From: Segetibacter sp. 3557_3
GTDB taxonomy: Bacteria; Bacteroidota; Bacteroidia; Chitinophagales; Chitinophagaceae
NCBI RefSeq assembly: GCF_004354985.1
Contig: NZ_SMSK01000023.1
Span: 1 to 64,000 of the forward strand
Direction: 5' to 3'
DNA: 64,000 nt
Positions 1-64,000 of the stretch are shown in pieces; the first letter of the stretch is position 1, and each line of letters opens with the position of its first letter. Below the pieces are notes generated by a model, which saw only the letters and a program-made list of their open reading frames with translations, was not told where the DNA came from and did no database searches. A program made the translations under genes and the position numbers.

Positions 1-666
1 ATTGAGGTGTATAATGGGGAGGGTGAGCGAACGTGGGCAGCGGAATACGACATCTATGGCCGGATCCGGACTCAGCTCGAGGGCAAAGCAGCAGATTGTC
101 CCTTCCGCTACCAGGGACAATACGAGGATGAAGAAACCGGGTTATATTACAACCGCTTTCGCTACTACTCCCCCGATGAAGGCATCTACCTCAGCCAGGA
201 CCCTATCGGGCTTGCAGGTGGGATGCAGTTGTATGGATATGTGAAGGATGTGAACAGTGGGGTGGACGTGTGGGGGTTGAGTGAGTGTGCAAGAGTCGAA
301 TATATCAACTTAAAAAATCTTCGTTGGACTCAACGAACTGCCGGCGGGCGGGGGCGAGCAGATGTAATGAGAGCAAGCATGAAAGTTAATGGATACAAAG
401 GTGACCCAATTGATGTAGTTGAAACACCCGTCGGACTTGTGACAGTTGATCATACTCGAGCTGCAGTCGCTCTCGAACTTGGCATCACCCAAATACCTGC
501 ACGAATTCATAAATTATCAGAGACCCTTCCATCAGAAATGGCCGGAAGGTTTGGAAATTCAAAAACATGGGGCGATGCGATAGCCTATCGGGCAAGCACA
601 CAAACGCCTCCACTACCTCCAACAGGAACCACAACTCCTCCAAAGCTTCCAAAACCCGTTATCTAA
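1..666 (+). CDS. RHS-repeat polymorphic toxin, C-terminal part (5' end outside window)
   Basis: The frame is open from base 1, so this is the 3' end of a larger gene. The first ~93 residues are the RHS-associated core that closes the RHS cage: a YDIYGR repeat remnant, then FRYQGQYEDEETGLYYNRFR and YLSQDPIGLAGG, ending near DVWGL. After this junction the sequence changes to a ~125-residue variable tip, which in this family is the toxin released inside a target cell. The tip contains GYKGDPIDVVET and VDHTRAAVALELGI followed by IPARIH. That pattern resembles the ParB/Srx-type fold (usually DGHHRLAAAxELG), so a nuclease- or NTPase-like activity is a guess from similarity by eye. It ends in a proline-rich tail. 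The next gene starts 1 base after the stop, as expected for a cognate immunity gene. RHS identity is firm; tip activity is not. Confidence 0.88.
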   Translation: MEVYNGEGERTWAAEYDIYGRIRTQLEGKAADCPFRYQGQYEDEETGLYYNRFRYYSPDEGIYLSQDPIGLAGGMQLYGYVKDVNSGVDVWGLSECARVEYINLKNLRWTQRTAGGRGRADVMRASMKVNGYKGDPIDVVETPVGLVTVDHTRAAVALELGITQIPARIHKLSETLPSEMAGRFGNSKTWGDAIAYRASTQTPPLPPTGTTTPPKLPKPVI

Positions 667-667
667 A

Positions 668-1030
668 ATGGTAAACAAACAGATAATCTTACCTAAAAGC
701 TACCACTGGATCATTAACAAACAACTAGTTGGGTTCAAAGCGTTTTCGCAACTTGAGCCTTGGTTTTTTCTTTTACCTGGCGATTGCTTTTGGGCGAATG
801 AAAAATGGAGTAACTCCTCCCAAGAAAAATTGTTTGTTTTTGCGAAGCGCCAGGATAATGATGATCTCGCATGTTTCAAAGTCTTGGAAAACGGAGTTGT
901 AGAGTCCGTTTATTTGATCCATGGTTGGACGTCAAGCGGGTTTGATATAATTGAGCGATTTGATAGTTTATGGGGATGGCTTCAACTTGTGGTAAAGGAT
1001 ATTGAAGAATGGATTGCAGAACTTGACTAG
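668..1030 (+). CDS. probable immunity protein for the upstream RHS toxin tip
   Basis: This 120-residue acidic, tryptophan-rich cytoplasmic protein starts at an ATG one base after the toxin stop codon, so the two are probably translationally coupled. It has no signal peptide or membrane segment. Features include PWFFLLPGDCFWANEKW, FAKRQDNDDLACFKV, and a C-terminal FDSLWGWLQLVVKDIEEWI helix. The pattern of a central strand region ending in an acidic DDxACF and a terminal helix ending in EEW recalls SUKH (SMI1/KNR4) immunity proteins, but I assign that only tentatively. Position directly after an RHS tip is the main argument for function: immunity genes protect the producer from its own toxin. 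It could instead be an unrelated small gene. Confidence 0.7.
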   Translation: MVNKQIILPKSYHWIINKQLVGFKAFSQLEPWFFLLPGDCFWANEKWSNSSQEKLFVFAKRQDNDDLACFKVLENGVVESVYLIHGWTSSGFDIIERFDSLWGWLQLVVKDIEEWIAELD

Positions 1031-1153
1031 ACTATGATCTTCCAGTCTTCATTGTTCGAGTGTATTCCTCGCAATGATCTCTAGATCAAAATGTTTCAAC
1101 CGTTCCAATACCCAATACCTCAATACCTAATTCAATCCGCAAATACGTCATAT

Positions 1154-1607
1154 GGCAATACCATCACCCAACTCCCGTCCCATCCGGTCATTCCAAAAAC
1201 TTCAACGCTTATATACATACTATAACGCACCGTAGTTTTGTCCTATCCAATTACCCTATAGCCTTTCTGAAAAACCATATCCAACTATCTAAAACCACAT
1301 GTTGCCTTTGCCGCTGAAAACCAATGGCAACCAAAACACAAAAGATTGATCCCGCCTAACCGCGGGATTTTTTTATTTACAACGGTAAGGCGCCAACCTT
1401 AGTCTCCTCGTAAGTATCTCAGGACATACGCATACGCAAATGCGTAATTCGACATCTGCAAATTGGATTACCCAATTAACTTCATTCAACCACCTCTGCG
1501 CATCCTCTCACTTCTCTGCGGTTCAATCTGCAAACCCACCAGTCCGCTCTCCCTTAATACCTCAATACCCAATACCTAAATACCTAACTCAATCCGCAAT
1601 CCGCGAA
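1154..1607 (+). repeat. 450-bp direct repeat, copy A
   Basis: This stretch is nearly identical to 1677-2128, at an offset of 520-521 bases. Only scattered substitutions and small indels separate the two. It begins at GGCAATACCA and runs past CAATCCGCAATCCGC. It contains no credible long reading frame. Its core (1233-1377) holds a promoter-like box, a hairpin and an intrinsic terminator and is listed separately. The copy is bordered by AATACC-type short repeats that may have served as the recombination substrate for the duplication. Confidence 0.95.
1233..1377 (+). ncRNA. candidate small RNA unit, copy 1
   Basis: The unit begins with TAGTTTTG, an exact TAnnTTTG -7 box. It continues with two tandem motifs (TATCCAATTA near 1244 and ATATCCAACTA near 1277, each followed by a purine-rich AAAACC-type stretch). 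Next comes a hairpin GTTGCC/GGCAAC (1301-1306 with 1326-1331) whose loop contains GCTGAAAACC. It ends in an intrinsic terminator: ATCCCGC (1349-1355), loop CTAACC, GCGGGAT (1362-1368), then a T-run. A transcript would be about 130 nt. Copy 2 is almost identical, and copy 3 near 4.8 kb on the other strand is diverged yet keeps every element. The tandem motifs could alternatively be operator half-sites for a regulator. Confidence 0.5.
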
Positions 1608-1676
1608 TCGTTTTCCCCCTTAATACCTCAGTACCCAATACCTCAATACCTCTCTCCACTCCGAAATACCTAATAC

Positions 1677-2128
1677 GGCAATACCACCCAACTCCCGTCC
1701 CATCCGGTCATTCCAAAAACTTCAACGCTCATATACACACTACAATGCACCGTAGTTTTGTCCTATCCAATTACCCTATAGCCTTTCTGAAAAACCATAT
1801 CCAACTATCTAAAACCACGTGTTGCCTTTGCCGCTGAAAACCAATGGCAACCAAAACACAAAAGATTGATCCCGCCTAACCGCGGGATTTTTTTATTTAC
1901 AACGGTAAGCCGCCAACCTGAGTCTCCTCGTAAGTATCTCAGGACATACGCATACGCACATGCGTAATTCGACATCTGCAAATTGGATTACCCAATTAAC
2001 TTCAATCAACCACCTCTGCGCATCCTCTCCTCTTCTCTGCGGTTCAATCTGCAAATCCACCAGTCCGCTCTCCCTTAATACCTCAATACCCAATACCTAA
2101 ATACCTAACTCAATCCGCAATCCGCAAT
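1677..2128 (+). repeat. 450-bp direct repeat, copy B
   Basis: Second copy of the block at 1154-1607. It retains the same internal order: promoter-like box, tandem motifs, hairpin, terminator, then a stretch rich in CACCTCTGCG and CTCTGCGGTTC. It ends in AATACC-type and AATCCGC-type short repeats that run on to about 2167. The high identity indicates a recent tandem duplication. Confidence 0.95.
1753..1897 (+). ncRNA. candidate small RNA unit, copy 2
   Basis: This copy differs from copy 1 at essentially one position in the 145-base core (CCACATG becomes CCACGTG). It keeps TAGTTTTG at 1753-1760, the GTTGCC/GGCAAC hairpin and the ATCCCGC/GCGGGAT terminator with its T-run (1869-1894). The A-to-G change destroys a possible ATG, which argues against a short peptide in that frame. 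Confidence 0.5.
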
Positions 2129-2170
2129 CCGCCATCCGCAAATCCGCCATCCGCAAATCTGCAATCATAA
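2062..2170. repeat. short-period AATACC / AATCCGC repeat tract
   Basis: Imperfect repeats of about 7-10 bases, first CAATACC-type units, then (C)AATCCGC and CCATCCGC units. Related AATACC tracts lie at 1088-1130, 1553-1600, 1617-1660 and 55846-55895. No coding potential is apparent. They behave like intergenic low-complexity filler that recurs around the duplicated block. Confidence 0.8.
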
Positions 2171-2304
2171 GACATCAAAATTGGTGGTTGCTGAAGGGTA
2201 TAAACTCATTCTCATTTTATAACTTGTATACCGTTTCACGGTAATCTTCAACTATGATCACCAGTTGGTAATGTGTGCTGGTATCGTGTATCAATCAACG
2301 ACAA

Positions 2305-4674
2305 ATGACAGCCGACGAAATACGACATGTTTGCATAGAAAGCGCAAAGGCTTACTACGAGTATCTTCAAGAGAACGAAAAAGGGATGCAACAGGTCGAT
2401 GTTTATGACTTACAATACTTACCCGATCCTGACGTCATAATCAAGCTTCGATTGTCAGCTAAGCTGTTTGATACCGAAACCATTAGTTTCAAGCTAAGCC
2501 ACGCTAATAAAACTTATGGTATTGGACCCATTAAGGTAATTGAGTACGACGGCGACAAAAACATCCTCGTTATAAAACCAGCGGAAGAGCTTAAAGCTGA
2601 ATTCGTTAATCTCAAAGCCAGAGATGTTAAGATCGTTTCTGACCTAAAGTTTCTTATAGAACGGGTAAAGAAGTGGTATGAGGTCAATGGTGCAGATCTG
2701 GCGCTACCTCAAAAAGCATCGAGGCTAAAAGAAAGCCTCGGCAATATCAAATACGTAGCAAAAAAACCATCTGCTGTTCAACAGGTTTCAATTAAAAATA
2801 TTTTCACCAACCCATTCTCATATGTATGGGGCGCGCCGGGAACAGGTAAAACGCAATTTGTTTTATCATACGCATTACTGCACTATTTAAGCCACAGCAA
2901 AAGAGTAGCTATTCTCGCACCAACCAATAATGCAATAGAACAGGTTTTGAGAGGAGTGCTCGAGATGTCAGATTTAGCAGGTATACAACGCACCAGGTTT
3001 CTGCGCCTCGGAACGCCGTCAAAAACGTTTGCTGAGGAATATCCAGAAGTCTGCGAAGAAAAAAGTACACAGCGTAAGCTGACCACATTAGATAAACAAA
3101 TCGGTATCGTTGAGCAAGCAATCAACCTGCTGACCCGGGTAAACCTGCTAAAACAAAGTACTTTTTACCTGTCTGAGATCGGCAAGCTCACTGTGCTTAA
3201 AAGTACGTTAGATATTATAAGCGAGAGGCTGGAAATCTCGGATGCTTATATCAGGGAAACAGAGCTTGAAATCAATAAAGTCGACAAAGAGCTCACAGCA
3301 ATTCAAAGACAAATTCAATACGTCGATCATTCGGGATGGTCGCTGATGAAAACAATTAAGCAGTTGTTTGCGCCGTCGCGTTACACCCGGATCCCACTAG
3401 CAACGCTAAAAATCGAATATCTTAATGTTACAACTAAAAAAGAGCAGTTAGATGAATATTTAAATAACGGGTATAACAACAAGCTACAGTTAGACATAGA
3501 GAAACAGGACATCCGGCAAGCAATAGATCAGAAATTGCAGGCTATTCAAGAGTATATAAGTCTGCTCATGGCAGGTGCCGATGTGATACCGGAGATGACC
3601 CTGGAAAACATAGCGCCAATAAAGCAACAACTACAGCGGTTTGTTAATCAAGAAGCAGCATCCATCGCGGCAGACCAACACATATATGCTGAATACCGCC
3701 ATTACACTGTTGAACAGCTAACGCAACAATTGGCAGATTTAAAGCAAACATACGATAGCATAAAGGAACTTTCTACCGAGGAGCGTATCAAATCAACCGA
3801 TGTAATTGCATGTACATTAGACGGTTATATTGGAAGGTTCCTGGATAAGAAACTAAAGGTGGATCACTTCTTTTTAGATGAAGCGGGGTATGCTAACATG
3901 ATAAAGGCGCTAACACTTTTTACCAACGACACTCCTGTAACGTTCCTGGGAGATCATAAACAATTGCCACCCGTTTGTGAGATAAATGACACAGACATAC
4001 AACAAAACGAAAAACTTCACAACACTTTTTTGTGGTCTCAGTCCGCTATTCACCTCGAGTCTGTATTTCTTAAAAATTTAGATGCAGTTAGAAATGAGTA
4101 CCTGCAAAATCAGCCTTGTACTCAAACCATCATGGTAAGGACGGCACTAAACTCAACTTTTCGTTTTGGACCTAATCTGGCTGCGGTACTCAGCAGGCAC
4201 GTTTATGAAAATGACTTTATTTCGCAAGCCGGAAAAGACCAAACCTCCATAAGCGTTATAGATGCAAAAAAACAAGAAGGTGCTAAAAGCAGGATAAGTA
4301 TCAATGAAGTTTACGCGATTAAAAAAATCACATCAGGATTAGATCACGACGACTATGTAATTCTTACCCCGTATTCCAAACAGTTGCAATTGCTGGGCGA
4401 ATACCTACCTGATGACCGTAGCAATCTCAGGATATTAACCGTGCACGGATCCCAGGGAAGGGAATGGCGAACCGTCATACTAAGTGTGGTAGATACCTAT
4501 GATAAATGGTTTGTAGACTCAACCTCGCCACGATCAAAGGGACTAAACCTGATTAATACGGCTGTTAGCCGAGCAAAAAAGGAGCTCATCATTGTTTGCG
4601 ATAAAGCTTACTGGAAGTATCAGCCAACACAGCTGATAACAGATTTATTAAAAACCGCTGAGCAGTATGCATAA
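2305..4674 (+). CDS. Upf1/DNA2-like superfamily 1 helicase with large coiled-coil insert
   Basis: This 789-residue cytoplasmic protein has the full set of SF1B helicase motifs. They are Walker A GAPGTGKT (about residue 180), motif Ia ILAPTNNAIEQ, Walker B FFLDEAG (about 525), motif III FLGDHKQLPP, an STFRFGP motif, motif V TVHGSQGREW and motif VI NTAVSRAKKELI. Between motif Ia and Walker B lies a helical, coiled-coil-rich insert of roughly 250 residues, as in other Upf1-like proteins. An upstream in-frame GTG at 2275 exists, but the ATG at 2305 (MTADEI) is the more natural start. The gene stands alone downstream of the RHS/duplication region, and its base composition looks more AT-rich than the ABC transporter that follows, which hints at acquisition. 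Unwinding of nucleic acid is expected; the specific role is unknown, and a defence function is possible but unsupported here. Confidence 0.85.
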   Translation: MTADEIRHVCIESAKAYYEYLQENEKGMQQVDVYDLQYLPDPDVIIKLRLSAKLFDTETISFKLSHANKTYGIGPIKVIEYDGDKNILVIKPAEELKAEFVNLKARDVKIVSDLKFLIERVKKWYEVNGADLALPQKASRLKESLGNIKYVAKKPSAVQQVSIKNIFTNPFSYVWGAPGTGKTQFVLSYALLHYLSHSKRVAILAPTNNAIEQVLRGVLEMSDLAGIQRTRFLRLGTPSKTFAEEYPEVCEEKSTQRKLTTLDKQIGIVEQAINLLTRVNLLKQSTFYLSEIGKLTVLKSTLDIISERLEISDAYIRETELEINKVDKELTAIQRQIQYVDHSGWSLMKTIKQLFAPSRYTRIPLATLKIEYLNVTTKKEQLDEYLNNGYNNKLQLDIEKQDIRQAIDQKLQAIQEYISLLMAGADVIPEMTLENIAPIKQQLQRFVNQEAASIAADQHIYAEYRHYTVEQLTQQLADLKQTYDSIKELSTEERIKSTDVIACTLDGYIGRFLDKKLKVDHFFLDEAGYANMIKALTLFTNDTPVTFLGDHKQLPPVCEINDTDIQQNEKLHNTFLWSQSAIHLESVFLKNLDAVRNEYLQNQPCTQTIMVRTALNSTFRFGPNLAAVLSRHVYENDFISQAGKDQTSISVIDAKKQEGAKSRISINEVYAIKKITSGLDHDDYVILTPYSKQLQLLGEYLPDDRSNLRILTVHGSQGREWRTVILSVVDTYDKWFVDSTSPRSKGLNLINTAVSRAKKELIIVCDKAYWKYQPTQLITDLLKTAEQYA

Positions 4675-4782
4675 GTACCTGACGGCCCCACCAAATTACA
4701 CTGCAGCAGTTTCTATCTGCAAACAAGAGACCAGGATCTAATCCGGGTTCCAATGCACGGCGAACGGTACCAGCTTCTATAA

Positions 4783-4927
4783 ACAAAAATCCCGCAGTTA
4801 CGCGGGACCAAGCTTTTTTCGTTTCGGTTGCTACCGGTTTTCAGCAGCAACATCAAAACAGTGGTTTTGAATAATTGGATATGGCTTTTCTAAAACGGCT
4901 AAAGAATAATTGGATGACACAAAATTA
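4783..4927 (-). ncRNA. candidate small RNA unit, copy 3 (diverged, reverse strand)
   Basis: Read leftward this 145-base block parallels copies 1 and 2 step by step. TAATTTTG (4927-4920) matches TAnnTTTG. Then come ATCCAATTATTC and TTAGCC, a second CCATATCCAATTATTC, and AAAACCAC. The hairpin is GTTGCT/AGCAAC (4851-4846 with 4832-4827), with the loop GCTGAAAACC kept. The terminator is TCCCGC, loop GTAACT, GCGGGA, followed directly by TTTTTG. The sixth hairpin pair is C-G in copies 1 and 2 but T-A here, a compensatory change. The terminator T-run lies on the minus strand, so it belongs to this unit and not to the helicase. Confidence 0.5.
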
Positions 4928-5149
4928 TGGTTGCTTGCTCCACTCGCACAACTGCTGAGGTTTTTGAAATAACCGGATGGGACGGGAGTTGGTTAAGGTG
5001 TACGAAAATGCGGTGTTCAGGTAAGGGATCCGCAAATGCCGGCTATAAAAACCCCAAACGAAAGGCGATCTTCGCAATAGTGAAGAAGCCAAAACACAGC
5101 CACTACGCCCGCCAACCGGAAATCAGGATCAAAGTTGCTAATTTCACAG

Positions 5150-7009
5150 ATGTCATTGTTTACGCGGTTATTTAAACGCACCACTACACCAATCACCAAT
5201 AATGAGCAGCTGTCTTTTAAAGATCGCCTTGCAGCACTCAGAAACCTTCCGGCTTTTTTTAAGCTTGTCTGGCAAACCAGCAAGTGGATGACGATTGTAA
5301 ATGCGCTCCTGCGGATTGTGCGCGCTGCCACCCCGCTTGCCATTTTATATGTTGGAAAACTCATTATTGATGAGGTGATTTCGCTGAGCCAAAACCCCGG
5401 GAGCGAGTCGCACCGCTATTTGTGGGAACTTCTTGCACTCGAGTTTGGACTTGCAATCGCATCCGACAGTCTTGCCCGCGCGATCACGCTGATGGATAGC
5501 CTGCTTGGCGACCTGTTTTCCAATCACTCCTCGATAAAGATCATGCGACATGCAGCCACCCTTGACCTCGACCAATTCGAGAATGCAGCATTTTACGACA
5601 AGCTGGAGCGGGCACGCCAACAGACCGTTGGGCGCACCATCCTGTTGTCGCAGGTGCTCGAGCAGGTGCAGGACCTCATTACAATGGGCTTCCTGGCTGC
5701 AGGGTTGCTGGTGTTTAATGTCTGGCTGATGGTACTGTTGCTGGTCGCAATCATTCCCGCCTTTTTGGGCGAAGCTTATTTCAACGACAAAACCTATGCA
5801 CTCAGTCGCCGGCAAACCCCCGAAAAACGCGAGCTGGATTATGTGCGCTTTCTCGGTGCCAGCGACGAAACCGCTAAGGAGATAAAGGTTTTTGACCTGT
5901 CCGATTTCCTGATCCGCCGCTTCAAGACGTTGTCGGGAAAATTTTACCAGGACAATAAAAGCCTTGCCATCCGGCGATCGGTATGGGGCGCATTGCTGGC
6001 AATGCTGGGTAGTGCCGGTTATTACGGTGCTTATGTATTCATCATCGTTCGCGCCGTAAGCGGAACCATCACCATCGGAGATCTTACTTTTTTGGCGGGT
6101 TCTTTCCGGCAATTACGTGGGCTGCTTGAAGGAGTCCTCATCCGGTTTACCAGTGTTTCCCAGGGAGCCGTTTACCTTAGCGACTTTTTTGAATTCTTCG
6201 AAATCAAACCAAAGATCGTTGCTGCTGAAAATCCATTGCCCTTTCCGCGACCGATCAAACAAGGTTTCACTTTCGAAAATGTTGGATTTAAATATACAAA
6301 TTCCGAGAAGTGGGCAAACCGGCATTTAAACTTCACCCTGCACCCTGGTGAAAAGATCGCACTCGTTGGCGAAAATGGTGCGGGCAAGACTACCCTGGTA
6401 AAGTTGCTCGCCCGGTTGTACGACCCCAGCGAGGGCAGGATACTGCTCGATGGCAAGGACCTTCGCGAATACAACCTTGAACAGCTACGGTTAAACATCG
6501 GCATCATTTTCCAGGATTATCTCCGGTTCCAGATGACAGCCTCGCAGAATATTGCCGTCGGTAATATTGCCGAACAGAACAACCGGCCCGAAATCGTGAG
6601 TGCTGCTAAACAAAGCCTTGCACATCCATTGATTGAAACCCTTCATGAAAAATATGATCAAATGCTTGGTCGGCGCTTTAAACAAGGGGTAGACCTTTCG
6701 GGCGGTGAGTGGCAAAAAATTGCCCTTGCACGCGCTTACCTTCGCGACGCCCAGCTGCTTATCCTCGACGAACCTACTGCCGCGCTTGATGCACGTGCAG
6801 AGTTTGAAGTGTTTCAACGGTTTGCCGAACTTACCAGGGGAAAAACCGCCGTGCTCATCTCGCACCGGTTCTCAACAGTGCGTATGGCCGATCGTATCCT
6901 GGTGCTGGAGAAAGGCCAGCTGATCGAACTGGGAAGTCATGAAGACTTGCTGGAACTTGACGGACGCTATGCGGAACTGTTTCATTTGCAGGCGGCCGGA
7001 TACCGTTAA
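5150..7009 (+). CDS. ABC exporter, fused membrane and ATPase domains
   Basis: This 619-residue half-transporter belongs to the type IV exporter (MsbA/multidrug-like) class. Residues ~30-330 form the transmembrane domain, with hydrophobic helices around TIVNALLRIV, FLAAGLLVFNVWLMVLLLV and YYGAYVFIIV. The ATPase domain carries Walker A GENGAGKTT, Q-loop IIFQDY, signature LSGGEWQKIALARAY, Walker B LLILDEPTAALD and H-loop ISHRF. All catalytic residues are intact. As a half-transporter it should act as a homodimer in the inner membrane. I chose the ATG at 5150 (MSLFTRLFKR) over an in-frame TTG at 5135. Substrate cannot be told: lipid, peptide or drug are all possible. No partner gene is adjacent. 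Confidence 0.9.
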   Translation: MSLFTRLFKRTTTPITNNEQLSFKDRLAALRNLPAFFKLVWQTSKWMTIVNALLRIVRAATPLAILYVGKLIIDEVISLSQNPGSESHRYLWELLALEFGLAIASDSLARAITLMDSLLGDLFSNHSSIKIMRHAATLDLDQFENAAFYDKLERARQQTVGRTILLSQVLEQVQDLITMGFLAAGLLVFNVWLMVLLLVAIIPAFLGEAYFNDKTYALSRRQTPEKRELDYVRFLGASDETAKEIKVFDLSDFLIRRFKTLSGKFYQDNKSLAIRRSVWGALLAMLGSAGYYGAYVFIIVRAVSGTITIGDLTFLAGSFRQLRGLLEGVLIRFTSVSQGAVYLSDFFEFFEIKPKIVAAENPLPFPRPIKQGFTFENVGFKYTNSEKWANRHLNFTLHPGEKIALVGENGAGKTTLVKLLARLYDPSEGRILLDGKDLREYNLEQLRLNIGIIFQDYLRFQMTASQNIAVGNIAEQNNRPEIVSAAKQSLAHPLIETLHEKYDQMLGRRFKQGVDLSGGEWQKIALARAYLRDAQLLILDEPTAALDARAEFEVFQRFAELTRGKTAVLISHRFSTVRMADRILVLEKGQLIELGSHEDLLELDGRYAELFHLQAAGYR

Positions 7010-7271
7010 CCGAAACGCAGATATACTCCACGTAACCCGTTTAGTGCTGGTAATGCTGCGTTAGCAACTTGGTTTGCTTCAACTTAACGGGGCTCCCGCT
7101 CAGCAACATGCGCTATCCTTCAAAAAGCAACGGAGCAATTCAACGCTAAATTCATTATCAGATTTCAGTGCTTACGCCTGATTAGCCTTTCGGCAGTCCT
7201 GCATGCATACTATTGTTGTTGAACATTGCATCCCAAGTTCAAAATTTGTATTTTGATCAAAAAAATCAATC

Positions 7272-7835
7272 ATGCGTAGCATTCTTTATCCATTCACCCT
7301 GTCGGTTTTGATAGCTGTTTGTCCGTTAGAAAAAAGCTTTTCCCAAACAACTTTTCCGGGCGACTCCATTAAAGCAATCCTTGTGAAAGATTGGGAACGG
7401 GCAAAAGCCTATACTGCTGATTATATGAAAGCGATGCCGGCAGACAAATACAGCCTAAAGGCTAACGATAGTGTGCGCACTTTTGCCCAGCAACTGCTCC
7501 ACATTGTGCAGGCCAACGCCTTCCTGGTATCGCTTGCAAAGGGCGAAAGTCCAAATTTCAGTGGCCGCCAACTTGAAAGAATTCAGTCTGCCCAATCGGC
7601 CGACTCGGTAATGTACTTTGTCAACCACTCCTATGACGATGCCATTGAGGCACTGAAGAAGACTACAACCGGCGATCTCATGAAAACGAACACCTTTACT
7701 ATGGACAAGCCCTATACTGCCACCCGCCTGAGCTGGTTTATGAAGGCATTTGAACACCAGACACATCACCGCGGACAAACAACCATCTACCTGCGGGATG
7801 CAGGCGTTAAGCCGCCTGATGAAAGACTATTCTAA
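7272..7835 (+). CDS. secreted DinB-like protein
   Basis: The 187-residue protein begins with a signal peptide (IAVCPLEKSFSQ, probable cleavage near residue 24). It continues as a four-helix DinB/YfiT-type domain. Candidate metal ligands are the histidine in QQLLHIVQAN and the histidines in FEHQTHHRGQTTIYLRDAG, the usual C-terminal signature of the family, followed by the typical GVKPP ending. Most DinB relatives are cytoplasmic metal-dependent thiol transferases or of unknown role; an exported form is common in this phylum. The gene stands alone between two intergenic stretches. Family assignment is good; the reaction is unknown. Confidence 0.8.
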   Translation: MRSILYPFTLSVLIAVCPLEKSFSQTTFPGDSIKAILVKDWERAKAYTADYMKAMPADKYSLKANDSVRTFAQQLLHIVQANAFLVSLAKGESPNFSGRQLERIQSAQSADSVMYFVNHSYDDAIEALKKTTTGDLMKTNTFTMDKPYTATRLSWFMKAFEHQTHHRGQTTIYLRDAGVKPPDERLF

Positions 7836-7943
7836 CACAGTTAATGGTTTTGGTCGTTCCGATGAAGATGTGGAGTCCTGCACTCGACACCAGGCTTATA
7901 TGCTTGGGTGTAAAATGTATGTTTAGCACAACATGCTATCAAG

Positions 7944-8012
7944 GTTTTTTTTTGGTGACCAGCAGCGATTCTGCGATTTGACGGCCGTTGCCACGCTCGG
8001 TTCAACGGCCGT
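7944..8012 (-). repeat. dispersed intergenic hairpin element, copy 1
   Basis: This lies in the otherwise empty 7836-8347 gap. Read on the minus strand it is an 8-bp stem GGCCGTTG/CAACGGCC (8010-8003 with 7990-7983) with loop AACCGAGCGTGG. About 18 bases later follows CTGCTGGTCACCAAA and an A-run. The core CGAGCGTGGCAA, then the spacer, then CTGCTGGTxACCAAA, recurs at 36885-36946. A partial version is at 59380-59440. Confidence 0.65.
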
Positions 8013-8347
8013 TTCTTATGGCAGCAGGGAAGAAACACGACTTGGTTGTACAAGGTGTTCCGCCGCCACCTTGAATCTGGAAAACATCTGTTTTAAGAAC
8101 AGCCAAGTAAGCAATTCAAACAAGGTGTGAATAATACCAGATCCCGATCTTATCAAACTTCGCAATGTCGTCAGCCCACGATACCAAGTCCGTTTTTAGC
8201 CCTTTAATTCATTTCTGGAATGTCTTGGAAATCCCGTGATCACGCTATCGTTAGCAGTGTAGTATAAGTGTTCAACAAATTCTTGCGCATATATCAATCC
8301 GGGCACAAAAGCAGAAATGGTAATTTCGATAAAAAGAGGAATAGCAC

Positions 8348-9463
8348 ATGGATGCTGATAAGACCCGTAAACCTGAGCCGCCGGCAGATAACGCATTGGT
8401 TATTGTTAAACAAAATGGTGAGTCACTTTCAAAGGAGCAACAGAATTTCAACCGGCTGATCAGGAAAATAGATGTGCTGCGCACCGAACTGGCTAAAGTA
8501 AAAAAGGACTTAAGTGACGGCCTCACTTTCTATGCTACCTATATCCATCCACTTGAACAACAACTGTTGGAGATGCAAAAGGAAGCTGTGCGCCTGCTGG
8601 TTCCTTTTACACGTTACACAAAATCGCTCTCCCGGCATGAAAAGGGAATGCTTAAAGACTTCCTCATTGATCAACTTGATCAAATCCAATTATTTGAGGA
8701 GAAATTGGATCCGGAACTCGGCCAGATATTTTATGAACTAAATGGATTTACAGACGACGACGCATTGCAGCTAAAGTTTGAACGCGTAAAGTCGGAAATC
8801 AGGTCTATGTTTCACAGGATGGGTTACGACGTAGACTTGCAGAAGTTACACAAAGACATGAGCGAAGAGGAGCTCATTGCAACGGTACGTGAAATACAGG
8901 AAAACGTTGAACAATCGGCGGGTGAACATCGCAGAACAAAAGCAAATGAGGCGCATACACAGCAAAAAAGAAAAGCAAGCCTTTTAAATCAATTAAGGAC
9001 AACAAACCTTAGCGCCATGTACAAACAACTTGCAAAAATGCTACACCCGGATCTGGAACAGGATGAAGATCGCAAAGTGGAAAAGGAAACACTAATGAAG
9101 CAATTAACAACCGCTTATAACAACAACGATTTGCACACCATGCTTTCGCTTGAGATCACATGGATGGAAACGGCAAAGAAGCAAAACCCATCAGCAAGCC
9201 ACCAAAAGATTAAGCTGTATAACCGTGCATTAAGAGAACAGGTAAAGGAACTTGAGAACGAACTGTACCAGGTTAAACAGCATCCAAGGTACCACCCGGT
9301 AATGCGGTATGAGCATACCAACGGCTTCGGAATAAATTTAAAAGCCACTAAACGTGCACTCGAAAGTAAATTAGGCGGCATGAGAGCAAGCGTTAAACAG
9401 CTGCAGGGCAAACAGGCTATGTTGGAGGTAAAAGCAATTCTCCTGGAACTGCTGTCAACCTAG
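8348..9463 (+). CDS. coiled-coil protein with C-terminal J-domain-like segment
   Basis: This 371-residue soluble protein is rich in charged residues and predicted coiled coil over residues ~25-70 and ~170-215. Around residue 225 comes MYKQLAKMLHPDLEQ, then LMKQLTTAYNNNDLHTMLSLE. The HPD tripeptide at about 232-234 after a basic helix, with a following helix ending in an AYxxxD pattern, resembles the DnaJ J-domain core that stimulates Hsp70 ATPase. The gene starts at an ATG after an AT-rich leader and appears monocistronic. A co-chaperone role is an inference from the HPD context. The remainder has no recognised domain. Confidence 0.65.
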   Translation: MDADKTRKPEPPADNALVIVKQNGESLSKEQQNFNRLIRKIDVLRTELAKVKKDLSDGLTFYATYIHPLEQQLLEMQKEAVRLLVPFTRYTKSLSRHEKGMLKDFLIDQLDQIQLFEEKLDPELGQIFYELNGFTDDDALQLKFERVKSEIRSMFHRMGYDVDLQKLHKDMSEEELIATVREIQENVEQSAGEHRRTKANEAHTQQKRKASLLNQLRTTNLSAMYKQLAKMLHPDLEQDEDRKVEKETLMKQLTTAYNNNDLHTMLSLEITWMETAKKQNPSASHQKIKLYNRALREQVKELENELYQVKQHPRYHPVMRYEHTNGFGINLKATKRALESKLGGMRASVKQLQGKQAMLEVKAILLELLST

Positions 9464-9594
9464 GCTTTGAACGCCTTAAGTTTGCGTTTTCCTAATAAAA
9501 GCCTCCACTTGCAATAGCTCTACGGAGAGCAAGGGATTGATCAACCGAATTCCATACGTTGGCAATCAGTAAACAATTTGTTTATAAAAACGAA

Positions 9595-9627
9595 AAGGGC
9601 AGCCTCAACTGATGTGAGGCTGCCCTT
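9595..9627 (-). terminator. bidirectional intrinsic terminator
   Basis: A perfect 13-bp stem, AAGGGCAGCCTCA (9595-9607) with TGAGGCTGCCCTT (9615-9627), and a 7-base loop. On the minus strand it is followed by TTTTCGTTTTTA, which suits termination of the glycosyltransferase gene. It may also serve the convergent upstream gene. Confidence 0.85.
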
Positions 9628-9641
9628 TGTTAAAGTAGGCT

Positions 9642-11018
9642 CTAGTAAACCGATTGAGTGGATTTTTGCTGCAGGTGCGGCTTGCTTGCGGCAATTAATT
9701 CTTTAACCTTTGTGGCCGCCAGTTCGTTTGCATTATAGCGTCTGAATTCTTCCGCCAAACGGCTAACGTTGTTTTTGTATTCCGGGTTCCGGAAGATTTC
9801 ATCTACCGCTTTTCTAAGTTGAAGTGGTATGGGTCTCTCCGTTTTTAAATTGATCCCCAACTTAAAGTAACCAACCCTTGCACATATTTCGCTTTTGCCT
9901 TCATGCACTCCTGCTACAACCATCGGCAGCTCGTTTTCAATTCCCAGTAATGTGCCACCATATCCGCCATTTGTAATATAAACGTCAACGTACGGCATTA
10001 CTTCACTAAAAGGAATAAAGTCTTCGATGATCACATTTTCTTTCGCGTATTGAGCACGAAGTTCAGTTGTGCAGGAGCCCCCTGTTGCAACAATTACCAG
10101 TGCATCGGTGTACTTGAATGCCTCCAGGGTTGGCTTAATTAGCTTTGAAACATCTTTCTCCGCGGTTCCTTGTGTAACCAGGATTACCCTTTGATATTTA
10201 TTTAAACGCTCATCAAACCACGGCTTCGAAGTGGCTGGAGCGGAATAAGGAAGCAGGGGACCCGCAAAGTGAACCTTTGGGTCCATGTCGCTACGTTGGT
10301 AATCAAAACCGGGGGTCGCGCTTTGCAGCAACAGCGAAGTTTTATCGAGGTTGTAATCGAAAACATTCTGGCCCTCGTAGCTCAAACCATAAGTTGAACA
10401 AAGTTTCTCCAGCACTTTATTCGATGGCTTAAACAGAATGTTTGCTGCAACCCAACGAAGGGCTGCTTGTTTTAACTTGCCAAGTGCAGTATAGGAGGGC
10501 ACCATACCCAATCCATACGGTGGCAAATCCCTGGAGGTTCCCATCAGAGGAACAATACCTACAGCAATCGTAGGAATTTTCATTTTCTGTTCAACAAAAG
10601 CAATTGCAGTAAATGCACAATCTGCAATCATCAGGTCGAAAGGAAAAACCCGGTGGATGGCCTGGATGTCTTCGAAGTATTCAGGGGCACGTTCAATGAA
10701 AAAGTGAGCAAGGTCGAAATTGAGTTTTGCAACCATGCTCTTGGCTTTCATGCGTCCGGGAAAAAGTTCATTTACGTTTTCCGCGGTAACTTCAAGTGCT
10801 TTCACCAATGGATAATGTTGGATATCCAGCTTCTTTAATTTTCCTGCATATTCTCTTGAAGTATACCACCGGACGTCGTAACCGATGCTTTTAAGATGAA
10901 CTGCAATAGCCGTTAGTGGGTTGAAGTGGCCATCGGCCGGAACACAGGCAAAAAGAATTCGTTTGCCGTTTGTGGTGCGTTTTATATCCGCTATTTGATC
11001 GTCGATAATGTTGTTCAT
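9642..11018 (-). CDS. UGT/MGT-type glycosyltransferase (GT1-like)
   Basis: The 458-residue cytoplasmic enzyme has a GT-B fold layout. The N-terminal acceptor domain begins ILFACVPADGHFNPLTAIAVHL, the GHxxP-like opening of family GT1. The C-terminal donor domain carries VILVTQGT and IEDFIPFSEVMPYVDVYITNGGYGGTLLGIENELPMVVAG. The usual HGGxGT histidine is replaced by asparagine (NGGYGG). The donor-binding DQ pair is replaced by EGKSE, so donor use may differ from plant-like UDP-glucose enzymes. I chose the ATG at 11018 (MNNIIDDQ) rather than the upstream frame extension, because a TAnnTTTG box lies just before it. The acceptor is unknown; macrolides, flavonoids and lipids are typical for relatives. 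The gene is monocistronic, with a strong terminator after it. Confidence 0.85.
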   Translation of the reverse strand: MNNIIDDQIADIKRTTNGKRILFACVPADGHFNPLTAIAVHLKSIGYDVRWYTSREYAGKLKKLDIQHYPLVKALEVTAENVNELFPGRMKAKSMVAKLNFDLAHFFIERAPEYFEDIQAIHRVFPFDLMIADCAFTAIAFVEQKMKIPTIAVGIVPLMGTSRDLPPYGLGMVPSYTALGKLKQAALRWVAANILFKPSNKVLEKLCSTYGLSYEGQNVFDYNLDKTSLLLQSATPGFDYQRSDMDPKVHFAGPLLPYSAPATSKPWFDERLNKYQRVILVTQGTAEKDVSKLIKPTLEAFKYTDALVIVATGGSCTTELRAQYAKENVIIEDFIPFSEVMPYVDVYITNGGYGGTLLGIENELPMVVAGVHEGKSEICARVGYFKLGINLKTERPIPLQLRKAVDEIFRNPEYKNNVSRLAEEFRRYNANELAATKVKELIAASKPHLQQKSTQSVY

Positions 11019-11038
11019 GTTGTTTGTTTTAACCTGAA

Positions 11039-11046
11039 CAAATCTA
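11039..11046 (-). promoter_or_regulatory. -7 promoter box for the glycosyltransferase
   Basis: On the minus strand this reads TAGATTTG, an exact TAnnTTTG, with the start codon 20 bases downstream. No convincing TTG -33 element was seen. The palindromic repeats at 11061 and 11214 lie just upstream. Confidence 0.5.
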
Positions 11047-11060
11047 TATCGACGTTTTAT

Positions 11061-11228
11061 ACACATTTATGTATTTGAGTTTATACTTACCAAATCGCTG
11101 TATGAATTGCACGAAAGCAGGGATTAATGGCGTAATTATAGGAGAGCTTGTTATGGATTGTTTGATTTCTTAAGTTTTCATGCGATTTAAAGTATTCCGG
11201 AAAGAAAAAGATCACACATTTATGTGAT
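11061..11228. promoter_or_regulatory. paired operator-like sites in the 11019-11687 gap
   Basis: The 12-mer ACACATTTATGT occurs twice, at 11061-11072 and 11214-11225. The second lies inside a dyad ATCACA-CATTTA-TGTGAT (11211-11228). The first sits immediately upstream of the glycosyltransferase -7 box, where a bound regulator would affect initiation. The rest of the 670-base gap shows no convincing gene. Confidence 0.4.
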
Positions 11229-11687
11229 GTGCATGCTTAATAAATTTGATTAAACTAAACCAAACCGTTCTGTTGTTGGGGTTTTGATAAACAGCTTTTG
11301 TATCCGATTCAGCTATCTCTGCAAAGCAGTTTATGTTGAGCAAACTGTTCGGTTACTGTTTATGTAAACCACATAGGTTGGCTAATCCTTAAGGGACTTC
11401 GATATCGTTGGATTGGAATGTTTGGTATCATCTGCAGTATACATCGTCGGGCAGAAACCTCGCACCTACATCATCTACGGGAAAGGGTCTGCTAACTTGT
11501 ATAAACACCCCCAACATGTGAATGCAATTACAAATGCAACTTTTCACAAACGCACTAAAATCGTTGTGTTCACGATGTTCGGTAATAAGCTACAGGATGA
11601 AATGAACTACAAGCGGGAGCTGGTAATAATCAATAGAGTCTCAATGGCAGGGTCAAGAGTTTTATTGCATTCAGAGAGTTAGATCAG

Positions 11688-12416
11688 TTAGGCCTGGGTC
11701 GTATTCGGTAGTGCCCTGATATCTGGTTCGGTAATCTTATAACCGTCTTCCAGTTGCCAATTTCTTGACTGTACAACTTCAGTAAGGATGGTGCGCATTT
11801 GATCTGCAGCAATCTTTGGCAAGTGGCTTTTTATCGCGGCCAGTTCAACCTGTTTTTTTCCGTTGGCCTGTATCCGGGTGAGGTCATCACGACTTAAAAG
11901 GTTAAAAATGCCTTCATCAAAATTGTAGTAAAGATAATCTGGTTCTATGCTTAGGATTTCCGGCTCGGGGAAGGAAACCATTTTGATTTTACAATTTTGC
12001 TCATCAACTTCCCATACACATTTCTGAAAGTCGTAACCAACTAAAACCTTCGCTTTTATAATCACCAATGCGCGCTTGGTTGAAGGAATAAATCCAAACA
12101 CTTTTTTGGTTTCTTCAAAATTATACAGCTCATTAAAATGGCCTTCAGCAAATACAATTTTAAAAACTTTTCTCATGCTCTCTACAACCGTGTGGGAATT
12201 TTCTTTTACAACAGCCTGGTTGTTTTTACTGGCTAATTTCCAAACCAAAAACATAATAACCGCCCCAAGCAAAAGTCCGATGATTAATATGCCCATAGTA
12301 TCTGGTGTGGTGTTTTGTTTACTCCCGCTGGTATAGATGAGGATGATGGCTACAACAATTAATATTGCAGCCCCGATCCATTTAAGGTTTTTAAAGTTCT
12401 TCGCTATGGAAAGCAT
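11688..12416 (-). CDS. DUF4230 family membrane-anchored protein
   Basis: The 242-residue protein starts at MLSIAKNF (ATG at 12416). An upstream extension lacks support. Two hydrophobic helices follow (about residues 14-31 and 43-62). The rest forms a DUF4230 domain with KVFGFIPSTKRALVIIKAKVLVGYDF and MVSFPEPEILSIEPDYLYYNFDEGIFN, typical of the family. The domain occurs widely in Bacteroidota and Firmicutes and has no assigned reaction. Membrane topology places the domain on one face of the inner membrane. It is divergent from the DUF3891 gene, with 140 bases between the starts, so the two may share a control region. Confidence 0.8.
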   Translation of the reverse strand: MLSIAKNFKNLKWIGAAILIVVAIILIYTSGSKQNTTPDTMGILIIGLLLGAVIMFLVWKLASKNNQAVVKENSHTVVESMRKVFKIVFAEGHFNELYNFEETKKVFGFIPSTKRALVIIKAKVLVGYDFQKCVWEVDEQNCKIKMVSFPEPEILSIEPDYLYYNFDEGIFNLLSRDDLTRIQANGKKQVELAAIKSHLPKIAADQMRTILTEVVQSRNWQLEDGYKITEPDIRALPNTTQA

Positions 12417-12557
12417 GGGCAGTATATATCTTAATGATGCAATAACTAACCGGATACAAAACTGGTGCCCGCTACCGTAGCGCAGCTGGCACAATATTGA
12501 TCTCAGAAATTAAGTCGGGAAAGTTTTTCTAATTCCGGCTTAGTAATATTCTGATAT

Positions 12558-13310
12558 ATGGTTGTAAACTATAAGAGTACTGGCTGGGAGGTTGTAACGC
12601 AAAGAGCACATGGCTTATTGGCTGCGCAAATTGCAATGCATTGGAAGCAAAAGGAGCGGCCGGAGCGATGGATGGAAACGCTGATCGCTATTGCCGATCA
12701 CGATGAGGCAGAAGTTGAACTTGACGGCGAGAATTTGCTTACGGAAACAGGCGGACCTTTGAACTTTTCTATGAAGCAGTATGATCCCAAACATTGTGAA
12801 CAGATGGCTATGCTTAGCATAACCAAAAGCCGTTATGTTGCCTTGCTGGTGTCGATACATATGGATTTCCTGTACCGGAAAGAAGCAGCAGAAAACAGCC
12901 AGCTACAAAAATTTCTCGAAGAACAACGAAAGCTGCAGGCCGGCTGGCGGAAAGAACTGGGGCTCCAAAAAGAAGAGGTGGAAAGGATCTATTACCTGCT
13001 GGAGTGGTGTGATGCGTTTTCGCTTTTGCTATGCCAGCAACAGGTTCAGCCTGAGCAAAGGGGTATTGAAATCAGTACTGGTCCCGATGGTAAAGTCTAC
13101 CAGTTGTTCGAGCTTGAAAATGGTTCGCTGACGGTAGATCCATGGCCTTTTGAACCCAACGCTTTCCAGCTAACCTGCGAGTCACGCGAGATCAACCAAC
13201 TGCAATTTGCTAGTTCTGCCGAATTTAGAGCATTATTTAATGCCGCAAAGGTGAAAGAACAAGTATGGCAAGTTGCGAAACAGGCGATAAGTAAGCCCTC
13301 GAAAGTTTAA
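12558..13310 (+). CDS. DUF3891 family protein
   Basis: The 250-residue cytoplasmic protein matches the DUF3891 pattern. It opens with an N-terminal TGWEVVTQRAHGLLAAQIAMHW, then LIAIADHDEAEVELDGENLLTETGGPLNF, and later SIHMDFLY and YYLLEWCDAFSLLLCQ. Conserved histidines in AHGLLAAQIA, the ADHD motif and SIHMDFLY give an HD-like metal-site appearance, so a hydrolase is conceivable, but no reaction is established for the family. It is transcribed divergently from the DUF4230 gene and has no downstream partner on the same strand before the small gene on the opposite strand. Confidence 0.8.
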   Translation: MVVNYKSTGWEVVTQRAHGLLAAQIAMHWKQKERPERWMETLIAIADHDEAEVELDGENLLTETGGPLNFSMKQYDPKHCEQMAMLSITKSRYVALLVSIHMDFLYRKEAAENSQLQKFLEEQRKLQAGWRKELGLQKEEVERIYYLLEWCDAFSLLLCQQQVQPEQRGIEISTGPDGKVYQLFELENGSLTVDPWPFEPNAFQLTCESREINQLQFASSAEFRALFNAAKVKEQVWQVAKQAISKPSKV

Positions 13311-13435
13311 GTACGCTGATACAAGTTATACGCACCACAGGCGTATCGGGCAAGTAGGGGCTGGCGGTACTTATAATTGTAAACTTGGGCTTCTATCTGT
13401 TAGTTGATTGATCGCCTGCATCGCAACAGAAGTAT

Positions 13436-13609
13436 TTAATCACGTTCACTCATTGCTTCTTTCAGCTTTTGCTCGTTGTCAATATCTTCTTGTGAGATTG
13501 GTTTGTTGTTATTAGGCTCAAAAGGATTTTGTACCCGTTGAGGCTCCTGGTTTTGTGCCTGTTCATTTGACGTGTTACTTTGCTGTTGATCTTTGTTATC
13601 GTTGGTCAT
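13436..13609 (-). CDS. 57-residue hydrophilic, Q/N-rich small protein
   Basis: This short gene reads from an ATG at 13609 to a TAA at 13436. The protein starts MTNDNKDQQQSNTSNEQ and ends KLKEAMSERD. It is acidic, rich in Gln, Asn and Glu, and has no hydrophobic segment, so it is probably disordered apart from a C-terminal helix. An exact TAnnTTTG promoter box (TACATTTG) sits 20 bases upstream on the same strand, with a -33-like TTG 21 bases further up. That supports real expression. It resembles in style two other small proteins in the window (42954-43184 and 56962-57144). No known function. Confidence 0.65.
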   Translation of the reverse strand: MTNDNKDQQQSNTSNEQAQNQEPQRVQNPFEPNNNKPISQEDIDNEQKLKEAMSERD

Positions 13610-13629
13610 AAAGTTTTTTATACTGGCGG

Positions 13630-13661
13630 CAAATGTAATACCAGCTATAAGCCACAGCCAA
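13630..13661 (-). promoter_or_regulatory. promoter of the 57-residue gene
   Basis: On the minus strand this reads TTG (13661-13659), 21 bases, then TACATTTG (13637-13630), a close match to the Bacteroidota TTG/TAnnTTTG consensus. The start codon is 20 bases downstream of the box. Confidence 0.55.
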
Positions 13662-13807
13662 GGCTTAAGCCGCCCTTGCTATTGTTGCTAAATCGTGACC
13701 ACAACTCCCCATGTTCATGGTTGCTGACATCAGAATTGTGGCAATCCTGATGAGCTAACAATTGTGGAGGGCTGGCATTATTACTGCCCTTGCTCTTTTA
13801 AAAACGT

Positions 13808-14149
13808 ATGCAAAACGCCATATTCTCCATTCGTCCCTACCGTTACCAAAACATGTGGGTCTTCGATGATGACCGGGTTGGTTTGGTTAAAGAACCCTTT
13901 GTAATGGGTATCCCCGAAATCATCAATAAAGCAGTGGCCCACCTCTCTAATCCTGAGTCGGGGTTTACTGTACTTTTTAACAATACCGGTTTGCCATCGG
14001 CTGATGTGATTTTGAATAAACTTGATATTGAGTCGGGCGGGACCTGGTACCAACAAGAGGGCACTGGTATGAAAGGGTGGTTATGTCCCGCGCTATTTAA
14101 GTATTATCCCGAGGCACCCGAAAAGCTATACATCAAGATTGCAGAATAG
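13808..14149 (+). CDS. DUF6717-like hypothetical protein
   Basis: The 113-residue soluble protein carries PYRYQNMWVFDDDRVGLVKEPFV near the N-terminus. Later come GIPEIINKAV, GTWYQQEGTGMKGWLCPALFKYYPEAP and a terminal LYIKI. This combination of WVFDD, GLVxEPFV and GWLCPALF is characteristic of a small conserved family I recognise as DUF6717, whose function is not known. It has no signal peptide. The coding frame starts at an ATG soon after an AT-rich leader and seems monocistronic. The intergenic stretch after it, to 14389, shows no other gene. Confidence 0.65.
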   Translation: MQNAIFSIRPYRYQNMWVFDDDRVGLVKEPFVMGIPEIINKAVAHLSNPESGFTVLFNNTGLPSADVILNKLDIESGGTWYQQEGTGMKGWLCPALFKYYPEAPEKLYIKIAE

Positions 14150-14389
14150 CGGGAATAAATGCTTAATAAATTGCAGTTTAGGAACGGAGAATTTTCAGCT
14201 AAATATTATGCGCTGGTTCCACAGTATTATCCCGTTCAACTCGAAAGTTTAGCTGCTATGAAAAACAATTGTTGAACGGAAGCGTCGCAAGGATGTCGCC
14301 TCAACGGTAAATAGCCGGCCACCAAAAACAAAAAGCTTTATTATTGATCGATCGATTTCTGATAAGCAAAATCGTAACGTATCGTAAAA

Positions 14390-14418
14390 GAAATAGCCGG
14401 CAATTTGCCGGCTATTTC
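14390..14418 (-). terminator. intrinsic terminator of the repeat-rich lipoprotein
   Basis: A 14-bp perfect inverted repeat, GAAATAGCCGGCAA with TTGCCGGCTATTTC, separated by one base. On the minus strand it is followed by TTTTACGAT. It lies 24 bases past the lipoprotein stop codon. Confidence 0.8.
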
Positions 14419-14442
14419 TATATTCAAAAGATTAATAAGTGC

Positions 14443-15963
14443 TTATTTAGTGCTTTTACCAAACACAAGTAACACCTGGTCGCCTTGCTTTAAACGCAAT
14501 TGGTTGTTGGTGACATCGTAGCTATCTGCACGACGTAAACGATCAAGGTAAGCTGCCTGGTCAAAACCACCATGAGACTGGATATTGGTTGATGGCATCA
14601 GTTCATTGAAATGTAGTGTATTGCCTTCAACTTTAATAGTGCCCATAATATTGTTATGACCTGTATAGCCAGTGAAGCTTCCATTTTCAATAAACATATT
14701 CAGTTTTGGCATCGCAAACGGATTGCCGTTAACTGCCATAAAGATATTTGAATTATCTACCGCTGTTCCGCTGGTGGTGTTTGCATCGGCGCCCATACCT
14801 GTAGAATTATTCGCCATATTGGTGCTTCCTGTTGAACCCATAGTGCTACCTGATCCTGTAGAACCTGTAGTTGAACCTGTTGAGCCCATAGTGCTACCTG
14901 ATACTGTAGAACCTGTTGAACCCATAGTGCTACCTGATCCTATAGAACCTGTAGTTGAACCGGTTGAGCCCATTGTGCTACCTGATCCTGTAGAACCCGT
15001 AGTTGAACCTGTTGAGCCCATAGTGCTACCTGATCCTGTAGAACCGGTTGTTGAACCTGTTGAGCCCATTGTGCTACCTGATCCTGTAGAACCGGTTGCA
15101 TCAGTAACGCCTGAGTTGTTTGACATTGATGATGAACCAGCTGCTCCGCGGGTACCTGTTGTTCCTGAACCTCTTCTGCCTTTAGTTTTGCTCGGTGTAC
15201 TTGCTGCTGTTTCAGCCTCTGCAGCTGCCATTGCTGCTGCAACCTGGTTTAAGGAGTCTGTTATCCTGGCCATACTCTCATCGTAGCGCTTTTGTACTGC
15301 TTCTGCTGTCCAATAAGCCGCATAGCTAGCGGGATTGCTGGTATCGGCGATCCAGTTTGAAGCAACTTCGGGAGTTGGTACGAGTTCCCATTGACCAGCT
15401 GCTTCAGCATTAAAGTTTTTGTTTACGCGCCAGTCTGTGTTATAAGTCCATCCACCGGTTTTGATGAGTTCGGTTGGGGTTTTATACCTCTCAGGATTTT
15501 GCATGTAATTATTTGGATCGTATACATTGCTGAAACTTGATCCGGAAGAACGTGTTCCCGGGTTGTTATAAGATCCTGTAGTTCCGGAACCAGTGGTTCC
15601 CATTGAACCTGAACCAGTCATACTTCCGGAAGCGCCTGTGGAGCCTGAGCCAGTTGAAGTTGAGCCCATTGCACCAGAGCCACTTGCTGAAGAACCGGTT
15701 CCAGTTGTTGTACCGGTAGAACCTGTAGTTCCCATTGATCCTGAAGCCGTCGATCCGGAACCCGTCGTTCCTGAACCGGTAGATCCCATAGAACCGGAAG
15801 CTGAACCTGAAGTTCCTGTTGAGGTGCCTGAAGAATTGGTGCTGGTTGTACCTGTAGTAGATTGGGTATCAGTTCCTGACCCCGATGTACGCGTACTGTT
15901 CCGTGAGGTACTGCAATTGGTCAAGATGATAGCCAACGGCAGCACTAATAGTATTCTTTTCAT
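14443..15963 (-). CDS. Gly/Ser/Thr-repeat lipoprotein with C-terminal META-like domain
   Basis: Starting at the ATG at 15963, the 506-residue protein has a lipoprotein signal (MKRILLVLPLAIILTNCSTS, lipobox Cys at ~17), so it is probably anchored in the outer membrane. Residues ~20-135 are a Gly-Ser-Thr low-complexity tract. A globular segment (GGWTYNTDWRVNKNF onward) follows, then a second G/S/T repeat region (~270-400) of 16-residue units GSTGSGSTMGSTGSTT. The last ~100 residues look like a META/HslJ domain: IFMAVNGNPF, NGSFTGYTGHNNIMGTI, LHFNELMPSTNIQS, YLDRLRRADSY and LRLKQGDQVLLVF. The usual GCN cysteine is a histidine here. The repeats suggest a flexible surface stalk. The start was moved from an upstream extension because of the signal peptide. 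Confidence 0.8.
   Translation of the reverse strand: MKRILLVLPLAIILTNCSTSRNSTRTSGSGTDTQSTTGTTSTNSSGTSTGTSGSASGSMGSTGSGTTGSGSTASGSMGTTGSTGTTTGTGSSASGSGAMGSTSTGSGSTGASGSMTGSGSMGTTGSGTTGSYNNPGTRSSGSSFSNVYDPNNYMQNPERYKTPTELIKTGGWTYNTDWRVNKNFNAEAAGQWELVPTPEVASNWIADTSNPASYAAYWTAEAVQKRYDESMARITDSLNQVAAAMAAAEAETAASTPSKTKGRRGSGTTGTRGAAGSSSMSNNSGVTDATGSTGSGSTMGSTGSTTGSTGSGSTMGSTGSTTGSTGSGSTMGSTGSTTGSIGSGSTMGSTGSTVSGSTMGSTGSTTGSTGSGSTMGSTGSTNMANNSTGMGADANTTSGTAVDNSNIFMAVNGNPFAMPKLNMFIENGSFTGYTGHNNIMGTIKVEGNTLHFNELMPSTNIQSHGGFDQAAYLDRLRRADSYDVTNNQLRLKQGDQVLLVFGKSTK
14821..15100 (-). repeat. 48-bp coding minisatellite inside the lipoprotein gene
   Basis: The landmark GTGCTACC recurs at 14843, 14891, 14927, 14975, 15023 and 15071, a 48-base period with one 36-base step. 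The step lost four codons without changing frame. Such arrays are prone to unit gain and loss. The long reading frames on the opposite strand here are shadows of the repeat. Confidence 0.9.
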
Positions 15964-16553
15964 AATGTAGTGTTTTAACTTGTCATTACTATAATAATGC
16001 CACAACATTTTATGTTGCATGATCTCCGGCCGTTACCAGCGGTAAACACACTCAATTAATTAGCGCTGCTTACTTAAGCTTACATAACGAAAAGCTGGAA
16101 TTACATTCTGGCAATAGATGCGAAACAGGGTTGAATGCGGGGAGGGCTGTATCGATATGCTCACCATGCTCTTCGAAACCTTGCAAAATGCATAAGGCAC
16201 CATCGGTCAAGTGCTTAGCTCGCCATCAATCAGCAAAAGAGGGGTAAATAGAAGTTAGCTTTTATGCAATTGATCATCGACAAGACTGCCTCCGGGCTTT
16301 GCGAGGTCCCCCATCAGAACAAATTATTTTAAACAGGCGGGAGAGATTCGGATTACATTTATAAGCATAATGCCGGCAGGATTATTAAAGCATTTTTTAA
16401 TGCATGAAACTACGGATGCCCGGAGCTTGGTTTTTTAATCTGGGCTTGCACAGGGCATGCAATTGGTATAGGTGCAAGAATCCAGGCAGGCAAAAGAGGG
16501 TTTTCGGGCGATAAAGAACTAAACCAATCCAACTCCATTTAAGGCCTATGGTT
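15964..16553. other. intergenic region with no recognised gene
   Basis: About 590 bases between the lipoprotein start and the end of the beta-lactamase-like gene. It should include the lipoprotein promoter, but no TAnnTTTG match was identified. I see no supported coding frame and no strong hairpin. Confidence 0.6.
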
Positions 16554-17426
16554 TTAATTGTGTTCCCATAACAACTTGCTGATCTTACGGGTAAGTACCC
16601 AGGCTTCATTGTTCTCATTCCAGCTTTCGTCGTTATTATTTTGGGTGCACACGCAGAACACATAACGTCGTCCGCGACCGTTTACAAACAATACTTCGCT
16701 TCGGGATTTGTTAACCGCACCATTTTTACTTGCCACAAATACATCTGCCGGTACCTGTGCAATAGCATTGTCGTCCCAAAAATTCCGACCAAGCAGTCGC
16801 AGCATGCGCTGGCTAAGGCTGTCGCTGATAATTTCTCCTTTCACGATCCGTTCCATGATTGTAGCCATTTCTTTGGGCGTGGTTTGCCCCCAGCCGTAGA
16901 CACTCCGGATGGACTCTCTGCCGGGGGTGCGACTATTTACCCGTGTTTCCTTAAAGCCCAAACTATCGATTAGGTTGTTGATCCGGCTGCCGGTTCCGGC
17001 CAGGTTTTGCAGCCATAAACTGGCCGTATTATCACTGGTGGTAAGCATAAGCATGATTACTTTGCCCAGTTCGATTTTTTCGCCGCTCTTAAAGGATCCG
17101 AGAATATCAGAACCTGCATACAACAGGCTATCATGATAAATGATTTCCTGGTTGTATTTAAGTTCACCCCTATTCAACTTATCCATTATCCCGATTAAAA
17201 TGGGAACCTTAACCATGCTAGCAGTTGAGAATACGGTATCCTGGCTGATGCCTACGATCCTGTTTCGCTTAAGGTCATGCACATAAATCCCAAGCTGCCC
17301 GTTAAACCCGGTAATTAACTGATTTAGTTTCCGCTCCAGTTTTCGATCGGTTCGCTGGCCCATTGCAGGCTTTATTACCGAAAAGGCGAAAACCGCTATG
17401 ATGATACTCCGGAATAGTAGATACAT
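16554..17426 (-). CDS. class A beta-lactamase-like serine hydrolase, secreted
   Basis: The 290-residue protein starts at the ATG at 17426, giving a good signal peptide (MYLLFRSIIIAVFAFSVIKPAMGQ). Serine-hydrolase motifs of the class A fold are visible. SxxK is in STASMVKVPI (catalytic Ser near 73), SDN is in TTSDNTASLW, and a KxG box is in ASKNGAVNKSRSEV, where Thr of KTG is Asn. The region RVNSRTPGRESIRSVYG occupies the omega loop, but the canonical ExxLN is not obvious, so deacylation of beta-lactams may be poor. It may therefore be a true lactamase, a peptidoglycan hydrolase or an esterase. It is divergent from the RND efflux operon, with about 200 bases between starts. Confidence 0.78.
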   Translation of the reverse strand: MYLLFRSIIIAVFAFSVIKPAMGQRTDRKLERKLNQLITGFNGQLGIYVHDLKRNRIVGISQDTVFSTASMVKVPILIGIMDKLNRGELKYNQEIIYHDSLLYAGSDILGSFKSGEKIELGKVIMLMLTTSDNTASLWLQNLAGTGSRINNLIDSLGFKETRVNSRTPGRESIRSVYGWGQTTPKEMATIMERIVKGEIISDSLSQRMLRLLGRNFWDDNAIAQVPADVFVASKNGAVNKSRSEVLFVNGRGRRYVFCVCTQNNNDESWNENNEAWVLTRKISKLLWEHN

Positions 17427-17574
17427 CGGTGTTAAGGTATTTTTAAAACCGAATTTAGTTTGTCCGCCCCTTACAAGCCGAAAATTCTGTTTGCCGAAAA
17501 AACGATTGTCCTCACCGACAGTCGGTAAACATTCGCTCAACATTGGGTGCATTGGGAAGGTAACACGGCCCCTA

Positions 17575-17609
17575 TTTGAACAATCAAGCCCTTATTCTGT
17601 CTATCTTTA
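17575..17609 (+). promoter_or_regulatory. promoter of the RND efflux operon
   Basis: TTTG (17575-17578), 23 bases, then TATCTTTA (17602-17609). This is one mismatch from TAnnTTTG, 13 bases before the first start codon of the operon. Confidence 0.4.
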
Positions 17610-17622
17610 AGCCCTAATTAAT

Positions 17623-18687
17623 ATGAATCCATTGATAAAGCAACTGTTCCCGGCTGTGGTTTTTGCCGCCTCCTTAATGATGTCCTGTAAAAGTCAAAAA
17701 GAAGAGCCCAAAAGAAACCAGGGACAAGGCCCGACAACAGTTGACGTGATTATCGTTGCTGCTAATACAATCCCAAACATCATCGAGGCAAACGGAACTG
17801 TGGTTGCAGGGGAGTTTGTTGAAGTTCGGCCGGAAATCAGTGGCCGACTCACTTTTTTGAATGTTAGAGAAGGTGCCGCGGTTACAAAAGGAAGTGTAAT
17901 CGCAAAAATCAATGATGCCGACCTAAGGGCACAGTTAAACAAAATCAAAGTTCAGCTTTCACTAGCTGAAACAACGGTTGAACGCTACAAGAAGCTACTG
18001 GACATCCAGGGAATAAACAGGTCGGATTACGACATCGCGCTTAACCAGGTCAACAGTTTTCGGGCTGATTTATCCATTATCCAGGCGGATCTCGCAAAGA
18101 CGGTAATCCGGGCGCCATTTACCGGGGTGGTCGGTTTACGGCAGGTGAGCACCGGAGCTTATGTATCACCACAAACCATATTGGCGACACTTCAGCAAAT
18201 GCAAAATGGCAGGGTTGATTTTACTATGCCTGAGACCTATTCAAATATATTAAAGCGCGGTAATACAATCCGTATAGAAACTGATGCCACAGATACCGTG
18301 AAGAAAACCGCCACTGTTATTGCTGTAGAACCACAGATTAGTACAGCCACCCGTAATGTCATTGTTCGTGCCCGCTTAAAGGATAGCAAGGGGATCAACC
18401 CCGGCAGCTTTGTTAAAGTGTACGTAGATGCAGGCGCCGAAGATGGAATAATGATCCCTGCAAACGCCATTATTCCTGATGCGCGGGCAAAGCAGGTGGT
18501 TGTTGTAAAGGGTGGGAAAGCAAAATTCATTGATATCCAAACAGGTATACGCCAGGAGGGTGCAGTTCAGGTGCAAAAGGGGTTAAACCCCGGTGATTCT
18601 GTAGTTGTAAGCGGGGTGTTATTCGCCCGGCCTGACCAGCCTGTAAAGGTGAGAAGTGTTAAAAACCTGGATGACCTGTTAAAGTAA
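17623..18687 (+). CDS. RND efflux periplasmic adaptor (membrane fusion) lipoprotein
   Basis: The 354-residue adaptor opens with a lipoprotein signal (FAASLMMSCKSQ, lipobox Cys ~22). Its layout is the HlyD/AcrA order: a barrel-sandwich half with VEVRPEISGRLTFLNVREGAAVTKGSVIAKI, then a short coiled-coil hairpin (~100-150). The second half-lipoyl follows (VIRAPFTGVVGLRQVSTGAYVSPQTILATL), then the beta-barrel and membrane-proximal domains. It bridges the inner-membrane pump and the outer-membrane channel encoded next. The three genes run in the usual order (adaptor, pump, channel) on one strand, so they form a tripartite pump. The 197-base gap before the pump gene is longer than typical in an operon. 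Confidence 0.93.
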   Translation: MNPLIKQLFPAVVFAASLMMSCKSQKEEPKRNQGQGPTTVDVIIVAANTIPNIIEANGTVVAGEFVEVRPEISGRLTFLNVREGAAVTKGSVIAKINDADLRAQLNKIKVQLSLAETTVERYKKLLDIQGINRSDYDIALNQVNSFRADLSIIQADLAKTVIRAPFTGVVGLRQVSTGAYVSPQTILATLQQMQNGRVDFTMPETYSNILKRGNTIRIETDATDTVKKTATVIAVEPQISTATRNVIVRARLKDSKGINPGSFVKVYVDAGAEDGIMIPANAIIPDARAKQVVVVKGGKAKFIDIQTGIRQEGAVQVQKGLNPGDSVVVSGVLFARPDQPVKVRSVKNLDDLLK

Positions 18688-18884
18688 GCATTCTAAAATT
18701 TGTATGTGCGGAGATAGCTGCCGTCTCGTGCCGGATTCGGTTCTTTTCATCCGGTCTTTGCTATTGTACTAACCATCACCCCATCTGCAGATTGGGCCGG
18801 TTTGCAATCCTCCATTTCAAGTAGGCAACAATCCCCCTTTGGTATAGCGTGAACTAAACTAATAACCAGAAGAGCAAAACTTGT

Positions 18885-21800
18885 ATGAATATATCAGAAC
18901 TATCCTTGAGGCGACCAGTACTTGCGACTGTTATAAATATAATGATCGTGCTTTTTGGCGTGGTTGGATTTACGTTTCTCAGCGTACGGGAGTACCCTGC
19001 AATTGATCCGCCAATTGTAAACGTAAGGGCTTCGTACACGGGTGCAAATGCCGATATTATCGAGACCCAGATTACGGAACCACTCGAAAAAGCCGTAAAC
19101 GGTATTCCAGGTATCAAAAGCATTACCTCGTCGAGTACGGCAGGGGGAAGTAATATTACGGTAGAGTTCGAATTGAACGTACCGTTAGAAGAGGCTGCAA
19201 ACGACGTACGCGACAAAGTGAGCCAGGCTTCGCGCAGTCTCCCACAGGATATTGATGCTCCCCCGATTGTAACCAAGGCGGATGCAAACAGCGAATTTAT
19301 TATTCTACTGGCTGTGCAAAGTCGCACAAAGGGTCTTTTAGAACTTAGCGATTACGCTGAGAACGTGTTGCTGGAAAGGTTTCAAACAATTAATGAAGTA
19401 AGTGCGGTAAACATGTTCGGGCAGAAGCGCTATGCAATGCGTATATGGCTACAGCCGGATAAATTATCAAGCTACAACATTTCGTTCACCGAGGTGCAAA
19501 ACGCATTAAATCGCGAAAACGTAGAGCTACCTGCCGGTAAAATCTCCGGTAGTAACACCGAATTAATTATCAGAACGCTGGGAAGGCTTACTACCGAAAA
19601 GGATTTCAACAACCTGATTGTGCGACAGGATTCCGCAGGAATCGTTCGCCTTATGGATGTAGCTAAAGTTGAACTTGGACCTGAAAACGAGGAGTCAAGC
19701 TGGAGATACAATGGGGTTAATGCCGTTGGTATGGCCATCATCCCTCAGCCCGGTGCCAACTACATCAACATCTCAAACGAATTTAACAAGCGGCTTGAAT
19801 CCATAAAGGCAGCTGAAAAGTCGGACATTGAGATGAACGTTTTGGTGGACACAACCCGGAACGTAAGGAAGTCGTTGCACGAGGTACAGGAAACACTCCT
19901 GATTTCACTGGGGCTGGTGATCCTGGTAATCTTTTTCTTTTTCCGGAACTGGCTCATCGCTATCAGGCCCCTGATCGACATTCCCATCTCATTGGTATCC
20001 TGCTTTTTTATCATGTACATCGCCGGCTTCTCCATTAATGTACTTACCCTGCTCGCGATTGTGCTGGCGACAGGGCTCGTTGTGGATGATGGTATAGTTG
20101 TGACCGAAAATATATTTAGAAAGCTGGAAGAAGGAATGTCGGTAAGAAAAGCCGCCCTGGTAGGTAGTCGCGAAATATTCTTTGCGGTAATCTCCACGTC
20201 TATCACGCTGGCCGTTGTTTTCCTGCCGGTGATTTTCCTGCAAGGGTTTGTTGGCCGGCTGTTCCGGGAATTTGGTGTGGTGGTTGCCGGTGCGGTGCTG
20301 GTTTCTGCCCTCGTTTCGCTAACATTAACCCCCGTGCTAAACGTGGTCATGACAAAAAAGAACTCGGGTCATGGAAAGTTTTACGAGCGAACCGAGCCTT
20401 TTTTCCAGAGAATGGAAAACGGTTATAAAAATATGTTGACGCGTTTTTTACGTGTTCGTTGGATAGCATGGGTGTTGGTTATTGTTTGCGGAGGCCTCAT
20501 TTACCTGATCGGTTCCAATATTCAAAACGAGATTGCGCCACTTGAAGACAAAAGCAACATCCGCCTGAACATTACCGGACCGGAAGGTGCCAGCTATGAT
20601 TACATGACCAAAGTAGGAGGGGAGCTGGTTAACTTCCTTTACGACTCTATTCCCGAGCGGGACTACGTTTTTGGTGCTATTCCGGGGTTTGGTGGGGGCG
20701 GTTCTAATTCAGGAAGCTTGAGGCTTGCCCTGATTGATCCGGCTGATCGAAAGCGAAGTCAATCCGAAATTGCGAAAGATCTTCAGAAGAAACTTGTTCG
20801 CTTCAATAACGCCCGGATGTTCCCTATCGAGGAACAAACCATTTCTGTTGGCGGTGGACGGGGCTCGCTACCGGTTCAGTTCATCATTCAGAACCTGAAT
20901 TTCGAAAAAATAAAGGAGGTTATTCCTACTTTCCTGGAAGAAGCCAGAAAAGATAAAACCTTCTCTAACGTCGACGTCAACCTGAAGTTTAATAAGCCCG
21001 AACTACAATTGGAAATTGACCGCATTAAAGCCAAAGACCTTGGCCTATCGATTAGTGATATCGGTGGTGCGGTGCAGAGCGCTTTTAGTGGACGCAGGGC
21101 TGGTTACTTCACCATGAACGGCCGGCAATACGAAGTGATCTCGCAGGTAGAAAGAAGAGATCGTAATGAACCACTCGACATCAGCAATATCTATGTGCGT
21201 AATGCCAATGGTGAAAACATTTCGCTGAGTTCAGTTGTGAGTATGATCGAGACCAGTAACCCACCGACCTTGTTCCACTTCAATCGTTTTAAATCTGCAA
21301 CGATGCAGGCTTCGCTTGCCGAAGGCAAAACCATCGGCGACGGGGTTAAAGCCATGCAGGCGATAGCCGCCAGGCTGCTTGATGAGAGCTTCCAAACCTC
21401 GCTTAGCGGTCCATCGAGGGACTATGCGGAAAGTTCTTCAAATACGGCGTTTGCTTTTGGACTTGCACTTGTGTTGATCTACCTGGTACTTGCGGCACAA
21501 TTTGAAAGTTTCACCGATCCGTTTATCATCATGGTTACCGTACCGCTGGCATTGGCGGGTGCCTTGCTTAGCCTCTGGCTGTTTGGTCAAACCCTGAACA
21601 TTTTCTCCCAGATCGGTATGATCATGTTAATTGGGCTGGTAACTAAAAACGGGATATTGATCGTAGAATTTGCCAACCAAAAGAGGGAGGCCGGCATACC
21701 AAAAGTTCAGGCTGTGCTGGAAGCATCAGCTCAGCGTTTGCGTCCTATATTAATGACCAGTCTGGCTACAGCGCTTGGTGCGTTACCGATCGCACTAAGT

Positions 21801-22004
21801 CTTGGTGCCGCTTCTACCAGCCGTATCCCACTGGGAATTGTAGTTGTAGGTGGCATTTTGTTTTCGCTCTTGCTTACTTTGCTCGTAATTCCTGCGATCT
21901 ATACATTTATGTCGGGTAAGCATAAGAAAGACACCAACAAGGAATATGATGAAGTGCATCGTCAGGAGAAATTAGAGGAAGAAAAATTATTAGAAACTGT
22001 TTAA
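18885..22004 (+). CDS. RND family inner-membrane efflux transporter (AcrB/HAE1-like)
   Basis: The 1039-residue protein has full RND length and two-fold repeated topology. TM1 is near LRRPVLATVINIMIVLFGVVG, followed by a large periplasmic porter loop. The central helices include LATGLVVDDGIVVTENIFRKLEEG, in which the paired Asp residues are the proton-relay site. A second porter loop and the C-terminal helices (FALALVLIYLVLAAQFESF, GLVTKNGILIVEFANQ) complete it. It exports substrates by proton antiport with the adaptor before it and the TolC-like channel after it. The porter loops favour the hydrophobe/amphiphile class rather than metal efflux (no Met-rich periplasmic motif seen). Drug specificity cannot be read. 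Confidence 0.95.
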   Translation: MNISELSLRRPVLATVINIMIVLFGVVGFTFLSVREYPAIDPPIVNVRASYTGANADIIETQITEPLEKAVNGIPGIKSITSSSTAGGSNITVEFELNVPLEEAANDVRDKVSQASRSLPQDIDAPPIVTKADANSEFIILLAVQSRTKGLLELSDYAENVLLERFQTINEVSAVNMFGQKRYAMRIWLQPDKLSSYNISFTEVQNALNRENVELPAGKISGSNTELIIRTLGRLTTEKDFNNLIVRQDSAGIVRLMDVAKVELGPENEESSWRYNGVNAVGMAIIPQPGANYINISNEFNKRLESIKAAEKSDIEMNVLVDTTRNVRKSLHEVQETLLISLGLVILVIFFFFRNWLIAIRPLIDIPISLVSCFFIMYIAGFSINVLTLLAIVLATGLVVDDGIVVTENIFRKLEEGMSVRKAALVGSREIFFAVISTSITLAVVFLPVIFLQGFVGRLFREFGVVVAGAVLVSALVSLTLTPVLNVVMTKKNSGHGKFYERTEPFFQRMENGYKNMLTRFLRVRWIAWVLVIVCGGLIYLIGSNIQNEIAPLEDKSNIRLNITGPEGASYDYMTKVGGELVNFLYDSIPERDYVFGAIPGFGGGGSNSGSLRLALIDPADRKRSQSEIAKDLQKKLVRFNNARMFPIEEQTISVGGGRGSLPVQFIIQNLNFEKIKEVIPTFLEEARKDKTFSNVDVNLKFNKPELQLEIDRIKAKDLGLSISDIGGAVQSAFSGRRAGYFTMNGRQYEVISQVERRDRNEPLDISNIYVRNANGENISLSSVVSMIETSNPPTLFHFNRFKSATMQASLAEGKTIGDGVKAMQAIAARLLDESFQTSLSGPSRDYAESSSNTAFAFGLALVLIYLVLAAQFESFTDPFIIMVTVPLALAGALLSLWLFGQTLNIFSQIGMIMLIGLVTKNGILIVEFANQKREAGIPKVQAVLEASAQRLRPILMTSLATALGALPIALSLGAASTSRIPLGIVVVGGILFSLLLTLLVIPAIYTFMSGKHKKDTNKEYDEVHRQEKLEEEKLLETV

Positions 22005-22037
22005 CTGGACGAAGACTCCCGGAATAAAATAAATTAG

Positions 22038-23333
22038 ATGAAGCGATTTGTATTAGCGGCCCTCTTGTTGTCTGGATTCTCAAGGGCCGAAGCGCAGGTA
22101 CTGACACTTGAACAAGCCATCAATATTGCACTGGAGCGTAGCCTCGATATCAGGATTGCAAGGAACACATTGGAAGGAACAATCATCAGCAACCACATCA
22201 GTGTTGCCGGTGGACTGCCCGAAGTCACCGGCTCACTAAACAATAACCAATCGCTTACCAATCTCCGGCAGGAACTGAGCAATGGTACCGTTACCAAACG
22301 GCGTGGAAACCAAAACAATTCACTAAATGGAAGCATCTCGGGAACCTATGTCCTCTTCAACGGCTTCCGGGTAATAGCCGCCCGGGGCAGACTCGAAGCG
22401 CTCGAAAAGCAAAGCGAGCACCTGGTTAATGTAGAGGTACAAACGGTAATGGCCAATGTGATGGCCAAGTACTACGAAATCGTTCGCCAGCAAGGCTATT
22501 TACAAACGCTCCGGCAGTCTATAGATGTTACCCTTCAGCGGTTAAACCTCGTGCAGGCAAGGCAAAGTGTTGGCCTTGCAAATAATGCAGATACTTACCA
22601 GGCACAACTTGATCTTAACGCGACCCGGCAGGACTTTAGCTCGCAGGAACTGGTATTAAACCAATCAAAAAGCGACCTGTTAACCCTGCTTACCTTAAGG
22701 CCGGACAGTGCTATTGAGATCAGGGATACAATTATCATCGACACGGCAATGAACCTTGCAAACGTCACGGCCAAACTTCCCCTGAACCCGGAATTGTTGT
22801 CGGCGGATGAGCAGGTGCGGGTATTTGAATTTTTGGCTCGCGAAGTAAATGCACTACGGTACCCATCGGTTGCACTGAACGGGGGATACAATGTTTCACA
22901 GAGCAGGAGTACTGCGGGCTTCACCCTGCTGAACCAAAATACGGGACCATTTCTCGGGCTAAATCTCCAGGTACCCATATTCAACGGGGGCTTTAATAAG
23001 CGACAGCTTCGTGTAGCAGAGATCGACACTAAAAATGCCCGGATAACGCGCGAGTCGTTGTACAACAATCTCCAGGGAATGGTTGTACGGGCATGGCAGG
23101 CATATCAAAATAACCTTAGCCGGCTTCAACAGGAGAAAGCCAATAATAAAACCGCTGCGGATCTTTTAAGCCTCGTGCAAAAAAGATTTGAGTTGGGTGT
23201 TGGTACTGTTGTGGATGTACGCGAAGCACAGCGGACTTTTGTGGAGGCTGGGTTTAGACTTGTAGAGCTTTCGTATAATGCCAAGCTCGCTGAAATTGAA
23301 TTGAAGCGCTATGCAGGTGAGCTGGTGTTTTAA
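22038..23333 (+). CDS. TolC-family outer-membrane efflux channel
   Basis: The 431-residue protein begins with a signal peptide (FVLAALLLSGFSRAEAQ) and has the duplicated helical-barrel organisation of the outer membrane factor family. The first repeat opens with VLTLEQAINIALERSLDIRIARN. Long amphipathic helices lie at ~115-220 and ~330-420, including RFELGVGTVVDVREAQRTFVEAGFRLVELSYNAKLAEIELKR near the C-terminus, a typical ending. It starts 33 bases after the pump gene, so co-transcription is likely. It provides the outer-membrane exit duct. No lipobox cysteine is evident. Confidence 0.93.
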   Translation: MKRFVLAALLLSGFSRAEAQVLTLEQAINIALERSLDIRIARNTLEGTIISNHISVAGGLPEVTGSLNNNQSLTNLRQELSNGTVTKRRGNQNNSLNGSISGTYVLFNGFRVIAARGRLEALEKQSEHLVNVEVQTVMANVMAKYYEIVRQQGYLQTLRQSIDVTLQRLNLVQARQSVGLANNADTYQAQLDLNATRQDFSSQELVLNQSKSDLLTLLTLRPDSAIEIRDTIIIDTAMNLANVTAKLPLNPELLSADEQVRVFEFLAREVNALRYPSVALNGGYNVSQSRSTAGFTLLNQNTGPFLGLNLQVPIFNGGFNKRQLRVAEIDTKNARITRESLYNNLQGMVVRAWQAYQNNLSRLQQEKANNKTAADLLSLVQKRFELGVGTVVDVREAQRTFVEAGFRLVELSYNAKLAEIELKRYAGELVF

Positions 23334-23493
23334 CTAACAACCACGACGGGCTTAGCGCTTTACTGCTACCAAGCTTTCTACGTGTGTGTGCGTTGAGCAA
23401 ACTTACCAGGTCAAACTTAAGGGTACTATTGCATCGTCGTTTTTCTATTGCCTTGTAACCCTAAGTTGCCGAGTAGAACTATTACGGTACAAG

Positions 23494-23580
23494 AGTGCGA
23501 CGTCCGCCCGGCTGAAGTCATTCGGACGGGCAACGATGCAGCACAAAGTACCTAATGCCTGGTACAAAAAACTACTTATT
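23494..23580 (+). repeat. degenerate dispersed intergenic element
   Basis: The segment GTCCGCCCG, a 12-base loop, then CGGACGGGC, followed by AACGATG and CTGGTACAAA, repeats the order hairpin, GGCAACGATG, CTGGTxxCAAA seen near 36.9 kb. It shares CATTCGGACGGGC with 30985-31000. It lies in the 977-base gap after the efflux operon, which has no recognised gene. Confidence 0.4.
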
Positions 23581-23900
23581 CATCCGACTGTAGTCGTAAA
23601 TGATTGCCCCTGGTTTTCGCTGGTCAACCTTTCGCCGCCATAACTGAGTGCCAGTACCTGTCTCTGCCGTCACGGCCATCTCTAATCAATTTACTTCACT
23701 AACCTTCTTGCTACTGCCAAACTTGTTCTCAGCTTTTGGCTAATCAACTTTCTTCCGTACTGCTTAAAACCCCGAACCGGTTACAAATGATCATAGCTCC
23801 AATCGGGTTAACGAATACCCCGATAGAATAACCCGGCAATTAATGAAATAGGGGCTCGTTTCTACTCTGTACAGATTTTATACTGAAGTTTAGAATCTAC

Positions 23901-23995
23901 TATCCTGGTTTAGCCACTCCTATCCAACTATCCGAAAAACCTTTTTTTTGCATACGCTGTACGTTTGTACAGCGTGTGTAGAAAAACAATTCTAC
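23901..23995 (+). promoter_or_regulatory. fourth tandem-motif module followed by hairpins
   Basis: TATCC, TTTAGCC, TATCCAACTATCC and AAAACC in order (23901-23941) echo the tandem motifs of the candidate RNA units at 1.2, 1.8 and 4.9 kb. It is followed by a perfect 9-bp stem ACGCTGTAC/GTACAGCGT (23954-23975) and a 6-bp stem GTAGAA/TTCTAC (23978-23995). No T-run follows, so it is not an intrinsic terminator. It could be an operator or a decayed member of the same family. Confidence 0.35.
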
Positions 23996-24288
23996 TGAAT
24001 TTCAAAGCATTAAACTTTGAACCGTTTGGTTTTCTCAACGAGTTACCTGCTGATCACATCATTGTCAATTTTAGGGTTCCGGTCAAAAGATGCACCCTTG
24101 CTGTTTTAGATTTTTGTTTCCATACTAACTGTTATTGCTTATTTACCCCATCAAACTTCAGCATGGATTAGCGTGAATAACCTTAACGGGCAGAACCGTA
24201 TACACGCTTTACCCCCGGCCTTCACGTTTCTTCCGCAACGATTTAGTATTATACGTAATGCACTAATGTATACCTGATGTGTTACCCC

Positions 24289-24296
24289 TACATTTG
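24289..24296 (+). promoter_or_regulatory. -7 promoter box of the aminotransferase gene
   Basis: TACATTTG matches TAnnTTTG exactly and ends 14 bases before the GTG start at 24311. The short distance gives an almost leaderless transcript and supports that start. No clear -33 TTG. Confidence 0.5.
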
Positions 24297-24310
24297 GCTA
24301 AACTTTAGTC

Positions 24311-25465
24311 GTGAATTACAACCTCACCAGCAAACTCCCCGATGTAGGCACAACGATATTTACTGTTATGAGTCAACTTGCTTTGCAAAATGATGCAGTT
24401 AATCTTGGGCAAGGCTTTCCTGACTTCATGATGAGCGAGGAACTGGTGGAACTTGTTGACGAGGCGATGAAGCGTGGCGATAACCAATATGTGCACATGA
24501 ATGGCCTGCCGTTGCTGCGCGAACGGATTGCAGAAAAGGTAGCCCGGCTTTATGCAACAACCATAAACCCGGATACGGACATAACCATTACACCTGGAGG
24601 AACGTATGCCATTTACACTGCGCTTACCACGATTCTGCAGCCGGGCGACGAAGTCATCATTTTTGAGCCTGCCTATGATAGTTATATCCCTAATGTAGTG
24701 ATTAACGGGGCCACCCCGGTGCTGGTACCGCTGAGTTTTCCAGACTACTCCATTCCCTGGCAGGAGGTGCGCAAACGAATAAATAGCCGCACAAGGATGA
24801 TCATGTTAAATACCCCGCACAACCCAACGGGTAGTGTATTGAGTGCAACTGACATCGAGGAGCTGAGATCTATTGTAACAGGTACGAATATTCTCATCCT
24901 GAGTGATGAGGTTTATGAACACCTGATCTTCGATGGGCTTGATCACCAAAGTATTCTTCGGTTCCCCGATTTACTTGAAAGAAGTTTTGTATGCTTTTCA
25001 TTTGGTAAAACATACCACTGCACAGGCTGGAAATTAGGATACTGTATATCAGCCCCCGACTTAATGAAAGACTTCAGGAAAGTGCACCAGTTTAATTGTT
25101 TTAGCTGTCATACCCCGTCGCAGGTTGGGATTGCTAATTACCTTTCGAACGAAACTGCCTACCTGGCACTTGGCGCGATTATGCAAAAAAAGCGTGATTA
25201 TTTTGGAGAATTGATGAAGGCAACTCCGTTCAAGCCGCTTCCCAGTTATGGTAGCTATTTTCAGTGTTACAGCTATGCTGGTCTTACGAATGAAAACGAC
25301 CGGGAACTGGCGATCAGGATTACAAAGGAGTATAAGGTAGCGAGCATTCCCGTATCCGTGTTTTACCAAAACGGAAACGACAATAATGTGCTCAGGTTTT
25401 GCTTTGCAAAGAAAGAACAAACCCTCTCGGATGCCGTTGAACGGCTTTCCCGCATACGCTTTTAG
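24311..25465 (+). CDS. methionine aminotransferase-like class I/II PLP enzyme
   Basis: The 384-residue fold-type I aminotransferase starts at a GTG; its opening LTSKLPDVGTTIFTVMSQLA matches the usual N-terminus of YbdL/MtnE-like enzymes. Key motifs are NLGQGFPDF, TPGGTYAIY (cofactor phosphate binding), NTPHNPTG, LSDEVYEHL, the PLP-lysine motif SFGKTYHCTGWKLGY (Lys near 234), and a C-terminal LRFCFAKKEQTL containing the carboxylate-binding Arg. The family uses methionine and aromatic amino acids with 2-oxo acids and often closes the methionine salvage pathway. No salvage partner gene is adjacent. It stands alone, with its own promoter box and a terminator about 190 bases downstream. Confidence 0.88.
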   Translation: MNYNLTSKLPDVGTTIFTVMSQLALQNDAVNLGQGFPDFMMSEELVELVDEAMKRGDNQYVHMNGLPLLRERIAEKVARLYATTINPDTDITITPGGTYAIYTALTTILQPGDEVIIFEPAYDSYIPNVVINGATPVLVPLSFPDYSIPWQEVRKRINSRTRMIMLNTPHNPTGSVLSATDIEELRSIVTGTNILILSDEVYEHLIFDGLDHQSILRFPDLLERSFVCFSFGKTYHCTGWKLGYCISAPDLMKDFRKVHQFNCFSCHTPSQVGIANYLSNETAYLALGAIMQKKRDYFGELMKATPFKPLPSYGSYFQCYSYAGLTNENDRELAIRITKEYKVASIPVSVFYQNGNDNNVLRFCFAKKEQTLSDAVERLSRIRF

Positions 25466-25654
25466 GATCCCGGCGCACTTTCCTATGCTTTACAAAAGTT
25501 ACTCGCATCTGATGGATGAAGAGGAGTCCCCCGGATGGTCCCAAGGGATATGGATCTTAAAGTTCGACCTGGTCGATAAAGGTTTAGAATACAAAAGGGG
25601 GTAGAAGCTTCAAATATACCCTGCTGACTGGCGCAAATAAATTAAAGTCCCCTT

Positions 25655-25686
25655 AACCCGGCTTAAGCTTTTTTAAGCCGGGTTTT
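25655..25686 (+). terminator. intrinsic terminator after the aminotransferase
   Basis: A 12-bp stem AACCCGGCTTAA/TTAAGCCGGGTT with loop GCTTTT, followed by TTTT. It lies 190 bases after the aminotransferase stop. Confidence 0.8.
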
Positions 25687-25862
25687 ATATGCTGCGTTTA
25701 TTTTATTACACAGCACACGCTCCCGCTCATCCGCACTCTTCTACCGCTTATCCGAAAACCGGCTGTTCCACTTTTATCTCCATTTTGGTCGAAACCCCCA
25801 CTAGCAAAGAGTTTCATAGCTTGCCTATTATTGAACACCGCCAGCTACTAAAAAAAATATGG

Positions 25863-25902
25863 TACTTTGTATTGCATAGTATTGAAAAGTTGTGCATCTT
25901 TG
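25863..25902 (+). promoter_or_regulatory. promoter with overlapping imperfect dyad upstream of padR-pspC
   Basis: A 19-base imperfect dyad, TACTTTGTATTGCATAGTA (25863-25881), covers a -33-like TTG at 25872. CATCTTTG (25895-25902), one mismatch from TAnnTTTG, follows at a 20-base spacing. A PadR repressor commonly binds such a dyad at its own promoter, so autoregulation is the natural reading. The leader to the padR start would be about 175 nt. Confidence 0.5.
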
Positions 25903-26085
25903 TTATGTCATTATGAAACACTCATTAAGCCAAACAATAGTTCAGATGAAAAATCCAGCAGGTGTACAGTTCACCAACGGGCCATTTGGTTTGCTGGTTG
26001 TTCAACACCAAACGATTACTCAAAAATTTATTCACGGTTCACCTCTTTGCCAGATCAATGAGTAGCCATTTAAAAATCCCCTAAG

Positions 26086-26451
26086 ATGAATATTGATAAT
26101 ACACAAAGTCAAATGCGGAAAGGGGTACTAGAGTTTTGCATCTTATCCGTAATTCGCCAGGGGGAAGCTTACCCCAGTGACATTGTGGAAAAAATGAAAG
26201 CTGCCAACCTTAATATACTGGAAGGCACTCTTTACCCACTGCTGACCCGTCTTAAAAACGCCGACCTGTTAACCTACCGCTGGGTAGAAAGCAACAGCGG
26301 CCCGCCACGCAAGTACTTTAGCATGACTGACAAAGGACTTGCCTTTTATCAGGAGCTTGAAGCAACATGGAACGAGCTTGCCAATGCCGTAAATGCTCTC
26401 ACGGCGCGATCGGGAGCCGAAGACGAACTCACACCAACTTTAACCAACTAA
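26086..26451 (+). CDS. PadR-family transcriptional regulator
   Basis: The 121-residue protein is the short form of PadR, a winged helix with a C-terminal dimerisation helix. Diagnostic segments are MRKGVLEFCILSVIRQGEAYPSDIVEKM, then LNILEGTLYPLLTRLKNADLL (recognition region) and GPPRKYFSMTDKGLAFYQEL (wing). The next gene, a PspC-domain protein, starts 10 bases later on the same strand. In Bacteroidota this pairing is recurrent, so the regulator likely controls an envelope-stress operon. A dyad overlapping the upstream promoter is a candidate binding site. The effector is unknown. Confidence 0.92.
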   Translation: MNIDNTQSQMRKGVLEFCILSVIRQGEAYPSDIVEKMKAANLNILEGTLYPLLTRLKNADLLTYRWVESNSGPPRKYFSMTDKGLAFYQELEATWNELANAVNALTARSGAEDELTPTLTN

Positions 26452-26461
26452 AGCGCTGAAA

Positions 26462-28648
26462 ATGAAAAAAGTAATCAATATAAACTTCCAGGGCAGGATC
26501 ATCCCCATAGAGGAGTCTGCCTACGACATGCTTAAACAATACGTGGAAAGCCTGCGTATATTTTTCGCAACGGAAGAAGGAAAAGATGAGATCATAAACG
26601 ATATCGAAAGCCGGATAGCTGAACTTTTCAGCGAGATCCTCAAAAAGGGAAGTACCTGCATTACTGAAGCTGATGTAACAACCATCATCAATAGCATGGG
26701 TCGTCCGGAGGATTTTGATGACGATGAAACAAAGGTTCAGGCTCAACTCGGCGGAAATGCGCAGCAGGGGTCGTATGCTTCAGATAACCGGACTGCTGAA
26801 CCACGTGGAAGGTTATACCGCAATCTTAATGATCGTTTACTGGGCGGTGTTTGTTCAGGCGCAGCAACCTACCTGCGGGTTGATCCTACCATCGTTAGGA
26901 TACTGTTCGCTATTATCACCCTGGGTGGTTTCGGACTTGGCTTTGTACTGTATATTGTTTTGTGGATCGTGCTTCCGGCAAAAGGCCTCGAAGCAAATCT
27001 GAAAAAACGGCTATATCGTAATCCCGACGACCGGGTTATCGGGGGTGTTGCCGGCGGCCTGGCCTCTTACTTTAATATACAAGTCTGGGTTCCAAGAATA
27101 ATATTCGCATTGCCCCTGATTTTTGGCGTAATTACTTCTGTTTTTCAGAATGCTTTTTTCGACTATAACCCGTTTCCTGCAGTAATCTTCGGATCATTTG
27201 GTAGTAGCCTGCTGGTAATCTATATCATTCTTTGGATTGTAATTCCCGAAGCAAACAGTGCCACTGAAAAGTTGGAAATGCGCGGCGAAAAGGTGGACCT
27301 GAACAGCATTGCAAACACGGTAAAGGTGGAAATGGAAGGTTTTCGTGGGCGTGCTGAGCGTGTTGGTACCGAATTCAAACAAAAGGCAACCGCCTGGGGC
27401 GAAGAGTTTAAAACAACCGCACAGGAACGCAGCGAAGCTTTTGCATCAGAAGTCGCACCTGTTGCCCGTCGCACAGGTAACCGTCTTGGAAACGCCATTG
27501 GTATCCTGTTCAAAGCATTCTTTTTGTTCGTTGCAGGGATCGTGGTATTTGCCTTGTTGATGGCCCTGCTTGGCCTTATGATTGGTGGCGTTAGCGTGTT
27601 CCCGCTGAAAGACTTTTTCCTGCAGGGATTTTGGCAAAACTTCCTTGCCTGGGCAACACTGCTTTTGTTTCTTGGAGCACCTGTAATAGCATTCTTCACC
27701 TGGATCATCCGTCGCATAATCGGGGTAAAATCCAAGAACAAATACCTGGGTTATATGTTTGCCGGTCTTTGGGTAATCGGCCTGTTTTGCGGGATCATTT
27801 TAGCCGCATCCATCGCCCACGATTTTAGTACAGTTGCCCGGGAACGGCAGGAGTACACCCTCATCCAGCCTACATCCGGTAAATTGTTGGTAAGTGTTCC
27901 CGATGGTGCATCAAAAGTATATGGCAGGTGGTTTAAAATGGATGGTCTTCTTAGTATGACGGATGACAGCATTTACCTGAATAATGTACGGGTAAGAATT
28001 GTAAAAAGCCCCGACAGCGGATACCACGCTTATGCAATTAAAAGCAGCAATGCTGGCGACGACAGAACAGCACTCAACAATGCCCGTAGCATCTCTTACC
28101 GGGTAGATCAGCGCGATAGCGTTCTTTCTCTCGCGAGGGGTTTTGCCCTGACCCGTGGCACCCGCTTCCGTAACCAGAGCGTAATCATGACCATCCAGGT
28201 TCCGGTAGGTAAAAGAATTAAAATTGATCGCAGCGTTAGCCGCAAGCTGAATTATTTCCACTTCAACGATCGTCATAACGATTGGGACGATGAATGGACC
28301 GACTTCGAAAGGTGGGATGACAATGTTGAATACATTATGACCACCAATGGCCTTGAGCGGGTTGACAAGAAAGACAAAGAAGATCAACCGGCAGATGAGA
28401 TGAACGAGATAGAGGAACTGAATCGCAACAAGGAAGAGATCAGGAAAAGCATCGAAGAAAAACAGCGCGAGCTCGACCGGATGAAAAAAGAACTTAACGG
28501 TACTGACTCTACGTACCGGTATAAGCCCGAAGAAACAAAACCTGTTGCTATTGACAAGGTAGAAGCGAGAATTATTCCCGCAAGCACTCCGCCTTCTCAT
28601 AACGACATCATCAATCCCATGACATCATTTCTGAGCTTTATAGATTAA
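26462..28648 (+). CDS. PspC-domain envelope protein
   Basis: The 728-residue membrane protein starts MKKVININFQGRIIPIEESAYDML, the usual N-terminal segment in this Bacteroidota family. It then has two PspC domains: RLYRNLNDRLLGGVCSGAATYL with its following helix (~118-175), and RLYRNPDDRVIGGVAGGLASYF (~180-260). A coiled-coil linker, four or so further transmembrane helices (~345-460), a periplasmic or cytoplasmic beta-rich region and a charged coiled coil (EIEELNRNKEEIRKSIEEKQ) follow. PspC domains sense or transduce membrane stress. It is co-transcribed with padR. Exact topology of the C-terminal half is uncertain. Confidence 0.9.
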   Translation: MKKVININFQGRIIPIEESAYDMLKQYVESLRIFFATEEGKDEIINDIESRIAELFSEILKKGSTCITEADVTTIINSMGRPEDFDDDETKVQAQLGGNAQQGSYASDNRTAEPRGRLYRNLNDRLLGGVCSGAATYLRVDPTIVRILFAIITLGGFGLGFVLYIVLWIVLPAKGLEANLKKRLYRNPDDRVIGGVAGGLASYFNIQVWVPRIIFALPLIFGVITSVFQNAFFDYNPFPAVIFGSFGSSLLVIYIILWIVIPEANSATEKLEMRGEKVDLNSIANTVKVEMEGFRGRAERVGTEFKQKATAWGEEFKTTAQERSEAFASEVAPVARRTGNRLGNAIGILFKAFFLFVAGIVVFALLMALLGLMIGGVSVFPLKDFFLQGFWQNFLAWATLLLFLGAPVIAFFTWIIRRIIGVKSKNKYLGYMFAGLWVIGLFCGIILAASIAHDFSTVARERQEYTLIQPTSGKLLVSVPDGASKVYGRWFKMDGLLSMTDDSIYLNNVRVRIVKSPDSGYHAYAIKSSNAGDDRTALNNARSISYRVDQRDSVLSLARGFALTRGTRFRNQSVIMTIQVPVGKRIKIDRSVSRKLNYFHFNDRHNDWDDEWTDFERWDDNVEYIMTTNGLERVDKKDKEDQPADEMNEIEELNRNKEEIRKSIEEKQRELDRMKKELNGTDSTYRYKPEETKPVAIDKVEARIIPASTPPSHNDIINPMTSFLSFID

Positions 28649-28710
28649 ACTTGGTTGAAGTTGGGACGAGGGCTGCGCCGCACGTATTGGGGGGAGCCCG
28701 CCCATCTCAG

Positions 28711-28740
28711 AATCCTTTCGTGAAAGCGGAGGGATTTTTT
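28711..28740 (+). terminator. probable terminator after pspC
   Basis: An imperfect stem AATCCTTTCG / CGGAGGGATT with a short loop, followed by six or more T residues, 62 bases past the PspC stop. Confidence 0.5.
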
Positions 28741-28755
28741 ATTGACCTAAAATTT

Positions 28756-30870
28756 CTAACGCATGAGATTGTACACCAGCAGGCTCATGAGGTAAGCAAG
28801 CCCGGTCATATAGACCAGTTGAACAATTGGCCATTTCCAGGTGCGGGTCTCGCGTTTGGTTACTGCCAGGGTACTCATACACTGCATCGCCAACACATAA
28901 AAAACCATTAAGCTTATCCCGGTAGCGAGGGTGTAAACTTTCCGCCCATCTTCTCTTACAGCCGATTGCATCTTTTGGCGAAGAGAGGCACTTTCATCGT
29001 CATCTTCCACGCTGTACAATGTGGCCATCGTGCCTACAAACACTTCGCGTGCAGCAAACGAGGTAATCAACGCGATACCTATTTTCCAGTCGAAACCCAG
29101 TGGTCGGATCGCAGGCTCAATAGACCGGCCGAGGATACCCGCATATGAATTCTTTAATTTCTCCGACCGGTATTCTTTTTCGAGCACCTCGTGGTTTACA
29201 CCGGGCTGTTGCCGCATAGTTTCATATTTCGCCACAACCGAATCCATACGGTTACCCGGACCAAAACTGCTTAAAAACCAAAGCAGCAGGCTAATCAGCA
29301 TAATAATTTTACCGGCGTCAACCACAAAGATTTTAGCCTTTTCCACCATGGTCACGCCAACATTCTTCCAACGGGGAGCGCGATACAGGGGGAGTTCAAG
29401 AATAAAGAAGCTCTTTTCTTTAAGTTTAATCATCCATTTGAATACATAACTGGCAATAAGTGCCATTGCCGTACCCAGCAGGTAAAGACCCATCATCACC
29501 AACCCCTGCAGGCTAAGGAAGCCCAGGAAAAACTTATTCGGTATCACGAGGCTGATAAGAATGGTGTATACCGGAAGGCGGGCACTGCAACTCATTAATG
29601 GTGTTACAAGAATGGTGAGCAGTCGCTCTTTTCGGTTTTCAATATTGCGGGCGCTCATGATAGCAGGCACAGCACAGGCAAGCCCGCTGATCATTGGCAT
29701 CACGCTTTTACCGTTCAGTCCAACCTTCCGCATGAGCTTATCACTCAGAAAGCTTATCCTGGCCATATAGCCGGTATCCTCCAGGATGGTGATCAACCCG
29801 AAAAGGATCATGATTTGCGGAACAAACAACAGGATCCCGCTCAGGCCGGCCAAAAATCCATTAACCAGTAAGTCGCTCCACCACACGGCAGGCAGTACCC
29901 GGTTAGCCAGTGTTGCTGTTTGTGCGAAAAACCACTCAATCGCATCCATCGGGTATTGAGCAAGCCAGAAGATACTTTGAAACAGCAGGAAAAGTACACC
30001 AAGTAAGATCAGGTAACCCCATTTCCGATCAAGCAAAACGTCGTCGAGTTTTTCTGTTGCCAGCTTTTTTTGCAATGGGTCAGCTTCCACCACACTTTGC
30101 TGCATGATCTGGCGGATACGACCATACCGTTGCATAATCTCTTCTGCCTGTAGCTTCGTTGGGTTAAAATGATTATCCAGCTCTATACCCTCAATTTGCT
30201 CCTGCACACCAGCTTTCAACGGAAAATGCTCATGATTGATGAGGTAGTGGATCGCACCATAATCGCTCAGGCCCGGAAGAAGTAATTGTACCCGCTGCAC
30301 CGGCTTTTCCGCAAGCGACCTGATGCCAATAAAATCTTTTACGGGTGGCCGGTATTGCTTAACTGTTTGAACCAGTGCTTTCTTAAGCTGGGGAAGTCCT
30401 TTGTTTTTGCGGGGATTAACCGGGATAACGGCAACACCAAGTTCCCTTTCCAGTTCCTCGACATCGATTTCAATTCCACGTTTTTTTGCAAGGTCCATCA
30501 TGGTCAGTGCAACCACAACGGGTATCTGAAGGTCGATGATTTGGGAGCAAAATAGCAGGTTCCGTTTTAGGTTACTGGCGTCAGCAACAAGGATGACCAT
30601 GTCTGGTTTAACCTCGTCATCAACGTTCATCAGAACTTTGTAAGAAACCCACTCATCGGCACGGCGGGGGTAAAGGCTGTAGGTGCCGGGTAGGTCGATC
30701 AGGTTGCAGGTCTGACCTGAATCTAGCGAGAGCTTACCCGTTTTTTTGTCAACGGTAACGCCCGGAAAATTGCCTACTTTCTGGTTCAACCCGGTTAATG
30801 CATTGAACATCGAAGACTTTCCGCTATTCGGATTCCCCACCAATGCAATATTTAAAACAGTTTCCCCCAT
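28756..30870 (-). CDS. feoB: ferrous iron transporter B
   Basis: The 704-residue protein starts at ATG 30870 (MGETVLNIALVGNPN); the longer frame is disfavoured because the promoter box lies inside it. An N-terminal GTPase domain carries G1 GNPNSGKSS, the FeoB-typical QKVGNFPGVTVDKKTG, G3 DLPGTYSLYP, and G4 ALTMMDLA. In G4 the usual Asn of NxxD is Thr. Two Gate domains follow with the core PMISGLACAVPAIMSARNIENRKERLLTILVTPLMSCSARLPVY (shown here only as landmark: GLACAVPAIMSAR and PLMSCSARLP) and a second FAAREVFVGTMATLYSVE. It imports Fe(II) across the inner membrane. No feoA gene is adjacent, and no FeoA domain is fused. Confidence 0.93.
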   Translation of the reverse strand: MGETVLNIALVGNPNSGKSSMFNALTGLNQKVGNFPGVTVDKKTGKLSLDSGQTCNLIDLPGTYSLYPRRADEWVSYKVLMNVDDEVKPDMVILVADASNLKRNLLFCSQIIDLQIPVVVALTMMDLAKKRGIEIDVEELERELGVAVIPVNPRKNKGLPQLKKALVQTVKQYRPPVKDFIGIRSLAEKPVQRVQLLLPGLSDYGAIHYLINHEHFPLKAGVQEQIEGIELDNHFNPTKLQAEEIMQRYGRIRQIMQQSVVEADPLQKKLATEKLDDVLLDRKWGYLILLGVLFLLFQSIFWLAQYPMDAIEWFFAQTATLANRVLPAVWWSDLLVNGFLAGLSGILLFVPQIMILFGLITILEDTGYMARISFLSDKLMRKVGLNGKSVMPMISGLACAVPAIMSARNIENRKERLLTILVTPLMSCSARLPVYTILISLVIPNKFFLGFLSLQGLVMMGLYLLGTAMALIASYVFKWMIKLKEKSFFILELPLYRAPRWKNVGVTMVEKAKIFVVDAGKIIMLISLLLWFLSSFGPGNRMDSVVAKYETMRQQPGVNHEVLEKEYRSEKLKNSYAGILGRSIEPAIRPLGFDWKIGIALITSFAAREVFVGTMATLYSVEDDDESASLRQKMQSAVREDGRKVYTLATGISLMVFYVLAMQCMSTLAVTKRETRTWKWPIVQLVYMTGLAYLMSLLVYNLMR

Positions 30871-30881
30871 GTAAGCGGCGG

Positions 30882-30889
30882 CAAAAGTA
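30882..30889 (-). promoter_or_regulatory. -7 promoter box of feoB
   Basis: On the minus strand it reads TACTTTTG, an exact TAnnTTTG. It ends 11 bases before the ATG at 30870, giving a transcript start almost at the start codon. Confidence 0.45.
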
Positions 30890-30965
30890 GACCGACACAA
30901 CCAACAAACGTTACGAGATCCGGAGATTTAAGATTGTGTTACCAACATGGAACCTTTGATAAAGC

Positions 30966-31012
30966 CCGGTTGCCGGCCCGGCTGCACCATTCGGACGGGC
31001 GACGCTCAACTG
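30966..31012 (+). repeat. degenerate dispersed intergenic element
   Basis: GGCCCGGCTG, then CATTCGGACGGGCGACG, then CTGTTGGTACATTGG. It shares the CATTCGGACGGGC block and the order of elements with 23494-23580. It lies between the divergent feoB and peptidase genes. Confidence 0.4.
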
Positions 31013-31089
31013 TTGGTACATTGGCCAGCCGGGAGAGCAACACAAAATCATAATCTATATTAAGTTGACAACAATCCCTGTTCGCCCGA

Positions 31090-31120
31090 TTTGACTTACC
31101 GCTTAACGGCATTACATTTG
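31090..31120 (+). promoter_or_regulatory. promoter of the M28 peptidase gene
   Basis: TTTG (31090-31093), 19 bases, then TACATTTG (31113-31120). This is the best full match to the Bacteroidota consensus in the window, 29 bases before the start codon. Confidence 0.7.
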
Positions 31121-31149
31121 CTTTCATATGCCATTCAATAAAACAACCC

Positions 31150-32805
31150 ATGAAGAAGTGGCTGCTCTTACTCGTTTTTGCTCCCGTAATGGCTGGTGCG
31201 CAAAGCAGAAAACAAAAACGTGTTATTGAGGAACAGCGAAAAGCTGACGAAAAAATCCTCACCAACCTCAAGTCCCATATCGTTTACCTATCCGATGATA
31301 AACTGGAAGGTCGTCAGGCGGGCTCGAAAGGGGAGGAACTGGCAATGCAATACATTAGCGAACAGTTTAAAACCATTGGTCTTCAGCCACGGGGAACAGA
31401 AGGCTATATCCAGGCTTTCCCGGTAGATGAGGGAAAACAAATCGAAAGCAGTACTTACTTCCGGGTGAACGAAAAACCGCTACAGGTAAACACCGAATTT
31501 ATCCCTCTTGCTTTCAGCCCAGGCAAATCTGTTAAAGGCAGTGCAGCAATTACTTTCCGCGAGTCTGGTGAACCATGGTTTACCGATGTAAAAGATATGT
31601 TGGAAAATAACAAGACTAACCCTCATTTCGATATCGGGGACGCATTGGTAAAAGAAGCTGCCAAAGTAGCTGCCAGAGGTGCAACAGCTTTGGTTGTTTT
31701 TAACAGCAGCACCCTGGTTGACAATATCAGTTTCAACAAACGTGATACTACCCAGCTTGCAAAAATTCCGGTGGTGTATATTACAAGGGAAGGGATGAAC
31801 CGGCATTTCTCAGACCGGTCTGCAACCCTCGACATAGCCTTAAACGTCAAGCTACAACGGAAGCAGGCAACAGCACACAATGTTATTGGTTACCTTAATA
31901 ACAACGCGGCAAACACCGTTGTTATCGGGGCCCACTACGATCATTTGGGTTGGGGTGAAAACGGCAATGCGCTTGATACGGGTAAAGTTATTCGTAACGG
32001 AGCCGACGATAACGCCAGCGGAACAGCAGCAGTATTAGAGATTGCCCGCTTGCTTGCAGGATCAAAAAGTAAAAACAACAATTACCTGTTTATCACATTT
32101 TCCGGCGAAGAACTGGGTTTACTCGGAAGCAAATACTGGTTGGATAATGCTGGCACCGATAGCACCAACATCAACTATATGATCAACATGGATATGGTTG
32201 GCCGCTACACTCCCGAACAAAAATTAACCATTGGTGGTTACGGCACATCACCTGTTTGGGGCAACGTGTTTACCAGCATTACCGACAAAAACCTCTCGGT
32301 TCGTTTTGATAGTACTGGAAGCGGTCCCAGTGACCATGCGGCATTTTACCGGAAAAATATTCCGGTATTGTTTTTCTTTACCGGCATACACAGCGATTAC
32401 CATAAAGCCTCGGATGATTGGGATAAAATAAACCTGAGTGCGGAAGTTAATATTGTAAAATACATTCAGCGCGTTATTGAGGCCACAGATGCCCGCGGCA
32501 AACTTGCGTTTAACAAAACTTCGGAACAGCAAATGAACATGACCGCTTTTTCGGTTACCCTTGGTATTATGCCCGACTATAGCTTTACAGGTAACGGGTT
32601 AAGGGTGGATGGGGTTAGTCCGAACAAGGTTGCAGAAAAAGCCGGCCTGCAGGCTGGTGACATCATTCTGCAACTGGGAGATTATAAGATCAATGAAATC
32701 AACAGTTATATGAAGGCGCTATCTTCCTTCAAGAAAGGCGATAATACGAGGCTTCGCTATTCACGTTCGAATTCAGAAAAAACGGTGGATGTTCAATTCC
32801 AATAA
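31150..32805 (+). CDS. M28-family zinc aminopeptidase with PA and PDZ domains, secreted
   Basis: The 551-residue protein has a signal peptide (LLLLVFAPVMAGAQ). A protease-associated insert covers residues ~100-235. The M28 catalytic domain has all expected metal ligands and bases in order: GAHYDHLG (His), GADDNASG (Asp), SGEELGLLG (Glu pair), NMDMVGR (Asp) and GIHSDYHKASDD (His). A C-terminal PDZ domain follows (~455-550), with GLRVDGVSPNKVAEKAGLQAGDIILQLGDYKI. It should cleave N-terminal residues from peptides in the periplasm or outside. The promoter is a strong consensus match. A small gene follows 11 bases later. Confidence 0.92.
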   Translation: MKKWLLLLVFAPVMAGAQSRKQKRVIEEQRKADEKILTNLKSHIVYLSDDKLEGRQAGSKGEELAMQYISEQFKTIGLQPRGTEGYIQAFPVDEGKQIESSTYFRVNEKPLQVNTEFIPLAFSPGKSVKGSAAITFRESGEPWFTDVKDMLENNKTNPHFDIGDALVKEAAKVAARGATALVVFNSSTLVDNISFNKRDTTQLAKIPVVYITREGMNRHFSDRSATLDIALNVKLQRKQATAHNVIGYLNNNAANTVVIGAHYDHLGWGENGNALDTGKVIRNGADDNASGTAAVLEIARLLAGSKSKNNNYLFITFSGEELGLLGSKYWLDNAGTDSTNINYMINMDMVGRYTPEQKLTIGGYGTSPVWGNVFTSITDKNLSVRFDSTGSGPSDHAAFYRKNIPVLFFFTGIHSDYHKASDDWDKINLSAEVNIVKYIQRVIEATDARGKLAFNKTSEQQMNMTAFSVTLGIMPDYSFTGNGLRVDGVSPNKVAEKAGLQAGDIILQLGDYKINEINSYMKALSSFKKGDNTRLRYSRSNSEKTVDVQFQ

Positions 32806-32816
32806 ACTAATGTTAT

Positions 32817-33038
32817 ATGAAAACACTGATTATAGAAATAAAGGATAAAGCGAAAAACGAATTTATTCTTGAACTGCTGGGTTCGTTTAAGTACCTCAAT
32901 GTAATAGACAAGAAAGATTTGAAAAATGCTGACCGGAAGCTGGTCAAGAAATATAAAAAGGCATTTAACGAAACAGAAAACGTTCCCGGTTTAAAAAAGC
33001 TGAAAATCCCTACAGAAGCTATACGAACTGAACTTTAA
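32817..33038 (+). CDS. 73-residue conserved hypothetical protein
   Basis: The small basic protein begins MKTLIIEIKDKAKNEFILELLGSF and is mostly charged helices (KKDLKNADRKLVKKYKKAF). It resembles short antitoxin-like or regulatory proteins common in Bacteroidota, but I do not recognise a named family. It sits 11 bases after the peptidase gene and 18 bases before the IPExxxVDY gene, so it is probably in the same operon. No toxin partner is adjacent, which argues against a classical toxin-antitoxin pair. Confidence 0.7.
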   Translation: MKTLIIEIKDKAKNEFILELLGSFKYLNVIDKKDLKNADRKLVKKYKKAFNETENVPGLKKLKIPTEAIRTEL

Positions 33039-33056
33039 TTCGGCACCAGGGAAAAC

Positions 33057-33491
33057 ATGAAACTGCAACTCGACATTGACTCCATGACGGATGACTTCTT
33101 CAGCGACACCCGTTTGCTGGGGATAATGGCACCAATAAAAGATTACTCTTTTTGCTGGCAATTGAACAGCCTGCTCGGTTACAATTTTCGACTTAATACC
33201 GACGTGGAAATACAAATCCGTAAGAAGACCCGATCATACTACTTTTCCGTATACCAGTATATCGAACCGCACAGCAACCTCACCCACTTTCTTTATGTAA
33301 ACCAAAACGATGGTGAATACCTGCTGCCCGATTTTAAACACATGGATTTCTTATGGTTGATGAAATACGACCTTGTTGATGATACGAAGGTTCTTGGTAT
33401 AACATCGTCGATCAAGTCGATAAACAGGGTTCAATTGGTAGCAGAGCTTACCAATGAAAAGATCAGGAGCAGGGAGCGACTGATATTTTAA
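33057..33491 (+). CDS. IPExxxVDY family protein
   Basis: The 144-residue cytoplasmic protein follows the family pattern: DDFFSDTRLLGIMAPIKDYSFCWQLN near the start, RSYYFSVYQYIEP in the middle. The signature region is LLPDFKHMDFLWLMK, where the eponymous IPExxxVDY reads LPDFKHMDF. The family is restricted to Bacteroidota and small, with no biochemical function. It follows the 73-residue gene closely and precedes the pterin dehydratase, with 67 bases between. Confidence in family is good, in role nil. Confidence 0.8.
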   Translation: MKLQLDIDSMTDDFFSDTRLLGIMAPIKDYSFCWQLNSLLGYNFRLNTDVEIQIRKKTRSYYFSVYQYIEPHSNLTHFLYVNQNDGEYLLPDFKHMDFLWLMKYDLVDDTKVLGITSSIKSINRVQLVAELTNEKIRSRERLIF

Positions 33492-33558
33492 ACTGATATT
33501 AAGGCCGTTGCTTGTCGACTTTTAGTTGTAGTATTATCCGGTAATCAAAACAACGAAT

Positions 33559-33801
33559 ATGTGGCAGGAAACAGATAAGCAATTGCACCGCAAATTCCAG
33601 TTCGACGATTTCAGCGCAGCCTTCGCATTTATGACCAGGGTAGCATTAGCCGCCGAAAAAATGGACCATCATCCATTATGGACGAATGTTTATAATAAGG
33701 TAGAAATCTGGTTAAGCACACACGATGCCGGTAATACGGTAACAGAAAAAGACCACGAACTCGCGAAGCAAATTGATTCAATCTTCTCAGCTAAGGCATA
33801 A
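33559..33801 (+). CDS. phhB: pterin-4-alpha-carbinolamine dehydratase
   Basis: The 80-residue protein has the compact PCD/DCoH sequence. [29 protein letters not shown] precedes [28 protein letters not shown]. The catalytic histidines are in the HHPLW pair and the THDAG His, in the expected order. It dehydrates 4a-hydroxytetrahydrobiopterin, regenerating the cofactor used by phenylalanine hydroxylase and similar enzymes. No hydroxylase gene is in the window. It is the last gene on this strand before a convergent gene 14 bases away. Confidence 0.93.
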
Positions 33802-33815
33802 GCGACGGTTGCAGA

Positions 33816-34418
33816 TTATGGTTGTTTTATTTCGAGTAATTCGAGGTAATAACCATTGCGAAGCTGAATGATTATGGGTAGCTCCCGTGAGTCGTAAACT
33901 GAAATAAGTTCTTCGCCGGTGCTGATGTACTTTCCAGCCAATTTAACAACGGGCTTAATCCTGAGTGTTTTTAGATCAGTAACTTGTCCGTTCAGCTTTA
34001 CCTGTACCTTACTGCTTTCAACCGTTCTCACTAAAGTTTCCACCCCCTGTTTTAACTGCAACTTAAATGGTTTACGATTCCGTTTGCCGGCGCTACGGTA
34101 AGTATTTGTAGACAGGATCAAACTGCTGGTATTATCATTCATCGAAAGATCTCCAGGTACGAAAGCTGCATTTAAAAAGTTAGCGGAGCGGCTGCCCTGT
34201 TCGGTGTGTTGAATACTGCCGGTTGCATTTGCCGAGTCGATGATACGCCATTGATAGGCAAACGGACTTACCGATTTTACAACTACCTCAACGTCGAAAT
34301 GACGATCACTTACATCCATCCGGTACAGTAGGGTTGTGCCGGCCTTTATAACCGCAGGTTGCTGTGCATTGGAGATTGCAGCGCTGTAAATGAGAAGGAG
34401 GAGTAAAAAACATTTCAT
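33816..34418 (-). CDS. secreted hypothetical protein
   Basis: The 200-residue protein has a clear signal peptide (FLLLLLIYSAAISNAQ). The mature part is beta-rich, with TLLYRMDVSDRHFDVEVVVKSV and SLILSTNTYRSAG, then basic FKLQLKQGVETLVR and an ending ELPIIIQLRNGYYLELLEI. No lipobox is present, so it should be periplasmic or secreted. I do not recognise the family. Its stop codon is 14 bases from that of phhB (convergent) and it lies 34 bases downstream of selD on the same strand, so it may be the last gene of the selU-selD transcript. Function unknown. Confidence 0.75.
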   Translation of the reverse strand: MKCFLLLLLIYSAAISNAQQPAVIKAGTTLLYRMDVSDRHFDVEVVVKSVSPFAYQWRIIDSANATGSIQHTEQGSRSANFLNAAFVPGDLSMNDNTSSLILSTNTYRSAGKRNRKPFKLQLKQGVETLVRTVESSKVQVKLNGQVTDLKTLRIKPVVKLAGKYISTGEELISVYDSRELPIIIQLRNGYYLELLEIKQP

Positions 34419-34452
34419 ATGAATTGGTTTTTCAGGAACATGGATGGATAAC

Positions 34453-35514
34453 TTAATGATGCTGTTTTACGGTGACTACATCAGGTGATTGCTGGGTAAT
34501 GGTACCAATTGGTGTAGTGAACCCATCAAGCCCGTTTGATTTGAACAAGGCCACCACTTCTTCAACGGCTCCGGGTTGAACGGCAACCAGTAAACCACCA
34601 TTGGTTTGTGGATCGGGCAATATATTGCGTGCTTCCGCTTCATTAATGCCGTTCTCAAAACGGACCTTGTGACCATAACTCTCCCAGTTGCGTTTTGTAG
34701 CGCCAGGCATGATGCCTTGTGCAAGATAGCTTTGCACACCGTTGGCAATAACTACCTTGTCAAGGTATAAAGTTGCCGACAGATTGCTGCCTTCCGCCAT
34801 TTCAATAGCATGCCCCAGTAAGCCAAAACCGGTAACATCTGTCATTGCTGAAACCCCGTTTATCTTTCCAAGGGCAGCCCCAATCTTATTTAGCGTGGTG
34901 AGTTGCGCAATCATTTTATCTGCATCTTCCGTTGATAGGGCACCGCGTTTTTGTGCAGTAGATAATATGCCGACCCCTAAGGCTTTGGTGAGAAACAATT
35001 GATCGCCTTCACGTGCAGTATTGTTTTGCTTAAGGTGTTCGATGTTAACCAAACCACTTACAGCGAGTCCGAAGATGGGTTCGGGATTGTCGATACTATG
35101 ACCGCCGGCAAGCGGGATGCCCGCTTCGCGGCATATACTGCGACTACCTTCAATTATTTTTTGAGCAACCTCAGGTGCAATCTTTCCAATGGGCCAGCCA
35201 AGGATCGCAATAGCCAGTATTGGCTGTCCGCCCATCGCATACACATCACTGATGGCATTGGCTGAGGCGATCCTGCCAAAATCAAATGCATCATCGACAA
35301 TGGGCATAAAAAAATCGGTTGTGCTGATTAATGCGGTGCCATTTTCAAGATCATAAACCGCAGCGTCGTCTTTGCTGTGATTGCCTACGAGCAGCCGGCC
35401 ATTATCAGGTGCAGCAATGTTGGTTTTCAAGATTTCTTCCAAAACATTTGGTGCAATCTTGCAACCGCATCCACCACCGTGTGAGTATTGTGTCAGTCGT
35501 ACCTTTTCAATCAT
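34453..35514 (-). CDS. selD: selenide, water dikinase (selenophosphate synthetase)
   Basis: The 353-residue enzyme starts MIEKVRLTQYSHGGGCGCK, with the catalytic Cys16 and Lys19 in the glycine-rich loop. Thus this is a cysteine form, not a selenocysteine form. AIRS-type ATP-binding motifs follow: STTDFFMPIVDDAFDFG, NAISDVYAMGG, LAGGHSIDNPEP and TDVTGFGLLGHA. It makes selenophosphate from selenide and ATP. It overlaps selU by 8 bases on the same strand. This is the classic pair for tRNA 2-selenouridine. No selA, selB or selC is visible, so the selenium here is most simply destined for tRNA. Confidence 0.95.
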   Translation of the reverse strand: MIEKVRLTQYSHGGGCGCKIAPNVLEEILKTNIAAPDNGRLLVGNHSKDDAAVYDLENGTALISTTDFFMPIVDDAFDFGRIASANAISDVYAMGGQPILAIAILGWPIGKIAPEVAQKIIEGSRSICREAGIPLAGGHSIDNPEPIFGLAVSGLVNIEHLKQNNTAREGDQLFLTKALGVGILSTAQKRGALSTEDADKMIAQLTTLNKIGAALGKINGVSAMTDVTGFGLLGHAIEMAEGSNLSATLYLDKVVIANGVQSYLAQGIMPGATKRNWESYGHKVRFENGINEAEARNILPDPQTNGGLLVAVQPGAVEEVVALFKSNGLDGFTTPIGTITQQSPDVVTVKQHH

Positions 35515-36634
35515 GTTTAAAGTTTAAGATTTTTTGCGCATTGGTGGCGGGATCTACTTCAGTGCAAAAAATGGTTTGAATATTGGTGCCGGGTGTGGAC
35601 CTGTTGGTAAGGGCCTTTGCATAAAGTTTATCGTAATAACTGAGTAGGATTCGCGCGGAACCTTCGATGTCATCTTCAAGCAAATAGTTCACCGCTTCTT
35701 TTGTTTCCAGGCCACCCAGCCGTTTTTTAATCCGGATTATGGAGTTGATCAGTTCTTCTTTACTGCACTTGCCATAGCCTTCAACAATGTGTTTCAGGCG
35801 TTGTTCAAACGGGATGTCTAAAAAGAAAACCGGGGCAGAGCGCATCGTTTGCCAAAGCTCGCCGGGAATATTTACGTTACCAATTCGCTGACTTTCGTCT
35901 TCGAGCCAGATGGGCATGTCATCTGTATCTTCAGGATTTTGCTTGCTACGCTGGAGTGATTTTGTTGCCCATGCCAGGTTTGTCGCCAATGTATTTTCAA
36001 ACATTTCCTGCGAGGGTTGTTTGGCCATTCCCATACTGCCAAATGCAGAACCCTTGTGATGGGCAAGTCCTTCAAGATTTATGGTTATCGCGCCTGCCCC
36101 TTTCATTTTTAATAGCGTGGGTGTTTTACCACTACCGGTATAACCTCCCAATATGCGAAAATGATATGGCTTGCTAAATTGTTGCAATACCCAGTTTCGA
36201 TATGCTTTGTATCCTCCTGCAATGGTGTATACTTTAAAACCATAAAGGTCGAGCAGCCATGCCACCCCGCCGCTACGCATACCGCCACGCCAGCAATGCA
36301 CAACAATGGTTTTTTTATTGTTGTCGTGCTGACCAGGTAAAGGCTTTTTCGTATTCTGGTAATTTTCGGGGTCAGCAGTGATCTGCTCTGCGGCTTCTAC
36401 CATTTTCCGCATTTTACCTCCGAGAATGTCGAGGCCTAATTTGATCGCCTCCTCGCGGCTTTGTTGTTTGTAAGTAGTACCCACAATTTTTCTCTCCTCA
36501 TTGTTGAAGAGGGGCAGCGATACTGCATTAGGAATATGTGCCTGGAGGTACTCACCTTCCGACCTTACGTCGACAACCGGATAGCTGGTGAAATCCTGCA
36601 TAAATCGCGCAACGTCTAATGGAACAACAGCCAT
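35507..36634 (-). CDS. selU: tRNA 2-selenouridine synthase
   Basis: The 375-residue enzyme (also called mnmH/ybbB) combines a rhodanese domain with a P-loop domain. The N-terminal DFTSYPVVDVRSEGEYLQAHIPNAVSLPLF matches the rhodanese fold. The active-site loop is VVHCWRGGMRSGG (Cys near 113). The P-loop domain begins FRILGGYTGSGKTPTLL. It converts 2-thiouridine at the tRNA wobble position to 2-selenouridine through a geranylated intermediate, using selenophosphate from SelD. It is first in the pair, upstream of selD. No start conflict: the ATG gives a normal N-terminus. Confidence 0.94.
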   Translation of the reverse strand: MAVVPLDVARFMQDFTSYPVVDVRSEGEYLQAHIPNAVSLPLFNNEERKIVGTTYKQQSREEAIKLGLDILGGKMRKMVEAAEQITADPENYQNTKKPLPGQHDNNKKTIVVHCWRGGMRSGGVAWLLDLYGFKVYTIAGGYKAYRNWVLQQFSKPYHFRILGGYTGSGKTPTLLKMKGAGAITINLEGLAHHKGSAFGSMGMAKQPSQEMFENTLATNLAWATKSLQRSKQNPEDTDDMPIWLEDESQRIGNVNIPGELWQTMRSAPVFFLDIPFEQRLKHIVEGYGKCSKEELINSIIRIKKRLGGLETKEAVNYLLEDDIEGSARILLSYYDKLYAKALTNRSTPGTNIQTIFCTEVDPATNAQKILNFKHD

Positions 36635-36884
36635 AATAATAATTTTCAGATCGGCATTGCTTACATGCGTGATGCCTTATTCTGCTGACATGGCAAGTTA
36701 ACTTTCATAAATAAAAGCAAGCGATAAAAGATCAAAATAAAGGTGTCAACACATAAGCAGGCTGCATCTTGATAGCCGGGGTAGGGGACCTTCAGGTAAC
36801 GACATTTGGCACCGGATCACCGGCATAAACGTGGATTGGATCGGAGGCTTTTGGTACCGTTGTTAAGCAACCGCTTGGTAATCC

Positions 36885-36953
36885 GTTGCCGTACAAGCGA
36901 GCGTGGCAACGATGATGCTATAAAAAACAACTGCTGGTGACCAAAGAAAAAAA
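36885..36953 (+). repeat. dispersed intergenic hairpin element, copy 2
   Basis: The 6-bp stem GTTGCC/GGCAAC (36885-36890 with 36905-36910) has the loop GTACAAGCGAGCGT. It is followed by GATGATG and then CTGCTGGTGACCAAA and an A-rich run. It shares the 21-base block TGCCGTACAAGCGAGCGTGGC with 59380-59400. The remaining 36635-37020 gap shows no gene. Confidence 0.65.
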
Positions 36954-37022
36954 CAATTGAAAAGCACTGCACACATAAATTGCAACACACCTGTTCTATT
37001 TAAAAGATCCTTTTATACGGGC

Positions 37023-37046
37023 ACAAAAAAACCACCTTGCGGTGGT
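37023..37046 (-). terminator. intrinsic terminator of rho
   Basis: On the minus strand: ACCACC, loop GCAA, GGTGGT, followed by seven T residues. It lies 25 bases past the rho stop codon. An intrinsic terminator ending rho itself makes its transcription termination independent of Rho level at the 3' end. Confidence 0.8.
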
Positions 37047-37070
37047 CTTTTGTAATAAGCGGGATTGTTA

Positions 37071-38759
37071 TTAGCCATTCATACTTGCCAAAAATTCAAT
37101 GTTGTCCCTGGTTCCGCGCATACGCTTAAGCAGTTCGTTCATTGCTTCTTCGGTGTTCATATCATTGATGTATAAGCGAAGAATATTCATGCGTTGTAGT
37201 GTTTCCCTGTCGAGTAACAAGTCATCTCTCCTTGTTGAAGATGATACCAGGTCGATCGCAGGAAATATACGCCTGTTGGCAAGGCGACGATCGAGTTGAA
37301 GTTCCATGTTACCGGTACCTTTAAACTCTTCGAAAATTACCTCATCCATTTTGCTACCGGTTTCGATAAGCGCGGTTGCCAGGATGGTTAATGATCCGCC
37401 GTTTTCAATTTTTCTTGCTGCGCCAAAAAACTGTTTCGGCTTCTGCATTGCATTGGCTTCAACACCACCACTAAGTACTTTACCACTTGCAGGAGCAACG
37501 GTATTATGTGCCCTTGCCAAACGTGTAATGCTATCGAGCAGTATTACCACATCATGTCCGCACTCAACCAGGCGCTTTGCTTTTTGAAGTGCAATCGTGG
37601 ATACTTTAACGTGTTTTTCCGCAGGCTCATCGAAAGTTGATGCAATGACCTCTGCCTTTACACTACGTTCCATGTCGGTAACTTCCTCAGGGCGCTCATC
37701 AACCAGTACGACCATCAGGTAGCACTCGGGATGGTTAGCAGCAATTGCATTTGCAACTTCTTTTAACAGCATTGTTTTACCCACCTTAGGTTGCGCAACA
37801 ATAAGTCCGCGCTGACCTTTACCGATAGGAGTAAACAGGTCGATGATACGGGTGCTAAAATTGGTAGGACTGGTAAACAGGTTTAGTTTCTCATGTGGAA
37901 ACAGCGGAGTAAGGTAATCAAACGGAACACGGTCGCGTACTTCTTCCGGACCTTTACCATTGATGGTTTCTACCTTAAGCAGTGCAAAATATTTTTCGCC
38001 TTCTTTTGGCGGGCGAACAGATCCGTAAACAGTATCACCGGTTTTAAGACCAAATAATTTGATCTGGGAAGGCGACACATATACATCATCGGGTGAAGAA
38101 AGATAATTGTAATCGGAAGAGCGAAGAAAGCCATAACCGTCCGGCATCATTTCAAGCACACCTTCACCCTGGATTACGCCATCAAACTCGATATTAAAGG
38201 AGGCATCGCGACGTTGTTGTTGCGGATAGCGGGGCTGTTGTGGTGGTACGACGGGTGCACCATCAAGGGCTTCCGGTATTTCAGCAGTATTTGCTTCAGG
38301 TGTAGGGGTTTGCGTATTCGCATCTTCGCGTGGAGCAGGTGCAGGCTGTTGCGTATTTACATTTTCTTCAGCAGGTGCTTCTTCTTTTGCCTTTGGCTTA
38401 CGTCCACGTTTTTGAACCGTATTGCGTGATTCTTCTGCAACTCTTGCGGGCTCAGGAGCACGCACGATATCATTTGTTCTGTTATTGTTGTTTTTTTCTT
38501 TGTGTGCAACACCATTCTGGCCTGATACCACTTCTGCTTCTTCAGTAACGTTGCTGGTGTTGGTTTTGATAATTCTTTTCCTTCTGCCTTTTTCCGGAAC
38601 AGCTTCTTTTCTATCGGTGGGAGTTTCAGCCTGGCGGTCTACTATTTTATAGATAAGATCTTGTTTTTCAAGTTTTTTAGCATGGGGAATGCTGAGTTGA
38701 TCTGCTATATCCAAGAGTTCTGGAACAAGCATATCGTTCAATTGCGAAATGTCGTACAT
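37071..38759 (-). CDS. rho: transcription termination factor Rho with long disordered insert
   Basis: The 562-residue hexameric RNA helicase-translocase begins with the Rho N-terminal fold ([33 protein letters not shown]). A charged, proline- and glutamine-rich low-complexity insert follows (~55-190). Next are the RNA-binding CSD ([28 protein letters not shown]) and the ATPase core with P-loop [14 protein letters not shown] and Walker [17 protein letters not shown]. The Q-loop region [23 protein letters not shown] is present. Such inserts are common in Bacteroidota Rho; in a gut Bacteroides the insert has been reported to drive condensate formation. It has its own terminator and is divergent from asnS. 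Confidence 0.96.
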
Positions 38760-39403
38760 AAATATTTTTGATAGTTAAACTCAAAACGTTCAATAGAAAG
38801 GAAAATGTTGAATAAAATTGATGGGATAAATCCTGAAAACTGATGAGCTAAAGAGTAGTGCGATTTATCAGAGTCGAATTCTTATGCAACGTTACGGTAC
38901 AAAATTGTAAAACAAAAAGATTTACGGAATTTTTACGTAATTACAACTAAAAATTATATATACTTCTGCCTGGCAAAAACGCGGCTCTACTGGCCCATGT
39001 AAGATAACGCTGAAAATAAATACATATTTCATGCCACCGGATTTTAAGTAAGCTTTAATCCTGTGATGCGTTGCAAATCAAAACGTTACGTAAGTCTTTC
39101 TACACTGTGGACGACCGCTTAAATCCACCCGGGGCTATGGAGTACCCAATGTTTAACAGATTGCCAGGGCAAATGTTCGGCCTTGTTTTCTGCTGTTTTC
39201 AGGGCTAATGTAGTAAACTGATCAGCCATGTTGCACCATTTCGGGCACCAAACAGGAGGTGTTCAACGGTAATTCAGCGCCTTCTTTTTGAAACTTTATT
39301 TGTTGATAAATTGCGCGGGTTCCGGATCAATACTCGTTGAAATACCTTGGCCGATGCAATCCTATTTCGGTTGTGTTACACATCGAAACTTCACTCCTCA
39401 CCT

Positions 39404-39411
39404 TATCTTTG
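39404..39411 (+). promoter_or_regulatory. -7 promoter box of asnS in the 38760-39432 gap
   Basis: TATCTTTG, exact TAnnTTTG, with the ATG 21 bases downstream. No clear TTG at the expected -33 position. The rest of this 670-base divergent region shows no gene; the rho promoter must lie in it but no box was found. Confidence 0.55.
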
Positions 39412-39432
39412 CCAACCTCAAAAGCAACGATC

Positions 39433-40869
39433 ATGTTTAACAACCGGGTGAAAATTAAAGAACTGTTGCAGTCTGAATCGACTGGCAGGCAGGTAGTGGT
39501 AATGGGTTGGGTGCGTACTTTTCGCAATAACCAGTTTATTGCACTCAACGATGGGAGTACCAACAATAACCTGCAGGTAGTTGTAGAACTTGGATTGCTT
39601 GATGAAGCAACACTAAAAAGAATCACCACAGGTGCATCGTTAAAGGTAACCGGCGAAGTTGTTGCCTCGTTGGGCAAAGGGCAGAAATATGAAGTTAAGG
39701 CCCAAACCATTGAGATCCTTGGTGACAGCGACGCCGAGAAATACCCGCTTCAGCCAAAAAAACATAGCCTTGAGTTCCTTCGTGAAAAGGCTCACCTGCG
39801 TTTCCGGACAAATACATTTGGATCTGTTTTCAGGATACGGCATTCTCTTGCTTTTGCCATACATAAATTCTTCAATGACCGCGGATTTTTATACCTGCAC
39901 ACACCGGTAATTACGGCCTCAGATGCGGAAGGTGCAGGAGAAATGTTCAGGGTTACCACCCTGCCTTTTGATAACCCGCCCCGCAACGATGACGGATCCG
40001 TAAACTTTAAAGAAGACTTTTTTGGCAAGAGCACAAACCTTACTGTAAGCGGGCAGTTGGAAGGTGAACTTGGTGCAATGGCCTTTGCAGAGATCTATAC
40101 ATTCGGCCCAACGTTCCGTGCAGAAAACTCAAACACTACCCGCCACCTTGCCGAGTTTTGGATGATTGAACCCGAGATGGCCTTCAGCGACCTTGAAGAC
40201 AATATGAACCTTGCAGAGGCCCTATTGAAATACCTGATTGGATACGTGATGGTAAATAATCGCGAAGACCTGGAGTTCCTGGCGCAGCGATTACAGGAAG
40301 AGGAAAAGCAGAAGCCACAGGCGGAAAGAAGTGAACTTGGCCTGATTGAAAAGCTTGAATTTGTGCTGAACAATGCTTTCGAACGGATCACCTATACAGA
40401 AGCGATAGATATATTGCTGGAAAGTCCTGCTTACAAAAAGAAGAAGTTTACTTACGATATACAATGGGGTACTGACCTGCAAAGCGAACATGAACGTTAC
40501 CTTGTTGAAAAGCACTTTAAAAAGCCTGTGATTGTAACGGCCTATCCAAAAGAGATAAAGGCGTTTTACATGCGGCAAAATGATGACGGAAAAACAGTTG
40601 CTGCAATGGATATTCTTGCACCCGGTATTGGAGAAATCGTAGGTGGAAGCCAGCGTGAGGAACGCTTGGAAAAACTTGAAGAGAAAATGGCACAAATGCA
40701 TATTCCTGCAGAAGAATTAAGCTGGTATCTCGACACCCGCAGGTTTGGCACCGTACCGCATGCAGGATTTGGATTGGGCTTCGAACGCCTGGTTTTGTTT
40801 TTAACTGGTATGACAAACATTCGCGACGTCATTCCTTTCGCAAGAACACCACGCAATTGCGAGTTTTAG
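39433..40869 (+). CDS. asnS: asparaginyl-tRNA synthetase
   Basis: The 478-residue class II enzyme starts at ATG 39433, right after a TATCTTTG box; the longer frame would run through the promoter. An N-terminal anticodon-binding OB domain ([25 protein letters not shown]) precedes the catalytic domain. Motif 1 is in [29 protein letters not shown]. Motif 2 is in [28 protein letters not shown], and motif 3 is [31 protein letters not shown]. It attaches Asn to tRNA-Asn. Residue [12 protein letters not shown] is typical of AsnRS rather than AspRS. No other gene is in the operon; tRNA-Phe follows. Confidence 0.97.
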
Positions 40870-40991
40870 GCATAACGATCATCCATGCCCGGTTCGTTGG
40901 AATCATTTTCAACCAGGAGATGAGCGCTGAATTGTTCCTGAAAAAGTTTGAAGACCTGCAAAAAATGTTTTTCATTTTTGCTTTTCGCTCC

Positions 40992-40999
40992 TATATTTG
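40992..40999 (+). promoter_or_regulatory. -7 promoter box of tRNA-Phe
   Basis: TATATTTG, exact TAnnTTTG, with the tRNA starting 21 bases further on. TTTTTG-rich DNA precedes it but no -33 at the standard distance. Confidence 0.5.
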
Positions 41000-41020
41000 C
41001 AGTCCCGAAAGGGAAAAGGC

Positions 41021-41093
41021 GGTGCGGTAGCTCAGTTGGTAGAGCAAAGGACTGAAAATCCTTGTGTCGCCGGTTCGATCCCGGCTCACACCA
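41021..41093 (+). tRNA. tRNA-Phe (GAA)
   Basis: A complete cloverleaf of 73 nt. D stem GCTC/GAGC, anticodon stem AAGGA/TCCTT with loop CTGAAAA (anticodon GAA), variable loop GTGTC, T stem GCCGG/CCGGC with loop TTCGATC. The acceptor stem pairs GGTGCGG with TCACACC and contains a C5-A68 mismatch and a terminal G-T wobble. No CCA is encoded, so it must be added. A terminator follows at once. Confidence 0.93.
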
Positions 41094-41100
41094 CTTCCTA

Positions 41101-41136
41101 AAGCCTTGTAAGCAAATGTTTACAAGGCTTTTTTTT
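41101..41136 (+). terminator. intrinsic terminator of tRNA-Phe
   Basis: An 11-bp stem AAGCCTTGTAA/TTACAAGGCTT (41101-41111 with 41120-41130), loop GCAAATGT, then TTTTTT. It begins 8 bases after the tRNA. Confidence 0.9.
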
Positions 41137-41257
41137 GGTCCAACATTTTGATGATCAAAGTAAGCAGGTTGAATCGATATACCGGGTTACTTACCACGCA
41201 AACAGTTGATTGACTTCCCTAAACACACCAACCAGCACGATAAAACAAGCAATAATC

Positions 41258-41740
41258 ATGAAGATGTTAGTATGCCATCAGCAAGTACATTCAACGGTGC
41301 TAAAGCAAAGATTGCTGAAACTACTTTGCATGTTGTTTTTGTTCATGCTGGCAGGGCTTCCCGGGTGGAGCCAGGCTGCGGAAAACTGGACCAGTAAACA
41401 ATTGATCGAGCCCGCGGCCCTGGCAAAAATGATTACCGATAAACGGGATGTTCCGGTCATTATCAGTGTTGGTCCCGGTGCGCCAATTCCCGGGTCGGTT
41501 AATGTTGGTATGGTAAACAATGCTGAAGGTATTGGCAAACTGAAAAAGGAACTTGCAGGTGTTTCGAAGCAAGCGGGAATTGTTATTTATTGTGGATGTT
41601 GCCCGTTTGAACATTGCCCAAACGTTCGACCTGCGATAGATATGCTTAAGCAAATGCAATTCACCGGATACCAGCTGTTGAACATTCCCAACAACATCAA
41701 AAAAGATTGGATCGACAAGGGTTATCCAACTACAAACTAG
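41258..41740 (+). CDS. secreted rhodanese-like protein
   Basis: The 160-residue protein starts at ATG 41258 and has a signal peptide (LLKLLCMLFLFMLAGLPGWSQA). The rhodanese-type fold is visible in PVIISVGPGAPIPGSVNVG and IVIYCGCCPFEHCPNVRPAIDMLKQM, with GYQLLNIPNNIKKDWIDKGYP at the end. The active-site loop carries three cysteines (YCGCCPFEHC). That differs from the single catalytic Cys with a basic loop of thiosulfate sulfurtransferase, so the reaction may differ, or the Cys set may bind metal or form a disulfide. It follows the tRNA after 160 bases and appears monocistronic. Confidence 0.75.
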   Translation: MKMLVCHQQVHSTVLKQRLLKLLCMLFLFMLAGLPGWSQAAENWTSKQLIEPAALAKMITDKRDVPVIISVGPGAPIPGSVNVGMVNNAEGIGKLKKELAGVSKQAGIVIYCGCCPFEHCPNVRPAIDMLKQMQFTGYQLLNIPNNIKKDWIDKGYPTTN

Positions 41741-42050
41741 TTGTTGGTATGCGCCAATAAATCCGGTCCCAACATACCCGGTTAAACAACACTTACGCGC
41801 TAACATTGATAAGCCGGATCACTTTTTACGTATTGATCAGCCGGGGCGGCATAAGGAAGCGATGCAGGATTGGCTGCACTATCGTTGATGTAAAACAACC
41901 ACTTTCATTCCCGCTTCAACCTTACTAACGTATACATCGTTCTACAGAATACCCAACTTAATCGTTTGTGTTAGTATACATCTACTCCCCCAATTAGAGG
42001 AACGGGGTTACTGTTACTTTACCTGGTACCACAAGTAGGGTGTTAACGTA

Positions 42051-42190
42051 TTGCAATACAACATCGAATTGGAGCCTGAAAAAGCAAAAGATTTCAACCT
42101 CGGTATCGAACGGGTTTGGCACTAATTTTTCGCGGGCTATAGAGATCTCATTCACCTTGCTACCCTTGTAAAGACAACCATTATCTGAAC
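42051..42190 (+). pseudogene. decayed TonB-dependent receptor fragment
   Basis: In the 41741-42357 gap, one frame from 42051 reads LQYNIELEPEKAKDFNLGIERVW, a TAA, then FFAGYRDLIHL before a further stop. The pattern xPxLxPEKAxxFxLGIE followed by YRDLI is a standard C-terminal TonB-receptor barrel signature. In-frame stops and the lack of flanking receptor sequence suggest a small remnant. The rest of the 617-base gap shows no other gene. Confidence 0.4.
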
Positions 42191-42357
42191 AACCCCGGCC
42201 TGGTATGCTTTAACGCGGTATGCAAAAACACAGATTATACAATCGTTTGTGCCTATCAGCAATTGCGAAAAGCAGCCACCACGGTAGCGGAATAACCAAT
42301 TACCGGATTTGCCGCCGGAAGCTTTAACAAGCAGGGTAAACATTTCATTGTAACAGC

Positions 42358-42918
42358 ATGGAAGAAGTTTTGGAAAAAATAAAAAGGTTTGCTCATCAGT
42401 CACACGGTGAACAAGTGCGCAGGTATAGTCAGGATCCCTACATTGTTCATCCAATACGTGTTATGCAAACGTGCAGGCAATTCACAAATGATATCACCGT
42501 TCTTGCTGCGGCATTATTACACGATGTGCTTGAAGATACAAGCGTAACCAGGGAACAGTTGCATGCTTTTCTCGAAGAAGTAATGACAGAGGAGCAGGCA
42601 GCCCACACTGTTAGCCTGGTGGAGGAACTCACGGATGTTTACATCAAACCAAGGTACCCACATTGGAACCGGCGAAAAAGAAAAATGAAAGAAGCGGCCC
42701 GGCTTGAAAAAGCCAGCGACGAAGCACAAACAATCAAATATGCCGATATCATAGACAACGCACCTGAGATAGCTGAAAAAGATCCTGATTTTGCACAACG
42801 TTTTTTACCCGAGTATCTATCGCTGCTAAAGCGGATTACGTCCGGCGAACCCAGGCTTTATAAGCAGGCACTCGAAACCGTTTACAGTTGCTTACCGGAA
42901 TCGAAAGACCGGCATTAA
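42358..42918 (+). CDS. small HD-domain hydrolase, MESH1-like alarmone hydrolase candidate
   Basis: The 186-residue cytoplasmic protein has the HD hydrolase core of RelA/SpoT: AHQSHGEQVRRYSQDPYIVHPIRVM supplies the first His. AAALLHDVLEDTSVTREQL is the HD motif, and TIKYADIIDNAPEIAEKDPDFAQ carries the distal Asp. No synthetase, TGS or ACT domain is present, so only (p)ppGpp degradation, not synthesis, is plausible. It is the length of small alarmone hydrolases (MESH1). It may be the sole gene of its unit, with a small hydrophilic gene following 35 bases downstream. Substrate is inferred from the motif set. Confidence 0.8.
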   Translation: MEEVLEKIKRFAHQSHGEQVRRYSQDPYIVHPIRVMQTCRQFTNDITVLAAALLHDVLEDTSVTREQLHAFLEEVMTEEQAAHTVSLVEELTDVYIKPRYPHWNRRKRKMKEAARLEKASDEAQTIKYADIIDNAPEIAEKDPDFAQRFLPEYLSLLKRITSGEPRLYKQALETVYSCLPESKDRH

Positions 42919-42953
42919 TTTTTTATAAGCTAATAAACACTAAATCGTTTTCT

Positions 42954-43184
42954 ATGGAAAAAGATAATGAAAAGAATAGCCAGACCGGTAATGATCAGTC
43001 ATCATTTGCCGGAACAAACCCCAACAGGTATGGTGATCCTTTACCTGCTGATGACCAGGATAATCCCATCCAGGACAATGAAGCACAAAATGTAACCGAC
43101 GGTGCTGAACGGCTTTCCGGTAAAGAGGCTGAGGATGCCCGGAAGAAAGCAATGGAAGGGATCAACCGGGGTAAAGCGGACTAA
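42954..43184 (+). CDS. 76-residue hydrophilic small protein
   Basis: The protein starts at ATG 42954 (MEKDNEKNSQTGNDQSS), is acidic and rich in Asn, Asp, Gln and Glu, and ends in a charged helix (GKEAEDARKKAMEGINRGKAD). It contains no hydrophobic segment, signal or known domain, and is probably disordered. It follows the HD hydrolase by 35 bases and ends just before a strong hairpin. In composition it resembles the small genes at 13436 and 56962. The upstream in-frame extension was not used because it runs through the HD gene. Confidence 0.6.
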   Translation: MEKDNEKNSQTGNDQSSFAGTNPNRYGDPLPADDQDNPIQDNEAQNVTDGAERLSGKEAEDARKKAMEGINRGKAD

Positions 43185-43200
43185 CCAGCAATCATTGCTA

Positions 43201-43241
43201 AATAACGAAAGCGCCAGGGAGCCCCCGGCGCTTTCGTTATT
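43201..43241. terminator. bidirectional intrinsic terminator
   Basis: A 15-bp perfect stem, AATAACGAAAGCGCC with GGCGCTTTCGTTATT, and an 11-base loop, between the convergent small gene and GH43 gene. T-runs are short on both sides. Confidence 0.7.
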
Positions 43242-43270
43242 GTGTATCATTACAACCTTTAAGTGCTGCG

Positions 43271-44788
43271 TTATCGTGCCGACAAAGCTTCCGCTTGTGG
43301 TTCAAGGCTCCTGATCCGGAAGTCATCAAATACGGCAACCTTATCGCGATTACCCCTGGATATCAATCCCGCCCTTACCGCCCTGTCCCATGGTGGAAGG
43401 TACCTGCCATCTACCGGAGCCGTATGTACAGCTTCGTATCTTTTCCCATCGCTACTCGTAAAAAAGCGGATATTCCCCCGGCGAAACTCCATTTTCATAT
43501 AAACAACCGGGCGGTTCTTATTGGAAACGATTTTTATGGTGCTGTCCTTTCCGTCCTTTAAACGAACAATCCGCAAGCTGTTCCTGTTGCCATAAAAACC
43601 AACCGTGTTTTTGTCGTCGCCAAGTGCCGCCACACCAGCAAGTGCCGTGCTTTGTCCCAGCAATACCTTTGCGGTCAACTCGTAATCTCCGCTAAATGTT
43701 TTTTGACCCAGGTACGCACCAGACTCATCGGGTAGGGCTTTCAATAGCAGCTGGCCGTTTTTCACGTTTGCATCTACATCCTGGAATACACTCCATTGCC
43801 ATGAACCGGCAAGTGAACCTGCATTAAAGTTATCCGAAACAAGACGCTCTTTTTGCGCCGCTTTGTTGTTTGATTCGTCTACGAATTCAACCCAGCCGTT
43901 GTTGTCAAATTTAAACTCACGCAGCAATCCTTCGCGGCCGGTATAGGCATGTGAATATTTGTTGTAAGCATGGTATAGAAAAAAATACCTGCCATCTTTT
44001 TCCAGGGCGGTTCCGTGACCGGGACACATCCAATCACCTTTATTGCCCATTGCCGGGTTGCGCGGATCTTTTTCCCAGGGGCCCAACAGCGACTTCGATC
44101 TTGCGGCTCCAACAACATAATCACAGCCGCTTCCACAACATCCCGCAGCGGCATAAATCGCATAGAAATAGCCGTTGTGTTTCACCATCGAAACCCCTTC
44201 AACAAGGTTCTTCTCCCAGGGTTGATCGTTTCTGAAAAGTTCTTTTTTCTCACCTATCAGCGCAGTCCTTTGTTCGTTCATTTCGCTCGCCCAAATCGGT
44301 GTTGGCTTTCCAACACTGTTGGCATCTTCTTTCCAAACCAGGTATAGCTTGCCATTTTCATCGCGCATCGGAAAACCGTCAATAGAGCCAACCTCCTGGC
44401 ATATCAGGGGGCCGAGATCGGTGTAAGGCCCTTCGGGTTTATCGGCACTTGCTACACCAACACACAGGTTCCCGTTTTTCTTATGTGCCGAATAGTATAT
44501 CCATACTTTGCCATTTTCGTAGGTTATTTCCGGCGCCCAGAAGTAGTAATCGGCCCAGTCGGGTTTTTTGGTGAAAACAAATCCCTGCGGATTCCAGTTT
44601 ACCATATCGTCCGACCGTAATAGCGGAAATGCAGGAAACCAATTGGATGTGGTTGCGGTTGCCCAATAGGTATTACCGATCTGAACTGCCGATGGGTCGG
44701 GGTGATCACCTGGCAGCACCAGTCGTTGCGAGATGCAAGAAGAATAAGCCAGCAGGGCCATAAGCGTTACAACAATTTGTTTGGTCAT
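43271..44788 (-). CDS. secreted GH43 glycoside hydrolase with C-terminal beta-sandwich
   Basis: The 505-residue enzyme has a signal peptide (MALLAYSSCISQ). The five-bladed propeller carries the three GH43 acidic residues in order: catalytic base Asp in DHPDPSAV, pKa-modulating Asp in GSIDGFPM and acid Glu in LVEGVSM. A second domain (~310-500), with FNAGSLAGSWQWSVFQ and TFSGDYELTAKV, is the GH43 C2 type beta-sandwich. That form is common in xylosidase/arabinofuranosidase subfamilies. It is the last gene of the locus that opens with SusC, so it likely trims arabinose or xylose from the imported glycan. Substrate is inferred only. The short AT-rich gap to the next gene shows no hairpin. Confidence 0.88.
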   Translation of the reverse strand: MTKQIVVTLMALLAYSSCISQRLVLPGDHPDPSAVQIGNTYWATATTSNWFPAFPLLRSDDMVNWNPQGFVFTKKPDWADYYFWAPEITYENGKVWIYYSAHKKNGNLCVGVASADKPEGPYTDLGPLICQEVGSIDGFPMRDENGKLYLVWKEDANSVGKPTPIWASEMNEQRTALIGEKKELFRNDQPWEKNLVEGVSMVKHNGYFYAIYAAAGCCGSGCDYVVGAARSKSLLGPWEKDPRNPAMGNKGDWMCPGHGTALEKDGRYFFLYHAYNKYSHAYTGREGLLREFKFDNNGWVEFVDESNNKAAQKERLVSDNFNAGSLAGSWQWSVFQDVDANVKNGQLLLKALPDESGAYLGQKTFSGDYELTAKVLLGQSTALAGVAALGDDKNTVGFYGNRNSLRIVRLKDGKDSTIKIVSNKNRPVVYMKMEFRRGNIRFFTSSDGKRYEAVHTAPVDGRYLPPWDRAVRAGLISRGNRDKVAVFDDFRIRSLEPQAEALSAR

Positions 44789-44940
44789 ATTTTGGGTTTT
44801 CCGGTGTAATAAATAAATTCATTTGGGTCAATGTTCCTTGTAATATGCTTTGGCGTATTTACGATGCATAGCTGAACCAGCCTTGCGTAGCGTACAACTC
44901 CTCAAGCCATACACAAGCAACAGGGTATAACATCTCCGCG

Positions 44941-46080
44941 CTACTGCAAACGATGCTGATTTTTTCGCGGCTTGTTTTCCGATGGTATAGCAAGCGGTAC
45001 GGAAGTTTTAACCGGCTCGCCAAAATTGGGTGTGCCATCTGAGTTCCAGGTAAACCGTTGTGCCCGTGGCGATCGAAACCTGCCACATCCCTGGCCGGGG
45101 GCTGAGTTTGCATGATACAATATCCAGTCTTCGGTTCCATCAGGCGACTTGAAAAAAGAGTTATGACCCGGCGCATAAACACTGTTTGCTTCAGCGCGTT
45201 TAAATACCGGTTCCGGGTGTTTGGTCCACTTCGATGAGTCAAGCAGGTTGTTCCCGCGTTTAGTTGATAACATTCCAAGCACGTACTGGTCGGTCCAGCA
45301 TCCACTTGCCGAATACAATAAAAAAAAATCCTTATTGTGTAGCAGTATCTGGGGTCCCTCATTTACATATACGTTTGGTGGATTATTATTGTCGCGGAGT
45401 TCCCCATGTTTTTCCCAGGTATACGTGGGACTCGAAATACGCACCCTGTCGCCAACAATCGTCCACGGGTTCAACATCTTTGCAATATAAATGTCCTGTT
45501 GCCCGTTACGTTCTCCATCCCAACCACTCCAAACCATATACAGTTGTTTGTCGAGTTGAAATACAGAACCATCAATTGCCCACCGGTTCAATTTATCGGT
45601 TACCTGTCCTTTAAAGGTCCAGGTACCGCTTAGCGGATCAGCCGAAGCATTTTCCAAAACATACATCCGGTGGTTTTCGTTTTTCCCATCATCTGCGGCA
45701 AAGTACATATACCATTTACCACCAATAAAATGGATTTCGGGTGCCCACAACTGCTTCGAATAAGCCGTATTTTTAGGGGGCACGTAAACCGTTTTTCGCT
45801 CAGCGGTTGCCAGGTCAGCCAGGTTACTTGTTTTATAAATCACCAGGCTGTCCGACAAAGTATGGGTATAATAGTAAAAACCATCTTTAAAAATACTCCA
45901 GGGATCGGCTCCGCGCGGAAGCAGCGGATTGGTAAATGTTTTGGTTGTTCGGCTTTCCGGCTGCCGTTGAACATTGCAGTTAAAGCAGAGCAGGAGCAAC
46001 CACATCAGGTACAAATGCCGGCGGTGACCGACCAGGTATAAACTCGTGCGCTTAGAGGTATTTTTTTTTGGGACAAGCAT
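44941..46080 (-). CDS. GH43 glycoside hydrolase lipoprotein (arabinofuranosidase-like)
   Basis: The 379-residue protein has a basic N-terminal stretch and a hydrophobic segment ending in a Cys (LLLLCFNC), suggesting a lipoprotein. A shorter start at 46005 (MWLLLLC) is equally possible. Catalytic residues sit in GADPWSI, AIDGSVF and NEGPQIL. It shares many blocks with the next gene: FTNPLL, LWAPE, NPWTI, YSASGCWTDQYVLGML and GHNSFFKSPDGTEDWILYHAN. The pair are clear paralogues. Exo-acting alpha-arabinofuranosidases have this form. The conserved C-terminal SGCWTD and GQGC cysteines are intact. It lies in the polysaccharide locus and reads leftward like its neighbours. Confidence 0.85.
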   Translation of the reverse strand: MLVPKKNTSKRTSLYLVGHRRHLYLMWLLLLCFNCNVQRQPESRTTKTFTNPLLPRGADPWSIFKDGFYYYTHTLSDSLVIYKTSNLADLATAERKTVYVPPKNTAYSKQLWAPEIHFIGGKWYMYFAADDGKNENHRMYVLENASADPLSGTWTFKGQVTDKLNRWAIDGSVFQLDKQLYMVWSGWDGERNGQQDIYIAKMLNPWTIVGDRVRISSPTYTWEKHGELRDNNNPPNVYVNEGPQILLHNKDFFLLYSASGCWTDQYVLGMLSTKRGNNLLDSSKWTKHPEPVFKRAEANSVYAPGHNSFFKSPDGTEDWILYHANSAPGQGCGRFRSPRAQRFTWNSDGTPNFGEPVKTSVPLAIPSENKPRKNQHRLQ

Positions 46081-46287
46081 TCGTTAATAATGATTCATCG
46101 TTGCTACGCTCAGTTCATCTGCAGCCTTTTATAGCATCGGATTAAAACACCCTATTTGACATCAGCGCGGCAGCGCTAAAAGCTAATTAACCCATAGCTG
46201 ATTTTGTATAATTCAGCTATGGGCAGGTTGCCGGGTAAAGCCTGCCTGAAATTACATCAAATGACAAAGCCAGCCTGTTTACCTGGT

Positions 46288-47358
46288 TTAATCTTTTTCA
46301 CCCGAAGGACGAAGCAATTTCGTTCCAATTGGTACAGGTTGCCCAAAATCCGGTGTGCCATCTGTTCGCCAGGTAAACTTTTGTATTCTTGGATTCCTGC
46401 TGGGGTTGCAACCCTGTCCCGATTGCGGGTTTGCATGATAGATAATCCAGTCTTCGGTTCTATCGGGTGATTTAAAAAAGCCGTTGTGTCCTGGGCCATA
46501 AGCCTGGCTGGTAGTACTTTTAGTAAATACAGGTTGGGGTGTTTTTATCCAGTCAGCTGCAACCAGGGGATCACCTCCGTCGCGTAGAGTTAATAAACCC
46601 AGAGAGTAGTCATCTGTCCAGCAGCCCGATGCCGAATAAGTAAGGAAGACCCGACCAGTGCTGCTTTTTAAAATTTCCGGTCCTTCATTAACTGCGGGTG
46701 GTGCGCCAAGACGCTCCCATGCATATTGCGGCGAAGATATCATTGTGCGACTGGTGCTGAGGGTCCACGGGTTTGATAGCTGAGCGATGTATAGGTGTTG
46801 GTTATCGTCACTCGCCGACGTGTGACCGCTCCATAAGAGATAACGTTTGTTGTTGTGTTCAAGTACAGTTGCGTCAATGGCAAAATAATCGGCAGCTGGG
46901 TCAGCAATCTTGCCTTTGTCTACCCATGTGCCGGTAAGCGGATCAGCAGAGCTATTTTCTAAAACAAACATACGCTGGCTGCTTAAGTCGGTTGACGATC
47001 CTGCCGTATAATAAGCATACCATTTACTATCAAGAAACCAAAGCTCGGGAGCCCAAACATTTTGCGAGTTCGCCCCGGTGCCGGGCTTTGTCCAGATAGT
47101 GGTTACCGTGGCTTTACCCAATTGCGACATTGATTTTGTACGCCACAGTTGAATTTTGTCACCCAGCGTATTAGTGTAGTAATAGAAACTATCCTTTTGA
47201 TACACCCAGGGATCTGCTCCGCTAGACAATAATGGGTTTGTAAAGGTGCTATCCCGTGGCGCAACATAAGGCGGCGGCACATAAGGATTGCTACCTTTTT
47301 TACAAGCAGGTACAGAAAGTAGGATCGTTGCAAAAAATATAGAGAATACCTGTTTCAT
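46288..47358 (-). CDS. GH43 glycoside hydrolase lipoprotein, paralogue of the adjacent gene
   Basis: Starting at ATG 47358, the 356-residue protein has a lipoprotein signal (MKQVFSIFFATILLSVPACKK). The GH43 residues are in GADPWVY, AIDATVL and NEGPEIL. It retains SGCWTDDYSLGLLTL, GPGHNGFFKSPDRTEDWIIYHAN and GQGC, matching the downstream paralogue. Two adjacent copies with different N-termini imply a tandem duplication with divergence, possibly for linkage specificity. The longer frame was rejected because of the signal. It is 309 bases downstream of susD; that gap shows no convincing gene (see rejected list). Confidence 0.85.
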   Translation of the reverse strand: MKQVFSIFFATILLSVPACKKGSNPYVPPPYVAPRDSTFTNPLLSSGADPWVYQKDSFYYYTNTLGDKIQLWRTKSMSQLGKATVTTIWTKPGTGANSQNVWAPELWFLDSKWYAYYTAGSSTDLSSQRMFVLENSSADPLTGTWVDKGKIADPAADYFAIDATVLEHNNKRYLLWSGHTSASDDNQHLYIAQLSNPWTLSTSRTMISSPQYAWERLGAPPAVNEGPEILKSSTGRVFLTYSASGCWTDDYSLGLLTLRDGGDPLVAADWIKTPQPVFTKSTTSQAYGPGHNGFFKSPDRTEDWIIYHANPQSGQGCNPSRNPRIQKFTWRTDGTPDFGQPVPIGTKLLRPSGEKD

Positions 47359-47667
47359 AGGTTTAGTTTCTTGTCTTTGCCTTAGTGGCGACGGCCATTT
47401 AAGCACTCTTATACAGTAAGAATACAGTGAGGTTTGAATTTTCAATGTTCCTTCAAAAGCAGCTTAGTAAGGTGCAGGAATTTTCATAAAACGACCTGCG
47501 TCTCGCCAGGAGCTCTTGCTCGAACGATATAGCGTGTTATACAATAACCAGATTAGCGTATACCATTGATCCTTTTCCTTGCTAGCGGCAATGATGAAGT
47601 TGAACGGGTCGGCAACATACATCATGTAAACCGACCCACTCCACCCTTCCGGCAATAGGCCAGGAAG

Positions 47668-49194
47668 TTAATAGCCGGGATTTTGTTTCAGGTTCGGATT
47701 AAGGTCAATGTCTGATTGTGGAATCGGATAATACTCGTGTTTGCCTTTTACAAAGTTGGTAAACTCAGGATCCCGCGACCTGAGGTCTGAGCTAAGTTCT
47801 CCCCAGCGCAAAAGGTCAGCCCACCGCCATCCTTCGCCTGAAAGTTCAAGGATACGTTCGTGTTTTATTTGAGATAGAAAACGGGCCTGGCTGAATCCTG
47901 GAGGTAACGGAGCAATCCCGACACGGTTTCTTACCCGGTTTACATACTGGTAAGCATTGGTCGTTTGGCCTATTCCGTTTAATGCTTCTGCATACATAAG
48001 TAGTACATCTGCATACCTGATCATCCGGTAATTATTTCCTGAGCTAAATCCTTCTTCAGTCCGGGTGCTATCGTTTAGCAGTTTACGAAACCACATATTT
48101 CCTGAGGGCAGTCCCCAATCGGCGAACGACTTGCCATATATCATAGAAAAGTTAGCACCACGTTCATCAGCAGAGTCAAAAATGAATGAAGCCGCTAACC
48201 TCGGATCCCTTTGTCCCGTTGCCGTTCTCTCCAGCAGAAAAGTATCAACCAGCCACCGCTTACGGGCGGCACCATCGTTGAAACCAATCCCGGAGGGCCC
48301 AAAAAACTTTGCGATAGAAGCTCCTGAGTTAAGATTAATGGTCTCATTGATGTCATCGTCGCCGTTCTCAGTTGCTTTAAATGCGTATTGTATCTCAAAC
48401 ACCGACTCCATATTGTTTTCGCTTGTGATGATGAAGTTGCTACGGTAGTTTGGCATGAGGCCGTATAACGTTTTACCTGGTCCTTCAACCAGCCAGTTCA
48501 GCGCGTCTACTGCCTGTTGATATTTGTTTTGTTGCAGGTTTGCCTTTCCGATAAAAGCATAAGCAGCACCTTTGGTTGCCCTGCCTATTTCAGTCGGTGT
48601 GGCCGCATAACTTTCAGGAAGATCTGCTGCAGCTTCAGTAAAATCTTTGATCACCTGCGCCCATGCTTCCTCATTGGTGGCATTTGCCGGCTGATCGGTC
48701 GGTGCTGATGGCGTTAGCATCAAGGGCGGGCGACCCCAGAAAAGTGTCAGGTCGAAGTAGAAGAGCCCACGCATAAATTTCGCTTCCGCTATCAACCTTC
48801 TTTTCAGGGCTTCATCCATATTGATTTTTGGTATGTTGGCAATGGCCTGGTTAGCCCGGAATACTCCCACATATAAATTCTGCCAGGTTTCTGCCGTTAG
48901 CGGATGGTTATAGTCCGTTTGAACAAAACTCATCAGGTTGTTTAAACCGCCGTCTCCACCAGAGCCAAAGCCCTCGTCGGCCCTGAGAATACGATGATAA
49001 AACATCCAGCGCGAATAAACCGATGCCTGCCGGCGAAGGGTACTATAAATGGCATTTACCCCTCTCACTGCATCGTTTTGTGAGACCCAGAAATTCTGGA
49101 TGGTTAGCGCATTGGGGTTCGGTTCGTCGAAGTTTCGTTTACACGAGCTGAGCAGCCCGGTAGCAATAATAATTGTTATTAAAAGTTTGTACAT
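47668..49194 (-). CDS. SusD/RagB-family nutrient-binding outer-membrane lipoprotein
   Basis: The 508-residue protein starts at ATG 49194 and has a lipoprotein signal (MYKLLITIIIATGLLSSCKR). Typical SusD features are NFDEPNPNALTIQNFW early, AEAKFMRGLFYFDLTLFWG in the TPR helices, YADVLLMYAEALNGIG, VNRVRNRVGIAPLP, the C-terminal RILELSGEGWRWADLLRWGEL and ending NPNLKQNPGY. It binds glycan at the surface and caps the SusC barrel. It lies 28 bases downstream of susC, as is standard. Ligand is unknown; neighbouring GH43 genes suggest an arabinose-rich glycan. Confidence 0.95.
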   Translation of the reverse strand: MYKLLITIIIATGLLSSCKRNFDEPNPNALTIQNFWVSQNDAVRGVNAIYSTLRRQASVYSRWMFYHRILRADEGFGSGGDGGLNNLMSFVQTDYNHPLTAETWQNLYVGVFRANQAIANIPKINMDEALKRRLIAEAKFMRGLFYFDLTLFWGRPPLMLTPSAPTDQPANATNEEAWAQVIKDFTEAAADLPESYAATPTEIGRATKGAAYAFIGKANLQQNKYQQAVDALNWLVEGPGKTLYGLMPNYRSNFIITSENNMESVFEIQYAFKATENGDDDINETINLNSGASIAKFFGPSGIGFNDGAARKRWLVDTFLLERTATGQRDPRLAASFIFDSADERGANFSMIYGKSFADWGLPSGNMWFRKLLNDSTRTEEGFSSGNNYRMIRYADVLLMYAEALNGIGQTTNAYQYVNRVRNRVGIAPLPPGFSQARFLSQIKHERILELSGEGWRWADLLRWGELSSDLRSRDPEFTNFVKGKHEYYPIPQSDIDLNPNLKQNPGY

Positions 49195-49222
49195 GATGGC
49201 AATTTTTAAATGAACAGGCGTT

Positions 49223-52200
49223 TTAGAATCCCACGTTGATACCGACAGTAAATATCCGGGAAGAAGGATAATTACCATTGTCTACCCCGGGTTCGAGGTT
49301 TGCATTGGCTCCTACAACATCCGGGTCAAGCCCTGAGTAATTGGTAAACGTCAGCAGGTTTTGACCGCTTACAAATATTCGTGAATTCGCCACGCTAAGC
49401 CGGCTGAGCAGCGACTTGGGGAGCAGGTAACCGATTTCGAGGTTACGTACCCTAAGGTAGCTTCCACTTTCTATCCACCTGTTTGTATTTCCGCGTACGT
49501 TTGAAACAATGCCCTGGTCAACTGCCGGATCACCGGCCAGCCCGGTTGAATAGGAAACACCGAGCCGTGGGAAGTTCGTGTTGGTATTGGTAGAGGACCA
49601 CGGATTGATATCCCTGCGATAGTTTGAATACCCCATAGCATCGAGGTCGCGGAGTACATCATTGTAGAGTTGCTGGCCGAAAGACCCGTACAATTGCAGG
49701 TTAAACGACAGGTTCTTCCACGTGGAATTAAACTGAACGCCCGTGGTAAACTTTGGCCAGGGAGATCCTGCAAACTGCCGGTCCTGGTCGTTAATATCAT
49801 CATTGGTTCCACCATTCACCACATTCACATACCTGATGTCGCCAGGCTTAGCATACCTCGCCTGCGCCTTGTGGTCTTCGATTTCTTTCTGGTTTTGAAA
49901 AATGCCATCAGTACGGAGCACAAAGTACTCACCAATGGAACGACCCACCTGCGAACGGGTATTGCCCGACTGGATGTAATTTCTTTCAAGACCGGTCACA
50001 GGGTCGGTGCCAAGGCTTCCAAGCGAAAGCACCTTATTGCGAATAACACTCACATTACCGGAGAGGCTCCAGGTAAAATCACCGCTGCCGGAGTGACGGT
50101 ATCCTAACTCGAGTTCTACACCCTGGTTTCGTATAGACCCAATATTAACGAGTGGGTTTCCACCAAGGTTGCCGAGGTAACGTGGAAGTGGTTGCTCAAC
50201 AAGAACGTCGTTCGAAATGGATCTGAAAACATCCAGCGTCACGTTGAACCTGTTATTCAACAAGGAGGCATCAAGACCCACGTTAGTGGTTGTCTTGCTT
50301 TCCCATCGAAGATCTGCTGCAACAAGCCGGGCCTGGGTAGCTCCGTTTTGTTCGGTTTGCCCTGAGCCAAATACAGCCCGGGGACCCTGGTTCAAGAAAC
50401 CCGTGAACTGGTAGTTACCAAGGTTTGCTGCACCCAGTTCACCATAGCTCGCCCGTAGTTTAAGGCTGGATATCCAATTTACATTAAAGAACTTTTCGTT
50501 GTGAATGTTCCAGCCAACTGCAGCTGAAGGGAAGAACCCGGTACGGTATGCCGGTGAAAAACGGGAGTCTTTATCTGACCGGAACGTAAACGTGGCCAGG
50601 TAACGGTCGTTGTAGTTATAGATTAACCTGCCTAAATAAGAATTGATCAGTGTTTGTTCATTCGAACCAAATGCAAGCGGTGAACCATTGGCTGAAGTGA
50701 TGGTGGTAAAGTATTGCCCGTTAGACTGGCTCAGGTTTGATCGTCCACCCGAGGAGTTGTCGCGACGGATGGTTTGTTCGGTATAACCCAGCACACCATT
50801 AATGCTATGATTACCCCATTTCCGGTTGAAGTTCACGGTGTGCTCAAACAGCAGGTTAAGAAATTGCGAGCGGTTTTCGATTACCTCGCTGGGCTTTTGC
50901 GACATGTTCCAATACCAAACCCCTTCTTTTCGCAAGGAACGTGCGCGATCAAAGCTGGTTTCCACACCGGCATTAAAACGGTAAGTCAGCCAGGGGAAAA
51001 GCCGGAAGTCGAGGAACGCGTTTCCGAGAACTTTAAAATAGCTGGTACGAACGGAAGTGATATCGGATATCGCCACGAAGTTGCGGGAGAAAGTGCGGGC
51101 ATTCGGCGAACCCATTCCCCAGCCCCCCGGGTTTGAATTGCTTGCAAGCGCGGCGTCGCTAACCGGTATTATGGGCAAGTTGTTCCATAGGTCGTACCAG
51201 GGATTCCCGACTTCAAAATTATTAAGTGTTGGATAGTTGCTTTCGTAAGGAGAGTTTCGCAGTGAGTTTGAAATCATCAGATTCTCACCAAATTTGAACC
51301 TGCCACGGGAGGTTTCGGTATTGATCCGAAGTGATGACCGTTCAAAGTCGCGTGCGATAAGGGTGCCGATGTCTTTGAAATACGAACCGGAGATGAAGTA
51401 GTTCGAGTTGCGTGTGCCTCCCGAAAGTGAAACCGTGTGGTCTTGTATGGCGCCGGTGCGAATGGCTTCATCAGCCCAGTTAGTGTTGATGCCATTGTAA
51501 TTTGCAACCGCAGGTTGCAAGGCGTACCCAGCAGCCTGGTATGCCGCTTTGTTGGTAGCAACGAACTCATTGCCGTTCATCATATCATACCGTTTTGGAA
51601 GCTGGCTAATGCTGTACCTGGATGAAACATTAACCTTCATATCGCCTTCTTTGCCCCGTTTGGTGGTGATGATAATCACACCATTTGCTGCACGTGAGCC
51701 ATAGATGGCCGCTGCAGATGCATCTTTCAAAACCTGGATAGTTGCTACATCATCCGGGTTAACGGTTGTATTTGGGTCGGAGTACATGCCATCGATGATG
51801 TACAGCGGGTTAGCATTTCCCGTGAATGTACCAAGACCCCGGATATTCACCACAGCCTCCTGGCCGGGCTGCCCTCCTGTTCGAACAACTACCCCTGGTG
51901 ACATACCTTGTAATTGCTCGGGCAGCGATCGCGATACCAGTCGTTCGGTGTTTTGCGTATTAACAATTCCGGTTGCACCTGTAAGGTCGCGACGCCTTAC
52001 ACTCTGGTACCCGATCACTACAACTTCGTTCATGGAGGCATTGGCACCTTGAAGCGTAATGTTTATGGTGGAATTGCTTCCCACCACTATTTCCTGGTTT
52101 GCAAAACCAACATAGCCAATCACGAGGGTTGCGCCAGTACTGGCAGTAATGGAAAAGTTGCCTGAAGGATCAGTAGTTGTACCAACAGTAGTTCCTTTTA

Positions 52201-52360
52201 CTTCCACCGAGGCGCCCGCGAGTGGCTTATTGTCCGTTCCCGAGGTGACGGTCCCTGTAATTCTTCGTTCCTGTGCCACGCTTAGGGTTGTTGTAAAAAC
52301 CAGGCATATACAAGTGAGTAGTATTAGGATAGGTGTGTTAAATCGTAAACATAGTTTCAT
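49223..52360 (-). CDS. SusC/RagA-family TonB-dependent outer-membrane receptor
   Basis: The 1045-residue protein begins with a signal peptide (LLTCICLVFTTTLSVAQ) and an N-terminal carboxypeptidase-regulatory-like domain (ITGTVTSGTDNKPLAGASVEVKGTT). The plug has NEVVVIGYQSVRRRDLTGATG and PLYIIDGMYSDPNTTVNPDDVATIQVLKDASAAAIYGSRAANGVIIITTKRG, both SusC signatures. The barrel follows, ending in an aromatic VGINVGF. No signalling N-terminal extension (STN) is present, so an ECF-sigma/anti-sigma relay is not expected. It imports oligosaccharide with SusD. No HTCS or other regulator gene is next to the locus. It is divergent from the second helicase. Confidence 0.95.
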   Translation of the reverse strand: MKLCLRFNTPILILLTCICLVFTTTLSVAQERRITGTVTSGTDNKPLAGASVEVKGTTVGTTTDPSGNFSITASTGATLVIGYVGFANQEIVVGSNSTINITLQGANASMNEVVVIGYQSVRRRDLTGATGIVNTQNTERLVSRSLPEQLQGMSPGVVVRTGGQPGQEAVVNIRGLGTFTGNANPLYIIDGMYSDPNTTVNPDDVATIQVLKDASAAAIYGSRAANGVIIITTKRGKEGDMKVNVSSRYSISQLPKRYDMMNGNEFVATNKAAYQAAGYALQPAVANYNGINTNWADEAIRTGAIQDHTVSLSGGTRNSNYFISGSYFKDIGTLIARDFERSSLRINTETSRGRFKFGENLMISNSLRNSPYESNYPTLNNFEVGNPWYDLWNNLPIIPVSDAALASNSNPGGWGMGSPNARTFSRNFVAISDITSVRTSYFKVLGNAFLDFRLFPWLTYRFNAGVETSFDRARSLRKEGVWYWNMSQKPSEVIENRSQFLNLLFEHTVNFNRKWGNHSINGVLGYTEQTIRRDNSSGGRSNLSQSNGQYFTTITSANGSPLAFGSNEQTLINSYLGRLIYNYNDRYLATFTFRSDKDSRFSPAYRTGFFPSAAVGWNIHNEKFFNVNWISSLKLRASYGELGAANLGNYQFTGFLNQGPRAVFGSGQTEQNGATQARLVAADLRWESKTTTNVGLDASLLNNRFNVTLDVFRSISNDVLVEQPLPRYLGNLGGNPLVNIGSIRNQGVELELGYRHSGSGDFTWSLSGNVSVIRNKVLSLGSLGTDPVTGLERNYIQSGNTRSQVGRSIGEYFVLRTDGIFQNQKEIEDHKAQARYAKPGDIRYVNVVNGGTNDDINDQDRQFAGSPWPKFTTGVQFNSTWKNLSFNLQLYGSFGQQLYNDVLRDLDAMGYSNYRRDINPWSSTNTNTNFPRLGVSYSTGLAGDPAVDQGIVSNVRGNTNRWIESGSYLRVRNLEIGYLLPKSLLSRLSVANSRIFVSGQNLLTFTNYSGLDPDVVGANANLEPGVDNGNYPSSRIFTVGINVGF

Positions 52361-52747
52361 ATAGCAGAATTAAGATTAATGGATAAAAGCGTTGCTGTAA
52401 ATGCTTCTGTTAGGGTCCATGTACAAGGGGTACCGGCAACCTGGTGCGAGGAATGATAAACATAGTGTCGGTTATTGGTAATCGCTTATAAGCTCCGCAA
52501 TATCACCGTGCAGTTGTGTCGGTAATTGCCTGCAACCGGCAGTGTGGAATCGATTGCAGGAAGTAGCGCAAATGAGTGTTGTGCTACCTTAAGCAATCGC
52601 ATTACTAATTTATAACATTGCCGACTAAATACATATAATTTTTTCATCAAGTTAGCTGAATACTTACAAGCTGTCGAGGCTTTCAGCGCGCTCTTGTTTA
52701 AAGATTAAACACCCTGTTTTTTTAGAGGAGCAACGGCTAAATCTGTG

Positions 52748-52775
52748 TTGCCTTTTTGGCGTCGGCATACCTTTG
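52748..52775 (+). promoter_or_regulatory. promoter of the second helicase, near-leaderless
   Basis: TTG (52748-52750), 17 bases, then TACCTTTG (52768-52775), exact TAnnTTTG. The ATG follows 3 bases later at 52779, so the transcript would begin at or inside the start codon. The rest of the 52361-52747 divergent gap has no visible gene or SusC promoter. Confidence 0.5.
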
Positions 52776-52778
52776 CGT

Positions 52779-54686
52779 ATGGATTATTTCAAGCGCCTTG
52801 CCGCATTGCTCAACACCGAACGTGAAGAAGACAGGAAAGCCTATTTGCAATACACCAGGAACGCATCTGTGCAGGAGCGAAGAGAAAACGGGTTTACCTG
52901 GTACCCTGTCGCAATCCGGGGAACAGAGCTAAGCCGGGGTGACTATCTCACTGTTGAAGTCGAGCGTACAACACACCAGGACATCAGTCACCAGTTAAGA
53001 TTTGGTGTTTCCGCAGTGCTCTTTTCGAACCACGATCCAAAAAATGCCAATATTGAAGGTGTGATTGGCTTCCAGGGTGGCAATCGGTTAAAAATCACCT
53101 TACGTACCGATGAGCTCCCCGAATGGGCAGGAGATGGAAAATTGGGCATCGACCTCCTGTTCGATGACAATAGCTACGACGAAATGCAAAATGCCTTAAG
53201 GCTGGCACAGGTTATTGCGCACAAAGAAAAAGACGATCGGCTCATCCGGGTACTTACGGGAGAAAGGTCTCCCGAATTTGATGCTGACCTCGCAGTACCG
53301 CCAGTTGGCACGCTTAACCAGGTACAACAGGAGGCCGTAGACAAGATCATACAAGCCAATGACCTTGCGATAGTGCATGGTCCTCCGGGTACAGGTAAAA
53401 CCACGACCATTGTACAGGCGGTTAAGGCAATGATTGCGCAGAACCGGCAAAAAATTTTGGTGGTTGCACCAAGTAATACTGCTGTTGGCCTCTTAAGTGA
53501 GAAGCTTTCAGACGAAGGGCTTTATGTATTGCGCGTAGGCAATCCAACACGCGTTTCTGAAAGGCTGATGTCGTTAACACTTGATGCCCGTATGGCCGAA
53601 CACAACGCCATGAAGGAAATTCGTAAGCTGAAGAAACAGGCTGCAGAGTATAAAAACATGGCGCACAAGTACAAACGTAATTTTGGAAAGGCTGAACGCG
53701 ACCAACGAAAGGCACTGTTCGACGAAGCGCATAAGATTATGAAGGAAGTTGCCAACACAGAGCAGTACATTATCGACGACCTGGTTTCCAGGGCTGACAT
53801 CATTGCTGCAACACTTGTTGGCGCAAACCACTACACGGTTCGGAACCTTAGCTACCAAACGGTAGTCATTGATGAAGCCGGGCAGGCACTTGAACCCGCC
53901 TGTTGGATACCGATTCTGAAAGGTAAAAAGCTGGTGCTTGCGGGGGATCACTTTCAATTGCCACCTACCATCAAATCGTACGAAGCCGAAAAAAATGGCT
54001 TGGGATGCACCTTGTTGGAAAAGGCAGTGGCGCTTCATCCGGAAAGCGTGGTTTTGCTGGAAGAACAATACCGGATGAATAAGGTCATTATGCACTATTC
54101 AGGGCGTGTGTTTTACCAGGATAAACTTAAGGCACATGAGTCCGTCGCAAATCACCAGTTATTCAATGGAGATGCGCCGCTCGTGTTTATTGATACCGCG
54201 GGCTGCAGTTTTGATGAAAAGTTAGAAGGCACCAGTATCAGCAACCCCGAAGAAGCCGCGTTCCTATTTAAACACCTGAATGCCGTTGTAACGATGTTAG
54301 GCAACCACTATGGTTCCGAAAAGTTTCCGACAATCGGCATTATCTCTCCATACAAACAACAAATTCTGTTTTTGAAAGAGCTGTTAATTGCAGAACCAGC
54401 ACTGTTACCGTATGCAAACAAGATTACCATCAACACCATCGACAGCTTCCAGGGGCAGGAGCGTGATATCATCTACATTAGTATGACACGCTCGAATGCT
54501 GAGGGTGTAATTGGGTTCTTGTCCGATATCAGGCGAATGAATGTTGCGATGACCCGGGCGAGAAAAAAGCTGGTGGTTATCGGCGACAGTGCCACACTAA
54601 GCCAACTTCCTTTTTACAGCAATTTCATCAGCTATGCAGAAAGCGTAAACGCCTACCAGAGTGCGTGGGAGTTTATGGATGTATAA
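52779..54686 (+). CDS. IGHMBP2/Upf1-like superfamily 1B helicase
   Basis: The 635-residue cytoplasmic protein has an N-terminal beta-barrel-type region followed by an intact SF1B core. Motifs: Walker A HGPPGTGKTTTIVQAV (~205), VVAPSNTAVGLL, Walker B VVIDEAGQALEPACW, LAGDHFQLPPTI, LLEEQYRMN, TINTIDSFQGQERDIIYISM, and MNVAMTRARKKLVVIGD. This is the well-conserved bacterial IGHMBP2-like form, likely an RNA or DNA unwinding enzyme. It is not the same protein as the helicase at 2305, which has a longer insert and different outer domains. The ATG at 52779 fits the promoter; an in-frame TTG lies 6 bases upstream. Function in the cell is unknown. Confidence 0.9.
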   Translation: MDYFKRLAALLNTEREEDRKAYLQYTRNASVQERRENGFTWYPVAIRGTELSRGDYLTVEVERTTHQDISHQLRFGVSAVLFSNHDPKNANIEGVIGFQGGNRLKITLRTDELPEWAGDGKLGIDLLFDDNSYDEMQNALRLAQVIAHKEKDDRLIRVLTGERSPEFDADLAVPPVGTLNQVQQEAVDKIIQANDLAIVHGPPGTGKTTTIVQAVKAMIAQNRQKILVVAPSNTAVGLLSEKLSDEGLYVLRVGNPTRVSERLMSLTLDARMAEHNAMKEIRKLKKQAAEYKNMAHKYKRNFGKAERDQRKALFDEAHKIMKEVANTEQYIIDDLVSRADIIAATLVGANHYTVRNLSYQTVVIDEAGQALEPACWIPILKGKKLVLAGDHFQLPPTIKSYEAEKNGLGCTLLEKAVALHPESVVLLEEQYRMNKVIMHYSGRVFYQDKLKAHESVANHQLFNGDAPLVFIDTAGCSFDEKLEGTSISNPEEAAFLFKHLNAVVTMLGNHYGSEKFPTIGIISPYKQQILFLKELLIAEPALLPYANKITINTIDSFQGQERDIIYISMTRSNAEGVIGFLSDIRRMNVAMTRARKKLVVIGDSATLSQLPFYSNFISYAESVNAYQSAWEFMDV

Positions 54687-54710
54687 GCATTCGAACACGG
54701 GTTTCACATA

Positions 54711-54995
54711 GAAGATACGGATGAAAGCGAGAGAAAACCCATTGCACACAGAAACCACGGATGTTCACAGATGAAATCGAGAGAAAACTCATAGCACACG
54801 GAAGACACGGATGCACACAGATGAAAGCCAGAGGAAACCTATAGCGCACAGGAGACATGGATGAGCCCAGATGATTTAACTATATTCTCTGAGGATTTCT
54901 GGGCAATCTGTGAGAACAAAAAATAGCACACAGAAAACACGGATGCACACAGATGAGTTTCCATTTTTCTGTGCATTTCTGTGTCATCTGTGTGC
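54711..54995. repeat. 50-bp tandem array with inverted copies
   Basis: Units starting at about 54711, 54751, 54801 and 54851 read GAARACACGG, ATGCACACAG, ATGAAAGCGA, GAGAAAACCC, ATAGCACACA, a 50-base period (the first unit lacks 10 bases). A further unit lies near 54932. CTGTGCATTTCTGTGTCATC (54969 onward) and GGATTTCTGGGCAATCTGTG (54893 onward) are inverted relatives, so the DNA or RNA could fold back. No coding potential. Confidence 0.85.
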
Positions 54996-55021
54996 GAACG
55001 CCCCTTCAATCGGTAGAGGCT

Positions 55022-55693
55022 TTATAGGTTTTTGATTGATATCGAAATATTATGTGGCGCTACTTCATCACCACCGAAGTAGGGGTATAACTGGTAGCCG
55101 GATGCCGTGGACGATGAGGCCGCCCGCTCCAATACTACAGAGATCCCGTTAACAGTGAATACATAGGTATTGCCTGCGAGTTTGATGCTGCAGATGTTTT
55201 CTGCACCAATGGCTACAGTTGTAATTTCACGGGAAGCAACAATACCATTATTGTACGCATAAGCAAACAGTCGTAACTGCCCGTCACTCCATCTCCAGCC
55301 GATACGTGCACTATTGCGATGGTGATCAAAACCCTCCGAAAAACCGTAGAGTTTATTAATGTCATACTGGTTGAAATTGTCAAGATTGTAGACGGCGGAT
55401 ACGTCGAAAACGGCAGAAAACCTCATCTCGCTAAGCGTAACAAATTTTAGCAGGTTTGGTGTGCAATAATGCTGGCCGGCAAATATGGTGTACTTAGTTG
55501 CCTGGGTAACCGGGATCTTTGTTCTACTGGCTGGACTGACTTCAAACGAATTTTGAGTTGTAGCTGAAACAACCTTGTTTGTAATGCCGGCTGGTGCAAC
55601 AACTTCCTTCATCTTATTGCTACAACTTAAGAGCATTGTGGTAAACAGGTAAGTAAACAAGGGTTTGAATGCGTTGGTTGGTGGAGTTTTCAT
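55022..55693 (-). CDS. lipoprotein of unknown function, concanavalin-like C-terminus
   Basis: The 223-residue protein has a lipoprotein signal (FTYLFTTMLLSCSNK, Cys ~24). The mature part includes YTIFAGQHYCTPNLLKFV, FDVSAVYNLDNFNQYDINKLYGFSEG, HHRNSARIGWRW and SGYQLYPYFGGDEVAPHNISISI. The beta-rich order and the terminal PYFGGDExAP strand pattern suggest a jelly-roll or concanavalin-like fold. I have seen similar hypothetical proteins as a recurrent family in Chitinophagaceae, with no known role. Monocistronic, between a repeat array and the M48 gene. Confidence 0.7.
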   Translation of the reverse strand: MKTPPTNAFKPLFTYLFTTMLLSCSNKMKEVVAPAGITNKVVSATTQNSFEVSPASRTKIPVTQATKYTIFAGQHYCTPNLLKFVTLSEMRFSAVFDVSAVYNLDNFNQYDINKLYGFSEGFDHHRNSARIGWRWSDGQLRLFAYAYNNGIVASREITTVAIGAENICSIKLAGNTYVFTVNGISVVLERAASSSTASGYQLYPYFGGDEVAPHNISISIKNL

Positions 55694-55845
55694 TAGAATA
55701 TTTTTGTCATATACTAACTAACTACCACAGCCATTTATTGCTTTATTTAACGGACAGAGGCCAAAAGCCGCGTTAAGAATGTACCAACGAATTTGAACGA
55801 TCCCGGTTTAGCCAGAGGCGCTAAAGTATAAGATCTGACAGTGTC

Positions 55846-55895
55846 CTAATACCCAATACCTGAATACCTTAATACCCAATACCTCAATACCCAAA
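55846..55895. repeat. AATACC-type short repeat tract
   Basis: TAATACCCAATACCTGAATA-type units of about 10 bases, related to those at 1.1-2.1 kb. It lies just past the M48 stop codon. Confidence 0.75.
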
Positions 55896-55900
55896 ACCCA

Positions 55901-56800
55901 CTAAGGAACTTCAATAACCGTCCAGTTGTTGGTGCGGCGGCTCCAGATAATTGCATAGTCTTTACCATGCAACAATCTAAAAGTGCGATCCCGGCTATTG
56001 TTGCTGAAACGAAGCCACCCATAATTGTAAACTTCGTATTTAAAAACAAAAGGCTGGGTTGTTTTCAGTGGAACCTGGCTAAAGTCGCGGCCATTATCAG
56101 ACAAGTAAACGGTCATGTCGGAATTGCCGTATAGTGATAAGTATATCCAGCTTGCATCGTTAGTGGCAGGAGGGGGATTTTGCTGTGGTTGTGGAGCGGG
56201 TACCGGGCCGGTGTTGCGGGTTGGCGGGTTATAGCCCTTGGCATAATTCCAACCGTTTGCAATTGCTGTCAGCCGGTCGGCCCTTGCCGGGTGGGAGGCA
56301 CTTGCAGTTGGGGATGCAATCTTTTCCATTGCCGCTCTTGCCTCACTCAGGCTTGCGCCCAATTTTGCCATAACATAACCAGAAAAATAGTCGGCTTCAA
56401 TTTCTTTGGGCGGCGTGCTTCCCTGCGCATCTACAACGTGATTGCGATAATGATGACCCATTTCATGCGCGAGGACACTTATTGACGCCCACTTTGTGCC
56501 GGCATAACCATCGAGGTTTTCAAGAAAATCATTGTCGTAAACAATGTATCGTTTGTTGCGGATAATTGTTGCGTAAGCGTTATTAATCCCGTTTTGCTCC
56601 TGGATGGTAAAGTTCTCTTTCCAGTTTACGGAGTCGAGCATAGTATTGATGTATTCCCGCGCTTCGTAAACCGATTGGAACTGGGACAGGGTACTTTTTG
56701 GCGGGATAATAATCCCACATTGATTGGTGCGCTGCCCAAAGGATACAAGGCAGGCTAACAGGCTTAGCGTAAACAAAAGAAAACGGCTGTTATATTTCAT
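55901..56800 (-). CDS. secreted M48-like zinc metalloprotease
   Basis: The 299-residue protein has a signal peptide (FLLFTLSLLACLVSFGQ). The catalytic HEMGHH motif lies at ~113 (VLAHEMGHHYRNH), and the distal zinc-ligand region is EIEADYFSGYVMAKLG. SHPARADRL follows, as in other M48 proteins. The last ~90 residues, after a proline-rich linker, form a separate beta-rich domain (WIYLSLYGNSDMTVYLSDNG to NNWTVIEVP). It has no transmembrane segments, unlike HtpX, so it acts in the periplasm or outside. The cysteine in LACLV is preceded by LLA, so a lipoprotein is conceivable. Substrates unknown. Confidence 0.85.
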   Translation of the reverse strand: MKYNSRFLLFTLSLLACLVSFGQRTNQCGIIIPPKSTLSQFQSVYEAREYINTMLDSVNWKENFTIQEQNGINNAYATIIRNKRYIVYDNDFLENLDGYAGTKWASISVLAHEMGHHYRNHVVDAQGSTPPKEIEADYFSGYVMAKLGASLSEARAAMEKIASPTASASHPARADRLTAIANGWNYAKGYNPPTRNTGPVPAPQPQQNPPPATNDASWIYLSLYGNSDMTVYLSDNGRDFSQVPLKTTQPFVFKYEVYNYGWLRFSNNSRDRTFRLLHGKDYAIIWSRRTNNWTVIEVP

Positions 56801-56961
56801 GGCATGTTGATTAACTTATTGGAAACGACACCTTTGAGTCGGTAGTTATTACCCCGGAGCTAAAGCAATAACTACGCCATTGCTACCGGTATGAAGCATT
56901 TAAAGTGGGATGATGGGCAAGCATGGTTTTTGAACTTACAGATTAACAAAACCATATCAAT

Positions 56962-57144
56962 ATGAGTAATCCCAACGAACAAAATAACCAGCCAAACCCT
57001 GAAGAAGGTGTTTCCGAAGATGATCCGGTTGAAGCCGGTAAAAAAGCCATCGAGGCAGCCAGGGCAACAGCAGGTTCCGGCACTACCGGCGACAAAGCTG
57101 AAGAAGAAAAGGCCGATGCGGAAAAGTGGCGAAACGAAGGATAG
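56962..57144 (+). CDS. 60-residue hydrophilic small protein
   Basis: The protein starts MSNPNEQNNQPNPEEGVSED and ends KAEEEKADAEKWRNEG. It is acidic, Asn/Glu/Ala-rich, with a likely helix over KKAIEAARATAG. No signal, membrane segment or known domain. It is short and hydrophilic like the genes at 13436 and 42954, and stands alone between the divergent protease and the convergent Nudix gene. Coding status rests on composition and on an ATG after an A-rich leader. Confidence 0.5.
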   Translation: MSNPNEQNNQPNPEEGVSEDDPVEAGKKAIEAARATAGSGTTGDKAEEEKADAEKWRNEG

Positions 57145-57166
57145 CTTCCTGCATCGGTATGATGCC

Positions 57167-57727
57167 TTACCCCATTGACTTGATCTTACGGGCAACTTTA
57201 CCGAACATGGGATCGATCTCGAGATCAGGAAGGCTTATCCATTTAGCAGCCGTAGACTCTTCGATATCGATATTAACTGCAGCAGGACCACGATAAGTAT
57301 ACAAGAAAGCAATATCGTGGTGTATGTGCGCGGGTTCACCTTTTTTCTTGTTTTCAGGAATGGGATGACTATCGATGTCGAAGATGTTTTCGCTTTCCAG
57401 CATTAGTTCCGTTCCGGGTATTCCGGTTTCTTCAGAAGCTTCGCGCTGTGCACCTGCAAGGATCGATTCATCGGATAGTTCTACATGACCCCCGGGCTGA
57501 AGCCAGCGATCCAGGAATTTATGTTTCAACAATAGCATGGCAGTCCGGCTTGAATTCAGGATGTAAGCGCTGGCGGTGATATGGCCGGTGAAGTTGGTGC
57601 GTAGGTACAAGTCGTCTCCATCGAATGTGTTAACAAATTCGAGGAGTGCGGAGGCCCTTTGCACCTGGTCGGGATAAGACACCAGGTAATCTGACAAAAG
57701 GCTTTGTAATTGTAGTTTGTTCTGCAT
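57167..57727 (-). CDS. Nudix hydrolase
   Basis: The 186-residue protein carries a Nudix box in GGHVELSDESILAGAQREASEETGI. The REASEETGI half matches the consensus, while the spacing from the second Gly to the first Glu is one residue longer than GX5E. The upstream LLLKHKFLDRWLQPGG and downstream IDIEESTAAKWISL segments are typical of Nudix_2-type folds. It should hydrolyse a nucleoside diphosphate linked to another group; the substrate is unknown. On the minus strand CATCTTTG (57739-57732), one mismatch from TAnnTTTG, ends 5 bases before the ATG. Confidence 0.85.
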   Translation of the reverse strand: MQNKLQLQSLLSDYLVSYPDQVQRASALLEFVNTFDGDDLYLRTNFTGHITASAYILNSSRTAMLLLKHKFLDRWLQPGGHVELSDESILAGAQREASEETGIPGTELMLESENIFDIDSHPIPENKKKGEPAHIHHDIAFLYTYRGPAAVNIDIEESTAAKWISLPDLEIDPMFGKVARKIKSMG

Positions 57728-57986
57728 GGCGCAAAGATGCCGCAGACCTTCCTATTCCAGGCTAAAAGCCATTAAATACTTTACCGGTTAGTTCGAGACT
57801 TGTAATTCGGAGTGATGAAGGATTATGTTGGAGGTTGTATGTTGAACTTTGTATGTGTAACGAGATATGAGACAGCGTACAGGTATTGGGGTATTGAGTA
57901 TGTGATGGAATTTGACCGGCTGATTGGTTCACTACGGAAATGCTTAGTTTTTTGCCGGCGCAAGAACGCGAGGAACAGGAGCCTAT

Positions 57987-59264
57987 TTACTTTTTTGTGT
58001 TGACCTTGTTTTTATTGATCCAATCCATTTCGATGCAAGCCTGGATAAAGGGGCCGATGGCTTTCAGGTCATCGTCTCTCTTTGGTTCGTTTACGTAGTA
58101 ATCGTATGTGCCATCCCGATATGGAACACCACCAAGACCGGCACCTGCAACCGCACGCATATAATGGTAGGTACCCTTACTGTCCTGCTCAACAAATTCT
58201 TTGATCATGCCGTTGTAAGCTTTCTGTATTGCCGGCAAAAACGAGTTGCTGATATAATTCATCCGTAAAGCTTTTGCCAATCCAAATACAAACATCGCCG
58301 TTGAAGAAGACTCAAGGTAATTGCCTTGCTGGCCTGCCTTATCGGTTACCTGCCACCAGACTCCTGTTTTTTGATCCTGCACCTGTACAATGGCTTTCGA
58401 CAAGCGATTAAGAATAGCAACCAGTTCATTTCTTCTCGAATGTGTTTTTGGAACAAGGTCCAATACATCTACAAGCGCCATCATATACCAACCCATTGCA
58501 CGACTCCAGAATTCGGGCGACCTGCCGGTTTGGGGATTGGCCCAGCCCTGGAGTTTGCTTTCGTCCCAGCCATGATACAGCAGGCCTGTTTTAGAATCAC
58601 GGCTGTACTTTTCCATCCATACGAATTGATTGATGATGTCGTTAAAGTCTTCGGGTTGGTTGTTTCGTACGGCATACTCTGCATAAAAGGGTTCGACCAT
58701 GTAAATTCCGTCGAGCCACATTTGCGAAGGGTACTTTAGCTTGTGCCAAAATCCACCCGCCCGGTTACGGGGTTGCCATGATACCTGGTTGCGCAGCAAG
58801 GTGGCGGCCTTTCTATACTTTTCGTGCTTGTAGTTATCGTACAGATAAAAAAGTTGTCTGCCGGGTGGAATATTATCGCTGTTGTATTCTTCGATGTTGT
58901 AGGTTTTAATGCTGCCATCGTCATTGATAAAGTGATCGATAATGTGTTTGGTATATTCGAGGTACACTTTATCGTTGGTTAGCTTACCCAGCCGTTCGAA
59001 GCCGATGAGTACAACGCCAATTTCATAGTTCCAGTTTGCCGGCCGGTTCTCCTGTGCCTCGGCTACGGTTTGACCGGGTTGAATGAGTTTATCCTGCTCT
59101 AGGTGACTGGCATATTTCTTAACCACCATAGAGTCTTTGTACGTTTGCATTATCGTAGCAGCCATGCTTCGAGCAAGATCAACCTGAGCGGATGCAACAC
59201 ATGAACTCAGCAGGAAAGCAAAAGAAATAAATAACCTTTTTCCGGGGTAGGTATTGACAGTCAT
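57987..59264 (-). CDS. GH105-type unsaturated rhamnogalacturonyl hydrolase, secreted
   Basis: The 425-residue (alpha/alpha)6-barrel enzyme has a signal peptide (LFISFAFLLSSCVASAQ). Typical GH105/GH88 segments are RPANWNYEIGVVLIGFERLG, YPSQMWLDGIYMVEPFYAEYA (catalytic Asp region), GLLYHGWDESKLQGWANPQTGRSPEFWSRAMGWYMMALVDVL, and ESSSTAMFVFGLAKALRM. It would remove unsaturated galacturonate from the end of pectin fragments produced by lyases. No lyase gene is in the window. It follows the amidohydrolase gene on the same strand, 300 bases apart. Together with the three GH43 enzymes it suggests pectin side-chain degradation, an inference from family associations. Confidence 0.88.
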   Translation of the reverse strand: MTVNTYPGKRLFISFAFLLSSCVASAQVDLARSMAATIMQTYKDSMVVKKYASHLEQDKLIQPGQTVAEAQENRPANWNYEIGVVLIGFERLGKLTNDKVYLEYTKHIIDHFINDDGSIKTYNIEEYNSDNIPPGRQLFYLYDNYKHEKYRKAATLLRNQVSWQPRNRAGGFWHKLKYPSQMWLDGIYMVEPFYAEYAVRNNQPEDFNDIINQFVWMEKYSRDSKTGLLYHGWDESKLQGWANPQTGRSPEFWSRAMGWYMMALVDVLDLVPKTHSRRNELVAILNRLSKAIVQVQDQKTGVWWQVTDKAGQQGNYLESSSTAMFVFGLAKALRMNYISNSFLPAIQKAYNGMIKEFVEQDSKGTYHYMRAVAGAGLGGVPYRDGTYDYYVNEPKRDDDLKAIGPFIQACIEMDWINKNKVNTKK

Positions 59265-59379
59265 ATGGCTATATCTGGAGGTAATTACTGATACTCAAAT
59301 ATCGTATTTTGGTGGCTAAGCACTGCTTCTTGTTTGCCCCGAGAGGTTTAGGTTGCATGTTTTAAGCTGCCATGCCCGA

Positions 59380-59440
59380 TGCCGTACAAGCGAGCGTGGC
59401 AAGTAAAGCCAGGCAACCAACAACTGCCCGTCCCATAAAA
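59380..59440 (+). repeat. dispersed intergenic hairpin element, copy 3 (decayed)
   Basis: TGCC/GGCA stem around the loop GTACAAGCGAGCGT, followed by CAACTGCCCGTCCCATAAAA, a degenerate version of the CTGCTGGTGACCAAA block. The 21-base block from TGCCG to GTGGC is identical to 36889-36907. It lies in the gap between two secreted hydrolases. Confidence 0.6.
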
Positions 59441-59567
59441 AAAATAAGTATGCAGGACACTGTACCCCAACCCAGTGGGAACCCGGGTATTCCGACAAGC
59501 TTACGCGTTGTCTTGTTGACATTGTTGGTAAAAACCAGGGTAGCGTTGCTTTCAGGGAAGCGTGTTG

Positions 59568-60659
59568 CTACTTCGGAAACAATGCGCTATCCACCATTGG
59601 CAACAGCCGTAAGGCGTTTTTATAGTAGATCTTTTTCAGGATATCATCCGGCAATCCCATGCCATACATAGCCCAGAATGCATGGTATTTCTTGTGGTAT
59701 GGGAAGTATTCGTCTTTTGTTTCGAGCACCCTGAAGTAGGTATTGTATTCCTCGGGAACCCAGCTGTCTTTACCAAATAAGATCCGGTCCTGGTATTTGG
59801 TGAAAAACTGGTTTGCGGCAATCGGCTGCCTGCCGATTTCGGCGATGACTGCACCAAATTCGACGTAGGTATTTTTAAATTCGTCCATCAGTTTGCTTAG
59901 TCTTCGCAGGTCGTTTGCATACCAACCAAAGTGTGCATTGATGAAGGTGGTGCCAGGGTGTTTTTTAAACATGCGGTGTTGCTCATCAATCAGTTGCTGC
60001 CATGGTGCCGGATCGGTGTTGCTTCTCTTGCGACCGGGCCGGGTGACCAGCTCAAGCCAGCGTTCATTGGTACTGTCCAATGGTTCCCAAAATTGTTTGG
60101 GATCGGCCGTGTGTATAAGAACGGGGATTTTTAACTCGCCGGCTTTTTTCCAGATGGGATCGAGGCGTACATCGTCGACCGGAACCCTTTTACCCTGGTT
60201 ATCTTTAACCGAAATGCCAAGTGTCTTAAATATTTTTAGTCCGGCCGCACCATTTTTTACGTCTTGGTCTAATTGTGCTGCCGCTTTTTGAGACCAATCG
60301 GGCTGGCCAATGCCATCGAAGTTGATGTTTGCAAATACCAGGAAGCGGTTAGCAGCGGTAGATTTAATATTAGCAACAGATTGTTTCAGCCGGTCACCAT
60401 TCGAGCCACTCAGGTTGATCATAACAATCATGTTCAAGGTGTCCATAACCTTGGTTAAGCCATTCAAAACCTGAGGCGACATATTGTTCTGGTGATTGTG
60501 AATATCGATGAATGGAAACTTTGCCTTAGTGAGAACATGTTGCGGAACAACCAGTGATGAGGGAGGATTATATGTTTCGAAATCAATATTACTTTTCACC
60601 TGGGCCCCGGCGATCATTGCTACCAGTACACCTGCAATTGCTAACGGTCCTTTTATCAT
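59568..60659 (-). CDS. amidohydrolase-2-family TIM-barrel protein, secreted
   Basis: The 363-residue protein has a signal peptide (LAIAGVLVAMIAGAQ). TIM-barrel metal-hydrolase features are visible: PFIDIHNHQ (HxH motif), GLKIFKTLGISVKD, IPVLIHTADP, TFINAHFGWYANDLRRLSKLMDEF, and RILFGKDSWVPEEY. The first His pair reads HNH, which keeps two metal-ligand histidines. Amidohydrolase-2 enzymes include decarboxylases and lactonases. Periplasmic location next to a pectin-type hydrolase hints at a sugar-acid lactone or a phenolic ester product, a guess. It is upstream of the GH105 gene on the same strand. Confidence 0.8.
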   Translation of the reverse strand: MIKGPLAIAGVLVAMIAGAQVKSNIDFETYNPPSSLVVPQHVLTKAKFPFIDIHNHQNNMSPQVLNGLTKVMDTLNMIVMINLSGSNGDRLKQSVANIKSTAANRFLVFANINFDGIGQPDWSQKAAAQLDQDVKNGAAGLKIFKTLGISVKDNQGKRVPVDDVRLDPIWKKAGELKIPVLIHTADPKQFWEPLDSTNERWLELVTRPGRKRSNTDPAPWQQLIDEQHRMFKKHPGTTFINAHFGWYANDLRRLSKLMDEFKNTYVEFGAVIAEIGRQPIAANQFFTKYQDRILFGKDSWVPEEYNTYFRVLETKDEYFPYHKKYHAFWAMYGMGLPDDILKKIYYKNALRLLPMVDSALFPK

Positions 60660-61007
60660 GAAGCGCTTTTACCCGCAAACTACTGCATCTGTAAAATTGT
60701 ACCGCAAAAACTAAGGCTGAATCCTCATCAACATATACCGGGCAGGTTAAACAAGCGACTACGAGACCCTTTTAATGCTTGCTCCAACAATCATAATGCG
60801 GTTTATATTCCATTGCGCAGTCTTTATATTCTTATAACTTGGTACACCATCCAGATGGTACCGCTACACAACACAGGCTGGGCTGAAACTGTTAACCAAA
60901 GAAGCTTACTATGATAAAGGAACAACACGCAAAAGCCTTCTGCCGACTGGAATGTTGGTTAGCGGCAGGAACATAGGGTAGCTCTCATAATAAACCAGCA
61001 ATTAAGT
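60660..61007. other. intergenic region with no recognised gene
   Basis: About 350 bases between divergent genes. It should hold both promoters, but no exact TAnnTTTG box was found on either strand. No repeat or hairpin of note. Confidence 0.5.
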
Positions 61008-62090
61008 ATGCGCTTTTTGTTTTGTATCGTTAACCTGTTAGCTTTTGTGTTGCATGGCTTTGCGCAGGCGGGCGCAAGCCGGAACAGTGTGCAGGCGCGC
61101 TTGCACTATGGGTTTATTCTGGCGCATACCGAGGCTGTTCAAAATACATCTGGTGCACGGCCGATCGGACTTGAAGTGGAACTCACCAAACAAAAAACCG
61201 ACACCGCCACCTGGAACCTTTGCCGTTGTTATCCCATAAAGGGTTGGAACCTTTCTTATGTTGACTTCGACAGTAAGATATTGGGGAGTGCCGCAACACT
61301 TGGCTACTTTATTCAGCCATCATACCGGCTTGGCCTTAAGAGCCAGTTCAGTTTGAAAGGTGGGGTAGGATTAAGTTATTTAAGTAATCCCTGGCACCCG
61401 CAAACAAATCCCAGCAATCAAAGCTACAGTACACGGGTAAGTGGGTTTTTGCAGTTTGGACTTGCCGGCGGCATACAGGTAGCACCGAAATGGTTGTTGC
61501 AGGCCGGGTTGCATTACCAGCACGTTTCCAACGGGGGCTTTAAGGAGCCAAATAAGGGTATCAACTGGCCGACCGCAAGCATCGGTGTTGCGTCATTCAA
61601 AACTCCGTATGGTCTTCCGGCATATAACCGGCGTATAAAGCGAGACTTCCGGGGTGAGAAGCCATATGTAGAGGCAGGCCTGTTCTTTTCCGCAAAGCAA
61701 GGCACCAAACCCAACGGAACAAGTCCCCGTACCCCACTCGCAGGGGCCATTGTGCAGGTGGAGAAACAGGTCAGTTCAACAGATGCCCTTAACGCGGGTA
61801 TCGAAGTTTATTATGACAACGCTTTAAACCAGCGGCTTAAGTCAGATAGCTTAACGGCCTCTGCGGTGCGTGGGGGAATATTGGCGGGGCATAATTTCCT
61901 GCTCGGCAGGTTCTTCTTCGGCCAGCAATTGGGTGTATACCTTTATAACCAAACCCCTTACTATAACCGCTTATACCACCGGTGGACGCTACGGTATCTA
62001 CTTCGCGAAAATCTTTCTGCCGGCATTGGCTTAAAGGTACACCGGCATATTGCCGACTTTATCGACCTAAGGGTGATGTATCGACTCTAA
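61008..62090 (+). CDS. acyloxyacyl hydrolase / PagL-like lipid A 3-O-deacylase
   Basis: The 360-residue protein has a signal peptide (FLFCIVNLLAFVLHGFAQA) and an alternating beta-barrel pattern. The PagL-type catalytic signature is in YQHVSNGGFKEPNKGIN, with His followed by Ser two residues later (HVSNG). An early HYGFILAHTEAVQN and ATLGYFIQPSYRLGL fit the family. The C-terminal half adds further barrel strands (FFFGQQLGVYLYNQTPYYNRLYHRWTLRYLL). It would remove acyl chains from lipid A in the outer membrane, altering the surface. It is monocistronic. The catalytic Glu cannot be placed by eye. Confidence 0.75.
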   Translation: MRFLFCIVNLLAFVLHGFAQAGASRNSVQARLHYGFILAHTEAVQNTSGARPIGLEVELTKQKTDTATWNLCRCYPIKGWNLSYVDFDSKILGSAATLGYFIQPSYRLGLKSQFSLKGGVGLSYLSNPWHPQTNPSNQSYSTRVSGFLQFGLAGGIQVAPKWLLQAGLHYQHVSNGGFKEPNKGINWPTASIGVASFKTPYGLPAYNRRIKRDFRGEKPYVEAGLFFSAKQGTKPNGTSPRTPLAGAIVQVEKQVSSTDALNAGIEVYYDNALNQRLKSDSLTASAVRGGILAGHNFLLGRFFFGQQLGVYLYNQTPYYNRLYHRWTLRYLLRENLSAGIGLKVHRHIADFIDLRVMYRL

Positions 62091-62237
62091 ATGAGTGATC
62101 ACGGCAGCTACACTGCTTCACTAAAACCAACACGACACTACGATCCAAGGGGCCGACAACCTTCCAACAAAAACTGTAAGACGCATATTCACCGTAGCGA
62201 ATGATAATAAATCGATTTGGATGAAAACAGGTCTCGA

Positions 62238-62444
62238 TTAGGGCTCCGGCTCTTCGAGGATCTCCTGGACACGCCCGATCTGGCCGTCTTCCAGACGTAC
62301 TTTGATGCCCCGGTGATGTTTTGGAGCGCTGGTAAGTAAATCTTTTACAACACCTTCCGTGAGTGTGCCACTTCGCTGATCCTTTTTCAGGATGATGTTT
62401 ACCAGCATGCCCGGTTTGATGTTGGCCCTTAAGGTTCCGTCCAT
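62238..62444 (-). CDS. YwbE family protein
   Basis: The 68-residue protein starts MDGTLRANIKPGMLVNIILKK and contains DQRSGTLTEGVVKDLLTSAP and HRGIKVRLEDGQIGRVQEI, an almost full match to the small conserved YwbE (DUF2196) family. I chose ATG 62444 because the upstream extension begins with TTG. The family is a short SH3-like barrel protein, sometimes suggested to bind nucleic acid, but no activity is established. It stands between two plus-strand genes. Confidence 0.9.
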   Translation of the reverse strand: MDGTLRANIKPGMLVNIILKKDQRSGTLTEGVVKDLLTSAPKHHRGIKVRLEDGQIGRVQEILEEPEP

Positions 62445-62584
62445 GTTTTCAAATTGATCCGGCAATATAGGATGGTTGAATCGAATAACAGGTGAATTTG
62501 AATAGCCTGTTGTAATTAGAATAACATGGGTTTACACCTTGACGCATATGTTAAAATGTGTTAAATTGAATAAAAAAGCATTAC

Positions 62585-63580
62585 ATGAGAAAATTTTCAA
62601 CTCCCCTGATCGGGCTGATTTTTCTTGCAGTATCCTGTAGTAAGCAAGACGCAAAAACAACCCTTGAACAACAACAGCCGCAAGAAACAATTGCTGCTTT
62701 GCCGGAACGCAGGTGTGCTTCACAAGAAGTTCTTGAGCAGCAGCTCGCTACCGACCCTTCGTTAAGAAAACGCATGGCCGACATTGAAGCTCATACACAG
62801 AAGGTGGTAAAGAACCGGGGTAATCTCCGGGCAGCTGGTGGAAGAATTGAAATCCCGGTAATTGTGCACGTGGTTTACAACACTGCTGCAGAAAACATCA
62901 GCGACCAGCAGGTAAACTCCCAGATCGCCGTGCTCAATGAAGATTTTAATAACCGTAATGCCGACCGGGTAACGGTTCCTGTAGAGTTCCAGGATGAACA
63001 AACCAGTGTTGGGGTACAATTTGTGTTAGACCGCATCATCCGGGTTCAAACAAGCAAAAAGAGGTTTAGCTATTATGCTGATGATGTGAAAAAGGCCACT
63101 ACTGGTGGCAGCAACCCGGTTGAGCCCACCAGGTACCTGAATATGTGGGCGTGTAACCTTGGACAAAACCTGCTTGGATATGCGCAATTTCCCGGTGGAG
63201 CTCCTGAGACAGATGGTGTGGTTGTATTGTATTCGGCCTTTGGCAGCCAATCGAAGACAAGCGGAAGTTATATTGCTAACTATAACCTTGGCAGAACGGC
63301 CACGCATGAAGTTGGGCATTGGCTAAACCTCCGGCACATTTGGGGAGACGCGACCTGTGGCAACGACCTTGTTGACGACACTCCGCAACACAATACCTCG
63401 AATGGCGGATGTCCTTCGTACCCACACCTGAGCACCTGTGCCGGCAATCCTGTGGAAATGACGATGAATTATATGGACTATACCTACGACGGATGCATGA
63501 ATATGTTTTCTAACGGGCAGCGTGACAGGATGCTCGCAACCTTTACTTCAGGCGGCCCAAGGGCTGCCTATGCTAAATGA
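62585..63580 (+). CDS. secreted M43-family (cytophagalysin-like) zinc metalloprotease
   Basis: The 331-residue lipoprotein (IGLIFLAVSCSK, Cys ~18) has a propeptide-like N-terminal region, then IPVIVHVVYN, VLNEDFNNRN, and the catalytic HEVGHWLNLRHIWG (residues ~239-252) with Met-turn MNYMDY. This pattern defines the pappalysin/M43B peptidases. Paired cysteines CGNDLVDDTPQ and the C-terminal GCMNMFSNGQRDRM are family features. Typical T9SS C-terminal sorting sequence is absent. It probably cleaves proteins or peptides outside the inner membrane. Confidence 0.9.
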   Translation: MRKFSTPLIGLIFLAVSCSKQDAKTTLEQQQPQETIAALPERRCASQEVLEQQLATDPSLRKRMADIEAHTQKVVKNRGNLRAAGGRIEIPVIVHVVYNTAAENISDQQVNSQIAVLNEDFNNRNADRVTVPVEFQDEQTSVGVQFVLDRIIRVQTSKKRFSYYADDVKKATTGGSNPVEPTRYLNMWACNLGQNLLGYAQFPGGAPETDGVVVLYSAFGSQSKTSGSYIANYNLGRTATHEVGHWLNLRHIWGDATCGNDLVDDTPQHNTSNGGCPSYPHLSTCAGNPVEMTMNYMDYTYDGCMNMFSNGQRDRMLATFTSGGPRAAYAK

Positions 63581-63598
63581 TGAACATCGGCTATTTGA

Positions 63599-63625
63599 GC
63601 GCCGCCCGGAGAACCCAGGCGGCGC
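63599..63625 (+). terminator. probable terminator after the M43 gene
   Basis: An 8-bp GC-rich stem GCGCCGCC/GGCGGCGC with an 11-base loop, then TTCGCTTTG. It begins 19 bases after the stop codon. The T-tract is weak. Confidence 0.5.
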
Positions 63626-63752
63626 TTCGCTTTGTAAGATTAGGATTCAACCATTGGTAAGACAAACCCAGGAAGAACTTACAGGGATAATCCGGTTTAC
63701 AGAATAGTCTTCGAATGGTCGACCTTTCCCCGAAAGGAATTAAGCGTTACTT

Positions 63753-64000
63753 ATGGCTCCAAATCGAATACATTTTAAAAACCTACCTACCCATGCCGGT
63801 GGTGTGGTTTACCGGGAAATTGATGGCAGAAAAGAATACCTGGTGGTCACCGCCAGAAGGTTCAGGTTTATCTGGGTGTTACCGAAGGGTCATATTAAAC
63901 GGACTGAACCTGATGAACGTGCGGCGCTACGGGAGGTGCAGGAGGAGTCTGGTGTTATTGCCGCTATTGAGCGTAAGCTCGGAAATGCCACCAGGAGGCG
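63753..64000 (+). CDS. Nudix hydrolase, N-terminal part (cut by window end)
   Basis: The frame from ATG 63753 remains open to the last base (82 codons). The protein begins MAPNRIHFKNL, then THAGGVVYREIDGRKEYLVV and RFRFIWVLPKG. The Nudix box GHIKRTEPDERAALREVQEESGV matches GX5EX7REUXEEXGU exactly. It resembles diadenosine polyphosphate hydrolase-like Nudix proteins of bacteria. The 3' end lies outside the window. Confidence 0.88.
   Translation, partial: MAPNRIHFKNLPTHAGGVVYREIDGRKEYLVVTARRFRFIWVLPKGHIKRTEPDERAALREVQEESGVIAAIERKLGNATRR

Follow-up and report, generated by a model that had tools for sequence, protein, structure and literature searches.

Repeated blocks in a Segetibacter genome resemble genes for array RNAs complementary to the 5′ end of another small RNA

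What is encoded by three similar blocks of DNA, two on one strand and one on the other, that lie near one end of a contig of Segetibacter sp. 3557_3 (NZ_SMSK01000023.1; the window analysed is the whole stretch of 64,000 nucleotides)? A preliminary description, based on the sequence alone, proposed that they are related transcription units for a structured RNA of about 130 nt belonging to no recognised family, with a tandem operator for a MocR/GntR-type regulator as the alternative. Alignment of the three blocks confirmed that they are copies of one unit of about 135 nt, with the elements in the same order apart from a few 1-nt gaps, each with a TAnnTTTG box and an intrinsic terminator. Copies 1 and 2 belong to a 300-bp repeat, 520 bp apart and 97% identical, whereas copy 3 is 75% identical over 205 bp (BLAST E = 6e-31 against copy 1), far above chance. 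The change of a C-G pair to T-A in the hairpin (TTGCC../GGCAA to TTGCT../AGCAA) is real. A terminator scan found all three terminators on the right strand, among 7 terminator-like sites in positions 1000-5200 against 4.2 on average in shuffled sequences; a scan for sigma-70-type promoters, which does not cover the Bacteroidota box, found none at the units. Two features can be added to the preliminary description: conservation extends about 65 bp upstream of the box (CGTCCCATCCGGTYA, 57 bp before TAnnTTTG), and the ATCCAA motif is one half of a longer repeat that also contains GAAAACC. The features of the three copies are listed in the table.

Table. Coordinates of the array units and their features within the window; antiseed sites are stretches predicted to pair with the small RNA B described in the text.
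Coordinates	Strand	Copy	Feature	Remarks
1233-1377	+	1	Block	
1176-1190	+	1	Upstream element CGTCCCATCCGGTCA	Genus consensus TGTCCGATTCGGRCA; putative activator site, 57 bp before the -7 box
1233-1240	+	1	-7 box TAGTTTTG	Apparently the Bacteroidota TAnnTTTG box
1241-1376	+	1	Array RNA (C15a)	About 130 nt, non-coding; no ORF of 50 aa or more inside
1244-1277	+	1	Antiseed site 1	Pairs with both ends of the B seed; -19.7 kcal/mol with the GGAUAUUGGAU form of B
1278-1297	+	1	Antiseed site 2	-14.5 kcal/mol
1304-1323	+	1	Antiseed site 3	In the hairpin and its loop; -12.6 kcal/mol
1348-1369	+	1	Intrinsic terminator	
1753-1897	+	2	Block	
1696-1710	+	2	Upstream element	
1753-1760	+	2	-7 box TAGTTTTG	
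1761-1896	+	2	Array RNA (C15b)	Overlapped only by a 58-aa ORF of the automatic list (1805-1981, minus strand)
1764-1797	+	2	Antiseed site	
1798-1817	+	2	Antiseed site	
1824-1843	+	2	Antiseed site	
1868-1889	+	2	Intrinsic terminator	
4783-4927	-	3	Block	
4970-4984	-	3	Upstream element CGTCCCATCCGGTTA	
4920-4927	-	3	-7 box TAATTTTG	
4784-4919	-	3	Array RNA (C15c)	Diverged
4915-4882	-	3	Antiseed site	
4881-4862	-	3	Antiseed site	
4858-4835	-	3	Antiseed site	
4788-4809	-	3	Intrinsic terminator	

The comparative evidence supports the interpretation of the blocks as a structured, multicopy RNA with its own promoter-like box and terminator. This genome has seven such units, and units were found in 7 of 10 genomes of the genus (Segetibacter, by record titles), several of them at shared gene sites: after trmD in five genomes, after an M42-type peptidase gene in two and after an HTTM-like gene in two (gene names assigned by eye). 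The hairpin and the terminator covary. In an alignment of 22 distinct rows that was fitted to the structure, 14 of 16 pairs had changed on both sides, 81.5% were paired against 35-51% for slid partners, and 0 of 500 shuffles reached the score; a MAFFT alignment gave 80.5% and 0 of 500. Some measures of covariation did not beat the shuffles, namely further pair types (377 of 500) and two-sided pairs (38 of 500) in the MAFFT alignment and further pair types (41 of 500) in the fitted one. The upstream element lies 57 bp before the box in 15 of 17 genus units, 58 bp in one unit (G006a) and 49 bp in another (G004c) with the box that was chosen, although TAATTTTA lies at 56. A strict search for the element in this genome found nothing; its own copies deviate from it. 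No Rfam family was matched near a gathering score, the best hit being 23.4 bits against a cut-off of 50.

The 5′ part of the unit, in which the preliminary description saw neither the antiseed repeats nor a partner RNA, is a series of imperfect repeats AUCCAAU-n-CUGAAAAACC. When the genus was searched for this pattern, 68 hits were obtained in 10 genomes against 7 for the reversed pattern, and 40 of the 68 were one 22-mer in two one-base variants that, on the other strand, is the 5′ end of a second RNA family, here called B. Family B is about 60 nt long, with inferred transcript ends, and consists of a near-invariant 22-nt 5′ end GGUUUUUCAUAG(A/G)AUAUUGGAU followed by a terminator hairpin. It is present in 186 of 294 genomes of the bacterial family Chitinophagaceae (reversed-pattern control 0), but its seed with up to one mismatch is absent from 381 genomes outside that family in a sample of the phylum. 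The terminator of B covaries, with 6 of 10 pairs changed on both sides and 0 of 500 shuffles reaching the score in an alignment of 24 of 55 distinct sequences chosen for variety, although further pair types were reached by 58 of 500 shuffles. B loci had no Rfam match up to E = 1 that reached a gathering score. Five B genes, one with a mismatch, are encoded elsewhere in this genome. The 5′ end of B is the reverse complement of the repeat of the array RNAs.

A prediction that was written down beforehand held for the gap length but not for the bases within the gap: arrays in two genomes outside the genus (G253 and G239) have AUCC-N3-GAAAAACC, and GGTTTTTCATAGGAT recurs there while the exact main Segetibacter form is not in the list, but the three bases in the gap had been predicted to be of UUA or UUC types and were found to be AUA, so those sites leave an internal loop. 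A gap of 3 was found in 39 of 115 sites elsewhere and 1 of 20 in Segetibacter (p = 0.007), and gaps of 6-9 in 23 of 115 and 13 of 20, respectively (p = 1e-4); the sites are not independent, units C15b, C34a and C34b were left out as near-duplicates of C15a, and for the other genera whole fetched stretches rather than transcripts were counted. The array pattern had a mean of 0.96 hits in the 186 B-positive genomes (control 0.10) and 0.19 in the 108 B-negative genomes (control 0.14; p = 2.6e-9, not corrected for phylogeny), but in three of the 10 genus genomes (G005, G007 and G009) that have B, no array unit was found. A duplex scan found 78 sites in 19 units against 27.0 and 33.1 in shuffles, a result that is partly circular because B was found with the repeat itself, and in single units (C33b, G008, G239, G253) the site count is not always outside the shuffles. 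Duplexes in the window copies range from -12.6 to -19.7 kcal/mol; the best duplexes of copies 1 and 2 are with the GGAUAUUGGAU form of B, of which this genome has one copy, whereas with the commoner form their best is -15.0. B alone is predicted to fold its 5′ end weakly, so the seed may not be fully single-stranded.

The explanation that is favored, with reasonable though far from complete confidence and without experimental evidence of expression, pairing in cells or the direction of regulation, is that each block is a gene for a small non-coding RNA made of tandem imperfect antiseeds, followed by a hairpin that shows one more antiseed in its loop and by a terminator, and that this array RNA is a multi-site sponge, or target mimic, of B. 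When the array RNA is made, its sites may pair with the two ends of the 5′ end of B, leaving a bulge or internal loop in the middle, and keep B from its mRNA targets. By analogy with the FopS RNAs of Bacteroides, B probably blocks translation near start codons, as its antiseed contains AUGAAAAACC; however, among 36 gene starts in the window only 3 stood out as possible targets (at 5/100 or better), about what chance gives. The palindrome-like element at a near-constant distance before the box suggests that the array RNAs are switched on by one regulator.

Bacterial sponges are known. The CrfA RNA of Caulobacter crescentus antagonizes the four sibling sRNAs SisA-D by pairing with the conserved single-stranded core that they share (PMC12559287), but CrfA is shown pairing through one site (G49-C63, in its second stem loop), whereas each RNA described here has three to more than ten antiseed copies in tandem, in several paralogous genes, in an unrelated phylum and with unrelated sequence. 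No tandem-array sponge was found in a limited set of literature searches, no paper on sRNAs of Chitinophagaceae was recognised by title or beginning of abstract in two word searches, and the B seed as a string was absent from the papers searched, which exclude most subscription journals. The closest counterpart of B is the FopS family of Bacteroides thetaiotaomicron (PMC11697453), which likewise comprises multicopy short sRNAs with a conserved 5′ seed followed by a terminator hairpin, and which pairs near start codons; FopS is antagonized by the protein RbpB, while antagonism of B by array RNAs is proposed here.

Among the alternatives, the most probable, although it is considered unlikely, is that the arrays are regulated targets of B rather than decoys, B pairing with the many sites to destroy or activate the array RNA; in some genera the array would be a leader that makes a small GHKL-like protein sensitive to B, and the stand-alone RNAs of Segetibacter would act in another way. 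Indeed, in 4 of 15 fetched clusters (genomes G201, G235, G292 and G083) the array directly precedes the gene of a conserved protein of 140-161 aa, beside ahcY (named by eye) in two of them. On the other hand, 8 of the 15 clusters have a box, a terminator and no ORF by eye, the Segetibacter units that were folded end in a terminator, and multiple degenerate sites are probably more than translational control needs. It is less likely still that the repeats bind and titrate an RNA-binding protein, as CsrB/RsmZ or CrcZ probably do, with the complementarity to B being secondary. The G-poor, largely unstructured 5′ part, the repeated short motifs, the activator-like element upstream and the several paralogues per genome would fit, but the transcripts are 12-19% G with repeats of AUCC and GAAAAACC rather than the GGA motif expected of CsrB/RsmZ, the repeat is the reverse complement of a near-invariant RNA 5′ end, gap lengths follow the B sequence between genera, and arrays track the presence of B.

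A mobile or REP-like DNA repeat without function as RNA is very doubtful. Tandem pairs at two places in this genome are embedded in similar low-complexity repeats, sites differ between species, and the trmD site is empty in G005, G007 and G009; yet the shared sites at trmD and two other genes, the compensatory changes and the near-constant promoter spacing argue against it, albeit without a search for terminal repeats and transposases. The operator for a MocR/GntR-type regulator is not supported and is the least likely of these possibilities. ATCCAA is repeated within each unit, but the repeats lie downstream of the box, vary in number from about 2 to over 10, recur in a hairpin loop and are complementary to another RNA, and no gene for such a regulator was recognised nearby, whether by Pfam analysis of six ORFs of the window (SF1 helicase, ABC transporter, DinB and two ORFs without a match) or, at the other sites, by eye.

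It is possible, although somewhat less likely than not, that Chitinophagaceae run a two-part RNA circuit composed of the near-invariant multicopy B and a large, fast-evolving set of tandem antiseed arrays, some of them stand-alone sponges with up to about a dozen sites and some of them 5′ leaders of a conserved small protein. In this reading, the centrally bulged sites copy the translation start regions that B represses, and the circuit would be a bacterial counterpart, terminator-ended and without Argonaute, of the multi-site microRNA sponges and plant target mimics of eukaryotes, in which tandem, centrally bulged sites for a small RNA seed seem to be used similarly.

Of the weak hits outside the genus in two searches for array units (R1 and R2), the part that was inspected showed gene ends or coding sequence without the repeats, except in G239 and G253. 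A scan of genome contigs gave 96 stretches, and of the likely ones selected by a motif filter three were array units; a scan of viral contigs with a loose pattern returned 120 stretches. B was not found in the plasmid or phage collections, but one viral contig holds a B gene.

The three blocks of the preliminary description, which had been presented as three related units on two strands, exist as described. Copies 1 and 2 belong to a 300-bp repeat 520 bp apart and 97% identical, while copy 3, on the other strand, is 75% identical over 205 bp (E = 6e-31). Each block has a TAnnTTTG box, which probably corresponds to the Bacteroidota -7 consensus, a hairpin, and a terminator on the right strand. 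No ORF of 50 aa or more lies inside the blocks, although one 58-aa minus-strand ORF overlaps copy 2. The C-G to T-A change that had been noted in the hairpin of the third copy is real.

In this genome (6.75 Mb, 35 contigs), BLAST identified a second tandem pair on contig C34 and a diverged unit on contig C33; a further unit on C33, which follows trmD, was accepted on the basis of its site and a model score of 37.8 bits, for a total of seven. Low-complexity stretches built of CAATACC/AATACCTA and CAATCCG units surround both tandem pairs of array genes and may have carried the duplications. Within the genus, units were found in seven of ten genomes (designated G000, G001, G002, G003, G004, G006 and G008) and none were found in G005, G007 or G009. 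Of 26 trmD loci examined, the gene end could be placed in 21; by inspection, five of these have a unit in the next 480 bp (G000, G003, G004, G006, G008) and 16 do not, among them G005, G007 and G009. Two more sites are shared, one after an M42-type peptidase (C33 of this genome and G006) and one after an HTTM-like membrane protein (G004 and G001), these gene names having been assigned by inspection. The coordinates of features in the window, on other contigs and in fetched sequence stretches (designated by L numbers) are listed in the table.

Coordinates of array units, candidate pairing sites and associated features
Sequence	Coordinates	Strand	Feature	Remarks
Window	7-666		RHS-like ORF near the window start, followed by a 120-aa ORF	identified by inspection; neither has a Pfam match
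Window	1086-2165		low-complexity stretch around a tandem pair of array genes
L029	about 2440-3500		low-complexity stretch around a tandem pair of array genes
Contig C33	about 143.2 kb		diverged array unit
Contig C33	about 92.1 kb		array unit following trmD
Window	23922-23941	+	isolated, near-complete antiseed
Window	34396-34440	-	start region of a 200-aa ORF (33819-34418)	ORF has no Pfam match
L520	169-624		gene of the 140-161 aa protein family preceded by an array
L518	1576-2004		gene of the 140-161 aa protein family preceded by an array
L517	196-681		gene of the 140-161 aa protein family preceded by an array
L519	1282-1704		gene of the 140-161 aa protein family preceded by an array
L516	5815-5836		B gene on an IMG/VR contig

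On a MAFFT alignment of 13 units, the hairpin and terminator pairs are 80.5% standard, against 38-52% with slid partners; none of 500 shuffles reached the covariation score, but the count of pairs with two-sided change was reached by 38 of 500 and that of pair types by 377 of 500. After a model search, the alignment has 22 distinct rows, in which 14 of 16 pairs have changes on both sides and 81.5% are paired, with 0 of 500 shuffles for these measures and 41 of 500 for pair types; this second alignment, however, is fitted to the structure. The units of G001 and G008, the trmD unit of this genome and three further matches in L181 were not used to build the model.

All 17 genus units that were compared have a palindrome-like element with the consensus TGTCCGATTCGGRCA (8 to 12 of the first 12 positions match), which starts 57 bp before the box in 15 units, 58 bp before it in G006a (a unit of G006), and 49 bp before it in G004c (a unit of G004) with the box chosen there. 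G239 and G253, two genomes outside Segetibacter that also contain arrays, lack the element. The RNAs are G-poor (12-19% G). By inspection, the 5′ part consists of repeats AUCCAAU-n-CUGAAAAACC, about two to five in Segetibacter, and the hairpin holds another repeat with GAAAACC in the loop.

When the pattern ATCCAAN{2,10}GAAAAACC was searched in the ten genus genomes, it gave 68 hits, against 7 for a reversed-pattern control. By manual count, 40 of the 68 are ATCCAATAT(T/C)CTATGAAAAACC, present in all ten genomes, including those without array units. Read on the other strand, this sequence is the start of a different RNA gene, here called B, which consists of a -7-like box, then GGUUUUUCAUAG(A/G)AUAUUGGAU, an A/U stretch and a terminator hairpin. 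Across 24 chosen B sequences, 21 of the 22 seed positions never vary (the sequences were collected by that seed), while the terminator changes with compensation in 6 of 10 pairs (0 of 500 shuffles). With at most one mismatch, the seed is found in 186 of 294 genomes of the family, representing 68 of 101 genera, with one to eleven copies each and no control hit. In a phylum sample it is found in 11 of 395 genomes; by manual count, 14 of the 395 belong to this family, and all 11 hits are among them. This genome has five copies, one with a mismatch, and one 236-kb IMG/VR contig carries a B gene with terminator. B has no Rfam match at a gathering score, and its seed was found in no paper of the literature collection searched. 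Folding predicts weak pairing within the 5′ end of B.

Arrays in G253 and G239 use AUCC-N3-GAAAAACC. If arrays pair with B, one would expect the B of those genomes to have GGAU three bases after GGUUUUUC; this prediction, with UUA or UUC types as the middle bases, was recorded before the search was made. The search found GGTTTTTCATAGGAT recurring in G253, G203 and G239, and its list contained no exact copy of the main Segetibacter form GGTTTTTCATAGAATATTGGAT. The predicted gap was right but the middle bases (AUA) were not, so those array sites leave a 3-nt internal loop; moreover, GGATATTGGAT also allows the long gap, and Segetibacter genomes carry that form too. The gap counts agree: a gap of 3 nt occurs in 39 of 115 sites outside Segetibacter and 1 of 20 inside (p = 0.007), and gaps of 6-9 nt occur in 23 of 115 and 13 of 20, respectively (p = 1e-4), although the sites are not independent.

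G253 has four array genes in a row; three TACATTTG boxes are in the stretch that was inspected, with about 300-350 nt and many repeats each. G239 has at least three array loci. In arrays of three genera (L181, L502, L503), a possible helix GAAGUUGAUUGAU / AUCARUCAACUUC, noted by inspection, encloses the first repeats. A stricter two-repeat pattern hits 150 of 394 family genomes; by manual count, 46 have a control hit. In the 294 genomes with both kinds of data, the mean is 0.96 hits where B is present (186 genomes; control 0.10) and 0.19 hits where it is absent (108 genomes; control 0.14), with two or more hits in 44 of 186 against 2 of 108. This comparison is not corrected for shared ancestry or genome size, though the control hits do not rise with B, and the pattern undercounts, because the array units of this genome are not hit by it (0 hits). 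Of 15 clusters that were fetched, by inspection eight have a box and a terminator and no ORF, four are leaders, and three are unclear.

In the four leaders (G201, G235, G292 and G083), the array runs up to a gene for a conserved GHKL-like protein of 140-161 aa. Two of these proteins align with E = 4e-18, the other three share 42, 22 and 24% identity with the first, and Pfam gives only sub-threshold HATPase_c for two (searched as open frames). In G201 and G292, the next gene is ahcY, named by inspection. Arrays can therefore also be cis elements.

Each of the window copies has three sites predicted to pair with B. The best site, with -19.7 kcal/mol in copies 1 and 2 (with the GGAUAUUGGAU form, of which this genome has one copy; -15.0 with the commoner form) and -17.5 kcal/mol in copy 3, pairs both ends of the B seed with bulges on the array side. 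Over 19 units, 78 sites at -9 kcal/mol or better were found, against 27.0 when the arrays were shuffled and 33.1 when the seed was shuffled; in several single units (C33b, a unit on contig C33, and those of G008, G239 and G253), 5 or more of 60 shuffles of one kind reached the count. Because B was found with the repeat, this number is partly circular, and the gap test and the co-occurrence are the stronger evidence.

B looks like FopS of Bacteroides, whose 5′ seed blocks start regions of susC-type mRNAs (PMC11697453). The antiseed contains AUGAAAAACC, so array sites resemble translation starts that B could cover, and a dedicated RNA that offers many such sites would probably act as a sponge, as CrfA does with one site for SisA-D (PMC12559287). 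The central bulge may protect the duplex from cleavage, but this is speculation. The main rival explanation is the reverse direction, in which B controls the arrays, and it is plausible for the leaders. As a non-coding RNA and a probable sponge (transcription, pairing in cells and direction of regulation are inferred), the system is ordinary in kind, but it is apparently new in architecture and in both RNA families. The preliminary description of a real multicopy structured RNA was right as far as sequence can tell.

Among 36 gene starts in the window, the best for pairing with B is the start region of a 200-aa ORF with CTGAAAAACCAATTCATATGAAA, for which 0 of 100 shuffles were as good; this gene may be an mRNA target, but one such among 36 may be chance. 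An isolated, near-complete antiseed, ATCCAACTATCCGAAAAACC (-20.3 kcal/mol with B), is located about 370-450 bp before an aminotransferase gene.
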